This document shows positions 1 to 64,000 of a stretch of 64,000 bases of DNA, piece after piece; the first letter of the stretch is position 1, and the number at the start of each line of letters is the position of its first letter. Origin of the DNA: Apostichopus japonicus (Eukaryota > Echinodermata > Holothuroidea > Aspidochirotida > Stichopodidae); contig NC_092575.1 of assembly GCF_037975245.1 (NCBI RefSeq), positions 2,733,001 through 2,797,000 of the forward strand. Direction: 5' to 3'. Under the pieces are notes generated by a model. The model searched no databases, had not been told where the DNA came from, and saw nothing but the letters and a program-made list of their open reading frames with translations. The translations under genes were made by a program, and so were the position numbers.

Positions 1-265
1 TCTTCACATGCAGTTGTGGGATCAAACCAATTGGATCCACCATACCGGACCACGGACAAAGGTTTCCCTCTCACCCACCCCACTGACGAGAGTCACCCAC
101 CCTACTGACGAGAGTCGACTCATTAGATATTTCTGAAGATGGAGACAATAAATCATACTGATAGATGCCTTATCATGTTACCATGAATTGGGTGTTATGG
201 TTAAGGGTACAGAATATTTTGCGCTTTCGTAAGAGGGTTATTTCCTTTTTCTTACTGGCCTATGA

Positions 266-309
266 GGTGGAGGGAGGGAGGGAGGGGAGGGAGAAGGGGA
301 GGGGGGGGT
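266..309 (+). repeat. G-rich tract with G-quadruplex potential
   Basis: Many runs of three or more G are separated by single A or short AGA spacers, which fits the G3+N1-7 quadruplex pattern. No gene is seen in the first 448 bases; otherwise this stretch looks like unremarkable AT-rich intergenic DNA. Confidence 0.6.
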
Positions 310-448
310 GAGATATTTGAAGACATTGAATATGCATTCACGTTTCACATTTTTTATTCATATATACGTTTGTTCTTCATTTCTGTTTTATTTTTATAAA
401 AGAGTCATTTTTTATCAAACTTACCAAACGTATCATTTTATCTTGAAG

Positions 449-1047
449 CAGTGGCATACTGGCCACACGGGCATTTGGCAATGCCCGGTGGGCCGGTTGG
501 GCTGGGGAGCCTGGTAAAAATTACAGCCCATTTTCAAATTAGTTAATAGAATACAGACGGGCTGTGTAGAAATAAATTTTTAACTGTGGGAATCAGCTCA
601 TGAAATCACATGTTAGTTAGTCGGTTAGTTCGTAACAAAAGAACGTGCTATTGGCAACCCGTCCTTGCTTATGGATTTTCTTGAGGGTTTTTTTCCCCCA
701 TCTTTTGCAAGCATGTTGTATATAAAATCCAATCTTAAACATATATTTTTGTCTATTTTTGTTTACGTTTTTAACTTTCCTCAGTTTAATCAAGTGTTGC
801 TTCTGGAAAATTCTTTTTGGGGGTCATTTCTAAAGGATTATTGTAACCTACAAAATTGAGAAATATAGCGCCATTTTGCATATAGGCATTCCTTAACTTC
901 AATAAAATCTCAATGGCGAGGGGGACACCCCTCCCCTTAGACCCCTCTCCCAAGACGGCGATCGCTATGTAAGTAGCAATTCAATGAATAATGGGCCGGT
1001 CTAGGTGGAAAATGCCCGGGCCGGTTTTAAGACCCAGTCCACCCCTG
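449..1047. mobile_element. non-autonomous hAT-like element, 599 bp
   Basis: The left end begins CAGTGGCATACTGG and the right end, read inward on the other strand, begins CAGGGGTGGACTGG, so the ends are imperfect terminal inverted repeats of the hAT CAGNGG type. Flanks TCTTGAAG (441-448) and GCTTGAAG (1048-1055) form an 8-bp TSD with one mismatch. Both ends carry GGGCATT/GGGCCGG sequence next to the TIR. No transposase ORF is present, so it would need a transposase supplied elsewhere. Confidence 0.75.
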
Positions 1048-1055
1048 GCTTGAAG

Positions 1056-1765
1056 TAGTGGGTCACAAATTCCTTCTCAAATAATCTTTACGTCAATCGC
1101 AAAAAAATGTAAAATATTGTCCTGCAGATTGGTTCCATATACAATCTTAAATTTACCCTGGGATTAAAAAAGTCCACTGGGCTGCCATATCAAATATAAT
1201 CAAATTAAAAGCTTGTCGTTTAAGAAAAATGCATCACAAACATATTATACTTGCCCCAGTTCATTATTTTCAATCTTTGACGCTATTAGATTTTCCGCTT
1301 TTGTAGAAGTAGCTGGGGCTTTTTTTTTTTTGAGGGGGGGGGGGGGGGTTAGTTCAGATCGAAATCCATTTTGCTATAAAAGAGGAACTAGAATCTAAGG
1401 CTTGTAGTTAACCATTTCCTGGTAACTCCGAGTTATTTTTGGGGTGTAGTTTACCAAAACTGGTGTTTGTGTATATTCCTTTAGTGGTACTCTGTCTATT
1501 GTCTCCACGTGGGATTACTGTTACCAACTGAGATTGTGAAGCTTATGTAATACCAATATTAAGTGTTCTCATATTATGATGTATCTATACTTTTAAAGGG
1601 AAAACAAAGTACTCTTATTTGGGACAATTATTTCGACTTTCTAAACAATGAAATCTTTGTTTTGTCCCAAAGAAAATGCATGTTTCATTTTTCCCCTTTT
1701 CTAAAACATCAAATTCCGGTTGTTTTCTTATACGGTAAAATTCGTTTTCTATTTTTATTTTTTAA
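1056..1765. other. no gene seen; long poly-T/poly-G run
   Basis: The stretch contains a T run followed by a G run near 1320-1349 and short AT-rich ORFs that resemble nothing I recognise. I see no exon, RNA gene or repeat boundary. Confidence 0.4.
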
Positions 1766-2027
1766 AGGGTGTGAAGACTCGCGCACACAGCTTGCTACCG
1801 TCGGTAATCAGACACTAGTGTACAGACAGTACATGCTGCGGTCAATACCTACAGCACAGTATACAAACGATACAGCGATGGACATCTCAGGTCCAGCTTA
1901 AGATAACAATTAAGGTTTCATTACTGTCTGCATTTTGTAGCGACACGAACAAAACGTCACTTGCAAGCAGCAGAAAGTTAACTTTTTCAGATGGCCGCAC
2001 GCGGTTTGGGGCGAGTCTTCAATGCCT
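1766..2027 (+). mobile_element. TTAA-flanked MITE, short copy (262 bp)
   Basis: The element is flanked by TTAA (1762-1765 and 2028-2031). It starts AGGGTGTGAAGACTCGCGC and ends GGGGCGAGTCTTCAATGCCT, giving a TIR with the shared core TGAAGACTCGC. Related full-length copies lie at 19777-20135 (inverted) and 43413-43755. Relative to these, this copy lacks about 90 bp just inside the left end. A TTAA duplication is typical of piggyBac-like (and Kolobok) elements; the class is inferred. No transposase is encoded. Confidence 0.8.
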
Positions 2028-2031
2028 TTAA

Positions 2032-3174
2032 GCTTCGCCATAAGTTTGAATACAACTTTGCTGGTAATTTCTTCCTCTGTATGAAAGCTTACAAATAATG
2101 TAATGCTTTCTTCTTCTTCTTCAAACAATAAACTGGTGAGAACGAAAAAGGTAAAATCTGTTTTCTATTTTTAAAGTACTGAAGACTTGCCATAATTATT
2201 TCATCGTTCCCATGCCAGTTGCCAGTTAGGCCATATAAGCTGTGACAGTTACCATAGCAACAGTTGCCACGGTAATGGTTAATTTTCCTGAGTAGCTACT
2301 TTCGGTGGGGGGTCACCCATGGTAGGGTACCTCCATGTGTGGGTAAAGGCCCTCGGAACCAAAGGTCAAGGTTAGTTCTCTTAAGTTATAATGGGAATGT
2401 CCAGTACTATCAAAATAAGTGGTTGCCGTGGGAACCAATGTCAAAGGTCATGTGATTAAAGGTCCATTTTATGACTAAAATAGTAAAATCTATCAGAACT
2501 TTCAATTTTCTTTACTGAATGTAGCCTACATTCCTCCATGGTCTTAGAATCTGTTCCATTTGATCGGCAAACACCAAGTAATACTTCGCCCGGAATATCC
2601 CTTTTATTTGTCAGAAAAGCGAATGCAACGGACATAAAAGCTCCCGAAAAGCTCTCCGGATGATCAACGAATGTATACTGCCGTGAATGAAGAAAGGATA
2701 AAACAAAAATCTACCAGACTTTGAACAAACTGATACAGTCTTGGAGCTGTGTGGAAGAAAGGATAAGATGGGGTCCAAATGAAACTCATATACACTTAAG
2801 ATAACTACTACATATATAACTCTAACATTAAGACCATTCAATTTGCATGAAGGATACATTTAATGACCCCCCCTCCCAAGGCTGATAATGACAATAGTCA
2901 GATGGATGTCAACTTTATCCCTATACACTAGATTCCATGTACCACATTCCTCTGAATTAAATATAGGAAACCATCGTAGTCTATTTTACTGAACGAATGA
3001 TCTACAGAGGCAAACACCACTATACTGTAGTAGTAATACATATCTTTCTACCTGATGATAGACATGGTCCCATGCACCCCTTCCCCTTCCCCTCTCCCTT
3101 CCAGTCACAAGGATTCCAAACTTGGCTTTATTTGACCCTGAACAACATTCATGTTGTGTTATACAATCTATATA
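2032..3174. other. no gene seen
   Basis: AT-rich DNA with short ORFs only. The segment near 2220-2480 has repeated phrases such as GGTCAAGG/GTCAAAGGTCA but no clear unit. I see no supportable exon or RNA gene. Confidence 0.35.
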
Positions 3175-3957
3175 CAGGTGCGTATCCAGGGGGGGGCGTT
3201 GGGGGCGCGCCCCCCGGGTAAGAAAAAGAGGAGAGAAAAAAAGAGAAGAAAAAAGGAAAAAAGAGGGGGAAAAGAGGAGGAGGAGAGGAAGGAAGGGAAA
3301 AGAAAAAGAAGAAAGAGAGAAGAAGGAGAAAAGGAGGGAGTAAAAGAAAAACGCGAAGACACCGGGAAGAGAAAGAGGAACAGTGACATCATTACAGCGC
3401 TGAAGGGTAGCCAGTGACGGATCAATGATTGCGTAAAAGTGTGCCTCACCCTACCCCTTACACCGACAACTGCATTTTTTTGACGTTTCCATTTTCCTCT
3501 CTCACTAATGATCTATATATATACTATATATGGTCTATCATAACGCGTGTGTAGAATTGTGCTATGAAACCAACTGTGGCTGGTCTCGAACTCGACCGTG
3601 TCGTCGGGGAACATGACGCATTTTGGGATGGGGGCGACCGCCCGCCCCCCCCCCCCCATTCAGCATTTTTTTAAATGATATCGCTAAGTAATTTCAAAAT
3701 ACAAAGTGCTTAGATGCAACTTACAAGGCCTGGGAAGTGTCATTTCCAGCGATCTGGGAGACATTTTCGGCCAAAATTTGCTTGTACGCTTCGCGCTAAC
3801 AAATGGTCCTGGGTAGTGCCATTTCCAGCGATCTGGGAGGCATTTTCGGCCAAAATTTTCTTGTACGCTTCGCGCCAACCTATGGTGGCGCTACGCTTAG
3901 ATAATTTACCTACAGGCTTCGCCCCTCCCTTGGCAAATTCCTCGCTACGCGCCTATT
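3175..3957 (+). mobile_element. non-autonomous element with GCGTA termini and a doubled core module
   Basis: The left end reads CAGGTGCGTATCCAGGGGGG; the right end, on the other strand, reads TAGGCGCGTAGCGAGGAATT, so the ends are imperfectly inverted around GCGTA. The interior has a G-rich/C-rich hairpin, a purine-rich tract (about 3226-3400) and two direct copies of a module containing TTCCAGCGATCTGGGAG and CTTGTACGCTTCGCG (about 3730-3800 and 3815-3885). An inverted relative is at 8715-9016. I could not define a TSD, so the outer limits are approximate. ORFs over the purine tract are low-complexity artefacts. Confidence 0.5.
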
Positions 3958-4017
3958 CGAATTTGTAACGCAAACAGCAGATATCACATCATATCAGTGA
4001 GCATGAAAATGGCGTTC

Positions 4018-4160
4018 CAGGCTGAAAAGCCTCAAAACTGTCCGACTTGCCTGAAAAAATAACCAAAAATTTTCGCGCAAGTCGCGCGCGTTCAACGTGG
4101 CAATGTCAATATCATATAAGCAAGCATCGGTTATTACATCGCATGCCATCATGTACCGTA
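4018..4160 (+). repeat. fragment of the repeat also present at 39.89-39.99 kb
   Basis: Shared phrases include ATAACCAAAAATTTTCGCGC, a segment mentioning ATATCATATA, and CATCGGTTATTACATC. They occur in the same order at about 39890-39980. The matching right end GCGCCTCCTACGCCTATG follows at about 4692-4709, after an inserted hAT element (4309-4684). This looks like one older element interrupted by a younger one. Confidence 0.6.
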
Positions 4161-4308
4161 CGGTCCGTTCAAATTGCGCAGTATATCGCGGGATGCTAAT
4201 GTAAACAACGACATGTCTCATGTAGATGTATAAAAAGCATGGAGGTCCAATTATGTCAAAACTCTCTTTTACATTAGTAATGGCGAATTAGGGGCCGACC
4301 CCGCCGCG

Positions 4309-4684
4309 CAGTGGCGGAGCGTCCATACGGTCAGGGGGCGGATGCGCCCATGACGGACTCAAATGGACTGCTGGCGCCTTTTTCAGCTCTTTACCACTAT
4401 TTACTTATTCTAGATTATTGACTTTTTAATTACGCTCTCATCTACTTATTGACATTTGTCACATTTTTTTGGTGTAATTTGGCGATGACACCCTATTCTT
4501 CGTTTATCTGCAAATTAGCCAGGCCATGAAAGGGTCATTTCCGGCGATCTAGGGAGTATCTTTACTCAAAATTTGTCTGTGCGCTACGCGCCAACCAGTG
4601 GTGGCGCTCCGCTTAGATAGTGTCGAAAGCGCCCCTACAGACCATTCTCGCCCCTCCTGACCAATACCCCTAGCTCCGCCACTG
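4309..4684. mobile_element. hAT-like MITE with perfect 8-bp TSD (376 bp)
   Basis: Both termini are CAGTGGCGGAGC (left CAGTGGCGGAGCGTCC; right end inverted CAGTGGCGGAGCTAGG). The exact duplication CCGCCGCG lies at 4301-4308 and 4685-4692. The interior near 4535-4640 carries the same module as the elements at 3175 and 8715 (TTTCCGGCGATCTAGGGAG, GCGCCAACC, GGTGGCGCTCCGCTTAGATA), although the termini differ. There is no coding capacity. Confidence 0.85.
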
Positions 4685-5220
4685 CCGCCGCGCCTCCTAC
4701 GCCTATGTGTGTAGTGTTCGGTTTCGGAAATATCTGCTATTTTTTCATTTCCTTCAACCAAGTTTTATACTAGCCGTTATAAGAGGTTTAATATTTCTAC
4801 ACCAATAAATTAACTGTGTCTGAATTTTCGAAAATTTCTGACCAACATTCTGCATCACACTTCCCTCTACTCGTGCAATTTTGACCGGTCTGTTAGGGGT
4901 TGAAGGTAGTTTTTCTATATTGGTTGTCCATAGATGAAATTTTGTACAACATTATGGGTATGTTTTGAAGTGAGTTTATTCACGAGAAATGTGAATTTCC
5001 AAATTCTGAACAAATTTGGGGCTTAAAACCTTGAAAAGTGGGGCTGACGGGTATTGTGGGCCGCGACGTAGAATCACCTACAAAAGCAAAGACCCACAGG
5101 AGATGCGATCAGGTCGAACATGATGTGTGCCGGGTTGACAATCTTTAAAAAGGTTATGGATGGAAAAAACAAACTATTAGGAAATACTTGGTTCTCAGGC
5201 CAAAGTGTACATCTGGTTGG

Positions 5221-5348
5221 TCATTTCAAGCCCAAGAAGTGCCGTTTCCGGTGATCTGGGAGGGTATCAAAACCAGAAATTTTCTTGTACGCTGCGCGCC
5301 AACCGATGGTGGCGCTCCGCTTAGATAGTAATTCGCGCCCCCCGGGTT
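5221..5348 (+). repeat. core-module repeat, interrupted by an insertion
   Basis: It contains GTGATCTGGGAGGG, CTTGTACGCTGCGCGCC and GGTGGCGCTCCGCTTAGATA in the same order as the modules at 3.7-3.9, 4.5-4.6 and 8.7-8.9 kb. Its right end (AATCCTCGATACGCGCCTGA) resumes at about 6714-6741, beyond a 1356-bp insertion. The left boundary of the host element is not resolved; repeat-like DNA may run back to about 4850. Confidence 0.6.
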
Positions 5349-6704
5349 GCGAATTTTTTTTTCCCAAACAGGTTCTCAATTACGGAGTTTTCAGCCAATC
5401 AGATTGCTCGTGACGTCAGCATCAAACGCTTGATAGTTCGAAGACATACACTGAGTTACACACTGACACTTAATAAAGTCTTGTTACGCGGTTTCCCTGC
5501 AAACGCCCTAACTTTTACTTTTAATGCTTGGATAACATGTTGACCTTACTTATGATACATACGCTACATTCTATCGGTTTCGTGTTTACGCCATCCAAGA
5601 TTCGTCAGCCGTTCTATTGAAATCGGAATTCGTTTCGTGGAATGGGTAGGCCTACACCAAAATCAGCTTCACGACGCGAGTTCAGCCTTGAATGAATATA
5701 CGCAAAACAGTTTAGTGTATAGTCAAGGCTTCATAATTGACGCACCCCGTAATTGACGCACCTTCAAGTATAACTAGCAACGATAGAGCAGGCCACCTAA
5801 ACTTTTTGCAGTCAAGCAGAATTACATATTTCATGAGTTTGAATCCATTTCAGCTATTTGATGACCAAATTGTGGAATTTTTAAGCTTTTAACACCCTTC
5901 CCCCGGTTTTGTACGTTCAGTTTTGGGGCATTTGGAAATCTTGCAACCTAAATATAACCAACATTTCCTCAATATCATGGACAACACTACTCTCTGGGAC
6001 CTGATCTGTCTAAGCTTAGAGGCTCAAAGTATAGCAAACAGCATCTAAAGTCAATGGATGTATACTAAAGCCTTCACTACAGTTAGCTTATCGACGAATG
6101 TGTCAATTTAGGGGTATGAAAGAACTTGACACGGCAGACATTTTGTGGTCAAGTTCTGCTCAATTGTACGTTGCATATGCACAGAACAATAAATATATTG
6201 AGATCATTACATTTCTGAGGAACCACACATATGAAAAACACATACAGTTGAGTGATTTTGATTTTTCCTTGATAGAAATCGTTGATCAAATCCTTAAGTG
6301 CGTCAATTATGAGCCCACCATGCTACAGTATGATGTATTTCCGTCACTGCACTGTGTACACAGTTATAATACATATAGGCCTATATCGCATGTGTTATGT
6401 ACCCTTGTACGAAACTTTCACTGTGCGATGTTATCGATAAATGCCTTCACAGAAATCTTCGATCAAAGTAGATCATACAATACTAGTGTGCTCATTATGT
6501 CTAAACCAATTCCAAACACATCTACATATATTTACGAAAAGCTGCGGGTAATTTTGAACGGGTATATCTTCGTTGCAACGAATGGATGCAGACATTTTGA
6601 TAACCTCGAAGTTAAGGGTTTTATTGTTATGACGTAACTTTTCCGACCAATCATGAGCGACTATTTATACACAATTGAGAACCTGTTTGGGAAAAAAAAT
6701 TCGC
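5349..6704. mobile_element. 1356-bp TIR element with 9-bp TSD, itself carrying a nested element
   Basis: The inverted termini share GCGAATT, a T run, and CCCAAACAGGTTCTCAATT (about 5349-5382 and 6672-6704). The direct duplication CCCCGGGTT flanks it at 5340-5348 and 6705-6713, and joining the flanks restores the interrupted host repeat. The CCAATCA-type motifs just inside each end are also roughly inverted. The 179-codon ORF at 6098-6637 spans the nested-element boundary and looks fortuitous, so I call no transposase. Superfamily unresolved; a 9-bp TSD would fit Mutator-like elements, 8 bp would fit hAT or P. Confidence 0.8.
5718..6326 (+). mobile_element. nested interspersed repeat with GGCTTCATAATTGACGCA ends
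   Basis: A roughly 610-bp segment is shared, inverted, with 37055-37659. It begins TATAGTCAAGGCTTCATAAT and ends with a segment that inverts to GGCTCATAATTGACGCA, so the ends are inverted repeats around CATAATTGACGCA. The GCACC motif is doubled at the left end. Flanking bases beyond the TATA/TGTA edges differ between copies, which sets the boundaries. No ORF is shared by both copies. TA-flanked (Tc1/mariner-like) ends are possible but unproven. Confidence 0.7.
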
Positions 6705-6741
6705 CCCCGGGTTAGAAAATCCTCGATACGCGCCTGATATA

Positions 6742-7277
6742 TAAAGAAAGGAAAGGAATTTCACAGGGTTAGAAAGAATGCTAGAGTATCTAACCATTCA
6801 CGTTGATATGAGGGTTCATTGTTAAGGTTGTAGCTATTTGAACCATACTTCAACAATACACAATTTAGTTTGTTTATGTGAGAGTTCTGGTCAAAAGTCT
6901 TCCTCTACTTTTACTTAATGGTAAATGAGTATATTATTAAAGCATACAGACAACCTTATTCAACGGCTGTAAAATTGACGACAAAAGCGGATAAACTTTT
7001 AATTAACTCAGTTCTAACAAATTCCGATAGTGGCAGCGGAATACAGAAAAACAACGCTCTCTTTAAACTGCCGTCAAACAGCGTTAACAATATACGATCG
7101 ATAAGAAACTGGAATAAATATGTGAAGAGAATAGGTCCATCCTGTGGAGAATCAGGATAGGGCTCGGATAAGCTAAGCTTCAGATAAGCTTGGGATCAAG
7201 AGATTTAACAACGGAAGGAGCCGACGCTATAATATCAAAATATGCAAATTACATAACTACTTGTGTGACGAGATGTT
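6742..7277. other. no gene seen
   Basis: AT-rich DNA with one 80-codon ORF (6918-7160) that I do not recognise and that has no supporting splice or homology signal. Confidence 0.35.
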
Positions 7278-7285
7278 GTCCTGGA

Positions 7286-7833
7286 CAGTGCCGTCGCCAA
7301 GGGGTGGCCTGTGCCCCGCCCCACCCCCCCCCCACCCCAGGTGACCCCCATATGTGATTTGTAGTGTTAAAAACGATACTCAAACAAAAACTTTTCTTAC
7401 AAAGGACAGAAACGTATTATGTTCTTCAGTAAAACTTCCTTCCACCGAACATCACAATAACCAGTTGTTTTCTCACTGACAAGGTCACAGAGGCCCCGGC
7501 GTGAACAGCTAGTTCTTAAACTACTACCATGCATGAATTTCAATTTCAACACTCGCATTTAAGAACATTATCAATGCAAAAGAGTTAATTTCCATTTTTT
7601 GTATAATTTTTTCATTCACCTCAATTAAAAACTACTACTTTTTGCACATAAATTTACTTTAAGTTGCAAAATATAGCACCAGATTGCATCTAATTGCCCT
7701 TAATTATTCACCCCCTCCCCTTAGACCCCTCCTCAGGACTGCATTCACACATAAACATTTTTCCCCCTAATTAAGTGCTGTCCCCCCCCCCCCCAATGTG
7801 CCCCAAAGATTGAAATGTCTGGCGACGCCACTG
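7286..7833. mobile_element. hAT-like non-autonomous element, 548 bp
   Basis: The termini are CAGTGCCGTCGCCA (left) and CAGTGGCGTCGCCA (right end, inverted). The 8-bp flanks GTCCTGGA (7278-7285) and GTCCTTGA (7834-7841) are a TSD with one mismatch. The interior has C-rich tracts beside both ends and an AT-rich middle. No transposase is encoded. Confidence 0.8.
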
Positions 7834-7989
7834 GTCCTTGAGTAGGCATATGTGATCAAGTGACGTCATCAAACTTGAGCATAGTTTGATGTACTTCCGT
7901 ATCAGGTGTGACATGACAAATTATTGCACAGAATCAAAAAAAAAGAATCAAAGTTCAAAAATGTCTTCATATGCAGGCCTACAAACTTT

Positions 7990-8555
7990 ATATCCATAAA
8001 CCCACAGAACAGGTATATCTATTTGTTAGCTGGAATAAATTAAATGAAACCCCTTATATTTTAAATTCACTAAACAATTCATCATTTTGCGGAAGTGGAA
8101 ATCTATCTGGTGTTATTGACTAATTCACGCTAATGGACACATAATCTTTAAATTACCATTTTTCTTCCAAGAAACAACAACTGGTGAGATCCAATCACGG
8201 AGGAGTCGATTTTTGCAATGATTCATTGACTCTCTTATTACGTAATTCATTTGACACCTTATCATGTACAGCGAAAGGAAGGCGTCGTTATTTTTTGTTG
8301 CACAGGTGAACCATTTTTCTTCACCTTATGCACAAAACCATGCACAGGATTGATTGACTAACTTATCTCAAAGTGTTGCTTGTATGATGCCATAGAGGCA
8401 TAAGATATGTTTGATTTAGTGGTTGTTTTTTTGTACGAGTACTCCCTGTGATATCAATTGGTAGTGCCTTAATCAGATCACGACCGAGGACATTTGTGCC
8501 TTTGGTCACCACATAAAACGTTTCTAAGGAAGATTTGTCTTTGTAGTACACCATA
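7990..8555 (-). mobile_element. decayed Ty3/gypsy retrotransposon pol fragment
   Basis: Read on the minus strand, 8363-8554 encodes a protease-end-like segment containing FYVVTKGTNVLGRDLI. After frameshifts and stops it is followed by reverse-transcriptase N-terminal motifs: RRLPFAVHDKV near 8270, WISPVVVSWKKNGNLK at about 8152-8205, and PDRFPLP...DELFSEFK near 8040-8110. The order matches Ty3/gypsy pol (protease end, linker, RT palm start). Catalytic YxDD, RNase H, integrase and LTRs are not seen. The fragment is broken by several frameshifts and is inactive. Confidence 0.7.
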
Positions 8556-8714
8556 GCTTTGAACAGCCAAGAAGCTCAAATGACATGTTGCGTAAGAGAA
8601 GATAGCCTCTGTCCTCTCGGAGGTTTCACTAGGGCCTCTTTTGGAAAGAACGTATTAAAAGTCTCATCACTGAGTGAGGATTGAAACTCCGGACCCAGTT
8701 TCTACCATCCGCCA

Positions 8715-9016
8715 AGGCGCGTAGCGAGGAATTTGCCAAGGGAGGGGCGAACCTGTAGGCAAATTATCAGTCGTAGATTCGGCATTGGAAACTATATAAG
8801 CGTAGCGCCACCATAAGTTCGCTTAAAGCGTACAAGAACATTTTGGCCGAAAATACCTCCCAGATCGCTGGAAATGGCATTTCCCAGGCCTTGCAAGTTG
8901 CTTCTTAGCATTTTCTATTTGAAATTGCAAGTGATATCATAAAAATGTACAAAAAATATGCTTAAGGGGGGGGGGGGGGCGGTTGCCTCCTTCGCCCCCT
9001 GGCTACACGTCTGCAT
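8715..9016 (-). mobile_element. inverted relative of the 3.2-3.96 kb element
   Basis: The left end AAGGCGCGTAGCGAGGAATT matches, inverted, the right end of the 3175-3957 element. The right end, inverted, reads CAGACGTGTAGCCAGGGGG, like that element's left end. Between them lie one inverted copy of the core module (TTGGCCGAAAAT, CTCCCAGATCGCTGGAA) and a G run. A second short G-run unit follows to about 9075. No clear TSD. Confidence 0.6.
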
Positions 9017-9281
9017 CAGCCGTACAGGGGCAGCATTAAGAAAAACATCGACCAGGGGGGGGGGGGTTGGAGGGGATTTCATTTCAATTGTAGATAACAT
9101 TCCAACAGTTACTTGAGTAATACAGGCAGGAAGTGGGACATAAAGGTTATGTAATATGAACATTATAACATGCAACTAGCAGCATTAATTGAACAAAGTG
9201 TTTATTAAACTTGGCTGGCAAAAGAAAATATCAAACAATTCAGTTTCCATTATTTTGTGTCCTCCTGTATCGTCATTTCAG

Positions 9282-10247
9282 GCCATAGCAACCATCTCCG
9301 AGGGTTAAGAGTGTTTTGGCGGCCAAGGTTATATTGAAGACACCGGCCTTCTAGGACAGCTGAGAGACTAACAGGTACATGGTCACAATGATAAAAGCTA
9401 TGTTTAGTATAGTCAGTTGTCAGGGAATACCTTGTCTGGTATCTCGCAGTAAAATACTATTCAAAAGACGAAATTGCTACGATAATACAGTAGTACAGGG
9501 GTTTTGCACACACACGGAAACCGCCTTATTTTTACAGCTTTGTGTACAAAATTTGTGATCTTGGCATTGCCCTAGAAATGTGCATGCTCATTTCTTTATG
9601 TGACAGTACCAAATTAGCTAAAATATATTCTACAGTAAATACACCAAATATTTTGCTCACAGATCCAGATGCAAGTCCGGGTGGTTGGTATAAAATCTTA
9701 AGTGTCCCAGAAACTTACACAGGTGCTTTATCTTTCACTAAAGTTTGAAGGTTAATGGAATGGAATACATATTAGTGGTTTAAGCTTTGGGAACAGAAAT
9801 TTGCAATTGTCTACACTACCTTCAAAATCCGAAAAAAAAGCTCAAGTATCCGATTATTTTCTGAAAAAATGGTGGAATTTATTTCTGCAGGTCCTGAGCA
9901 TCTGGGAAGGCACTACTAACATTCTTTCTCTGGGTGTTCTTCGCTCCGTCGCCAAGAATAACGACCGAACTCTTCGGGTTTTCTTCAACTCTTTGGAGTC
10001 GAGGCTTGAAGCGGCTTCTCAGTCGAACTTTGTGGAATTGAAGAAAGCCTCTAAGAGACTGCAGGTATCCAGCAACAACCTAAAGAAACTTTTAAAGGAT
10101 GCCTTGAATGAGGGTCCGACGTTCATGGAGTTAGCAGGGAGAGATTTAGCATACAGTTTGTCAATACTCTATATTGGATCCCTTCTGGTGGAACATGCAT
10201 CCTGGACGGAAGCAACTCAGGGAGATGCTTTTGTGGCTCAAAGGTAG
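9282..10247 (+). pseudogene. partial inverted copy of the acyl-CoA dehydrogenase 3' end (last two exons)
   Basis: Two exons with intact splice signals are recognisable: 9282-9374 and 9891-10247. They correspond to exons 10 and 11 of the minus-strand gene at 18026-37995. The first carries two in-frame stops: the codon for Leu in SEGLECF is TAA, and the Ala codon of LRDAQ is TAA. The second exon is fully open and exactly as long as its parent (357 nt with stop), with about 11 residue changes in 118, and keeps IWEGTTNIL. Intron sequence before exon 11 and the first roughly 70 bp of 3' UTR also match, so this is a genomic segment duplication and not a retrocopy. Exons 1-9 were not found upstream. 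A functional product is unlikely; a short transcript from the open last exon cannot be excluded. Confidence 0.85.
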
Positions 10248-10687
10248 ACTTGAAACTTTGTAGACTGTTTTACTTTATTTATGTGACATAAATTGTATGA
10301 GATATTTATAGGTAACTGATATTCTGTTTGAATTTTACATTCTACTTCACCATAGAAATTCCCAAGATGCTTTCATGAGATTGCACAATTCATGGATTCA
10401 GTGTCTTACATCATCATTCTGTTCGGATGATATGTGTCGAACTTGAACATTCGGTTCTCGTTTAGTATTAGCGCTATATCAGATCCTTCATGGATAGCTG
10501 TGAGTTTCTACAGTGGATCACTACAGGTAGAACTTAAATTACTGTCGTAATTTGAACCAAGTCTTGTTACATCGGATTCCTTATGGTAGAAGGTATATCC
10601 TTGGAAATGCAACTGACGAGATATGCTCTATAACTGAAAGGCAAAACTAAACTTTCCTTTTTCTTTTTCAAATATTTTATATTTTAG

Positions 10688-11064
10688 CAAGGGCGTAGGA
10701 ACCGGGGGGCTGGGGGCGCCAGCCCCCCAGTGAAAAATATGGAGGGGCGGAAGTATCATTCCGCCCCCCCCCCCCCCCCCGCTTCGCAAGTCAGAAAACC
10801 CCTTTTTCATTTCCAAATGAGTAAAAAATCTCATTTGGAGCACCAAATTGCATCTAAGGCCAGGTGAAAATGCAAAATTATTTACAAAATGGAGTGGGTG
10901 TTGAAGTGTGCTACATTGCACCGAATTGCATCTGAGGCCACCTGGAAATGTCAAAAAATTCCAAAGGGGAGGGGGACACCCCCTCCCCTTAGACCCCTCC
11001 CCCGGGCCGGCCATCAGTCTTCAGCCCCCCCCCCTACACTCAAAAGTACCTTCCTACGCCACTG
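10688..11064 (+). mobile_element. hAT-like MITE with perfect TSD TATTTTAG (377 bp)
   Basis: The ends are CAAGGGCGTAGGAACC and, inverted, CAGTGGCGTAGGAAGG. The exact 8-bp TSD TATTTTAG is at 10680-10687 and 11065-11072. The interior has C/G-run hairpins near both ends and two copies of the phrase GAATTGCATCT/AAATTGCATCTAAGGCC. An inverted copy of the same family lies at 40869-41248. No coding capacity. Confidence 0.88.
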
Positions 11065-11214
11065 TATTTTAGGTTCTGTTGGATCCTCCCCATTCCAATC
11101 CCCTCACTCTATGTAAAGACACACTCACTTTGTTAAAAGACTGAATTGGAACATTATTTGCATATCATGCATACTCATTATTTGTTGGGGTAGTTTATTC
11201 CCCGTTTTGTACTT

Positions 11215-11345
11215 TCATGTCCAGCTTCAAAGTATTGACAGTTTGAGCAGTATGAATCAAATAGTACTGTAAGTCAGGAACTGTTTGTACTGTTAGTACG
11301 AGTGTTTTGAAGCAGAATATCAGAGGACAGTATAGAGTGATAATG
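11215..11345. repeat. CTTTGAAGC/GTACTGACAGT palindromic repeat, copy 1
   Basis: Carries GCTTCAAAGTATTGACAGT at one side and TAGTACGAGTGTTTTGAAGC at the other, making an imperfect inverted repeat. Related copies are at 14110-14275 and 23757-23870. Probably a small fold-back element; ends not exactly defined. Confidence 0.55.
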
Positions 11346-11489
11346 GCACTGTCCCACCCCACAGACATTGATATCTGCTTTTTGTTTGTTGGTAGTCACG
11401 AATGCCTTCCTTTATGATCCTGCCTTCATAATGTCAAGAAATCTGAAAATATTTCCACAGCGGACATCGGAATATATCTAATTCATTTT

Positions 11490-11679
11490 ACTTTTTAAGA
11501 AAAAGTCACCCAGGAAAGAACCTGGGCACGAAAACCAAACTACCAAACGACTGATCCGCTCTCAGCCCCAGTCCCCTTGCATCGGGGCTGTGACTGTGTG
11601 ATCATCGTCAGGTGTGTATCACCATTCCCTAAGGGAACAGATACTACACATGATCTTAGCCAAAAGGCCGAGAAGCGAC
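11490..11679 (-). mobile_element. U2 snRNA-headed SINE or chimeric retroposon
   Basis: On the minus strand the element starts with about 44 nt matching the 5' end of U2 snRNA (CGCTTCTCGGCCTTTTGGCT, then the branch-site pairing region GTAGTA), at 11635-11679, with one clear mismatch. Just after CTGTTC the sequence departs from U2 and runs about 145 nt into unrelated DNA with hairpin potential (AGCCCC/GGGGCT; CCCAGG...CCTGGG) ending in a T-rich/A-rich tail. The Sm site and the 3' half of U2 are absent, so it is not a working U2 gene. AAAATGAATTAG flanks both sides (5' side 11680-11691, 3' side about 11478-11489 on the plus strand), as expected for LINE-mediated insertion. SINEs with snRNA-derived heads are known in some animals; whether this tail belongs to a family is untested. 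Confidence 0.7.
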
Positions 11680-11813
11680 CTAATTCATTTTGCTATCTAA
11701 TTCATTTTGATCTATCTAATTCATTTTGCTATCTAATTCATCATCTATCTAATTCATTCATCTATCTAATTCATTTGCTATCTAATTCATCAAAGCTATC
11801 TAATTCATTTTGC
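11680..11813. repeat. tandem array of TAATTCAT-centred 16-19 bp units (8 copies)
   Basis: TAATTCAT occurs eight times, starting at 11681, 11698, 11717, 11734, 11750, 11767, 11783 and 11801. The intervals are 16-19 bp, and most units read ATCTAATTCATTTTGCT or close to it. The unit is the same sequence that flanks the U2-headed insertion on its other side. Confidence 0.85.
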
Positions 11814-11819
11814 TGATCA

Positions 11820-13390
11820 GATTAGGATAGGCCTATCTCATCCATGTTTCACTTGAAAAGGGCCATTTCGTCTTTCTTTTACCAGGTTGTGCAAGCAGGA
11901 TCTTTGTCCCGTAGTGAGAAACTTTCATAATGGACATTACAGCCAGAGTGGACTTTTATAGAACAGGACCCCGGTGATGGAAGGATACCCCGAATAAATA
12001 GGGGCAGGATTTGAAGCTCTTCAAATTGAAAGTAGGGACGTATATCCCCAGCCTTGGAGTGAGTCACCTTGTGTTCTAAGCACATACGCTCGTCGCACTA
12101 TTAAATGCTAAAATAGGAATTGGGAATTGCATCTATAAATGTAAAAGAAATATGTGTTGTCTTAACAAAAATTGACCTGTTATTGCCGTCAGCCTGAAGT
12201 AATACGGCAATGATTTTCAAGTTGTGGTCTCATTTGAACCAGATTCTACAACTAATTTGAAAGGGAATCTTCCATTATGACTAAAGTGCGTGTCGATATG
12301 AAATTGAAGAGGGAATATGATGTATTTAGATCCCAGTATTTAACACTCTCTGCCAACCAACAGGCATCAGAAGGGTGTGATTCGTCTCTGAAGAATTGTT
12401 AATTTTGCTGGACGCAAGTTTGTTTAATTGAAGCCTTAAGTGCAATAGTAAGTCTGGACGTTTGCGTTATGATTCCACTGCCATTAAAAATTATGAAGCA
12501 AAGAAATTTTCTGTTAAAGGTCTAAGCAGCCATTTTTAATGGCTTCAGTCACCCTTTGAGGGTCATAAGATTGAAAAGTATAGCTTTATTTTAAGTAAAG
12601 GGGGAAAGGTCCAAAGTCTGTATATTACTCTGATTTCCTCCAAAAATAATACTCAGATAAATAGGGGGGGGGGGGGGAGGGGGTTAGGAAACATAAATAT
12701 CTGGAAACAAATTTCATTATTGATTATTAAATCATAAGTAAACTTATTGATGGTTATGTGATGATGAAATCTAAAGGTGAGTCTGTCTTTGTTTTGAATT
12801 AATGGTAAGCTTATTACGATTTATAATTATTAACAATTCCGTGCCAACAAGAGAATAAATTCATGTTTGACAAGAAAAAAAAAATTCGGATATTAAGAAT
12901 TTAGCCTTAGTCCAAAAAGAGACAGAATACAAAGATTTGACTTCAAAATTTTTATCGCATTTTGTGAGGAAAATGTGAAAAGAAGTGGTCTGTTGAAAGT
13001 CATTGCCAGTCAAAGTTAAAAGCTCAAACTTAAAGCTGATTCTCAGCCATTTAAAGAATTGCTTTGTACCTCTGTGTGTACTAAAAGCAGAAGATGAACT
13101 CTTTGAAGGCCTGTTTTTGGATAGTTGATGGTGTTTGAAGCTTCACTGACTCCTGTGTTGCTGTTTATACTTAAATGTACAGCAGATTTGTTGTAATACT
13201 GTCATCACATTTCTTTAATGAAGAGAAGATTTGTTACCAAATAAAACATAACCATATACCTTTACCTTGACTTGTGGCACTTGTGTAGCAAATTATCTAC
13301 CAAGTTGCTAGCCTAAATCAAATCAAATAAAACTGTTAGCAAACTGCTGATCCACTAGAGAGCCTGTGTAGGAAAATGTGTAAAAGTTAG
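11820..13390. other. no gene seen
   Basis: AT-rich intergenic DNA with a G run at about 12664-12680. ORFs are short and none is supported. Confidence 0.35.
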
Positions 13391-13394
13391 TTAG

Positions 13395-13490
13395 CCTGAC
13401 GTTACGATCCTAGCAGGATCTTCTTCAATGACTAAATGACAAGTGTCATTCAGTCTTTGGAGAAGATCCTGCTAGGATCGAAACGTCAGG
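13395..13490. repeat. 96-bp fold-back repeat
   Basis: Arms CCTGACGTTACGATCCTAGC (13395 on) and CTAGGATCGAAACGTCAGG (ending 13490) are near-perfect inverted repeats with about 35-40 bp each, including AGGATCTTCT/AGAAGATCCT, around a short centre (AAATGACAAGTGTCATT). A one-armed relative is at 41508-41590. Such a palindrome could be a MITE remnant. Confidence 0.75.
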
Positions 13491-14109
13491 CCAAATTGCT
13501 AGCCTATTATGTATATAGAAGTCTGGTCAGAAGTTTATATATTACTCATCATATGAAAAGGTCGGTCAGTAATTGCCAGCAAGTTTATTGTGCGTGTAGA
13601 TGTTTAAATTCTCAAACTGAAATTATTATTCATAATTTATTACTATGGAAACGATAATTTCAGATTACAAATATTTTATATAAAATCTTTGAAAATAAAT
13701 GAGAAACAGACATTTGTTGTATTTGTGTAATGTTTTTAATATTGTTTGTGATTGTAATAACAAAGTGATACTAAATCTTGTTAACTTGTCCAATAACAGA
13801 AAATCTATTTAGATTACTTGAGCGTGATAACTCCAGTCTGTTAACCATTCAACACTCCAGACCACAAAAAATTAACCAAGTCAATGGTCAGTCTCATCTT
13901 TGATAAAAAACCTCACAAATCAACTTTGGTGACTCAAATTCATGGTTCATTACAATGCCATTGCACAAGACACAATATTTTGACTTTCACAAGTGCATGA
14001 GGGGTATAGTAATTATAATAAGTAATTATCAAAAAAAAAATGCATTTTCCAACCAGTTTGGACAATTTAATTCTGCTAATACCACTGGGGTCTCTCCTCA
14101 CGTATCATT

Positions 14110-14275
14110 CTTCAAAGCACTCTACTGACAGTATGAACAGTTCCTAATCTTTATCTGATTCTGATGCTAATACCTCTCTATACTGTCCTCCCATGTCATG
14201 CTTCAAAGCACTCGTACTGACAGTGGATATTCATACTGTCAATGTGAAGCAGGACATGATAGTACAGAATAGCAA
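14110..14275. repeat. CTTTGAAGC/GTACTGACAGT repeat, copy 2
   Basis: Contains TTCAAAGCACTCTACTGACA and again TTCAAAGCACTCGTACTGAC about 90 bp on, followed by an inverted TACTGTCAATGTGAAGC segment. Same family as 11215-11345 and 23757-23870. Flanking DNA on either side (13490-14690) shows no gene. Confidence 0.5.
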
Positions 14276-14690
14276 AAAATTGTCCCAACTAGCTGCATTT
14301 TCTGTGGAGAAATATTTTAATGCTTGAGACTTCCGTCTACTAAGGTTGGCATGAAGCAAATGATTGACCTACATCAAAATATTTGTCACAACTGGTGTAG
14401 TCGTTCATGAAATTTTAATAATGGAATAAAATGAAATCTTTCCACACATTTTTGTAAAGTAAGATTTTCATTACAGAACTCCACTTACCTTCAGATATCA
14501 TTTGCACTTGCCCAGGGATTAATTTAGTGTTCAAAGTTTGCATAGCATTATTGAAGTCTCTGAACTTTAGTCTTCTATAAAATACTATGGTTCCTGTGTA
14601 CAAACACTGCTATACATTTTTGCACTTGTATAGCAACCTTCCCAATGTGATACCAGATCAATTATTATTCCGGGGGGGGGGGGGGGGGGT

Positions 14691-15073
14691 GCGTTGCGGT
14701 CAAGTGGTTAAGGCAGTGGACTGGTGATCTAAGGATTACAGGTTCGAGCCCTGGCCAGATCATTGCGTTGTGTCCTTGGGCAAGGCACTTTATCTCCATT
14801 GCCTCTCTTCACTCAGGTGCATAAATGGGGACTTGAGAGGTGACTTGTAAATATAGTTGCGTGCGCCGGTTTCTGGCTGCAACCTATGGGAAGTCCACCG
14901 AGGGACACGTGGTTGTGGTACACTGTGGTGCCCCAGGAGAGATTGATTGAATTGCGCACACTTTGGTGTGTAGGTGTGACAAGTTACCACATGACCAAGG
15001 CTAATAGCGCCTTTGAACAATTTCTGTTGACCTTGGCGCTATATAAATGTCTTCTGATTGATTGATTGATTGA
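14691..15073 (+). mobile_element. tRNA-derived SINE, complete
   Basis: The head has a pol III A box (TGCGGTCAAGTGGTTAAGG) and B box (GGTTCGAGCCC) with tRNA-like spacing. The body carries TGTCCTTGGGCAAGGCACTT, a phrase common in SINEs of aquatic animals. The element ends GCGCTATATAAATGTCTTC followed by an (ATTG)n tail. A 20-nt G run precedes it. Not a working tRNA: the acceptor and anticodon arms are not paired. Confidence 0.85.
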
Positions 15074-15861
15074 AGTATAATGTTTATTATATCCTCTCAT
15101 AACTTGAACAAGGTGACAAATGAATATTGAGAATTAGATAAGAAGAAAAAGTGCAAAACAAAAGGTGATACTGTTCCTTTTGCAAAACATCAAAAATATT
15201 AACAATAACCCTGTTTTAAATTCAATTCTATTTCATATAATATATATTTACATATATTTTACATACATTGATAAGCTGAGAAATGATCTGAAGTTCAAAC
15301 CTCACAAGAACTCCAAGGAATTGTTTGCAATCAACTTTACAAACTATTTGACTTCGGTGTAACCCTAGATTGTGTGTCCTTTATTCTGACAACATATGAA
15401 AAAATGAACATATTCTTGACAAGTAGCTTTCATTTACAACTTCATTGTCATGTGTCACTTTAAAAGTCTAAATACCTATTTGTTGTTGAATTTTGGAAAA
15501 CAAACTTCCAAAGTAGATTCAATGTTCCTTATTCTTAATGCACGCTGACCAGGTGTGTTTAACAGAGAAAAGGCTGTCGCAATCGAAAGAAAACAAATTT
15601 ATTTTCTGGTGCCCTTGTTTAATAACATCTAAAGAATGGCAGACACTTACTGCATACAATGACCGCAGTCCCAATTACTTGTTTTTAAAACGTTGAAAGG
15701 GCAAAAATGAGAACTGATCATTTTTTATTGAAACTGTTGACCATACTAAGGTTTTATTAGGTGTCGATTGTCACCTCTCAATAATGACAAGTTATCTTCC
15801 TTTCAGCTTATTAAAGAATTTGATTCTGACAGCAATGAATGTTAAACCTTTACATGCATCA

Positions 15862-15990
15862 GACACAAATTTGAAAAGATTCTGAATTTGAGTTAAAATG
15901 TTGAATTGGAAGCCACCCGACGTGTAAGTTGTAATCCATAAGCCCTTGCGGGTTTCACCCACATTTGTGGTCCTTAAGCGTCGTAAAAGT
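15862..15990 (+). mobile_element. 5'-truncated SINE tail
   Basis: Matches, inverted, the body and tail of the SINE at 32045-32337: GAATTTGAGTTAAAATGTTG, GAAGCCACCCGAC, and CCCACATTTGTGGTC followed by GCGTCGTAAAAGTAA. The tRNA-like head is missing, as in a 5'-truncated retroposon copy. It ends in an ATT-rich tail. Confidence 0.7.
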
Positions 15991-16065
15991 AACTGCTGAT
16001 TATTATTATTATCAGTAGTTGTATTTTGAAGAAGATTTGATATATGATACGTCTAAAATGGACGA

Positions 16066-16471
16066 CACCATCACTGGATTTTCATTCGTTAAAATGTGCA
16101 TTGATGGTGTTCACAGCTGCTTTTTATAATATATAAATACACAGTCACCTTAAATTTCAGTTGACTTCATGTAGAAATCCAGGTACATATATTATCAATA
16201 CACCATCACTGGATTTCATTCATTAAATGTGCATTGATGATGTTCACAACTGCTTTTAATAATATATAAATATACAGTCATCTTAAATTTAAGTTGACTT
16301 CATGTAGAAATCCATGTATATATATATATATATCATCATTACACCATCTTTGGATTTCTTTTGTTAAAATGTGCATTGATGGTGTTCACAGCTGCTTTAT
16401 ATAATATATAAACATACAGTCACCTTAAATTTTAGTTGACTACCTGTAGAAATCCAAGCACATATATTATC
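16066..16471 (+). repeat. three tandem copies of a 135-141 bp unit
   Basis: Units start at CACCATCACTGG 16066, CACCATCACTGG 16201 and CACCATCTTTGG 16342. Each contains AATGTGCATTGATG, GTTCACA(G/A)CTGCTTT, AATATATAAA, TTAGTTGACT-type and GTAGAAATCCA segments. A short (TA)n run lies between units 2 and 3. No function suggested. Confidence 0.85.
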
Positions 16472-17679
16472 CTTCCTAATTGTCATAAATCATAAATTAA
16501 ACAATAATCTCAAATATAAAGCTATTAAATTCAGCTGACGTAAAAACCATTGCAAAGTTTACTTTAGTTAAGAATACATCTTCAGAAGAGAGGGCAGCAT
16601 TTATTGTGGGTATCCTTCCATTACCGTGGTCCTGTTCTGTAACTGTCCAGTTTGGCTGTAATGACCGTTGTTGAAGTTGGTCACCACAGGACACAGATCC
16701 TGCTCACACCATCTGATGCAAAAAAACCAAAACGGGAAGAAAAAGAAAATATCCTAGGTTTAGAAAGGGAACAGTTTTAGCTTATTTCTCATTCGTATTA
16801 AAATGGTGAATGGATAAAACGTTATCAGCATCGTGGCCAAAATGTGTGGAAAAAGTAATAATTGGACATGTTTTCATCTCTATAGATACATTTTTATTTC
16901 ATTTTAGTACAGCATCTCCTTGCTTCCTTCCAGAGTATACGTAATAATTAATAGCAGCATCTTGAAATACATCCCCGATTGGTCTAGTCTCAGGTTACGC
17001 CAACTGTGGCCAAAGTTACAAGTTGATATAAGTCATTAATTAAGTCATATTAATAACACCAAGTTAAGGCAACTTAAAAGTCGCAACATTTTCAATTCAA
17101 GTCAACAAACAAACCTAGCCAAGTGCAAATTAAAGTCACAAAGATTTTCAAGTCAACACAAGAACCTAGCTAAGTACAAAAAAAGAGAAGCGTATCCCAG
17201 TTCTGTCCAGTACTGTCCAGTAGTTTGAATCAAACAAGTTAACAAGGATACATGCTATCAACTTAATACTGATATTGTAGTACAATGTCGCCAAATCACC
17301 CCCCCCCCCCCCCAACCACCATCACCATTACACCACCTTTTATGGAGTGCCAGAACTGAATTTCTAATTTGATAAATTTCTTCAAGTTCAATATTTATGT
17401 TGATGTGTGCATGAGTTAGCAGTAATTACATTTCACACACTAGCTTGCCATATTGACAGGCATAATGTTTACTAAATCCAACCCTGTGCCATTACCAATA
17501 GTATCATCACCTCCCTCCATTTAGAACAGTAAGAGAATACGAATAAACTTGCATCTATTGCTTTGATTGTGTTTTACTCTTGTTTGGAACACTCATGTAA
17601 TTATTCAAACTTTAGTTTCAAGTACTGCATGTCATGGTACTGAATAACCTAATTATTTTGACTCCCTTCGTCCATCGAC

Positions 17680-17810
17680 TTGGGTCCTCTGCTCTGACTC
17701 GAGTCCTCTGCTCTGACTCGAGTCAAATGAAGTCATTTGAGTCATTGACTCAAGTTATTTTGGATTCGAGTCAGATTCAGGTTCAAACTCAGATTCAAGT
17801 CAAGTCACCA
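17680..17810. repeat. degenerate GACTC/AAGTC repeat
   Basis: CTCTGACTCGAGTC occurs twice in a row, followed by many GAGTCA/AAGTC words up to GTCAAGTCACC. A similar AAGTCAACA-rich stretch lies near 17040-17170. Simple-sequence-like; the DNA between 16472 and 18025 holds no gene I can support. Confidence 0.6.
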
Positions 17811-18025
17811 GAAAATGGAAATTGTCTCTGATTTAAGGACTTGACTTTTTACAACACTGCTCTACCAGAGGGTATCCAATATAATGTAACAAACTTAAAA
17901 CAGTCATTTCAAATGAGTTTTACCACTGAGACAAACATAGCATCTCACTTAGTTACAGCTACCTACAATTTCTCATTCAATTTATGTAACATAAATCAAA
18001 TAAAACAGTCTATAAAGTTTCAATT

Positions 18026-21000
18026 CTACCTTTGAGCTACAAAAGCATCTCCCTGAGTTGCTTCCGTCCAGGATGCATGTTCCACCAGAAGGGATCCAAT
18101 ATAGAGTCTTGACAAACTGTATGCTAAATCTCTCCCTGCTAACTCCATGAACGTCGGACCCTCATTCAAGGCATCCTTTAAAAGTTCCTTTAGGTTGTTG
18201 CTGGATCCCTGCAGTCTCTTAGAGGCTTCCTTCAATTCCACAAAGTTCGACTGAGAAGCTGCTTCGAGTTTCGACTCCAAAGAGTTGAAGAAAACCTGAA
18301 GAGTTTGGCCGTTAGTCTTGACGACGGAGCGAAGAACATCCAGAGAAAGAATGTTAGTAGTGCCTTCCCAGATGCTCAGGACCTGCAGAAATAAATTCCA
18401 CCATTTTGGAAGAAAGTAATCCAGGCATTTTGTGAACTTTTTCCTGGTTTTGAAGGTATTGTAGAATAATTGCAAAGTTCTGCTAGCTAAGTTAGAGCCA
18501 CAAAGATGTATTCCGATTCCAGTAATCTTCTGACTCTATTAAAACATAAAAGCTCCCAAGCCTAAGTTTCCGGTTTGACATGCTTCAACTGGGGCATGCG
18601 GAAAACTTCTACTTAAGATTTTAAACCATTGTTAGTAGTGCCTCCCTGGATGCCCAGGACATATGCAGAGATAAATATCAATCATTTCAAAGGAAATATA
18701 TCAAGAAACAGCATTTGGCCTTTTAATGACTAATATCAACTTTTGATTCAAGCCAATATTATTTCTTCCTTTCTTTGAATTACCCCCTTTCAAACTTGAT
18801 TTTATAATCTCCTAGTCACTTTCCCATGGTGACCTGCTTTACGTATTAGCATGCACAATTGGTATGTTCAAATTTTTCGGCCTTCACAAGAGGTTACTAC
18901 ATGATTTGAACTACAGTACATATGCTCAAAGCAAAATATTTTTATTTTTATGGGGGGGGGGGGGGCGGGGGAGGAAAGTGTTGGTGGACTTTTTCAAGAA
19001 AACAATAGAGTACACCCTTCACCATTGGGAATGTTTGTTCGCCTTTCTAAAAAATTGACCGAAACTATATTTTTCAACCAATGTCTTGTAAGAGCTAATA
19101 ATCATTATCATGCACACTAAAGGGTGACAGGAAAGGGCGGTGGGGGGGTTTCCATGGGGTGGGATTCATACCTGTGCATCTCGGAGCATTCCTGGAAGAC
19201 CGGTGTCTTCAATATAGCCTTGACCACCAAAGCACTCCAAACCCTCAGAGATTGTCGCTATGGCCTGAAATGGAAACCAACAGAGAAAAAAAAAGAATGA
19301 GCTTCTTCATCTCTTCAAACTTAAAATATAAAATATATATATATATATCAAATATAGTCTATAGAAAAGACAGTATCTTTGGAGAAAAAAGATATGTTTT
19401 CCCTCTTGGGCAAGACATTTCACAGACAAGAGGAGTAAACAATAAGAGTTTTGTATAAAGCCAGGACCCAATAAGGCAAAGAGCAGGATTAGAACCAGGT
19501 GACCTCCGGATATACCAAGTCCAGTGCATTAAATACCAATGACTCATCCAACCCTCAGATGAGCAGAGTGCAAGAATCAGCATCCTGAGGTCACCGGGTC
19601 AAATCGAATCATTTACAGCAGCAACCAAAAACCGTCTTTTGACCTCTTCAGATTTGTTTAAATAAGTTGTCCTTTCTAGGAGTTATCGACGACTTTTTAC
19701 CACGGTCTAGCGTTTCACAAAATGGAACGATTATTATAACTTTTTTCACCTGATGCTTTACTCTATGGTATTTTAATGGCATTGAAGACTCGCCCCAAAT
19801 CGTGTGCGGCCATCTGAAAAAGTTAACTTTCTGTTGCTTGCAAGTGACGTTTTGTTTGTGTTGCTACAAAATGTAGACAGTAATGAAACGCGATACCTTG
19901 TTATCTTTAGCTGGATCTGAGATGTCCATCGCTGCTATGTACACTGTGTTGTGGGTATTGACCGCAGCTGTACATGTACACTAGTGTCTAATTATTGACG
20001 GTAGCAAGCTGTGTGTGTATTTTCTGGGATCGATGGTGGTGTCTAACACTTCTGTTACACCTCAATTGAAACTAGGTCAGATTACCGGCATAAGACGTTT
20101 CTTTTTGCGCGAGACTTCACACCCTCTTATACCCTTTAAGCAGTTGTCATATGATTGCCGGTTAGACACCATACTGAAATCACACAGTAACACATTTACC
20201 CTATTGTATATATATTCGCTATTCTGTAACATTAAAGGCTATCTGAGTGATGCAGTGTCTGATAATCCTTTACTGACCATTTTTTTGGCTGTCTTTAGTT
20301 CAACCTGATATCCTTGCCACATACGTTTTAGATTTTTACAAGCCAAGTACACCCACACACATGCCATCACCATCACTAAATCCTTCTGCCATTGGCAAAA
20401 TGAATCAAATAGTGAAGGGATTATTGATGCTGACCACAATTTTTGTCTGCTCTTGGTAACTTTATGTCTACAAATAAATGTCCATTTGTTTGTCAGTCCT
20501 CTTCCAAACCGAATCAACACTAACACATTAAACCGTTCTAAATAACTGAAGTTAAAGCCCATGCAACTGGCTTTATTGTGGCTGCACATCAGTATTCTTC
20601 TAGGCAGTGGCGCTGAGAGCCAGGTCGGACCCCAGCGGACAATTATGCCGCCAGACAGCGCTATTCTGCAGTCTTCAGTTCTCCTTAAGTATGTTATAAA
20701 AACCAGACTACATTCTTCGTTATCCAAATATTTCACCCGGGGCCCCTCTTATTGCCCCAAGTTGGTAGCACGCCTGACCCCCCCAACATCACCACCTCCC
20801 CCAACCTTACCACCCTACTCTCCCCAGGTCTGATGATAATGTTAACATTAACAGATGTTTCTTCTGTGTATCAGTTATTCTGGGTGAAAATGGTGAGACC
20901 CAGAAAAACTGATACACACCCACATATGACTTGTGGTCTTGTCAGATGTCCCTTAATCATTTGACCTTCCTTGAAGTGACACATCACGTAACCAGAAATC

Positions 21001-21764
21001 TTCCGCCTCCCCCCTCACACCCACTTTATGACTTGTGGTCTTGTCAGATGTCCCCTTATCATTTACCCTACCTTGGAGTGACACATCACGTAACCAGAAA
21101 TCTCCCGCCTCCCCCCTCACACCCACTTTATGACTTGTGGTCTTGTCAGATGTCCCCTTATCATTTACCCTTCCTTGAAGTGACACATCACATAACCAGA
21201 AATCTCCCGCCTTCCCCCTCACACCCCCATATGACTGGTGGTCCTTCCTTGAAGTGACACATCACATAACTAGAAGCACTAAGACCATAACCCACCGAGA
21301 AGACTGGTAATTACCATTTTAGCCGTGTACAGTTTCAAGAGGGGTGTGACAATTCTCAGGAGGAGAGATTCCTCCTCTGTAGCTTGGTTAGTTTCTTCCA
21401 GACCTAGTAGCCTGGCAGTATCCAGAACAAACAGCTGGGCTCCTCTAGTATCAACCTGACCATGAAATTAACACAATTAGAGAAAATGGTTGACAATGAT
21501 GTGTGTGTAGTACAGAACTATGCAAAATTAGATCCAATGAGAAACACAGCTCTGTAAAAGATGAATTTAGGCTGAACTTTAGTGTTGGAGTGTCATAGCC
21601 CAACAAAAGATAAAGAAATATTTGTATGTTAAACAGTCGACACTCATTTTGTTACCAAAAACCAAAGAGTCCATATGGAACCATGAAATTGGACATCTAC
21701 CCTTCACCCTCATTGATAATTAGAAACTTGTCTAGGACAGGAATTAGGAGAAAGATATGAAATC

Positions 21765-21807
<43 letters not shown>

Positions 21808-24800
21808 CCTTCATTCCGAAAGTTCACCATTACCCTTTCACACACCCCACATCCTACCCAACACCAATCCTTTAACATATATATCTATATATCAGGAAGA
21901 TTTCAAAAGGAGGGGATAAACTCAATATGTTGGAAATGTGATGTTAATAAACCAATCTTTAATTTGCTAAAGAAGACCTTAGATGAATGCCAGCTGGGTC
22001 TTACCTCCATCCGGTGAAGGGTTTGCACGTGCAGGGGGTGATCGATGATGGCTTTGCCGAAAGCTTTCCTCCTCAGGCTGTAGTCTCTAGCCATCTGGAG
22101 AATCCTATTGGACGAAAGACACGATAGTAGACTGTCATGTTATGACGTCATGTTTATTGTTTACTCGTAAAGTATTACCTCTTTTAGCATCCAACAACTC
22201 TTCAAGTATTCTTAGGACATTTCTTCACATCATCCAACCAACAGACCTTGGTTCTAAATAAGTTTAGTGACATTTAAAAACTATTATCATGTTGCTGTGA
22301 ATAGTCGTTGCTGATTTTTAATTTAGCCCACACTTCATAGTGAGATAATTTGTTGTTTACCCGCAAGATAACATCTCTCCAAGTATCCAACAACTCCTAA
22401 GATAATCTCAGGACATCCCTCTATACCTGTCAACAAAAGCATCTTGGTTCTAATAAGTTCAAATGCATTTAAATGCCACTTTCATGTTGCTGTGACAAGG
22501 AACTGCTTTGTTGTAATTGTCGTACACCGTAAAAGAGTGACGTCATTTGTTTGTTGTTTACTCGAAAAATAACACCTCTCCAATCATCCAACATCGCAAA
22601 AAATGTTCCCAGGACATCCCTCTACAACTTCCAACCAACAAACCTTGGTACTAAATATGTGCAACGAAAGTCGTTTTTTATGCACTTTTTGAAGCCTGCC
22701 CCGATGGACTATGTGGTCTACACACACGAGCGATATTATTTACAGAGAACGGGTTGACAAATCGAGAGAAACTTGCCCATATAAAGAACAACAAGTGCAT
22801 GTAATATCTTCTGAAATTTTTTAAAAGGATATAGTATTTGAGGAAAGATAAATATTAAGACTGAACAGTGGTTTCCATTATCTATGAACTTTTGTCCTAA
22901 ATGCCCAGCAACTTAATACTGAAGATAGTATAATGGAGATTAAAAAAGGATAAATGTGTAAACTCTCAAAAATCCAGGTGAGCAATGTAGGTTCTGTTAC
23001 TCTACGGTTGTTACAGTAGGTTTCCATTCTGAAAGTCAAAAGCTCCAATTGCACTAAAAATATGACCAGTTGTTGACAAAAAATGAAATATCTTCTGAGA
23101 TTCATTATTATCCTAATCCTAGATTATCCTGATAACATATCCAACCAGTCTTTATTATTATTATTATTTTGTTATTATTATTATTATTTACCAAATTTAT
23201 ATAGCGCTCTTTTCATGCTAAAGCATGTTCAAGAGCGCCTTACAATGACAACAAAATGACAAAACCCTTAAAATATGAATATGAAGAATAAAATTGACAC
23301 AGCTTAAATATTAATATAAAAAATATATAAAAATTATATATAAAAATATATATAAAAATATATATAAATAATATCACAAACAAACACACCCACCCACCCC
23401 CCCCTCCTTCCCCGCCCAATCACTTTCTCACAAACCCCTCTCCCAATATGCACAGTTAAAATAAAACTTACTTTCTCATGGCACTTGCAGCACTCAGAGA
23501 ATTGTGCAACCGTGTAATGGTGAGCATAGGGGTAATGGCCCGGACTCCCCTTCCCTCCTCTGAAGCCTACATGACACGATAATAATACTCGTCGTGTTAT
23601 GCACACATTCTGAATAATCAATATAAATGCTGCTGCGAAGGAAATTGGTTAAGATAACACTATAGAAACATAATGCATCACACATTTGAATTTAATATAA
23701 AGCCAAATTTGATATCGGAGCTAGGATTTTTTTTTATATAAACTGTACAATTATGTCTTGCTTCAAAGCACTTGTACTGAGAGTATAAACAGTACAAATA
23801 TCCTGTTTCTAAATAGATAAACATTGGGAACTGTTCGTACTGTCAGTACGAGTGGCTCAAAGCATCATATGAGAGTTGATGAAAAGAGTGGTGATATTAG
23901 CATTGGAATAAATTGTCTCAACTGGTAGAATTTGATTGTCATGAAATCACGAGCATGCTTCTTATTTTTTTCTGCAAAACTGCACAAATGTAGTTGCATT
24001 TGTACATTTAGCATAGCGGAAGTACAGTAAGTTATGTTCCATTTACATTACTGTACATAGCACTGTAGCTATGATGAATCACAAGAACACAGAAATCCTT
24101 TCCTTAAAGCTTGATTGAAATCTTGCACCTCCTGAACACCCATTCTTTCATCTGCTTTTAATGCCACCTTTGACACCCTAAAACGAATCGTGTTGCACTT
24201 TCTACCGGATGGAGCTAGGTTTTGGAATCACAAATGCGCTGTTTGAATGTTTTAGGTTTGTGGCTGGATGTATCTGGCTTCAGCTCTTTGTGGGAAGTAA
24301 TTTGACTATAGTATTTAGTATCATTGTTTTACCAACATCCAGCTTAAATATCAGTGGCATATGAACGACTCTCCCATTACAACCAGAGTAATGTTTTTAT
24401 TTTACCAATATAGCATCAGCACCATCCAGGAGTAACTCGGCTGTCGGAACCTGTCGAGTTCCCAACTTGTCCTTCAGCTTCTGCACCTCAATCCCGTTCA
24501 GAGAACCGTCCGGTTTTCTCACCTCCACAAAAAACATTGATATTCCTTTGGTTCCCTGATCGTGAAAAGAGAGAGAGAGAGAGAGGGAGAGAGGAGTTAG
24601 AGATACATCCTCTGCCCCCATTTTGTACTTCATTCAACATATCAAACTCATGGATTCTTCTCATCTGTGTGCCAAGTCTTACCTGGACATAGTGACCAAT
24701 TGGATCAACGATTCTGGCCAATGTTAGCGTCATGTCGGAGTCTGTGGCTGACGAGAACCATTTATAGCCGTGGAGTTTGTACGATCCGTCCGGTTGTGGG

Positions 24801-27800
24801 AAAGCCAGGGTCTCCGTTCCATTGGCTGGAAGCAAAACAAAGGGATCAGTGTTAATTCGGTGTAAACTTAAATTGCCATTTCCCTCCATTCTCTCTCCAT
24901 TTTACAAACTTGGGCTTTGGGGAGACGAGAGGAGGAGAAAGTGGGTGAAGGTCAGGATGTGAAAGTAGGGATGAGGAGGGGGGGAAGGGGAGGAACTGGT
25001 AAGACTATGCTAATGCAGTAGGTTAGGTAACCGGGGAAGTTGCATATATTATTAAGTACTAACGATTGGAGATGGAGTGGAACAGGTTATTATTGGTAGT
25101 TTGGTAGTCTGTGGATCCAACAGCAAGATGAGAAATTTTATCCGATATACTGCGACAACAAATTCACAGACTGAATTAGGTAACTGGGTCCAAACCAGAC
25201 ATTGTTACAGCAGCAGCAAACCCCTTCAGGCAAAGCTGATTCATTATCAAAATAATGAAGATGACTGTGGCACACGTACAGTACATGAGACTAAAACTAC
25301 AGTGCAGGCCTATAAATGTGTGAAACTGCAGATTATATTCGGTGCAACTTGGCTGCATGATGCCGGGATTGCCCTCAGAGGCCTACCTTTAACACTGGCC
25401 AATAATAATGAAAATATTCCAGTGACAATTGTAACATATTGCACTTACCTGCATTTTTCAACTATCACATTCCTCAGTTATAGATATACCTTGACCCATT
25501 TGACCCCCCCCCCCCCCAGCTTGATAACATGTACATACATATGGTAATGCTGTAAAAATTATGTGTGCACTGAGCTACATGGCAGAGTCACTGCAGAGAT
25601 CATATTATCATTCAATATACAGAGTCTATAGTAGCAACATATATTGTTTTTGTTTGCCATCTCTTTGGTTCTTTTTGGATATATCAATTTCAAAAAGTAC
25701 ACAAGTTAACAACAATGACTTCTTTTCTTTGACTTGGGAGAGGAGAAGAGGGGTAGTGGGAGAAGAGGGGGAGGGGAAAGGGTAAGGGGAAAGGAATAGA
25801 GAGCTCGGACGATGAGGGACATTGCAAATAAATTGCTGTCCGACTGGAGTGACGCTAAATACCATCAGCGTCCAGTTTGACCCGGCCTTAAATATTGCAG
25901 TGGCAATGACTGACTTCCTTTCTTTGACTTGGGAGGGGGAGAGGGAAAGGATATATAGAGGGGCAGAAGGGGAGGGAAGGAGTAGAGGGTAGAAGGGGGA
26001 GAGAGAAGGATAGAGGGGGAACAGAGGAGAAAAGGAGTAGAGGGGGAGAAGGGGTAGAAGGAAAAGGGTAGAGGGGGAGAGGGAAAGGGTAGAGGGGGGA
26101 AGGGGGAGAGAGGGAAGGAGGGGAAGGGAAGGAGAGGGAAATAAACGATTCTGTGAGGAAGATTGGGTGGGGGAGGGAAATGAAGTGGTTGAGGGAGATG
26201 AAGTGGTGAAGGGAGATGGGGTGGAGATGGAGATGGGGTGGGGTAGGTAGATGGGGTGGGGGAGGGAGGTGGGGTGGGGTAGGTAGATGGGGTGGGGGAG
26301 GGAGATGGGGTGGGAGAGGGAGATGGGATGAGGTAGGTAGGTAGGTAGATGGGGTGGGAGAGGGAGATGAAGTGGTTGAGGGAGATGAAGTGGTGGAGGG
26401 AGATGGACTGAGTGAGGGAGATGAAGTGGTGGAGGGAGATGGGGTGGAGAGGGAGATGGCCTGGGGGAGCGAGATGGCCTGGGGGAGGGAGATGAAGTGG
26501 GGGAGGGAGATGGCATGGAGCAGGGCATGGAGTGGGGCAGGGATGGAGTTGGGCCAGCAATGTAATGGGGCAGGCAATGGAAGGGATGGAGTGATGGAGA
26601 AAGATGGAGTGGGACAAGGGAATGATGTATGGCAGGGGATGGAGTGGGAAAGGGGACGTAGTGGTGGTGATGGATGGGATGCACTTTAGAAAGTTATAAA
26701 ATACAGTAAGTTGTTGATGTTATTTAACAAAAATTAAATGGGAATTTTCTTCTTTCTTGTGTTTGTGCTAAGTTTATTCATTTCCAGATCAACACAATAT
26801 TAATAAAAAGGATTAAGAAAATACATAATATAACAGAAACAAAAAAATTTAGACAATATATCTCCAAGACAAACTCAGACCAGTACTATCATTTGGTCCC
26901 AATAATGATGTGGCTTCCATGTTAGATTTTTAACTCCTGTAGAGATAGTCCACAGTATCCCGTAGGGTAGTACATGTCTACAATGGGAGATCATTGGGCC
27001 TGTACGAGTTTCACCTAGTCCCTCCCTTCCAAACCCTTCCTGCTGATATGAAGATTTCAAACTGGAGCTTTTGGAGCCTGGCAGTATTATATTCTTCTTA
27101 TACTCCACGTTAAAAAGTCCCCCCTCCCCCAAAAAATATCCTCAAACCCCCACCCCAATAAAGGTTGAGCAAGAGGGGAATTCTCTTTATAGTTGGAACT
27201 AACCCTGGTGGAGAGGATGGAGAGGTGGAGGAAGAAAGGGATGGAGAAAGTGGGGGGCAGTTGTGGAGGTCAAGGAGCAACTGAATGGTGATGGTACCAT
27301 ACAGTTGACTTCACACAATCTTTCAATTGTTTATGACATGCAACTACCGAGCAATAGATGCCTTATGCAATGTTCAAAAGTGACAAAAACAAAGCAAATA
27401 TTACATTAAACTAAAAATCAATACCAAAGAATGTCAAATGAGCAACTCACTGTTCATGAAGGTTTCAGACCAATGTACTAGCAAGAATGGGAGAGGCCTT
27501 TGCATATAAGCTTAAGTACTTGAAGTATCAACAAACTGTCAAGCTATTCACAATCAGACAGCAGCAATTTTGGCCTTCGAATCGGTAAGGAATCTAGTTT
27601 ATCAACTATTTGGCTGCATTTATAGAATACTGTAGGTAGCTACGAGTGCACTATGTATAGGAGACAGTTAAGAGGAGTGGTAACAAAAAATTAAAAACAA
27701 AACTTTTGCCACATTAAGGAAGTTAATAATCATGTCCCAAAGCCTGGAAGGACAATCTCCTGTCCTCCAGGGATGTTCCCATCACAATTTTTCCTTCTGC

Positions 27801-30800
27801 TCAGCCGCAACCACGGCGATGGGGATACCCTACAGTGCATTACATGCATCCAGTCTAATCCCACTCTCACGACAGTGTCACCGAAACGGTACATCTTCTC
27901 ACTCTCGGTCACCTTGGACCCTGCTGCTGCTCCTATTCCATCTCGATTCATCCCTATACAGGGGGCAAAAAAGTTCTTCTGACTGTCCCTCGGACACTTT
28001 GGGGTTATCCAAACAGCAAATTCGGTTGTCCGAGATGTAGCAAAATAATAAAGAATGGTGACCGTTATGTACGTAAACTGTGGTAGAGTTGTGCATATCG
28101 TACTTTGGGGGAGAGTTGTGTATACGGCATACTGTGGGAGAGTTGTGCAAGTTTGGTGGATAGACGACCAGCTTTAGGGTACAAAGTAAAACTCCCATTC
28201 AGGTGGATCATAGGACTACGACTCTTTTTCGTTTTGTTTCTGTATTGCCAAAGTGACAGAAAGCCATACCGATTTATCCCTTAACGATTTTGGAGATAAT
28301 TTTAGTTAAAATGCAATCGGAATTTTGTGACAACAACTAGTCGTCCGTAGGACCACCACCAAAGCGCATCTTGGATGTCAGAACAGAAAATGTGGTTGTC
28401 TCGGGCAATCAGACATTTGTCCTGCTGTGGATACCTTCCAGTACGAGTAGTTCAGTTCCTGGTTCCTGGTCATGATGACATGGCTAATACAGTCTCAATG
28501 AGAGAAGACTTGGGTTTACGTGGTGGGTTCATGTTGATTTCTCTTGCCCAGGATCTGTGTAATTGGCGACTTAAACAGCAACATTAAGGATGGTCATCTT
28601 CATATTGTATCTTGATTGCTTTCCAGGTACTGTAAGTGAGTTAACTTTTAGAGCATTGCATCAAAAAGCAGATGACCGTTGGTATAGAGCTCAAGATTTC
28701 TTTATTATTATTTTGTTTCGTTTTCTGCTGACACAGGTCGACTGAATGGCCAGAACATCCCAAACGAACACAAAATTTGGGGGAATTTCTGCTGGACTGT
28801 GATGATCTCGAAGCGTTGATCAAATTTCAAAGAGGTTGCACAGAGCTATATAAGTAGGATCAGTTTCATTACACTAATCTACAGAGTCTGAATACCACTT
28901 AATCAATAAGTTTGAGTTATATACGAAGAATCTAAGGATTCACTTTTGAAAACTTTTTCCCTTCAGGAAGTGTAGAACACAACATGTCAAGCTCTTTTCA
29001 AAAACAGGTTGCAGACAATGTCCCACCTTATAGGATTTACCGCCACAACCTGAATGTGGTATATTCGGAATATCACATCTTCTTCTTCTTCCAGATAACT
29101 TTTATCCAAACTGCATCCAGGGTTCATGTAGATGTTACCCCTGTGGATTCCTTTCCATATGCGTAGCCTGGCTGCTTCACTCAATTGGTGGACTTCACGG
29201 TCAATTTGATTTGCAATTTCCCGAAGATCATCGTCCCCACTGTAGTTGATCACTTTCCGGATACCTTCTGTCGTCTCCCTGAACACAAATTCTCCGACAT
29301 ATTGACCTGTGAAACTTCTTCCTTTCAGGGGACTATAGATCTCTTCAAGTATACGGATGACTTTATTTGGATCAGACGCAGCGGCCATTATGACGAGCAA
29401 TATATGTATTGAGTTACTTTGTCCAGAGTTTGGCGGGAATGTGAGCTTGTTGCACACAGACGGCTCAGTGCTATTGTTTGCAAAGCTGTGTTATCATCAT
29501 TCTATTTATATTATTCTCGCAATAAAGCAGCTGTACTACTGACATGGAAGCTATGTACAATTATACGCACATGGAAATTCCCAATTAGTCAATCCATTTG
29601 TAACATGTGTTGATAAATATGAAAGGGCGCCATGTCGGACGTTAAAGCAAAGAAATATCACCAACGATAATGATTTATGATCGCAGTAGATAGACGGAGG
29701 TCTAAAAACTCATTGTAAACTGATTTAAACAAATAGACAGAGGGGTGTTTAAAGAGCAGTGATAATTGTAAGAGGGTTACACAGCTTTATCACGTTATAT
29801 GATCTTATGTAATTAAGCATGTAAATATCAGTATGGGCCTGTGATTGGTCACAGTGGTTAAAATTGTACAGTTTCAGTCAAGAACTTGAGAACCCCCTCA
29901 CACTGCACCACTGCAGACTCTTATTTAATTCTTCTAGCTATAAAGCCGTACTACTGAAAATGAAAGCACAAGGTGCACAAGAATGTCACTGTTACTCCAT
30001 TACATTGCCTAATTTAAATCAAAGTGATATTTTAGACTTTTATGCAGTGACAATCTCAGGTTGTAATTTCACACTTTGACGAGATGAATGCCAAATCGTC
30101 AAAATTTCCAAAACTTGAAAATTTATGTTTTGTTGAATTGCATCTCGCTAAAACGTCAACTTTCCGAATCTTTGTCATTTTGACGAGTTTGCACCTCTCG
30201 ACAAACGTCAATTTTCCAAGTTTTGTCACTCTGATGAGTTCCTGTGATGTAGTCAGAACATAAAATTTCAGATTTTTGCCATTTTAATGAGATGATGCAT
30301 CACATCAAAACGTCAAATTGACAAGTCCCTTCTTTGCTTCCGTAGGTTTGACTAGTCAACAAGTCACCCGCCAAAATGTCAAGAGTGGCTCATTAGCTAT
30401 TCGCCAAAGCTAATATTCTACTCGCCAATGGCGAGTTGGCGACCATTATTGTCGAGGCCTGATATCGATAATGAACATTTGATTGGTTAGAGTTGTTCAC
30501 ACTGCATGACTGCCAAACAAGAAAACGACACAGAAAAATACCCAATTTCTCGCGAATGAAGCCAACGCAACTGACAACTGGCAAAATCATGATCAGTGGA
30601 ATAATATTCCTAAATAATTAGTATTCAGCAGGCTTAACAAGTAATTACTATTGCCTAGTTCACCTGACAACTTTTTGTATTGACTTCACCTACTGGCAAA
30701 CCAGAGAGATGTCTGTATCTTAGCATCACACCATCGCACCACACCACACACAGCATCACACCAAGCATCACCCCATTCTAAAGTAAGAGATACAACTTTT

Positions 30801-33800
30801 GTGGCTACATATACATTTACAGTGTTTAAATATATAAGTCAGGGAAAATGGTATTGATTTTATTACTGACTACTGTGTGGTTTTACTATGAAGTTAAACA
30901 CATCATTCCTGGGTACAGTTTTCCATATACTAATGAATAGACAAACATACATTAGAGCTCATGCCTAGAGTGCTCTGGAATCATGATTACTTGATTTGAG
31001 GTAGGATACATACTACATTGGACACTTTAAGTTCAGAAGAAATAGCAAAAAAAAAATTACCTTCACTCTAATTTATTTTTGATGAAACTATGAAATCATA
31101 CTCTAAAGCAGGGTTGTCCAACCTACGGCCCGCGAGCCACACTCCCGCCCGCCGCAGGGTTGCGTCCCGCCTGCCAGAGATGCTCTACGGTGCGAAATTT
31201 TAGTGAGCAGATCTATTGATAACAAGTTTAAGCTATATAATCAATCATTCGAACCTTCTGGGTCCAAAAAACTACATACAGGGCAGTTTGCGTGACACTC
31301 TCTCAGCGGAGGGGGGGGGGGCGGCTGGACTTTATTCATGTTTTATCAGGAAGGAAAATAAATAAGTGCGCTCCGCGCGCAGTGCTCACATTTTGTTGCC
31401 TTGGGCTTGGGGCAAAAAATCGAAAAATCGAGCATAGGGTTCATGCGGCCCCCTCCTCCATCATAATCATTCCATGTGGCCCTCCTCTGCAAAAGGTTGG
31501 ACAACCCTGCTCTAAAGGGAGAGTCGCTTTCTCATAACTACTTACACCATCCAAACATTCCCCCCCCCCAGCCCCACTCTCTCAAATAATACAGGTTCAC
31601 TCAGCACCTGCCCATTTAAGTTTGCATGAAAATGACTAATACACAAGGTCCCTCACAGACGTTTAATTATGTCAAATAAAAAGAGCACTGTTCACATAAA
31701 CGGTGAGGCAGTGTTGACATTATCTGTCCAATATTGTCAAATATTGAAAGATGGAAAGTCATATCTGCAACGACTACTATGTACTAATATTACGGTGGCT
31801 GAAGTCTACATAACGTAAACAAGCTCTAGGGTCTTTCTACAGTTAATAACTGTTTACTCAATGCTCTGGTATCAAATTACTTGTAAATAGAAGATGCTGG
31901 TGGATATTTTGTATGTATCACAACATGTACCCAAATTTAAATACGAGACATACATGTACAGTATTAAAACGCAAATGTACATGTACATTAGTCTGTGTTT
32001 AAATACTATATTGGACAAGTGATTAATAAGCATATAATAATCTTACTTTTTAGGATGCTTACGCGACCGCAAATGTGGGAGAAACACGCAAGGGCATATG
32101 TAATTACAAATAACAGGTTGGGTGGCTTCTAAATTCAACATTTTTAACTCAAATTTGGAATCTTTTCCATTCAGAAAGTCATTTCAGATGGGAAAACCGT
32201 AGATTGCTCTTGGATGAAAACCCACCTTACAATAACCCGCCAGGAATCGAATCCCAAACCGCCTCATTGCTAAGCCTCATTGCTTCAAATGCCTCTGCCT
32301 TTATCCACTCGGCAACAGTACCTTAAGTAGTTTGTCGCTTATCTAAGCCACCAATATCAGCACTGAGCACACAACATTAGCACACGGTTATGACTAACTG
32401 CTCTCATACAAAACAACTGGCAAAGTTTACTAATCAATGTTCCCATCAATTTTTTGTTGTTGTTCTTTAACCAGTTGATAACACCAAAATTTGGGGTTAA
32501 ATAATATCACCCAAAATTCCTCCAAAATGTTTGACTAGATAATGCACACATACAAGTACTATCTAGAGTAAAGTAGATCATATGACAAATCATTAAGTGT
32601 TTTGTACAACACTTTCACGGTAGAAAGTTTACACACAAAACCCTCCAATTAGGAAGTTTCAAGGCAAATAGTTTTATGAATTATCAAATGATCAAGTATC
32701 ATACACAATGCCAATAGAGCACTTGAATTCGGCATGTCAAAAATAAATGATTTTGGGGCCCTTTTTTTTTCTTTTTCTTTTTCTTTTTTTTGTAGCAAGA
32801 AAGGAAAAAACACTCCTAAAATTATAAAGAATCTTACCAACATCTGATCCACCTCTCCTTTCGGTCATCCATTGTCCAGATGTCCAAAACTTTGACGGAT
32901 CTCTCGACATGAGACGAGAGAAGGCATTCGCAAATATGGGGTTTGAGGCGGTCTTTGGAGATCCCTAATGATCAAGAGAAATAACGAAAGTACAATGATT
33001 TTAATTTCCTTATTCTTTTGGCAGCCTAGCCTTCATGGCAACGGCTTAAATGGATGATGGTCTTGGAGGTCAAGAACATCCTCTATCTTGTACAAATTTC
33101 TCCGCAAGTATGGCAATAATGGCTAAAAGACGGTATTTTTGATGGTAACTTAACGGTCATGGCATTTTGTTGCAACAAATGGTACGTACTGTGAAAATGT
33201 GTATTCAGGCAATTTTTTTGCTTTGCGAATGATAGATGACGAACATAGAGGGGATGGGTGTTGACTCAGAGGCGGGTCAGTTGTGGGGTGGGGGTGGGGT
33301 TTGGGTGGGGCACAGTGTTAAAATGTTACCAGTTTATAGGCTAGGTAGATGTGAAAGTGCAATAGTAGAGTGGAGACAGATAAGGGATGAGCGTGGTATA
33401 CACTACAGACACTCAGGCACACAAGACCACATGTTAACAAAACTGTGCACACAGGCTGGGCCTACAAGTTGTACAGACTAAAAAGGTAGATGAATCATAA
33501 TTAATATACAGGAATCTTCAACAGGCAACAGTAACTTCTCTTTTATACACTTTAATAAAGCTATAGGCTAACAAAATAATACTATACTATGGTAACCTGT
33601 ACATAAGTACACATATATATATGAGTAGTCTTCTATTAGTACTGCATTACAGTATATGCTACATTATGCATTGAGATGTTAATTTCTGTCCTTCTGAACA
33701 TTTTTGGTAAATTTCACTGTGCTTAATATTAAATATCCTTGTGTGGTTAATTTACGGTTTACATTTTGCAAAGCAATGTTCAGCTTTGCTGTAAATGGCT

Positions 33801-36800
33801 TACGTGAAAACTGATACCTTCAGCAAATGTAGAGACAGAAAGAGAGATGAGAAGGGAAGGGATGGGGGAGGGGGAAAGAGACAACTTCCACTGAGGAAGG
33901 GGAGAGAGAGAGAGCTGAATGGACAATCACAAAGCCATGAGATAACTTAAACCTGATAAGGGTATTTATGATACTTTATACCTGTTTCAATTCTACTTTT
34001 GCATCATATGGTGCAGTCGCATTATATACAGTATATAGCTTTTAATACATAACAGTAAAGAGAGGAATGCAAATACACAAATTACTTACTCTGAAGAACT
34101 GCATAGCGCCATCTGTCATCGCCAAGGGACACGAATACAGACCAGATGATGAGCTGTAAAGCATATGCTTGGCGACTTGATGGACACGGCTGAACGTTTG
34201 AAGAAAACGGAAAAAAAAAATTCACTATAGTACTGGATTTCTTTGATAATTTTTGTAATCCTCCAAATATGTATATCATGCACAGAGGGGGAATAAAACA
34301 AGTATTTTCAACAACAAAAAAAGATTTAATCCATATGATTGAGACACAAATTATCCTAGAATATTGTCTCCCATGACCCCCTAAATAAATTACAACATCT
34401 TTTAAATCGGCTGGTTGAGTCTCTGACTTCCTCTTCCCCGACCACTCCTGACAGGTAATGAAACTAATGAAACTTCCATCCACATCTTTAAAGGAGACAC
34501 AAAACCCAACCATCTTTAATGATTTATGTGATAGAGATAACTGCTATGCAACTAACCCAGAAAGCTACACCAAAATCTTATACCATGTGGGAGGATATCA
34601 TAGATATAACATTGCTTCACACATAAGCCCAAAGACTTGATCAAGTCTAAAATTACATATCATTCGGTCACATAGATGTGCTTCTATGTGTTTGTATTTT
34701 GCGTGTATTTGTATTTTGTTGTTTGTATAGTTGTTTGTATTTTTGTTAATGAACAATATCATTTCCTGTGAATGGAGATGAGCTTTGCAATTATGCTGAA
34801 TCTAAAATGTTTATAGCTCTTGACAAGACCTAAATGATGGCATTGGTGTCTGGCGTCGACACTGTTAAATTTCTATATTGAAAATACAAACGGAAAATGC
34901 AAAGAGAAAAAAATGTGTTTGGGGATCCTAGTGGCACTATGATATCACAGTTAATTCACAAACTGACTGCTCTCCCAGACACAGTACTTTAAAACTACTG
35001 TAGGATATCAGAGCATGCATTTTCATAACAGTTTGATTGGCAAAGTTGTTCTTCATAAAGATCTCTGTTACATTAGGTTGGAGGTGTTTCCACTTTGGTA
35101 CTTCTAACAAGCCTTTGACAATACAAAGTCCTGCACTAACTAAAGATTCAAGAAATATGGCAACAATTTCTGCAAAATCAAAGGGTCACTTTAAAACTAC
35201 AGTAAGTAGTATGAAAAAAATAATGAAAATAAAATCTGTAACTTCACCATAAATTATCACCCTTCGGTAGAAAGATAAACAAATACCCTCTTATCAGAAA
35301 ACCAACTGAAAGGTCATGCTATCAACCAAATGAACAAACACAAACTGAGATTATTCGAGGTACTGGCCAGTCAGAGTATTTACTAAATACTACATGTTTA
35401 ATATATCTATCTCTTAAACTTCGCTGGTTTCATTTCATTAACAACATTCTTATTCTCACCAAAATTATCCAAAGTTACTGCAACAATGTCACATTTATAA
35501 GGCTTATGAATCTCTCCTTTTATCTTTGGAGGTACTGTCAAACCTATTTAGAGTCAAAACAAACTGAAACAGTTGCATTAAACATCTAACCCAAATTGTT
35601 ATCAGTTTGAACCTTTTGTGCTGATCATTTTTGTTTGCATTGATCTCTACTATTACCTCTAGCTCAGGATAAAAAAATGCTTTTGCCTTTAGTAAGGTCG
35701 CTCGGTCAGATTTTGACATTGATAAAGCACTTCATGCAATTAAATACTACAAAGAGCAAATCATATCAACACAAAACAATTGCAAATAATTTTTAACAAA
35801 TGATTCACACATTGTCCATTTTGAGCAATAATTTTAAAAATCAAAAGCATACCCGACCATCATCTTTGGCGTATAATGAGACAGAACTTTGGGAACTTGT
35901 GATGAACAACTGTCCTCAAATAGCTGCCAACGAGCACAAGATTTGACTAAAAGCTTCTTGAAGCAGTTGTTTTGAGGGTATCATGGAGATGGTTTAAGCT
36001 GATTCTCTTTTTGAGTGTTAATCACTTTTTTGGTTTTGTGTGAAACCTACCTGTGTGGAATCGCTTCCAAAGAGCTATTTGGAAATTAATATCAGTACAG
36101 AATAAAAAATGCCCAAATATTAATTTCAGACTGGAGGAGGTGTGGGGGGGGGTGGAGTTCTCAATGTTCTAAATGTGATGCTTATAACATAAGGGATGGA
36201 ACGCTGCAATTTACATGCCCACTCATTCGAAAATCTTGCATTGCTCTCTTGTTCATTACTTGAACATGTATGCTAGCACAAGTAAAGCCCAATATGCAAC
36301 TATGTCTTGTCCACTTGTCCACCTACCTCAGCACATCCCCCTAGCCCCCCTCCCCTACCCCACCCCTTATTTTGCTTACAGTACTCATGTACACACAACC
36401 ATGAGCCATGGAATAGAAAATCAAAAATAATGTTTGTTCTACTGTGATCAAATATTACTGTCCGGTCACTCCCATGCTCCGATTCATTATCATACATTGC
36501 AAGACTTCTCGGGTAAACATTACAATTTGGACATGCGACAATTTATGCATATTCACTCACCTCCATGGACCATGCTTGTTTTCATATGGTATAGCAACGA
36601 TTCCTTCCTCCGCAGCGATATTTTTCTGCTTCTTCCAGGCTTCTGATGTCAACAGCTGATCTACTCTGTTACCCCAGGCATCAAACGGTTTATGCTCGGG
36701 TAGGTTTCTTTCACATTCTAGACCAACCTCATGGATCTCAGCACCAACTCTTGCTCCAAAGCTCTCTAAATCTGGTGATATTTCTTGAAAAACCTAAACC

Positions 36801-37995
36801 ATGGTGCAAACAAAGCGAAAGAATGGTAAGACACGTTATAAATGTGGTCACTGCACACATGGATTAAGTACATGTAGGTTCCTATATGTCTGTAGATAAA
36901 CCAAAATTGCCACATAAACGTTAACTGAGATCAATTAATTTGTTTAAAATAATCAATAATGACCCCAAAATGTTAGCTAAACATTGCTAGGCTAAATGTA
37001 AGTTTTAATATCTGACATGTGACAGTGATCGAACCTATTGCTGGGATACAGACAATAGCATGGTGGGCTCATAATTGATGCATTTGATTAACGATGTTTA
37101 TCAACGAAAAATCCAAATCACTCAATTGTATGCAATTTTCAGGTGTAGTTTCTCAGAAATTTAATGATCTCAAAATATATATCGTTCTGTGCCTACGCAA
37201 CGTACAATGCAGCAGAATTTGACCACAAAATGTCTGCTGTGTCAAGTTCTTTCATACCCCTAACTTGACACATTTGTGGTAAGCTAAGTTAGCTCCCCCT
37301 AGTATTGGTATAGGTATACATCCATTGACTTTGGATGCTGTTTTCTATGCTCTGAGCCTCTAAGCTCAGACAGGTCAGGTCCCAGAGGGTAGTGGTATTA
37401 TATATTTAAGGTAATTTGGGTTATTTTTAGGAGAGATTTCCAAATGCAAAAAAAACATGCAAACAGGGGGAGGGTGTTGAAAGCTTTAAAAAACCCAATA
37501 ATTTGATCAGCATATCCCTGAAATGGAAACAAACTCATGAAATATGTTACTCTGCTTGCCGCAAAAAGTTTTGGTTGCCTGCTGTATCGTTGCTAGGCCT
37601 AGTAATTATTGAAGGTGCGTCAATTACGAAGGTGTGTCAATTATGAAGCCTTTACTATACACCTTGTCTAGACCCATATAGGCCTGCAGGTTACCTCCCA
37701 CCTGTTGCTGTTAAGTGTTATTAAATATGTTAAACCTCACACTGTCTGGTAACATTCGTCTCAGAAATGATTGCAAAACAACATCTTCCTGATAAACGTT
37801 TCCAACATTTGGTTGTTCTTGAAAGAAACTACCACGTTCTGCTCCTCTGAACGGTACTGACGGCTGTGGGTATGGTTGTTGCCTGCTTTTCTTTGGCTCC
37901 TGGAAGGCACTGGATTTGTAACGAAATGTCAGACATGTTGCCGTAGGTAGAGCCAACCTCTCTCCCAGAGCAAATGTTGATGTTACTCGCCACAT
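18026..37995 (-). CDS. acyl-CoA dehydrogenase, AidB/ACDH-11 type, complete, 11 exons, 597 aa
   Basis: Exons in coding order: 37995-37741, 36793-36561, 34189-34090, 32964-32838, 24825-24683, 24555-24406, 23566-23472, 22104-22005, 21455-21315, 19264-19172, 18382-18026. All junctions are GT-AG, phases agree and the sum is 1794 nt including the stop. The protein oxidises acyl-CoA with FAD and passes electrons on; this is family knowledge. Visible features: N-terminal [15 protein letters not shown] and the [10 protein letters not shown] region typical of the AidB/ACDH-11 subgroup; the beta-domain flavin-contact motif [10 protein letters not shown] (229-238) and [11 protein letters not shown]-terminal [23 protein letters not shown], and IWEGTTNIL with Glu485 at the position of the catalytic glutamate of MCAD. 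The length of about 600 suits this subgroup and is longer than MCAD. The first 30 residues are rich in R, T, S and L, possibly a mitochondrial presequence, but Glu12 weakens this. Substrate not determinable; worm ACDH-11 acts on C11-C12 acyl-CoA. Confidence 0.95.
18631..18690 (-). pseudogene. 60-bp extra copy of the exon 11 acceptor region
   Basis: The segment repeats, in the same orientation, the intron end and first codons of dehydrogenase exon 11 (18353-18410): GGTGGAATTTATTT-like intron end, CTGCA, then GTCCTGGGCATCCAGG and GGCACTACTAAC. The acceptor CTGCAG is broken (CTGCATAT) and Trp-Glu of the active-site motif is lost. A decayed tandem duplication fragment inside intron 10. Confidence 0.65.
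19777..20135 (-). mobile_element. TTAA-flanked MITE in dehydrogenase intron 9
   Basis: Inverted copy of the family at 1766 and 43413. The left end TGGCATTGAAGACTCGCCCC follows TTAA (19773-19776). The right end GCGCGAGACTTCACACCCT is followed by a short CTTATACCC repeat and TTAA (20136-20139). The interior has the same ordered blocks, for example GTTAACTTTCTGTTGCTTGC and ACACTAGTGTCTAATTATTG. It sits in an intron of the dehydrogenase gene. Confidence 0.78.
20924..21270 (+). repeat. minisatellite of about 102 bp, three copies plus a partial
   Basis: The phrase TATGACTTGTGGTCTTGTCA starts at 20924, 21027 and 21129, and a partial copy starts at about 21229. Each unit contains TGACACATCAC(G/A)TAACCAG and CTCCCGCCTCCCCCCTCACA-like DNA. 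It lies in dehydrogenase intron 9. The ORFs of 108 (plus) and 89 (minus) codons over it simply reflect the repeat period being near a multiple of three. Confidence 0.9.
21768..21803. repeat. (TA)n microsatellite
   Basis: About 18 uninterrupted TA dinucleotides within dehydrogenase intron 8. Confidence 0.9.
22140..22680. repeat. three degenerate tandem copies of a unit of about 195 bp
   Basis: Each unit carries TTGTTTACTCG(T/A)AA or TTGTTTACCCGCAA, then AT(C)CATCCAAC, AGGACAT(C/T)(C/T)CT, an AACCAA(C/A) and CTTGGT(T/A)CTAA segment, starting at about 22146, 22345 and 22545. The copies differ by many indels, so the array is old. It lies in dehydrogenase intron 7. Confidence 0.75.
23757..23870. 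repeat. CTTTGAAGC/GTACTGACAGT palindromic repeat, copy 3
   Basis: The arms TGCTTCAAAGCACTTGTACT and AGTACGAGTGGCTCAAAGCA are inverted repeats flanking about 65 bp. This is the clearest copy of the family seen also at 11215 and 14110, and lies in dehydrogenase intron 6. Confidence 0.65.
25720..26690. repeat. 1-kb purine-rich GGGAGATGGGGTGGG-type minisatellite
   Basis: The plus strand is almost entirely purines with scattered T: first AGAGGGGGAGAAGG-like repeats, then GGGAGATGAAGTGGT and GGGAGATGGGGTGGG units of about 12-18 bp, then (T)GGAGTGGGGCAGGG units. Minus-strand ORFs of 352, 250 and 229 codons in three frames (all Ser/Pro/His/Leu) result from low complexity and are not genes. It lies in dehydrogenase intron 4, on whose coding strand it is pyrimidine-rich. 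The strand asymmetry and mirror symmetry could allow triplex DNA. Confidence 0.9.
28987..29388 (-). CDS. unidentified single-exon ORF, 133 aa
   Basis: I do not recognise this protein. The best start is the ATG at 29388 ([18 protein letters not shown]); a longer reading to 29457 adds 23 residues that look like untranslated sequence. The composition is protein-like: charged, with amphipathic stretches ([20 protein letters not shown] at about 50-70), an Arg-rich [11 protein letters not shown] segment and an acidic LEEEED run near 100. No signal peptide or membrane segment. It lies in intron 4 of the dehydrogenase gene on the same strand, but adding it would not be needed: exons 4 and 5 already join in frame. 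It could be an intronic gene, a retrocopy or a chance ORF. Confidence 0.4.
   Translation of the reverse strand: MAAASDPNKVIRILEEIYSPLKGRSFTGQYVGEFVFRETTEGIRKVINYSGDDDLREIANQIDREVHQLSEAARLRIWKGIHRGNIYMNPGCSLDKSYLEEEEDVIFRIYHIQVVAVNPIRWDIVCNLFLKRA
30075..30345. repeat. degenerate repeat of ACGTCAA and TTTGACGAG phrases
   Basis: Four loosely similar stretches of 55-85 bp contain (T)TTGACGAGA/TTT, CATCTCG, AAAACGTCAA and TTTCCAA in similar order, near 30075, 30145, 30195 and 30285. TTGACG and CGTCAA recur in both orientations, giving small inverted pairs. It lies in dehydrogenase intron 4. Confidence 0.5.
31109..31509. mobile_element. hAT-like MITE with perfect TSD CTCTAAAG (401 bp)
   Basis: The termini are perfect inverted repeats, CAGGGTTGTCCAACCT, and the exact 8-bp duplication CTCTAAAG is at 31101-31108 and 31510-31517. 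The interior contains TACGGCCCGCGAGCC near the left end, a phrase typical of vertebrate and invertebrate Charlie-like hAT elements, and a G run. No transposase is encoded. Inserted in dehydrogenase intron 4. Confidence 0.92.
32045..32337 (-). mobile_element. tRNA-derived SINE, second family
   Basis: On the minus strand the head reads GTTGCCGAGTGGATAAAGGC (A box, as in Ser/Leu-type tRNAs) and GGGATTCGATTCC (B box). The body has AACTCAAATTTGGAATC-type sequence on the plus strand, and the tail has CCCACATTTGCGGTC and GCGTAAGCATCC. The tail matches the truncated copy at 15862-15990. It lies in dehydrogenase intron 4 on the same strand as the gene. Confidence 0.75.
37055..37659 (-). mobile_element. 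inverted copy of the nested repeat at 5718-6326
   Basis: About 600 bp align end to end with 5718-6326, with phrases such as AAAGTCAATGGATGTATA, TTAGGGGTATGAAAGAACTT and GACATTTTGTGGTCAA conserved. The ends invert to TATAGTAAAGGCTTCATAAT and a GGGCTCATAATTGATGCA segment. It lies in dehydrogenase intron 1, 80 bp downstream of exon 1. Confidence 0.75.
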
Positions 37996-39119
37996 TTTGA
38001 CTTTTTGTCACTGTAGTACTATGTGTATAACTAAGTGTATAACTAGAATAGCCTAGTATAACTAAAGCAAACCACACGGCATACGCTAGCCTATTCCCAC
38101 GGCCAACAAGGTATGTAAGTTGGAACGATCATGCAGTTGAATTTCAAATCCTAAACTTTGATTGTTTACTTTGAAATGTTCAGACATATGATATGTCTGG
38201 TGTGGTGCGCAGTTTGAACTCTTGTCTTCGAGTCTGATAATATTGACTAGGCTACCTGAAGAAATGTGTTTTTCACGGGTAAGCCAACGTTACCAATCTG
38301 AAGCTGGTCGCAGCAGCACATATCATTCAGCCGAAGTTTCGTTCCGCCGCAGTTTGTGAAGTTTGAGCCGCACATAATTTCTATAACATGCCTTCGCCAC
38401 TGAAGTATTTTAGTTCGGTTGCCTCCTCACAATCCCACCCACTTTCCGGCACAAGTTAACTAACATTGAGTTACAAGTTAACTGATTACCTCTATGCTAA
38501 GTAATAATTGTAGAATGAATTATTCTATATTTGTATTCATTATATTTCATAGTTTTGAATTTTCTTTTAGATTTTATATAGCATTTGTATTTTGTATTTT
38601 TATTTTTTATTTTCATAACAACTGTATATTTTTATACATTCATCTAGTATATTTTTCTACGCCATTTGATATCTTATTTTCGTATGAATGGTTTATTCTT
38701 TCTGTGTATTTTGTTGTAAAGCGCAACCGAAAACTTTGTTGGGGTTGCGCTATATGAAATTCAATAAATAATAATAATAGTTATCAGTTATATCCGATTG
38801 TTCTTTTTTCCAGTGATATTCCTGTTTATGTGTCATGCACGTCATTTCATTTACGGAGACAAATGAGATTGTAAGCGGTTTGTCATTGGAGACTACAGCA
38901 ATAGTTGCCATGCCGCCCATAGTAAACTTAAATGAAGAAAAAATATTATTCAGTTAGGGCAAGAAAGTTTGCGTAAAACGTGAAACGAATTAATACAGGA
39001 ATTTTTGTATACGAAACGTATTTATTGAACTTACGGAAGGCTTCAACATAAGAGACGTAGTGAGGCAAATTTCACTGTTTGAGAGAAAAACCATGAACTT
39101 TTATGGGTAAGCGGTAGGC

Positions 39120-41702
39120 CTAAATAGTTTTCGGACACTTTAAACTTCTCCCAGGGCGCAGGTCCGCAGGATGCTGGAGCCCGCTCATGTTCCTAATTTT
39201 GCCATGGTGCCATAAGAAAAGTTCAGGTAGACAGTCGAATGGAATTAACCACCTAGCTGTACATTCTAACCACATGTACTTCCCATTCATGCTCTTCAAC
39301 ATGCAAACCACAAAAAAAAGTAAATCATGATTGACGTTCTCGTTCTCCTCCTCCTTATCCTCGTACGTCCTCGTCCACGTCCTCTTCCTCCTCGTCCTCT
39401 TCCTCTTCCCCTGATGACGTCATAATCGAGAAATATTGGGTGACGTTATGCTAACTTTATTCAACTTGACTGATATAAGCTCACCTGTTAGGTCAAGGGT
39501 CAATCGATGGAAGACGAGGCGAGGTCTATGAACCACAATTAACTTCCATTCCGGCAGGTGTAAAATCCTGCCTGTGCTTCTGAGTGGTGATTTGTGATGG
39601 ATAGAGGGCAGCAAACATAGTTTGAAACACGCGAGCAAGATCACAAACAGATATTAGAAAGGCGTGTTCAGGTTTTAAAATAAATAAAAAATAATAATTT
39701 TATAATGTATTTATTTCTGCAGAATAGAGAACAGAGGAATCAGATGTTGTCTTCTCAAAGATGCTGACCAAGTTCACCTGTCACAAACGGAGTGTGCGGG
39801 GGATAAAGAATCACTTCCGGTCCTAAAGTAATTGACTCCCACCATAGGCGTAGGAGCCTAATTTGATTTGGGGGGGGGGGGGGCTGTAACGACTTGCCCG
39901 AAAAATATAACCAAAATTTTTCGCGCGCTCAACATCTTAATGTGCATATCATATAGGCATTCATCGGTTATTACATCACATGAAAATAACCGATAAATGC
40001 CTATATGATAAAAAATTGGTTATATTTTCCGTGTTATTACCCTTCCATATTGGTTATAATTATTGGGGAAGTCGTTACAATAATAACAATAATATAATAT
40101 CAGTTTAACCATTGAAAAACACATTGCAAATTATTCTTCTTTCAGCATAATATAGGTGCCCGAAAAATTCTCAGCATATTGCCCGAATTTTCACCAAAAA
40201 TTTTGGTTGGGGGGCTGCAGCCCCCAGCTCTATATCATCGGTTATTACATCACATGCAAATAACCGATATATGCCTATATGGTAAAAAAATAGTTATATT
40301 TTCGGTGTTATTACCCTTCCATATTGGTTATAATTATTGGGGAAGTCGTTACAATAATAACAATAATATAATATCAGTTTAACCATTGAAAAACACATTA
40401 CAAATTTTTCTTCTTTCAGTATAATATAGGTGCCCGAAAAATTATCAGCATATTGCCCGAATTTTCACCAAAAATTTTGGTTGGGGGCTGCAGCCCCCCC
40501 CCCCCCAGCCCCCCGCCTCCTACGCATATGCCTCGAGGCATACCTCAACAATCAAGGATAAAAGAGATGGCAACTCACTGGTAACATCAACTTGAAGGTT
40601 CAGTAAACTGGCCGGTGGTCGATAAGGAACAAGTTCTTTTCCGGTCTTATATGTTGATCGCTATACAACGAAATAAAACGTACATGATTAATGAATGCTT
40701 TATGTAAGGAAGTTCGATATAGCAGTACTTTGAAATATTTACTTCTTGTTCGACTCTAATTCTCGATATGAGAAATCGAAATTCGAGTGGTCTGGCTGAC
40801 AGTTTTGACTATTTTACTAACAGATGCCATTGCATTCTCGGAGTTACGATTTTATTACGAAATTTAGCAGTGGCGTAGGAAGGTAATTTTGAGTGGGGGG
40901 GGGAGGCTGAAGACCGATGGCCGGCCTGGGGGAGGGGTCTAAGGGGAAGGGGTGCCCCCTCCCTTTTGGATTTTTTTTCATTTCCAGGTGGCCTCAGATG
41001 CAATTTGGTGCAATATAGCAAACCTCAACTCACACTTTCCATTTTGTATATAATTTTGCATTTTCACCTGGCCTTAGATGCAATTTGGTGCTCCAAATGA
41101 GATTTTTTTTCTCATTTGGAAATGAAAAATTGGTTTTCTGACTTGCGAAGCGGGGGGGGGGGGGAGGCGGAATGATACTTCCGCCCCTCCATAATTTTCA
41201 CTGGGGGGCTGGCGCCCCCCAGCCCCCCCCCCCGTTCCTACGCCCTTGAAATTTAGATTTGTTCCTCAAAACTTTCGTCTGTTGTTTTCGACGCTGATTT
41301 TTGACCTGTTGTATCTCGAAATTTCGATTTTGATTGATGGAATTATTGATTGGTATTTTTTCTTCTTTATTTGCTAGTGTTTATTGTTATTTTTTTGGAA
41401 GGTCACTGTTCGTGGTACATGTATGAACATATTCTGACAAACTTACTCAGTTTACAGCTTTGATAATTCACTCTCAGTCGTCATATTATATTGTGTAAAA
41501 GGAAGTAGGTCGGACATTACGATCCTAGCAGGATCTTCTCCGGAGGCTGAAAGACAAGTTGTATTATGTTGTGATACATGGCACTTGTCAACGTGATGTT
41601 GTGTCCTAGTTATGAACAACCATCAACCAAGCGTGATTTCGTGGAACACGTACTCACCAAAGACTTATACTCACTTGCTACCGTGGCGCTCACCACTGCC
41701 AT
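39120..41702 (-). CDS. tentative four-exon gene, about 119 aa, unidentified
   Basis: Candidate exons in coding order: 41702-41658 (MAVVSATVASEYKSL, donor GTGAGTAC), 40660-40579 (RSTYKTGKELVPYRPPAS..., donor GTGAGT), 39571-39485 (RILHLPEWKLIVVHRPRL..., donor GTGAGC), 39265-39120 (ends ...KCPKTI, stop). Phases are compatible and the sum is 360 nt. I recognise no family, the last two exons have weak acceptors, and other donors would also keep frame (for example after 40544). The first exon lies about 0.9 kb from the BOLA2 start on the opposite strand, which would fit a shared bidirectional promoter. A hAT MITE sits in its first intron. Inference only. Confidence 0.25.
39845..40535. mobile_element. 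GCGTAGGAG-ended element with an internal 274-bp tandem duplication
   Basis: The ends are CATAGGCGTAGGAG (left) and, inverted, CATATGCGTAGGAG (right), next to G and C runs. Inside, a unit beginning CATCGGTTATTACATCACAT at 39962 repeats at 40236 (period 274 bp). The copies share CCATATTGGTTATAATTATT and GTTTAACCATTGAAAAACAC and differ at few positions, so the duplication is recent. A fragment of the family is at 4018-4160. No convincing TSD was found. Confidence 0.7.
40869..41248 (-). mobile_element. hAT-like MITE with perfect TSD AAATTTAG (380 bp)
   Basis: Inverted copy of the family at 10688-11064: left CAGTGGCGTAGGAAGG, right inverted CAAGGGCGTAGGAACGG, with the same GATGCAATTTGGTGC and TTCCGCCCC interior. 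The exact TSD AAATTTAG is at 40861-40868 and 41249-41256. The two copies have different TSDs, so they are independent insertions. Confidence 0.9.
41508..41590. repeat. single arm of the 13.4-kb fold-back repeat
   Basis: The arm reads GACATTACGATCCTAGCAGG with TCTTCTCC following, then GGCTGAAAGACAAGT, matching one arm and the centre of 13395-13490. The second arm is missing; a CACTTGTC segment at 41581-41588 is the only trace of inversion. Confidence 0.6.
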
Positions 41703-42638
41703 TGTGTAATCCTATCAAGGAACCAGAAAGGGTCTACCAAAACTACGGAGCTTTCGATGGTTGTAGTTTTCTTCCTAAATTGCAATCCAAATGGCATGGT
41801 GTTCTTAGTATTAACTTAGGCTACTTCGTTTTGCACGAATAAACACAGTATCACTTGTATTCATAGGTTCCTGACAAAAGATAGGCCTAAGTTAGGCTTA
41901 GGCTATGCCTGTGTGTTGTACTCATGGGTGTGCTGTAACTTGGGTAAGTCATTACTATCCATAAATTGTATCTTATAATATAAAGCGTAAGCCATTTTCA
42001 GGAAAATGTGGAAGACCCAGTATTCCCATGCTCCCAGTGGCTATGGCCCATCACAGCTATCAAACATTTACAAGTGTCAAGTACATGTGTTAAGGTAAAT
42101 GCAGGTTTCTCATTTATCTCAGTGACCCAAATGGAGGTGTGTTTTTATCAAGTTTGTCAGCACACCACTTTGACAAAAAGTGTCAATTATTTTCTGAATT
42201 TAAGTTAACTTGTTCAGAACAATCTTGTTCTATGCTTAGTAAAAAAAAAATATTTTCACTGTTAAAAGTACACAAATGCACCGTACTATTCATGCATTAC
42301 TATAGTTTCCAAACAAATTATTTTTGTCCATTTTTGAACTTTTAATTGCTTACATAGGCCCATATAACTGTCTCATTTGCACATCAAATTTACAACTATA
42401 CTACGTACTATATAAGGCTATGATCATTCTCTCAGTAAATAGTCTTTAATAGTGTTTATAGAACTACTTATTTTCTTTAAAATACTACATACTGTAGGTG
42501 GGAGAGGGACAAAAGGGGCTACTTGAGGTATTGTAAAACTATTGGCTAATTTCATTTTTTGTCTTTTCATATTGTTTTTCTTTCTCAGAGTCCTGAACTT
42601 TACAACCCTTAATCCACCAATGCAAGGTCTTAAATATA

Positions 42639-44504
42639 ATGGCAATAACTAGTGAGAGCTTAGAGAACAAACTGAAAGCTGAGCTTGAATGTTCATATGT
42701 GGTAAGTATGTAGAGAAGACAGTTAAGCTAAATGTTCCTTTTGTCCTTTCGTAACAAAGAGAGATCAGCATTAAATCTTTTTTCTCATTGCACAGATCAG
42801 TTGCATAAACATTGTATAATGCTTAGTTGCAATTGACCTTCATGTTAGAAGTTGAACATGGAAAATGCCATAATTATTGTTCCTCTTTATTGCAGCATAG
42901 TAATTACCTGTGATTGATTAGTGCAGAAGCAGATCCATCAGCCAATTTATCAGCTGGAGACTAAACCAGTTGTAGCTTTACAGTTGTACTGTCTGTAAAT
43001 TTCTCATGGTTTGCATGAATGTTGAACAAAATTATATTGTCATATATTTTTAATGTTTATGAAGAAAAAGAATAAAGAAATAAACAAAGACAAGCTGCCT
43101 GCAATATTTTCCCCAGTCATTCTCTTTACCTTTAAATTGTAGAATTTCAGAACAACTTTCGTTGGTTTTTAAAGAAGAATGGGATTATTTCTTGCAATTT
43201 CCCGACAAATCATTCTCCTCTTTTCAAACAATTTTGTGCATTAAAATTGTTGCATATTCTGTTTAGAAACTGGTGGATGAATCAGGAGGATGTGGAGCTA
43301 AATTCAATGCAACAATTGTATCCAGTAAATTTGAAGGGAAACCTCTTCTACAAAGACACAGGTAAAATGCAATTCATTACATGCTGATGCTTAGTACAGT
43401 CTCCCACATTAAAGGGTGTGAAGACTTGCGCACAAAGAAGGTCTCATGCCGGTAATCTGACCTAGTTTTGAATGAGGTGTAACAGAATATTAGACACCAC
43501 CATCGATCCCAGAAAATACACTCAGCTTGCTACTGTCGGTAATTAGACACTAGTGTACAGTCAGTACATAGCTACGGTCAATATCCACATCACAGTGTAC
43601 ATAGCAGCGTGGACATCTCAGGTCTAGATAACACGGTATCATGTTTCATTACTGTCTGCATTTTGTAGCGACAAGAAGAAAATGTCATTTGCAGGCAACG
43701 GAAAGTTAACTTTTTCAGAGCGCGGTATGCGGTTTGGGGCAAGACTTCAATGCCTTTAAGTCAGAACTTGGGTGGCATTCTTTTTGTGATACCATTAAAT
43801 TGCATCCTCTGTGTAAATTCTTCAGCACTTGATGACTTTTCCTTCTATTGTTAGTGTAGAAGAAGTTAAAGCTAGGATGCATGTCATCTTTAGTACAATG
43901 GCTGATATTTCTTCTTCTTCAAGATAATGTATTTAAATGTATTAAAGTTATTGTAAAAATATTCCTCCTTTAAAACAAGTTTGATGATGACATCAGATAC
44001 TCTGTAATTAAAGGCCTGATTTGTATTAATGTTTGTCCACTGCTTGTCAGATTGTTTCTTTTCAACTTGACATAAAATAGCAGGGCATGAATGAGATGTA
44101 AGAACACTTTGTCCTTTACAAACTTGGGATGCATGGTAGACATTGACAAGTTGAAAAACCCAATTGTTTTTTAATTTGTCAGTTGATTATTATATTGAGT
44201 CTGAGAAGCCCATGTGTGATCTGCATCCGGTAATAGGTTTTCCAACCACTCTGACAAGACCTCTGTATTTAAGAGTAATTCTTCCAAAACTTCATTGCTA
44301 TTGAAATGTATTTTTGCTATGAAAAATAGTTTTCTCGATGGTATGTCACATTTTCTTTGTTTCGAAAGTCACCCTTTTTTTTGGTACTTTTTCTCTCTCA
44401 GGATGGTAAATACCTGTCTCGCTGAGGAACTGCAGTCTATACATGCTTTCTCCATGAAGACTTTAACTCCAGAAAAATGGGCAGAAAAGCAAGAAAAAAG
44501 TTGA
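42639..44504 (+). CDS. BOLA2: BolA-like protein 2, complete, 3 exons, 86 aa
   Basis: Exons 42639-42701, 43267-43361 and 44402-44504 join in phase to 261 nt (86 residues plus stop), the same length as human BOLA2. The signature KFEGKPLLQRHR (42-53), followed by VNTCLAEEL, IHAFSMKTLTP (66-76) and a KW motif, identifies the BolA2 subgroup. His67 corresponds to the conserved His that helps bind a [2Fe-2S] cluster shared with monothiol glutaredoxin (Grx3); Cys30 lies in the variable loop. The family acts in cytosol and nucleus in iron-sulfur trafficking. The start matches human in distance to the motif; an upstream AG at about 42588 may end a 5'-UTR intron. Intron 2 holds a TTAA-flanked MITE. An AATAAA lies at about 44809. 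Nothing is broken. Confidence 0.95.
43413..43755 (+). mobile_element. TTAA-flanked MITE in BOLA2 intron 2 (343 bp)
   Basis: TTAA lies at 43409-43412 and 43756-43759. Ends are AGGGTGTGAAGACTTGCGC and GGGGCAAGACTTCAATGCCT. It is the longest clean copy of the family also seen at 1766-2027 and 19777-20135. No ORF for a transposase. Confidence 0.88.
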
Positions 44505-45870
44505 AAATGTTGAAGAGTTGCTCAAGGACCCAGAAGTTCTTTTCAACAAATTCCTCCTCGGAAAGTCCAAGCAGTGAAACACAACCTCACATAAAATGAG
44601 ACCATTTGTGGAGAGAAAAACTGTGTTATTATTTACCTAATAACATGCAGAAGCTGACACAGAAAAAAAAAAAAAAACGCTTCTAATGAGTTGTGTTTGT
44701 CACCTGTAGGATTGGTAAATAATTAAATATATCAATAATTAGAAAGGAATATAACTGAGTGTATTGTGTAACTTATCTCTCCACATGTCATCTCAATAAT
44801 TAAATAAGAATAAATTTTTAAAAACTATGTGAGTCTAATAGGAATCATGTTCAAATGCATGAATTGCAATCGAGTAGTTCATCACAGTTCTCTCTGTATC
44901 CTGCGATCAATCTGGAGACAACAAGAAACTTGGAATTTATCAAATGGAAATGAATATTCATATGTTTGATTATTACAAAAAAAAAACTAATAATATCTGT
45001 TCAATGAAGCCTAGCAGTGAGATATTATTAATTATGCAATGTCAAATGTCATATGAAAGTAGACACCCAGACAGTTATCATTAATACCAACAAAAGAAAG
45101 AAAAATTACATTTTAAACTCAATGTTCTTTCTATGTCATCAAACAAGAAACATATGATGATTGCCTAAGGTGGAGGTTGCCAGTAAATTTTTTCAATAGG
45201 GTGAAGGTTGCATTTGGTCATGTGCATAGTGGGCACCCCCCCCCAAACCCCCACTATGTAGAACTATATGTAGAACCCCTGATCTAGGCAATATATGTCA
45301 TGGTTTATGGTGTAATCAATAGTGTAAAATACATTCACAGACACTTATCTCTTATGCAATGCCACTTTGTATGTGTACACTTGAGCACTGTATTTCTGTT
45401 TTGTTTATCTGTTGTTTGTTGTTTTTCATTTGTTTTTTTCACAGAATTTTGATTATGTAAAGGTGACTATAAGTGAAAGAAAACACAAGCATTCCTTGCT
45501 GGTTCCAAATTTCATGTAAACTGCATTGCTCAGTCTATGTCACTATGGAAACTCGCGAACGTAGAAAATTGTCACAAACTTACAGATATCATTCTGTCAA
45601 AGAGATGCTGTTTTTAAGTTTGAAACTTTCTCTGTAGCATATCTGGCATATGCTCCCTTCATGAGGGTGAAGTGTTTTTACGCAGTGTGATCGGAATATT
45701 GATTTTTACTTTTAAGTCAAAACCGAATACCAACTCAGACACTTAAAATGCTTCCTTATTTTAAAAGAGGACAAAAGTATGGATTGATATCATGATGTAA
45801 TACACAAAAAACCAAGAATTGTTTTCAAATTATTTTGTGTCCTTTACCTCTTTGGTTATTTGCCTTTAAT
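44505..45870. other. BOLA2 3' flank; no further gene seen
   Basis: Contains the probable BOLA2 3' UTR with an A run at about 44664-44678 and a polyadenylation-like AATAAA near 44809, then AT-rich DNA with a C run near 45236. No exon is supportable. Confidence 0.4.
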
Positions 45871-46760
45871 AGGCAGCCCAAGTAACCTTCGCAGTTAAGT
45901 TGGTGTGTGTATGTGATGCCCTATCCTGTAAACAGGATATCTCAAGTTAGGTAATCTCTACAGTTCTCATATTTGCCATGTCGCTTGCCCATGATGATTG
46001 CAAGAACCTCATTGTTTAAGTGGAGGTCAAAGGTTATTTGGGGTCTGCAGAGGGCAAAATGTGAAAATCTCAAAAACATCTCCAGAGCCTGAACATCATT
46101 GGAGCTCATATATGCATGGTAGCGTTATGTAGTGTCAACATTTTAAATAATTTGGTGTAGGTCAGAAATGATTTAAGGTCACCAGGGGTCAAAACTTGAA
46201 CTCCTTGTAAACATGATATCTCCAGACAGGAAACTTTATTGGCTCTCATATGTTCATGGGGCTTACCTATAATGAATAAAATAAACCTAATGTTTTGGTG
46301 GAGGTCAAAGGTCATCAAAGGTCACCCTCTGTAAAGCCAGTTATAAACAAACCTTGTTAACAACATCCAAAGATAGGTTACATCACATAGCTCAAACTTG
46401 GCATGTGTCTTTCTTACAGTGAGTACAAGAACCCTATTATAAGTTTGGGGAGTGGTCACGGTCATGTGTGGTCAGCAGAGGTCAAAATATCAAAAGTACT
46501 TAATCTTGAGACATACAAACCTTCAAAGAGATTATATAATATGCAAGGTAGATTACTACTGCGATAAGTAAAATGATCCACAATTCGGTATAAGTGAAAA
46601 CTCAGTTAAGGTTCAATTGCAAACCCTACAGGATTTCTAAAGGTCAGTTCTCAATGAAGATGTAAAACTTAAACTGATTTGACTTCCTCATATGTAGTAC
46701 AACACCCTTGCTGTTTAGGTAGAGGTCAAAGATCGACTTAATTGGGTACCTGCAGTGTGA
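45870..46760 (+). repeat. degenerate array, period of about 145 bp, with GAGGTCAAAGGTCA motifs
   Basis: Recurring phrases GAGGTCAAAGGT(T/C)A, GG(G)GTC(A/T), CTC(A)TATGTTCATG and GTAAACA(T/G)GATATCTC appear near 45905, 46020, 46160, 46305, 46450 and 46720 at intervals of about 140-150 bp. The best copy, AGGTCAAAGGTCA at about 46304-46316, is a perfect DR1 nuclear-receptor half-site pair, but it is part of the repeat unit and need not be functional. Confidence 0.6.
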
Positions 46761-47863
46761 AGTTCAGTTAGGGTTAGCTTGCAAACTACTCTTCAACTTC
46801 ATAGGCAAGTAACTGCTGGGAGTTTGCCTCTGGTTTTCTTACTAAAAAGAGGAAGTAAACCATATGGGGAAAATATTCCACTCTACCTGTTGAAAACACC
46901 ATCTCAATATTTCCAAGTAACATTTGTTTCTCAGATATATGTTTGTTACTCCAAATAAGGCTTTTAGTTATGGGTGGTAGATTGTCAAAAACTGGGGCAT
47001 TATTGAGAAACATATAGCTAGGCATGAGCATCAACTTTCTGTATCAATGACAAGATTCCCTCACCCTGCCTTTCTGCCCTACAGGCTCACCCTAGAAACA
47101 CTAATACCACATTCAATGGCATATGCGCTGAAGCGAGGAAGGGTCTGTGATGGACCATGCCCCGCCTCTTTCATCAGTTGGGGGTGGGGGGGGTTACATT
47201 CGAACAGGGGCAAAACTTTCCTTGAGTCCCTGATCCGGCCCCTTCCGACTTCCGTTCCGACTGCAACGACCCCAGGACCCACCTCATTTATATAATCATG
47301 GATCTGGCGCTTTCTTGAATATTCATCCCCTAACTAAACAGAAAATTTGAATTCTGCACCCCCTATTCCCAACCCAACCCAACCCCCCCCCCTCTCCTCC
47401 ACCTTTATAATCCTGTTCACGCCACTGCTCCTACCACAATGCAACGCCATGACGATGACCGATTTAGTAGGCCACGGGACGTAATGGTCCAGTCATCTGA
47501 GGGAACGCCTTCTAAGCTTGTTGGTCTGCAACAATGAATCTTCACTGTTTGGATGAAGATGAACAAAACGAAAACGATGTTAGGAATGCGGGAAGTGAAC
47601 GTAGCAGGTCACCGAGACTCTCAAACAGGTTCCCTAAATAAAAAATGGCATGTTCTCAAATTTTAGTCTTATTTAAGAATGAGCAATTTGCCATATCAAA
47701 TGTGAAATTAAAAACCAAGCAAAATTTAAATATATTTATACGTGGTAATTTTTAACTTTTGATTAGATTTTAGCGAACTAAAATAGCTTGTTTTTCTCAA
47801 ATTTGGCTCCCACATTTTAAGTATAGGTACAAAAAGGTGCTGTTTATCGTTCAATTCAAGAAA

Positions 47864-48016
47864 ATGGCTGCAGGTGAGAAACCGACTGTGACATTTGATA
47901 TGTTGAATTCTGTGATAACATGTAGTTCAATTTAGCAAATTTGTGATGTTAACAATATTGAATGATTATTTGTTTCTTTTCTTTCCATGTTTTATCCTTC
48001 AGACGGAAGAAATACG
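47864..48016 (+). CDS. possible alternative first exons of the septin gene
   Basis: A short exon 47864-47873 (ATG GCT GCA G, donor GTGAGA) and a 14-nt microexon 48003-48016 (acceptor TCCTTCAG, donor GTGAGT) join to MAADGRNT in phase 0. That is the same phase as septin exon 2 at 52710, so splicing would give [16 protein letters not shown], similar in length to the human SEPT2 N-terminus. The pair could instead begin some other unseen gene or be chance. Supported only by splice-site quality and phase. The rest of 46760-47860 shows a truncated CGCCACTG hAT-like end at about 47417 and nothing else. Confidence 0.3.
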
Positions 48017-51000
48017 GTGAGTAGCTGAATTTATCAGAGCCCATCCCATGCTCTAGGTCGGTTAGTGTGGTACCAGTGTAACGTAGCCTAGGCATACAGT
48101 AGGCCTAACTCTACATATCACATTCACACTTAGTTACAAGTTGAACTTGAAGGGCAGGCAAAGCTGGAAAACCACTCTTTCTTAGTTTACACGTTTTAGC
48201 CGTACAAAGTATTTCAAACTTACGACACATCCAGTACCCGTTACACTAATAATAGTATGATTAGAGCTAGGCCAACATTAGGTCGGACCTGTGCTCCCAA
48301 ACAAGGTAAATTCGTATTCACACTGGCTTGTTTCCATAATCTGAAACTTGCTATGGTTCATGACAGTCAACCATATCTACTTTCTTTGACAAGGAATGAA
48401 AACTACATAGGCCTACTAAGTACTAGCCTATACTAAGCGTTTCCAGACTTTCAGTACCTAGGATTTTTATCCAAATTGTAGGAATGTCATGTTTAAATTT
48501 AAGAATTATCATAGGTCAAGTAGACTTTGCAAGCCGGGCAATGCCAACAACCCTTGTTTTGTTTTTTTTTCCAAATTGAGGGATACCTATTTAATACTAT
48601 TTATACATTTTTAAACAAATTCATGTTAAGACCTTATACTAGCAATTTTAACCCCAATAGAGATTATGGAAAGCCCTCAAAGCCTCATGTATTATTGCTG
48701 TCAGGTTATGACATCAATCAAGAGAACTTTATGCCGGCAATGTTGCTCCTGATGCTACGCAGTTGGGTTAGGAGCTTTATCAATGGGTTTTAACCCTAAT
48801 TTATTTTATTTATTTCTGTACAATCAGTCAGAAAAAAGTTGCTATAAAAGATATTCTGATACAGATTATTGTAGGCCACCTGATGAAGTCATCAGAAAAT
48901 ATCAATTGACTATTTAGAAACAATCTCCCCAATAGGAATACCTCAGCGATCATTGAGTGCTGCAATATTGCATTGCTGTTGTGTAAAGCATACATGTAGA
49001 ACTGGTTTATAATATCTTTTAAACATGCTGTATTTAGTAAAATGAAGAATGTTAAACTGACTGGGAACAGCAGCTTATTGGCCAAAATCAGTTTCTGTGA
49101 GTACAGTACAATTCTGGGCCAATTCGAACCATATTCCCAATCTAAATATCGGTTGCATCTGTTTCCATAATATCAAGACTCGACAACGTCTAATTGCTTA
49201 ATCCAGTGCATTGTCAATGTTCTAGAAGATAGGAACGACTTCCATTATGGAATAGACATATTTGCATAATTTGCTTTAGATGTGTTCTGTACTTTATGCT
49301 GCTAATATTGCAGACATAGAGTATGTTGTTCACTAATCGTCAACCGTCATGTATAGGTAACGAAAGCTCCCTGTAAATGAGCGTTCTTCATTCTGCCCCA
49401 AAATCGATATTCAGAATGCTTTCAAGCTAATTTCGACTTGAAATTTTTTTTTTTTTTAAATTAATGGTCTCCATCAGAAGTGAGAGACAAAAGAATAATA
49501 TTATACATGAGGATAATGTGGACATCAATGTGGGAGCTGGCATTCCAAGATGACTACATGAGTGCAACAGGTTGGCTTGTTGTACTGTAGATGTTCATGG
49601 AATGTTGCTAGGAGGGGCAAATGGAAGGCCTAGTGCATCTTTAGTTGCGAGGCAAAACTGCAAGGGTAATTTTGGTAGCAAGAGGAGATCATACACAATT
49701 ACATTATATATATATCTTGTGCACGGTCATAGTCACAAGTGATACAGAGCTAGTGTATTTGGCCCATCTGCCATAAATACTTTCTCCTCATCCCCATCCT
49801 CCTTTAGAAACAAAGAAAGACTTAAATTGAAGCTGTACTAAATCTTTGATTTCTTGTGAAATAATGTACAGTACTAGGAGCCCTCTCCCACCAAAAAAAA
49901 AAAATGGAAGCTCCCCAAAACAGCAAAAGAAGTGATTCTCCCTGATCATTGGTATGGTGAAATACATACTTTGTCCCTGGAAGGGAGACCACTGCAAATA
50001 GCCGTTGTCACTTTTAAATGTGGATTTGTAATTGTCGCACACATTAAAACCAATAACAGTTCTGTTCTTGAATTGAGCAGAACTATATTACCAAAAAGAC
50101 ACGTATACATGCATTCTAATTGATCTGCCTTACGACATGGTTATGAACATGTGAGTGCTTATAATTTTCCAAAGGAAAAATGAAATCTAACAATAATTAA
50201 GGGTCGAGCATTACCATATGTATTAAAAAGAAATTTTAAATTTCACTTCACTAATTGGCTCTTTATCTCTCTCTCTATCACTATAAGTACAGTTCCCATG
50301 TCAGAATTTAAACAGTAACAAACTTGACAAGCACCCTAATAGTTTTACATTGGAATTGGGTTGTTAATGGGTCATGGAAAGTAAAAGTGGATCCCCAAGT
50401 CCAGCATACGACGTACTGTAGAAATTAGAATGTTTTAGTATTGTCTTTTAAAAATCAACTGCTGCATGTGTAACATGGTAATCAGCTCTTAATACCTTTA
50501 TAGTCAGGATCGTGTAACTAGGTATGCCGTTAATGGTTTACTTATTGGCATGTGATTAATAGCAATGCTACTTTAGCACTACAGCGTTTCCCTGTATAGG
50601 AATTTGAGGTATTTCTGTCCGTTAAAGGAAAGGAACATAATAATGTTGTGGATTTTCGTTACTTTTACAGAGATTTTTCAAATCAATCATAAATTATCTG
50701 AAGAGTGAAAGAACAATGAAGTTATGATAATCAACTATATGTGAAGCAGTACAGTGTTCATGATTGAGAAGCTCATTCAACCTAACTTCCGAAAGTTATT
50801 TACTATTAGTCTGTGAAAAAGTCAACTTTGAGTGTAAAGAGTGGATCAAAATATTATGAGTTTGAAAAGTTGATATCAAAAGGAATTGGAGAAAATCTAT
50901 TTTGAGTATTTTGAGGTCCTATTTGAACATGTTTTTATAATATATACATCGGCAAATTTAGGCATATATATTTCAAATAATGAAGCAATTGTTGATCAAA

Positions 51001-51787
51001 AATTGACAGGGCTCCCTGGATTTGGAATTTTTGACCAAACTGCAACTTTTCTCTTGAAATATTTTGAAGGAAAACAAAGACATAATTCAAGATTCTGTTG
51101 CTAGATGCATTCACAAATAAAATATCACCAATTTTGGGAAACGAAGTCATATCTTTGGGATACAAAACTCTATGAGGATGTTGTTTTGTCCTGTAAACAT
51201 GCCCAAAAAAATCCAGCAGTTTTGTTCAGTAATCAATTTTCTCCCATAGGAATATCCCGTTACGATGATTATGCTTGGTTTGTTTTGACTCTGCGGTATA
51301 GTTTCGCTTGCTTTGCAAAATGCAGAATCATCCATTTTCTGCATTAACAGCACTTTCTTGGGGGGAAATTGACCATTTGAAGCAACATTTAACTTTCACA
51401 GTAATTTACAATGCTTCAAATGTTATTGAATTTACTTTTTTACCACATAACAGCAAGTTACCCATCACCTTTTGATGACATTGCTGATTAGCAAAGTAAA
51501 GATTTATGCAAAATGAATCATTTTTAAAAAATTTTGAGCCTCATTTTAAGCTACTGCCTGAAAGAAGATATATATATATATCTTGAGCTAGTACTATCTG
51601 ACAAGGAGGAGGTTCAGTACTCACACAGTAACTCTTTACATCATAGTTACCGTGTCTATCATTGGCCAACGAGTCAAGATCGCCAGACGCCTAACCTCCC
51701 GCGGGTTTTAGCATTGGAACCTTTTTCGCACAACACCGATTCTTGTAAATGCTCGTAAGACGTGCCTCTCCTATGGTCCGAGAACAG
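48017..51787. other. no gene seen
   Basis: AT-rich DNA with short ORFs, A and T runs (49445-49458, 49894-49906) and a (TA)n stretch near 51568. If the alternative septin exons are real, this is their first long intron. Confidence 0.35.
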
Positions 51788-51797
51788 ATATATAAGG
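51788..51797 (+). promoter_or_regulatory. possible TATA box upstream of septin exon 1
   Basis: GATATATAAGG lies about 435 bp before the septin ATG at 52231. It is the only good TATA-like motif in the kilobase upstream, but no transcription start is known and the region is AT-rich. Confidence 0.25.
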
Positions 51798-52230
51798 CAT
51801 GGTGGGGTTTGCAGATACGACCGCTCTGTGCTTTGTCAGTGATAGTAGTGTTAGTGGTATTGTGTGCGCATGTGTGGTGTGTTCTCATTTATTTACCTGC
51901 AAAGTAATATAATTCTTTAATCTGAAGTTTCATCGTGGCATGTTATATGATACTGTGTAACTGGTATGCTGTGCTGAGGTCTGTGGTCTGTTATTGTGCA
52001 GGACTATGCATGTACGTGTATAGAACTATTAGTATAGAGAGGAAACCTACTGTACTAGTTTATACGCATCATAGTTGTAGTCTAAATGAGCTGTCTAAAC
52101 TTCCTGCCATTTGTGTACTCTATGAGCATATTCATATTTAGTGTGTAGCGTGTGGGTCATTAAGACAGCACAGGTGCCATTGTAACAGGATTAATTAGGA
52201 AACCGTTGAGTTTATTACCAGGAAGGAAGA

Positions 52231-55200
52231 ATGCAAAGTGGAGAGATGGACGAGTCGGAAGACGACGTGAGTAATCGGTGAACCTTTTTGCAAAACATGG
52301 CTTTTAAGGAACATGTGTTTGAAAACAGATTTGCAACCTAGCGCAGTGAAGTGAATTCTAAGGCCATAACATGAAGTCTGTCCCACAACAGATGTTTCAT
52401 CATACAGGAAATTCTGCAATTGTCCAAATAATCATAAAAATGAAAGCAAATAATTTGAATAATTTCGGTCAATTTACTGTACCTGGGTGCTGTTGCTGGT
52501 TTGACATGGGAACTCAGGCAGACAATTGATTCTATTATTTTTATTATTAACTGACAAGTGTACATATTAGCGACTGGGGCCAATGTTGACATGTCAGTCT
52601 TATTTTTAGAAGGAAACCAAAAAAAACATACACTTTCACTGTCATTTCCGGTATTTCCATTTTTTTTTTTTTCCATTTGACATAGTTTCTCTTTCCTTTT
52701 GGTTCTCAGTTCACGAATCCAGAAACCCCCGGCTATGTGGGTTTTGCAAATCTACCAAACCAAGTCCATCGGAAGTCGGTGAAGAAGGGGTTCGAGTTCA
52801 CCCTGATGGTGGTGGGTAAGTACAAAAACGAAAAGTGAGGGAGGGGGATGTGCAAGGTCTGTGATATATGTCAAAGAACAGTATACATAAACCCCATGCA
52901 TAACCGGTTAAACAAAGTCAGTGCTTAGATTTATCTTTCCCCCTTTTCCGCCACCCCCTCCCCAACCAACCATACTATACTTGCTCCAGTACAATGTCAA
53001 ATGTTACCACATAGGGATCAAGGAAAAGTTTTAAGCTTTGAAGAACATTCAATGCTTACGGGACTTTGCGACTCATGTGAGAAGAGACACATCACAAGTG
53101 GTTGCGTGTGGATGGAAGGGTGTATCATGTCCCACATAACTTATATTCAATTAGTTCATATTGCTGGCAGGGAAATAGGATTCCAAATGTCCCTTACGTC
53201 ACACTGCAGTATGAATTTATGCAAATTAGCCGGCTGTAATCATTTGAATAGGCAAAAATATTCAAAATATTTATAAAAATCTGAAACTTCAATAATTCAG
53301 CTTTAACATGACACCACATTTAGGGTGCTTCAGTAAAGTTTGAAATTTGGCTTCTAGGGATACAAAAGCTTGGACTTGCCCTGCAATATTGTGTTTGTTT
53401 GTTCCTTCACATGTTGTGCCTTAATGTATACTACAGGTTAAGTGTTCAGAAATATAGCGACTTATGCAGAAAGCAGTCTGTGTAGAGAGGTGTGTAGATT
53501 ATGTGTCTCCCAGGCTTCAAATACTGAATTTAAGCAAAATGGAGCTTTCTACATAAGCTGCCATACATTTAGTCGCATTTGTGTAATAACAATTTGTCCT
53601 TTTTTGGAATGAACGTTTTTTGCTGTGTGAAACCTGTTGAATTAATGGCTGCAGGAGTAAGTTCTGCAAAGTGTGCTGTATGTGTTAAAGAACAGTCGTT
53701 GGGCACAGTAAATCAAGATAATCCATGTAGCATGTGTGTAACTTAATGTAGCATACATGTGAGTAACTTAATGAAGTTAACATATTTTCATAACTGAATA
53801 CAAGATGAAAATACAGATATTCACTTTAAATGTGTAAACAGGGCAATATCAAAACCACAAAAAAAAATGTTTGGCGTATACACGGCCAAACTCCCTTCCC
53901 CCATTCCCACCATAAGCCCCACCCCTCCCCCACCCCCAAGCCTTCCTTTTCAGAAATAACCAGCTGCAATACAAATTATTTCATTCCAAGGAGGGCCATT
54001 TCCTATCTGTATACCTTTCATTGCTGTGGGAAATACTTTCTGTCCGAAGAAGTCTGTCTAGCTAATGAAATTATATTAGTTTCACTTTACTGCAAGACTA
54101 CTACTACCATATATGGTGGCTAGTTGTGTGCTGCAGTATGTACATTTCTCTGTATACATACATTTTAGTAGTTGGTACATTGTAATTTGGAGTACTCATT
54201 GGTCATATAAATAATGAAGCATTAATTTATATATGAATATGTATGATCATTACAGTTGGGGTATGAATGCATGCACTCACAACCTCCCCCCCCCCCCCCC
54301 CTCAACCTGGCATTCCTATTCAGCAATATTCAACTATTTTACACATTAGCTCGTTCAAAGCCCCTTTTCTACTGATTACATGTATTTCAATGTATGTAAC
54401 CTTGAGAAAAGAATGCTGATCTCATTGGTGGCGTGTTTCATATGCCTTCGTTGCTATGGAAAGTCCTTTCTGTCTAGCTGAGTAAGTAGTTTCACTTTAC
54501 TTCAAAGCACTAAATGGATTGTTGTGTGCAATATTTGCTCAGATACATACATTAAGTACTACTTGGTACAGTACATTGTGATTTGGAGTACTTGCTCAAT
54601 CGGGATTAAAGAAACAAACCAGAAGTTTCTCTTTCTCTCTTTTATGGCTTATTCATTAATGGTGGTGTATGAATTGGAGGCCAAAAATAGATGTGAACAT
54701 TTTATTCTTTATATTGTCATCTGTGTTTCTTTTATGTTTAAGTAGCCCTAATGAATAGTAGATGTAGAGAGAGAGAGAGTGGAAGGAAAAACATGTCTGT
54801 CTAACGAGCAGTATATAATATAAATATATGTAATGAAACTCAAGGCAACTGAGTGACAATGTAAACGATAAAACCTAACACATTCGGAATCGAACAGAAC
54901 AGTTACAAAGCAACTTCCTCTGCATTTACAATAATTACATAATATTCATGGATGCAAAATGCAACAATATTGCAGTACAACTGCAAGATATATTACAAGT
55001 TGCTCTAGTACCGTGAACATTTACTTACCCATTCCTTATACCCCCTCCAAGGCATTCTGCCCCCACCCCCACCCTTCATGTACAGTACTCTTTGTGCCAA
55101 CAAGAAGTGATGTTTTTCTCAAAGACATCTCAGTTAGTTTTTTAACCCCTTTTAACAAGCCTTCCATGGACTGGTTCCATTGAGGTAACTTGTTGAGTCG

Positions 55201-58200
55201 GTAAAGGGGTAAAGTAAGCTTTAGTGATTTACTTCAGGGGTGAGGGTACTCTACCTCACCTCGTTCCTCCGACGTCACTACATTTCAAATTTGATCTACG
55301 GTACCGTGTGTCCTTTTTCTTGTGAAACTTTTGTAAACTAACTTTTGGGATGGTTGGTGGAATAAAAGAAAGTACTGTTGCACATAGTATCTTGGAGTTG
55401 AATGAAAAATGGGGGGCGGAGGGAGGTAGGTATGGAGGGAGGGAGGGGATCTGGAAAATTTTTATGGGCACACATTTAAGCTGTCTTTCTGTCCATGGCA
55501 AGAGAGCTATGACGAGGAAGGAGCTAAAGGAAGTGGATAAAGTATTCTGGCCTCCATTTTGTTCATTGTCAAACGTAAAAGAACTGGCCATTTACTGTGC
55601 AGTTTACTGTTTATATAATTTCTTATTTTCTTTTCTTTTCTTTCTTTGTCTGATCAGGTGAATCAGGGTTGGGCAAGTCCACGCTGATCAACAGTCTCTT
55701 CCTCACAGACTTGTACCCTGAGAGGCACATTCCAAATGCTGCAGGTAAGCGGAAATTCCAAAAAAATACCGATGTGCATCTGTCTTTATTTCAACTTCAA
55801 TGGTAGACTGACATGTCAAGAGCCAAGACCTATACAAGTGGGGTGGGGGGGGGTGGGGTGGGGGATGGGAAATTGATCTTGTATACATGTCACAGTGAAA
55901 CTTGTGCCCAAAGGGTCTAGCTGCAGCACTCCTGAATTGTACCTACTTCTGTTTGGTCCGGTGAATATCGTTTCACGTCTGGACCATGACCTCCTCAATG
56001 TTGACCTATTTCCTGTGTCTCCCCATGCTGCAATGCTCCCCAGAATGTATAAGTGATGGTTTGAGTATCCTCGTTAGCTGCAGAATATTTAGCCAATTTG
56101 CTGGCCTCTGTCGTAGACTGTAAGCGGAATTGGAACTTTGTTGCAGGAAGTAGGTCGTTATTCACTCATTTCGGAAGAGCATTAAAAAGCATCAAAACTC
56201 TCAGCTCTGATTCTGTTCATTCTTGGCACTTAATTTGGATCTGTGTTAGTAATTGATTAATTAATGTTACTCACATTGAAGAAAATGGTTTGGATGATGA
56301 AATTTACCCAAATGGAATTTTATAACTTTTATCGTATTATTTAATTTTCGTATAGAAATGGTGTCTGTATAGTTTGTTTGGTTATTACTTTATTTGTAGT
56401 AATTTAACACTGGTATGTTTAAGTAACATATTCAGAAATAGACTGCTACTTTAAAAGTAACAATTGTAGGAAATTTATTAGCAAAGTCTCAGGGAGGGGG
56501 AGGGGTTATGGGGTACAGATTGCAACCAGCAAACAAGGTGAGCATTTAAATTTTGTGTAGCAGATTTCAAAGCTATGGATTTGGTCTCTTGAAAACTACT
56601 ATCGTGTTCCTGTGTCAAAAAAAAAAGAAGGAAAAAAACTGTGATACGCCTTTGGACTTGTGTAGCAATTTTACCATTTTTACATTATTGCATTTTGCAA
56701 TGGGATAACGTATAAAGATTATTCCCCGTTAACCCACATTTTGCGTGCTCTGTTGATAGCCATGTTTGGAGGTAAAATGTGTTTTTCCTTCTTTTATTTT
56801 CTTTCTTAATTCTGAATTTCTTTCACAGAAAAATTGGATAAGACAGTAAGCATCGATGCCTCAACAGTGGAAATTGAGGAGAGGGGAGTCAAACTGAGGC
56901 TGACGGTGGTCGACACCCCTGGATACGGGGATGCTATCAACAACAATGACTGGTAAGGGAACAGGAGGATGGTGAGAGAATGAAAGAGGCGACTGATCAG
57001 GTGGTGGGTGAATGGGAACAATGGGTATAGGAGAACAAATTGTCGGATGCAATAGAGTGAGATGAAGATGACAAAGGAGTGAGATGACAAAGGAATGAAT
57101 AATTGAAGTGAGGAGGGAAGAGTAGGGGAGGGTTGGGTTGGGGTTTTTTTAATCCTAAGTTGGCAAGATATCATGATTTATGATTATTATGATTTATCAT
57201 CCGCGAGATATTGTCAATGCCGGTAAACTTCACTTTCTTCCTCAATCAGTAACATATTTTTTTTTTTTTCCTTCAGTGTTTTGATCTTGTACGCTTAAAT
57301 TTAGTGCCTCTCAACACTATAGATGGTAAACCAAAAGTGAAAACATTTAAATTTTGTATCTGAAATGATTGTGGAGCATCGAAGAGACCTTGAAGTCCTC
57401 GATGCCTCTGCTAGGGACTTGTACTCTTCAAGCAAACTAACCAAATGGACCTACAGACCATCATTTGGCTAGAGATAATAACTTTTTAGTTGGTGTAAAA
57501 CAATATGCTCTGGATCCCAACCCAAAGAAAAAATTGATCCCCATTGCATTGCAAGTGTGTCAGTTGCCATTGTTGTCATGCCCTTCTAGGTTTAATGCCA
57601 AGGCCTGGAGGTAACCACACTACACTCCTTGACCTCCTCCCACCCTCCACCCACACCCCCCCCCACCACCACCTCCCTTTCTCCAGCCTTATACCTGTTC
57701 ACCTCTTATCTGCCTTCCACTCGTACCTACCTGTTGTGCAGTAATTTCGTTTTGTTTTCCATTTAATAACCATCACCACTGTAAGAACATTGATGGAAAT
57801 AACATATTTTTTGGCAACTTTGACAACCCCCTTTGACAAGCCTACCATGGATCTCATTCCATGGAAGTACCTTGTTGAGTCGGTAAAGGGGGGAGAGTAA
57901 CGTTCAGTGATTTACTTCAGGGGTGAGGGCGCCCTACCTCATCTCGTTCCTCCGACGTCACTACATCTCAGTATTTTGATCCACTCGTAGATTAAGCGTT
58001 TTATCTTCGATCGCTTTTTTGCTGACCTGGAATGTAAACAATTTTTCTCTTCATGTTTGCATGCTGTAACTAACATATGATACAAGGTGTGAAGGGTGGG
58101 GGGGGGGAGATTACAGTAGGTGCCCGGGAAATCTGGGATAAAGAATAATAAATGAAGGATAAAAGGGGTGAAGGGTGGGGCTACATCCCTGTTTTGTCCC

Positions 58201-61200
58201 TGGGTCCAACCTGGCTCATGATACCTCTGCCAATGCAGTCATAATAGCATGTGTTTATGTATTCATTATGTGTTTATGTGTGTGTGTAAATTTCAAGCTT
58301 CTTTACTTCAAGCCTCACATAGGAAGAAGATTCATTTGCTGAACATTCAGTGTTTATAGATAGGAAAAACACATGGTATGCAAAAGGATGGTCACCTTGT
58401 AAAATGCAAATGCAGTGATGTTTAAACTGGTTTTGTAAAAACCCCTCTCAGAAAAACCTCACAGTTGCTACCTGAAACGTAAACACTAAAATATATTTTT
58501 TTTTGGGGGGGAGGGGGGTTTTTATTGAGGGGAGGACTCCACCATGCAACTCAGAACAGAAGTCTTCCCCTTTTTTCATTCCAACAGTTTTGATCCTATC
58601 TTGAAGTACATCGACGACCAATACGAACGTTACCTGAACGACGAGAGTGGTCTCAACAGGCGAAACATCGTCGACAACAGAGTTCATTGCTGTTTCTATT
58701 TTATATCTCCAACTGGCCATGGGTAAAGTATTTTCTTCCAAAAGCCTAGCATTGCATTTCTTCACTTAGAGCTTCTATAACTTCTCCCGTCCTCTCCACC
58801 AGACGACCCGATGGTCTCTCACTCCAGTAAATGTTGCAATGCACCATGCAAAACTCTGCAAAGGGTCGCTACTCTTCCAAAAGATTCGCAGTTCGGTTCG
58901 TAACAAGCCTGTCGATCACAGTAACATCTACCGTCCAGAATTGTTTATAAAAGTTAAGGCTAGGCTGCATAACGAGGGAACCGCTGCAGTGAGAGAGTTT
59001 GTAGGTCTCGACAGTCTTTCGGGTCTGTTCTGACCAGACAGACTCTCGCAAGATTATATAACACCTACCCTTCTGTTAGCTTGTTGAGAGACATTTACAC
59101 TGCAAACACAAACCCTTTCACTGCAAAGACGACCCATGTCTTTTAGCTGCATTGGACATTAGACAAGGGCATGGGTTTGCCTCATATCTAGCTGCCTAAA
59201 AGCTTACTGAAAATGGATTTGTGCATGATTAAAACAAACGTTCCTGCCATGTAACTACAGGGAAATGAAAGGCTATGGACAACAGCAGTGCAATAAAGAA
59301 AAAATATGTAAGATTTGAAACCGTATACAGATATACAACAAACACCTTAAAAAAAATTGAAGTAACATTGTGCAGTTATTTTTATTGCCAGCCACTTTTT
59401 TTTTTCTTTTTTTTATGCTCATAATTTAAGCTAATTTTTAACTGTCTCTCTTTTGTGCTACCCATTCTAAATAGGTTGAAACCTCTGGACATTGAATTCA
59501 TGAAAGCTCTTCACAATAAGGTCAACATTGTTCCAGTCATCGCCAAGTCAGACACGCTGACCAAGAAAGAGATTGTGAACTTGAAGAGGAGGGTACGTCC
59601 GTAAAGCCAAACACCCAATATTTTGATATATATATATATGCTCTCAAATGTGCGGTATACAGTTCATCCACAAATGGGAGGGTGGGAGGATTATGTGCTT
59701 GGGGATGGATGTGGGGAACAAATTAGACAAAAGGTTTTTTTGGGGGAAGGGTTAACTTTGAATGCTTTCTCTCCACTGAAAGCTTCTTGGAGACTAAAAT
59801 ATATTCACAGATTGTACTAGTACCAGAATATTTCAAATTGTCAGATTCACAATACTACATACGGTATAATTCCTTAGTTCACCATGCCATCATCAAGGGA
59901 TTGGCTACGTCCTTCTAAAATATCTATATAAGATTTTCCATGGCTCTGTTGTGACAGTATGGATGAGTACCATCCGAATAATTTATTCGTAGTTCGGATT
60001 CGACGAACGCAGACCTCGCACGACTACTGTCTCCGGACAGTTGATCTAAAGAATTCTGTCGTTTACTCGTACTGCGTAATTTTACTATGGATCTCACCTA
60101 CTACTACATTTATCCAGTAAGGTTTGTTTTTTTGGGGGGGGGGGGTTGCCATGTGAAACTTTTTCATGCTATATGCAGTTTATATAAACCAGTGTTACGC
60201 ACTCCCAGGTTTTTAACTTGAGGTACCAATCTGGTACAATGAGTGCGCACCAACATATATATTAAACCTCACAGAACCCTTTGAATGAGATTTGATGACT
60301 GCTGTCGTGATAGTTATCCGGCTTTTCTCTCTCCTGAACAGATCATGGATGAAATTGACGAGAACAGTATAAAGATCTACCACATGCCAGACTCGGACTC
60401 CGACGAAGATGAGGACTTCAAGGAGCAAAACCAAAAACTCAAGGTAGGTGGAGAGAGAAAGGTTATCACGGTATGACACCAGGAGCGATGGGAGGGGCTT
60501 CTCATTGGTGGAGGGGGTTCTCATTGGTGGGGGGGGGGGGTTCGGCGGGGCACTGACTTTGATGGGCGGTGGGAAATGTGACTTTCAGTGTTATCTAGGG
60601 CCACTCAAAACATTCAACTGTCCGATTTTCGCCTGTATGTCTCTGTGGGTTAAAAGCGGAACCCAAGGACAAAGGTCAATGCCTTTACAGTCGAACTGAA
60701 GATTAATGCTGGTACCAAACTCAACCTCCCCCCCCCTCACATCCTCCCCACCCACCCTTAACTACAACAGTAGATATAACACACATCTAGCCATCTCGAT
60801 TTGCTTCTGCACCATAGGATAGTGTACCATTCGCTGTATGTGGATCCAGTCAGCTGATCGAGGTCAAAGGTCGTAAAGTCCGAGGAAGATTATATCCGTG
60901 GGGTGTCGTAGAAGGTTAGTGACATATGAAAAACACAACTTTGCCATGTTTGCTTGACTCTCAAAATGGTTCTGATCGCTTAAGGTGCTGTGAATGACAC
61001 TATGTGAGTAGCCGAATCTATTCTGGATGGTAACGGTTGGTTGCGACAGTTGGTGGCGTTTTACAAGCAGGGACATCTGTTCCTGTTAGGCTTACTATAA
61101 TTGCCTAACACTAGGTCATCATTGTTGTGTAGGCTCTTTAGTAATCAGAAGTGTTTTGGTCTTGAAAAATTCTGGAATTTTGTTTGTGTAAAGCGTTTGA

Positions 61201-61716
61201 ATTATACGTGGGTTTAGATTTTAAACTGAAAGATCTTTTTTCTTATCTATTACATCGATCAACTTTATCACTCTTTCTGTCTTCTTTTCTTGATTTTCCT
61301 TTCAGTTGAGAATCCTGACCATTGTGATTTCATTAAACTAAGGAGCATGCTCATGTAAGTTTGAAGGTCCAGAATTACCCCCTTGCCATCCCTCTTTCAT
61401 CTTTGTCCAAACCATATCCTGATCGGGACACAGCAGATTCTTAATTTCTTTAAATATAAAAATGAAATGTTTCTTTCTAAAAACTAGATTTGTGAAAGTT
61501 TTTTTTTAACAGTTTTTACCATAAATATCATTTAAGATAAGATTACAAATAGTCAAAAGTCAAGAGAAATCCTCCTAAATTTTTTATCTTGATAATATTT
61601 TTTTATTCTCCATCTTTGATCAGCACACACATGCAAGATCTCCAGGAGGTCACACACGAGGTCCACTACGAAAACTTCCGCTCACAGAACTTCACCAAAT
61701 CGGGTAAAAGCGAGAG
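52231..61716 (+). CDS. septin of the SEPT2 group, ten exons seen, C-terminus not found
   Basis: Exons: 52231-52266, 52710-52815, 55658-55744, 56829-56952, 58588-58722, 59475-59592, 60342-60443, 60818-60914, 61306-61354, 61624-61716. All are GT-AG and in phase; 947 nt give about 315 residues of an expected 350-370. Septins are GTP-binding proteins that polymerise into filaments at membranes and the cytokinetic furrow. Visible: [14 protein letters not shown], polybasic [13 protein letters not shown]-loop GESGLGKST (48-56), switch DTPGYGD (104-110), G4 AKSD (185-188), [11 protein letters not shown], and the septin-unique region with [13 protein letters not shown]. Close similarity to SEPT2/4/5 is evident; which paralogue is not decidable. 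Exon 10 ends in NFTKSGKSE, unlike human. The terminal coiled-coil exon is missing; an acceptor at 63979 (TTTACAG) is a candidate for the next exon in matching phase. Confidence 0.95.
54000..54605 (+). repeat. two direct copies of a segment of about 180 bp in septin intron 2
   Basis: The stretches at about 54010-54205 and 54435-54600 share CATTGCTGTGGGAAATACTT / CGTTGCTATGGAAAGTCCTT, TTTCTGTC, GTTTCACTTTACT, TTGTGTG(C/T), and GTAATTTGGAGTACT / GTGATTTGGAGTACT in order. A C run (54284-54302) lies between them. Confidence 0.65.
55145..55285 (+). repeat. repeat shared with 57818-57972, in septin intron 2
   Basis: Both segments contain CTTGTTGAGTCGGTAAAGGG, GTGATTTACTTCAGGGGTGA and CTCGTTCCTCCGACGTCACT in the same order, about 125 bp each at high identity. 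Copies sit in septin introns 2 and 4 in the same orientation. Confidence 0.85.
57818..57972 (+). repeat. repeat shared with 55145-55285, in septin intron 4
   Basis: Second copy of the segment at 55145-55285, beginning after a TTTGACAAGCC phrase (TTTAACAAGCC in the other copy) and ending in TCCGACGTCACTACAT. Identity is high across about 125 bp. Confidence 0.85.
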
Positions 61717-64000
61717 GTAAGGTCAGAGGTGTGTCGTAGAGTGATCCTTTCTGATCAAGAACCAGTCACATGTCGTCGTGGAGGATGCATGCAGATGGTG
61801 TGGCTGGGGTGTAGTTTTGCATGAAGTATCTTGCAGTTTCACATATAGAATATTCCCTCCCCTCATACCAAATCAATCTCATCCCTTCCCCGTCCCCACA
61901 ATTCCCTTCTCATCCCTTCCCTCTCCATCCCTTCTCTTCCCATCCTTTCCCTTCTCATCCCTTCTCATCTCATCCCTTCCCATCCTTTCTCATCCCTTCT
62001 CATCCCTTCCCTTCTCTTCCCATCCCTTCTCATCCCATCCCTTCCTTTCCCTTCTCACCCTTCCCATCCCTTCTCTTCCCATCCCTTCCCTTCTCATCCC
62101 TTCCCATCTCTTCCCTTCCCATCCCTTCTCATCCCTGCCCTTCTCATCCCTTCCCTCCTCATCCCTCCCAATCCCTTCTCATCCCTTCTCATCCCTTCTC
62201 ATCCCTTCCCTTCTCTTCCCATCCCTTCTCATCCCATCCCTTCCTTTCCCTTCTCACCCTTCCCATCCCTTCTCTTCTCATCCCTTCCCATCTCATCCCT
62301 TCCCATCCCTTCCCTCCCCTTCCCTCCTCATCCCTCCCCATCCCTTCTCATCCCATCCCTTCTCACCCCTTCCCATCCCTTCCCATCCTTCCCCTTCACC
62401 TGCCTCCCTAACCATTCCTCTGTCTTCATACTGTGCTGTCTCAAAAGGGTTCACCTGTCTTTAGCGTTTATCCATATTCATAAATTTGTCAAAGGTTTTA
62501 TTAGAAATTTAAATTAGAGTACACACCTGAACCCTAATTCGAAGCGGGTAGGAGGGATTAAAAATATTTCTCAAATAAACAGCTAGGCTATTAAGTATTT
62601 TATATACCCTCGACTGGGAACACCCTTGCCTCACCGTCCAGTCCACATGTCTTGTCCCTGTGTACTCTCTGACCACTCAATCATCGTTGACCTAACTGTA
62701 GTTGTCGATGATGGTCCCCATGAACATTCCATATAAGCGAAATTTCCTCTTCGAGGATTCTTATGTGAGTGTCAGTGTTGCTACATCATCAATCTAGTCT
62801 GTTGTTTTAGACTAGTCTAATCACAGAACCTTGACAAAGGATGTAATTAAGTTAACCAAGATGGCAATGGGTGAAAATGCTTCAACAATTTGTGTCAAAA
62901 AGATATTCTTTGTAAAAGAAAAGAACCTCAAAAGAACAACACAGCAAACAAAATATACTTTAGCAAAACCCGAAATTTTGAATGAATACAAGCTTTGGAC
63001 AAGGAATCAGAAAGTCGTTTGACTTTCTTCTAGGCGAATTGTAACTTGTATGATTGGGGAGGGTGGGAGGGTGAGGGCAGGTAGCAGAAGTAATAAGAGA
63101 AACAATTATGTGATGGTGTGTAAAAAGAACCTCACATTTATAAAGTTTGTTAGAAAACTTTCAGACTTGTTGGTAAGTAAGTGACTTTCATGTTAACGGT
63201 AAGTACTCTGTGTAGGTTTGGACTGTTTGCACAGCATCCTGTCTTCCTCCCACATAGTCGTAGTTGCGCAATCTTATTGCATAAATCAACTTATTTGCAC
63301 TGCTTCTGTTCTGCTTCATAAGCCTGTTAGGAACTGACAGGGACTTTCTCAGTGATGGGTATCAAAAGTGAAACACTTATTATTACTCTCAACCATGATG
63401 GTATCAATAGAAAAGGAAATATTCTCGCAAATTTCTTTCAATAAATTGCTCTCCGATTCTCTCAAGTTTTGCAATGTCATCATGCAAATTTCATTGAAAG
63501 ATAAAACGTTTGAATACTGATCAGAAAGAGGACAAATCGTGTGTCCACGATACAACTGTTATGACCATCGTGCAATTACCAACTGTTGCTATGAAATATG
63601 CTAGAACCTTTGAAATATGAAGTTATTTATTTTTTGGTATGGATGTCACAGCAGACTATTAAAACTAGGAAAATAATAGTAGTAATCGGGTGGTTACTTT
63701 TACGAATCAGTTCGACATCAAAATTAAGCCTATCACACTTTCATATAGAAGCCTTTGATGGCCTAGACTTCTCTTCTTTTTTTTAAGAGTATAAGAATCT
63801 GAACTGTTTCATAAAACATTTTGACAGCTTATTTTGCCCTCTTGCTGTTTACATCTAGTTAAGAAATTCAACCTGCTACAAAAAAGTCAAATTTCCAATC
63901 AATCATTGTAAACCAATTCACATATCCTTTTTACCTTTGACTTAAATACAGCATAGGATAAAAATGCTTTTCTTTACAGACATCTTTGCCAATTTGGTTT
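61717..64000. other. septin 3' region: simple repeat, then DNA without recognised exon
   Basis: After the last septin exon comes the pyrimidine minisatellite (61850-62400), then AT-rich DNA with short ORFs. No exon encoding a septin coiled coil was recognised; a possible acceptor is at 63979 near the window edge. Confidence 0.4.
61850..62400 (+). repeat. pyrimidine-rich CATCCCTTCT/CATCCCTTCC minisatellite
   Basis: About 50 copies of 5- and 10-bp words (TCCCT, CATCCCTTCTCATCCCTTCC) make an almost pure pyrimidine strand. Longer internal duplications exist: the same block of about 85 bp occurs at roughly 62004-62090 and 62198-62280. The 228- and 196-codon ORFs (Ser/His/Pro/Phe) over it are artefacts. 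It follows septin exon 10 by about 130 bp. Confidence 0.92.

Follow-up and report, generated by a model that had tools for sequence, protein, structure and literature searches.

A U2-headed element in the window

The window, a 64,000-nucleotide (nt) stretch of the Apostichopus japonicus genome, contains on its minus strand a 190-nt element in which the 5' end of U2 snRNA is joined to an unrelated 145-nt body, referred to here as the tail. The features of the locus are as follows.

11490..11679, minus strand: SINE copy (U2 head and tail), 190 nt, one base off a 187-nt core common to 26 places in the genome
11635..11679, minus strand: head, U2 snRNA nt 1-45 with first base G for A (cmscan, RF00004, 50.3 bits); nt 2-45 as in the U2 genes of the same genome
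11490..11634, minus strand: tail (body), 145 nt, ending CTTAAAAAGT; no Rfam family at cut-off; core matched at 1706 places
11610..11651, minus strand: predicted hairpin spanning the head-tail junction
11509..11526, minus strand: predicted 3' stem-loop, CCCAGG-TTCTTT-CCTGGG
11680..11691, minus strand: flanking copy of AAAATGAATTAG, forming a direct repeat pair with 11478..11489
11478..11489, minus strand: target site duplication (direct repeat), AAAATGAATTAG, on the 3' side of the element
11680..11814, no strand assigned: tandem array with a ~17-bp unit that contains the target word (repeat analysis), the element lying at its edge

The limits given for the element in the preliminary description (11490-11679) are exact to the base, and its recognition of a U2 5' head on the minus strand holds: positions 11679-11635 correspond to U2 nt 1-45, and the Rfam U2 model scores above its cut-off of 46 bits, with the alignment limited to the first ~45 nt. 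Nucleotides 2-45 of the head are identical to those of the U2 genes in the same genome, and only base 1 differs. The tail (11634-11490) is below the cut-off of every Rfam family, and an origin from a tRNA or another known RNA is ruled out, as ARAGORN finds no tRNA gene in the window and the tail has no Rfam score at cut-off and no A or B box signal. A 24-nt piece of the tail has no exact match in viral contigs, a collection from which records near the genome of the window may be left out, and no second copy of the element was found inside the 64-kb window.

The flanking repeat, originally proposed as a LINE-type target site duplication (TSD), is present on both sides, and other copies of the family bear TSDs (see below), but at this locus alone the duplication is weak evidence because the same word is the unit of the adjoining ~17-bp tandem array (11680-11814). 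Elsewhere in the window are a 596-bp inverted duplication that is 89% identical (9727-10318 on the plus strand and 17956-18550 on the minus strand), both arms of which have open frames matching the C-terminal domain of acyl-CoA dehydrogenase 11, and a 274-bp unit present as two tandem copies with 95% matching (39961-40498).

A dispersed family with a fixed U2 junction

The genome searched spans 671.6 Mb in 35 contigs, and the element gives at least 50 matches in it at 79-100% identity (with 40 of 2730 candidates scored). Across the whole genome, the 34-nt junction is found at 204 places with up to three mismatches, 58 of them exact, compared with 0 for the reversed control, and a 37-nt core of the tail is found at 1706 places with up to three mismatches (control, 0). 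At 19 of 20 sampled tail-core places, which are the top of the tail-core list excluding copies examined earlier, U2 head sequence covering at least nt 26-45 is present. The twentieth (L168; C2:4041975-4042395) is headless, with an inverted piece of its own 3' end preceding the tail, and resembles a twin-priming product. The first copies were gathered by likeness to the window copy, and that set is biased toward young copies.

The abrupt switch after CTGTTC that had been noted at the window locus is real, and it is also old. Sixteen of the 20 sampled places carry CCCTTTCGAGG there, and the young form, CCCTTAGGG, accounts for the 58 exact places; the junction of the window copy is a young form (CCTTAGGG). 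The junction subfamilies are led by CCTTTCGAGG (16 of the 20 sampled places), followed by TTTTCGAGGGG, TTTTCGGG, TTTTAGGG, CCTTCGGG, and CCTTAGGG. There is also a minor set of 58 places in which CTGTTC is followed by TT, mostly as TTTTC or TTTTA, and these forms agree with U2 for up to about five further bases. They suggested a head composed of U2 nt 1-50, which was dropped, and nt 45 is kept as the end of the head because the commonest old junction is CTGTTC followed by CCTTTCGAGG; we regard the TT forms as a minor variant, arising via mutation or conversion by U2.

The 3' end is constant throughout the family (CTTAAAAAGT), and the TSDs vary between copies. A direct repeat of at least 5 nt flanks 34 of 43 full copies, and in a set of 92 copies, a few of which are segmental duplicates of each other, 56 have a direct repeat of at least 7 nt, 11 more lie at a target consisting of ATCTGTTC (U2 nt 38-45), and 25 are without either. 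The family has the properties of a SINE, with many short noncoding copies sharing the same ends within different TSDs, and a head derived from a small structural RNA (U2 nt 1-45). The genome-wide check proposed at the outset, a search for many copies with one junction and different TSDs, gave the result that the family reading requires, and it is nearly certain that the window element is a member of a U2-headed SINE family, which was one of the two explanations offered in the preliminary description.

Several copies are arranged in multiples or carried with other sequences. Head-to-tail clusters in which the duplicated target is reused are present at three loci (L020, L038, and L039), and two dispersed double copies (L087, C6:8389600-8390200; L094, C16:11765600-11766200) are organized as U2 head, tail, ATCTGTTC, and tail, with a 13-bp duplication flanking the entire double unit in L094; they derive either from the copying of a two-tailed RNA or from insertion of another SINE into the first one's head. 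Inverted SINE pairs 2-3.4 kb apart are present at C2:13099706/13102855, C3:25407315/25410300, C16:10514683/10517702, C16:23429865/23433219, and C19:27865157/27867356. Four copies (L134, L135, L142, and L145) have the same flanks, and therefore one SINE insertion probably travels within a larger mobile element, as part of its inverted repeats; L134, L135, and L142, as the same insertion as L145, were left out of the counts of head and tail changes in which pattern columns are excluded (see below).

Target preference

The SINE has a U2-like target preference. Each of the 72 nonredundant 3' flanks has A as its first base, and over the seven bases that follow, the mean number of positions matching U2 nt 39-45 is 2.89, compared with 1.77 expected from random window positions starting with A and 1.81 from local flanks; the largest values in 5000 draws are 2.28 (window) and 2.36 (local). 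Copies short of the last base, flanks of fewer than 30 nt, ATCTGTTC targets, and identical flanks are left out of this comparison.

In 7 of 56 copies, the 3' junction includes an A or AT that the target lacks and that is identical to U2 nt 38-39. There is no extra base in 46 of the 56, and AA, ATCGT, and AGT occur once each, as alignment or flank-end cases that are not counted as U2-like. The A and AT extras are consistent with an RNA that continues into U2 past the tail, and just as consistent with AAAAAGTA(T) being the SINE's own terminus. Among the eight places, described below, at which the SINE is joined to U2, none is a dispersed copy extended by a long stretch of U2; all are U2 copies or a SINE head.

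Copies within U2 genes

At least 46 U2 genes were scored, with 42 on contig C16, where they form a tandem array with a 645-bp unit, and four on C15. A full U2 gene with the same 3' sequence as the tail had been named in advance as grounds for rejecting the retroposon interpretation; intact U2 genes instead continue as normal U2 past nt 45, although some U2 genes do carry the tail, at nt 37/38. Genome-wide, the 3' end of the SINE is joined to U2 nt 38 onward at eight places, of which six are in the C16 array, one is on C20 in a diverged copy of U2, and the last is nested in another SINE. The copies in the array and on C20 are as follows.

C16, core 31132320-31132506 (3' end near 31132304): resident, with U2 1-45, full tail, and U2 38-end
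C16, 3' end at 31059305 (near 31059287): resident, full layout, with a single head substitution
C16, 3' end near 31133747: resident, full layout, junction CCCCTCGGG
C16, near 31134545: fourth site, truncated tail between U2 1-53 and U2 38 onward, with a 16-bp repeat
C16, fifth site: truncated tail behind a LINE
C16, sixth site: tandem pair, the first tail truncated
C20 (L083): whole U2-headed SINE in a U2-like copy, leaving two heads

In the three full C16 residents, which share the order U2 1-45, full tail, and U2 38-end, only ATCTGTTC is repeated. Upstream of the resident near 31132304, the unit has 100% identity to intact units across 690 bp, and downstream 99.9%. The extra sequence is 153 bp, exactly the tail plus ATCTGTTC; the head of this resident is therefore the U2 gene's own 5' end together with an 8-bp repeat of the U2 site. 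Re-entry would not always be seamless, because the C20 copy bears two heads.

The 187-nt core of this resident (C16:31132320-31132506) is unchanged at 26 places, 25 of them dispersed, and differs from the window copy by one base. Among the first 43 copies, which were selected for likeness to the window copy, 26 are identical, including the resident, and 13 are off by one base. A T at position 30 of the head was considered as a marker of the C16 array and ruled out, as it is also present in the three C15 U2 loci examined.

LINEs at the U2 insertion site

U2 units are interrupted by at least three LINE families, at the U2 point that the SINE also uses. A fourth relative (L128) also ends at that point, and there are probably four families in the array at C16 30.87-31.17 Mb (L051-L082 and L128); some of the LINEs there have long open frames and nearly identical copies. 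In two array LINEs, the ORF1 proteins (410 and 510 aa) contain a CCHC knuckle, and the ORF2 proteins (1157 and 1162 aa) contain an apurinic (AP) endonuclease and a reverse transcriptase (RT). A zf-RVT zinc-binding domain scores over the cut-off in L079 and slightly under it in L078, and the closest solved relative of the L079 ORF2 protein is L1 ORF2p (E 5.6e-82). One of the array families leaves a 13-nt repeat, ATCTGTTCTTTTC.

Keno and Utopia are U2-targeting LINEs after which U2 resumes at nt 38/39 (PMC4640811). The array LINEs, with an AP endonuclease and RT at the U2 site, fit Keno (AP endonuclease) over Utopia (restriction-like endonuclease) as that paper portrays them, a tie made by description. 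Keno and Utopia share the U2 site of the element reported here, but they are autonomous LINEs whereas this is a SINE.

Every candidate for the 3' regions of the array LINEs was scored, and all (7 of 7 places for family C, 12 of 12 for B, and 7 of 7 for A) fall within C16 30.87-31.17 Mb; these LINEs are accordingly strict in target. As they are strict and nearly all SINE copies are elsewhere, scattering of the SINE may need another LINE, and this difference is the chief objection to the simplest view of a helper. A LINE family that is 47% related to the array LINEs (L121, L122, L123, L124, and L126) ends directly before local tandem repeats in these five copies, as would a LINE that has such repeats as its target.

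Comparison of the tail with LINE 3' ends, suggested when the element was first described, has yielded no match among the LINEs examined. No 3' tail is shared with the SINE in 12 LINE copies compared over ~1 kb beyond ORF2, and a LINE partner recognized by a common 3' tail is unsupported in these copies; the best non-U2 match of the SINE past a LINE ORF2, at L123, covers 28 nt (E 0.021) and is located after the end of that LINE. A BLAST comparison of the SINE with array LINEs A and C returns just U2 and short chance words, with LINE B compared at its junctions, and array LINEs B, C, and L128 have in common with the SINE only a short AAAGT/AT end. By the same comparisons (BLAST against A and C; junctions of B), the SINE does not have ends derived from a same-site LINE in the manner of R2-like SIDEs.

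A proposed source of copies in the U2 array

U2 promoters sit upstream of the gene. Within the SINE, the best A box has two mismatches and the best B box three, no better than in shuffled sequence; an internal Pol III box does not define snRNA-headed SINEs, because U2-type promoters are external. With no internal Pol III signal and unrelated flanks, the dispersed copies are without an evident promoter.

The interpretation we favor, with moderate confidence in the mechanism as a whole, including its promoter and LINE return, is that the window element is one of the dispersed members of a U2-headed SINE family, some copies of which reside in U2 genes. In those genes, the 145-nt body occupies the U2 insertion site already known from LINEs (nt 37/38), and an RNA made from the U2 promoter would begin with U2 nt 1-45 and then run into the body. 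LINE proteins would reverse-transcribe this fusion RNA from its fixed 3' end, and proteins that know the U2 site, or those of a laxer relative, would return it to U2 genes and U2-like sites. New copies that re-enter U2 genes would regain a promoter-bearing copy, and others would scatter to loosely U2-like sites, the window being an example, where no promoter is evident. That the array residents have only one head may be due to joining of the cDNA's U2 end to the gene by homology; at L045, where the layout is like that of the residents, the head of an older SINE seems to have been replaced by a newer SINE. Copying would run from resident to dispersed copies, but a resident could be a recent arrival rather than a source.

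A less probable account, and in our judgment an unlikely one, is that this is a conventional SINEU whose head was captured long ago via template switching to U2 RNA, that transcription is from a dispersed locus or by read-through, and that the copies in U2 genes are landing sites. The nt-45 junction is present in old copies (16 of 20 places), and the head is thus old; insertions occur in U2-like targets, including the heads of other SINEs (11 of 92 copies are at ATCTGTTC); and the C20 copy is a whole headed SINE inserted in a U2-like copy, all of which this account accommodates. Template switching onto snRNAs is known for several LINE clades (PMC4476161). However, the same account leaves the dispersed copies with no evident promoter, and the breakpoint of the head coincides with the end of the 8-bp U2-site duplication of the residents, which template switching does not predict.

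RNA structure and sequence conservation

It is also conceivable that the element is a functional U2-like small RNA gene that spread, with the fused RNA having its own job and a conserved hairpin serving it. None of 200 shuffles folds as well as the 190-nt RNA (z -3.27), and in the predicted junction hairpin the branch-site stretch of U2 is base-paired to the tail. Joining the head to the first 27 nt of the tail gives an energy gain that only 15 of 2000 shuffled tails and 10 of 3000 segments of the window reach; with the whole tail, 26 of 500 shuffles reach it. Across 22 copies of all ages, 435 of 438 hairpin cells are paired, compared with 90-235 of 389-438 for slid partners. These values favor a functional RNA, but the hairpin was noticed ahead of its test, the structure was drawn from the alignment on which it was tested, and the changes are one-sided against the commonest pair.

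The pattern of substitution and the behavior of the copies also stand against a functional gene. In 17 older copies, a count from which the headless L168 and two duplicates (L163 and L166, of L162 and L165) are left out, private changes number 24 of 548 in the head and 62 of 1579 in the tail, and because these are equally frequent the dispersed copies look neutral. The copies moreover act as retroposons, with TSDs, truncations, and nesting, and we regard a functional RNA gene as very improbable. Shared variants in the 17 older copies are present in 0 of 34 head columns and in 8 columns' worth of 95 tail columns; these fit in direction a head held nearer to U2 than the tail, with counts too small for a claim. 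Change rates over the 22 copies are 6 of 720 in the head and 120 of 2557 in the tail, values that are biased by the search pattern; with pattern columns excluded, private changes are 6 of 472 and 42 of 1982, and shared changes occupy 0 head and 61 tail cells. The other explanation raised for the window locus, a one-off template-switch chimera, agrees with the lack of a second copy within the window but is ruled out by the 204 junction and 1706 tail-core places in the genome.

For the favored reading, of a SINE with members resident in U2 genes, a fuller version can be put forward tentatively, at a little short of even confidence. The U2 array may be both the only promoter and the breeding ground of the SINE, with every transcription round beginning at U2 nt 1. 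Each re-entry may restore a promoter-driven copy without a doubled head, folding of the tail over the branch-site stretch of U2 may keep the RNA from competing with U2, and the head may have arisen through hijacking of the promoter instead of through template switching.

Relationship to other elements

The crocodilian SINEU elements, reportedly described by Kojima in 2015, are said to be snRNA-headed SINEs with a head from the 5' end of U1 or U2; they are also said to be tied to a Tx1-clade LINE with a target preference, to prefer a Mariner transposon, and to have gained U1 and U2 heads recurrently. With its snRNA-derived head, the present family is of the SINEU kind, and the reported link to a Tx1-clade LINE would be a second point of likeness; it differs in that one U2 junction is kept, the target is U2-like, and copies are present in the U2 array.

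In way of life, the nearest parallel is with the R2 SIDEs of Drosophila 28S genes (PMC3414825), as both would be short, nonautonomous elements that use the fixed site of a LINE in an RNA-gene array and rely on a host transcript. As described there, R2 SIDEs have a self-cleaving ribozyme and LINE-derived ends and are confined to ribosomal DNA, whereas this SINE keeps the 5' end of a host RNA as its head, has no LINE-derived end so far, and is scattered genome-wide. The mammalian snRNA/LINE chimeric retropseudogenes, in which the 5' part of an snRNA is joined to another RNA between TSDs (PMC4476161), are separate template-switch events, whereas this family is propagating with one junction. The titles, abstract openings, and passages of the literature that were consulted contain no report of a U2-headed SINE resident in U2 genes, with the order U2 1-45, tail, and U2 38 onward.

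As snRNA promoters lie outside the transcribed region, it is not obvious how a SINE gains an snRNA head. If the proposed mechanism is correct, both the gaining and the keeping of such a head would be explained by residence in an snRNA gene, with the promoter writing the head, and the nonautonomous parasites of RNA-gene arrays, of which R2 SIDEs are an example, would be widened from ribosomal to spliceosomal RNA genes. This case offers candidate source copies that can be named and counted.
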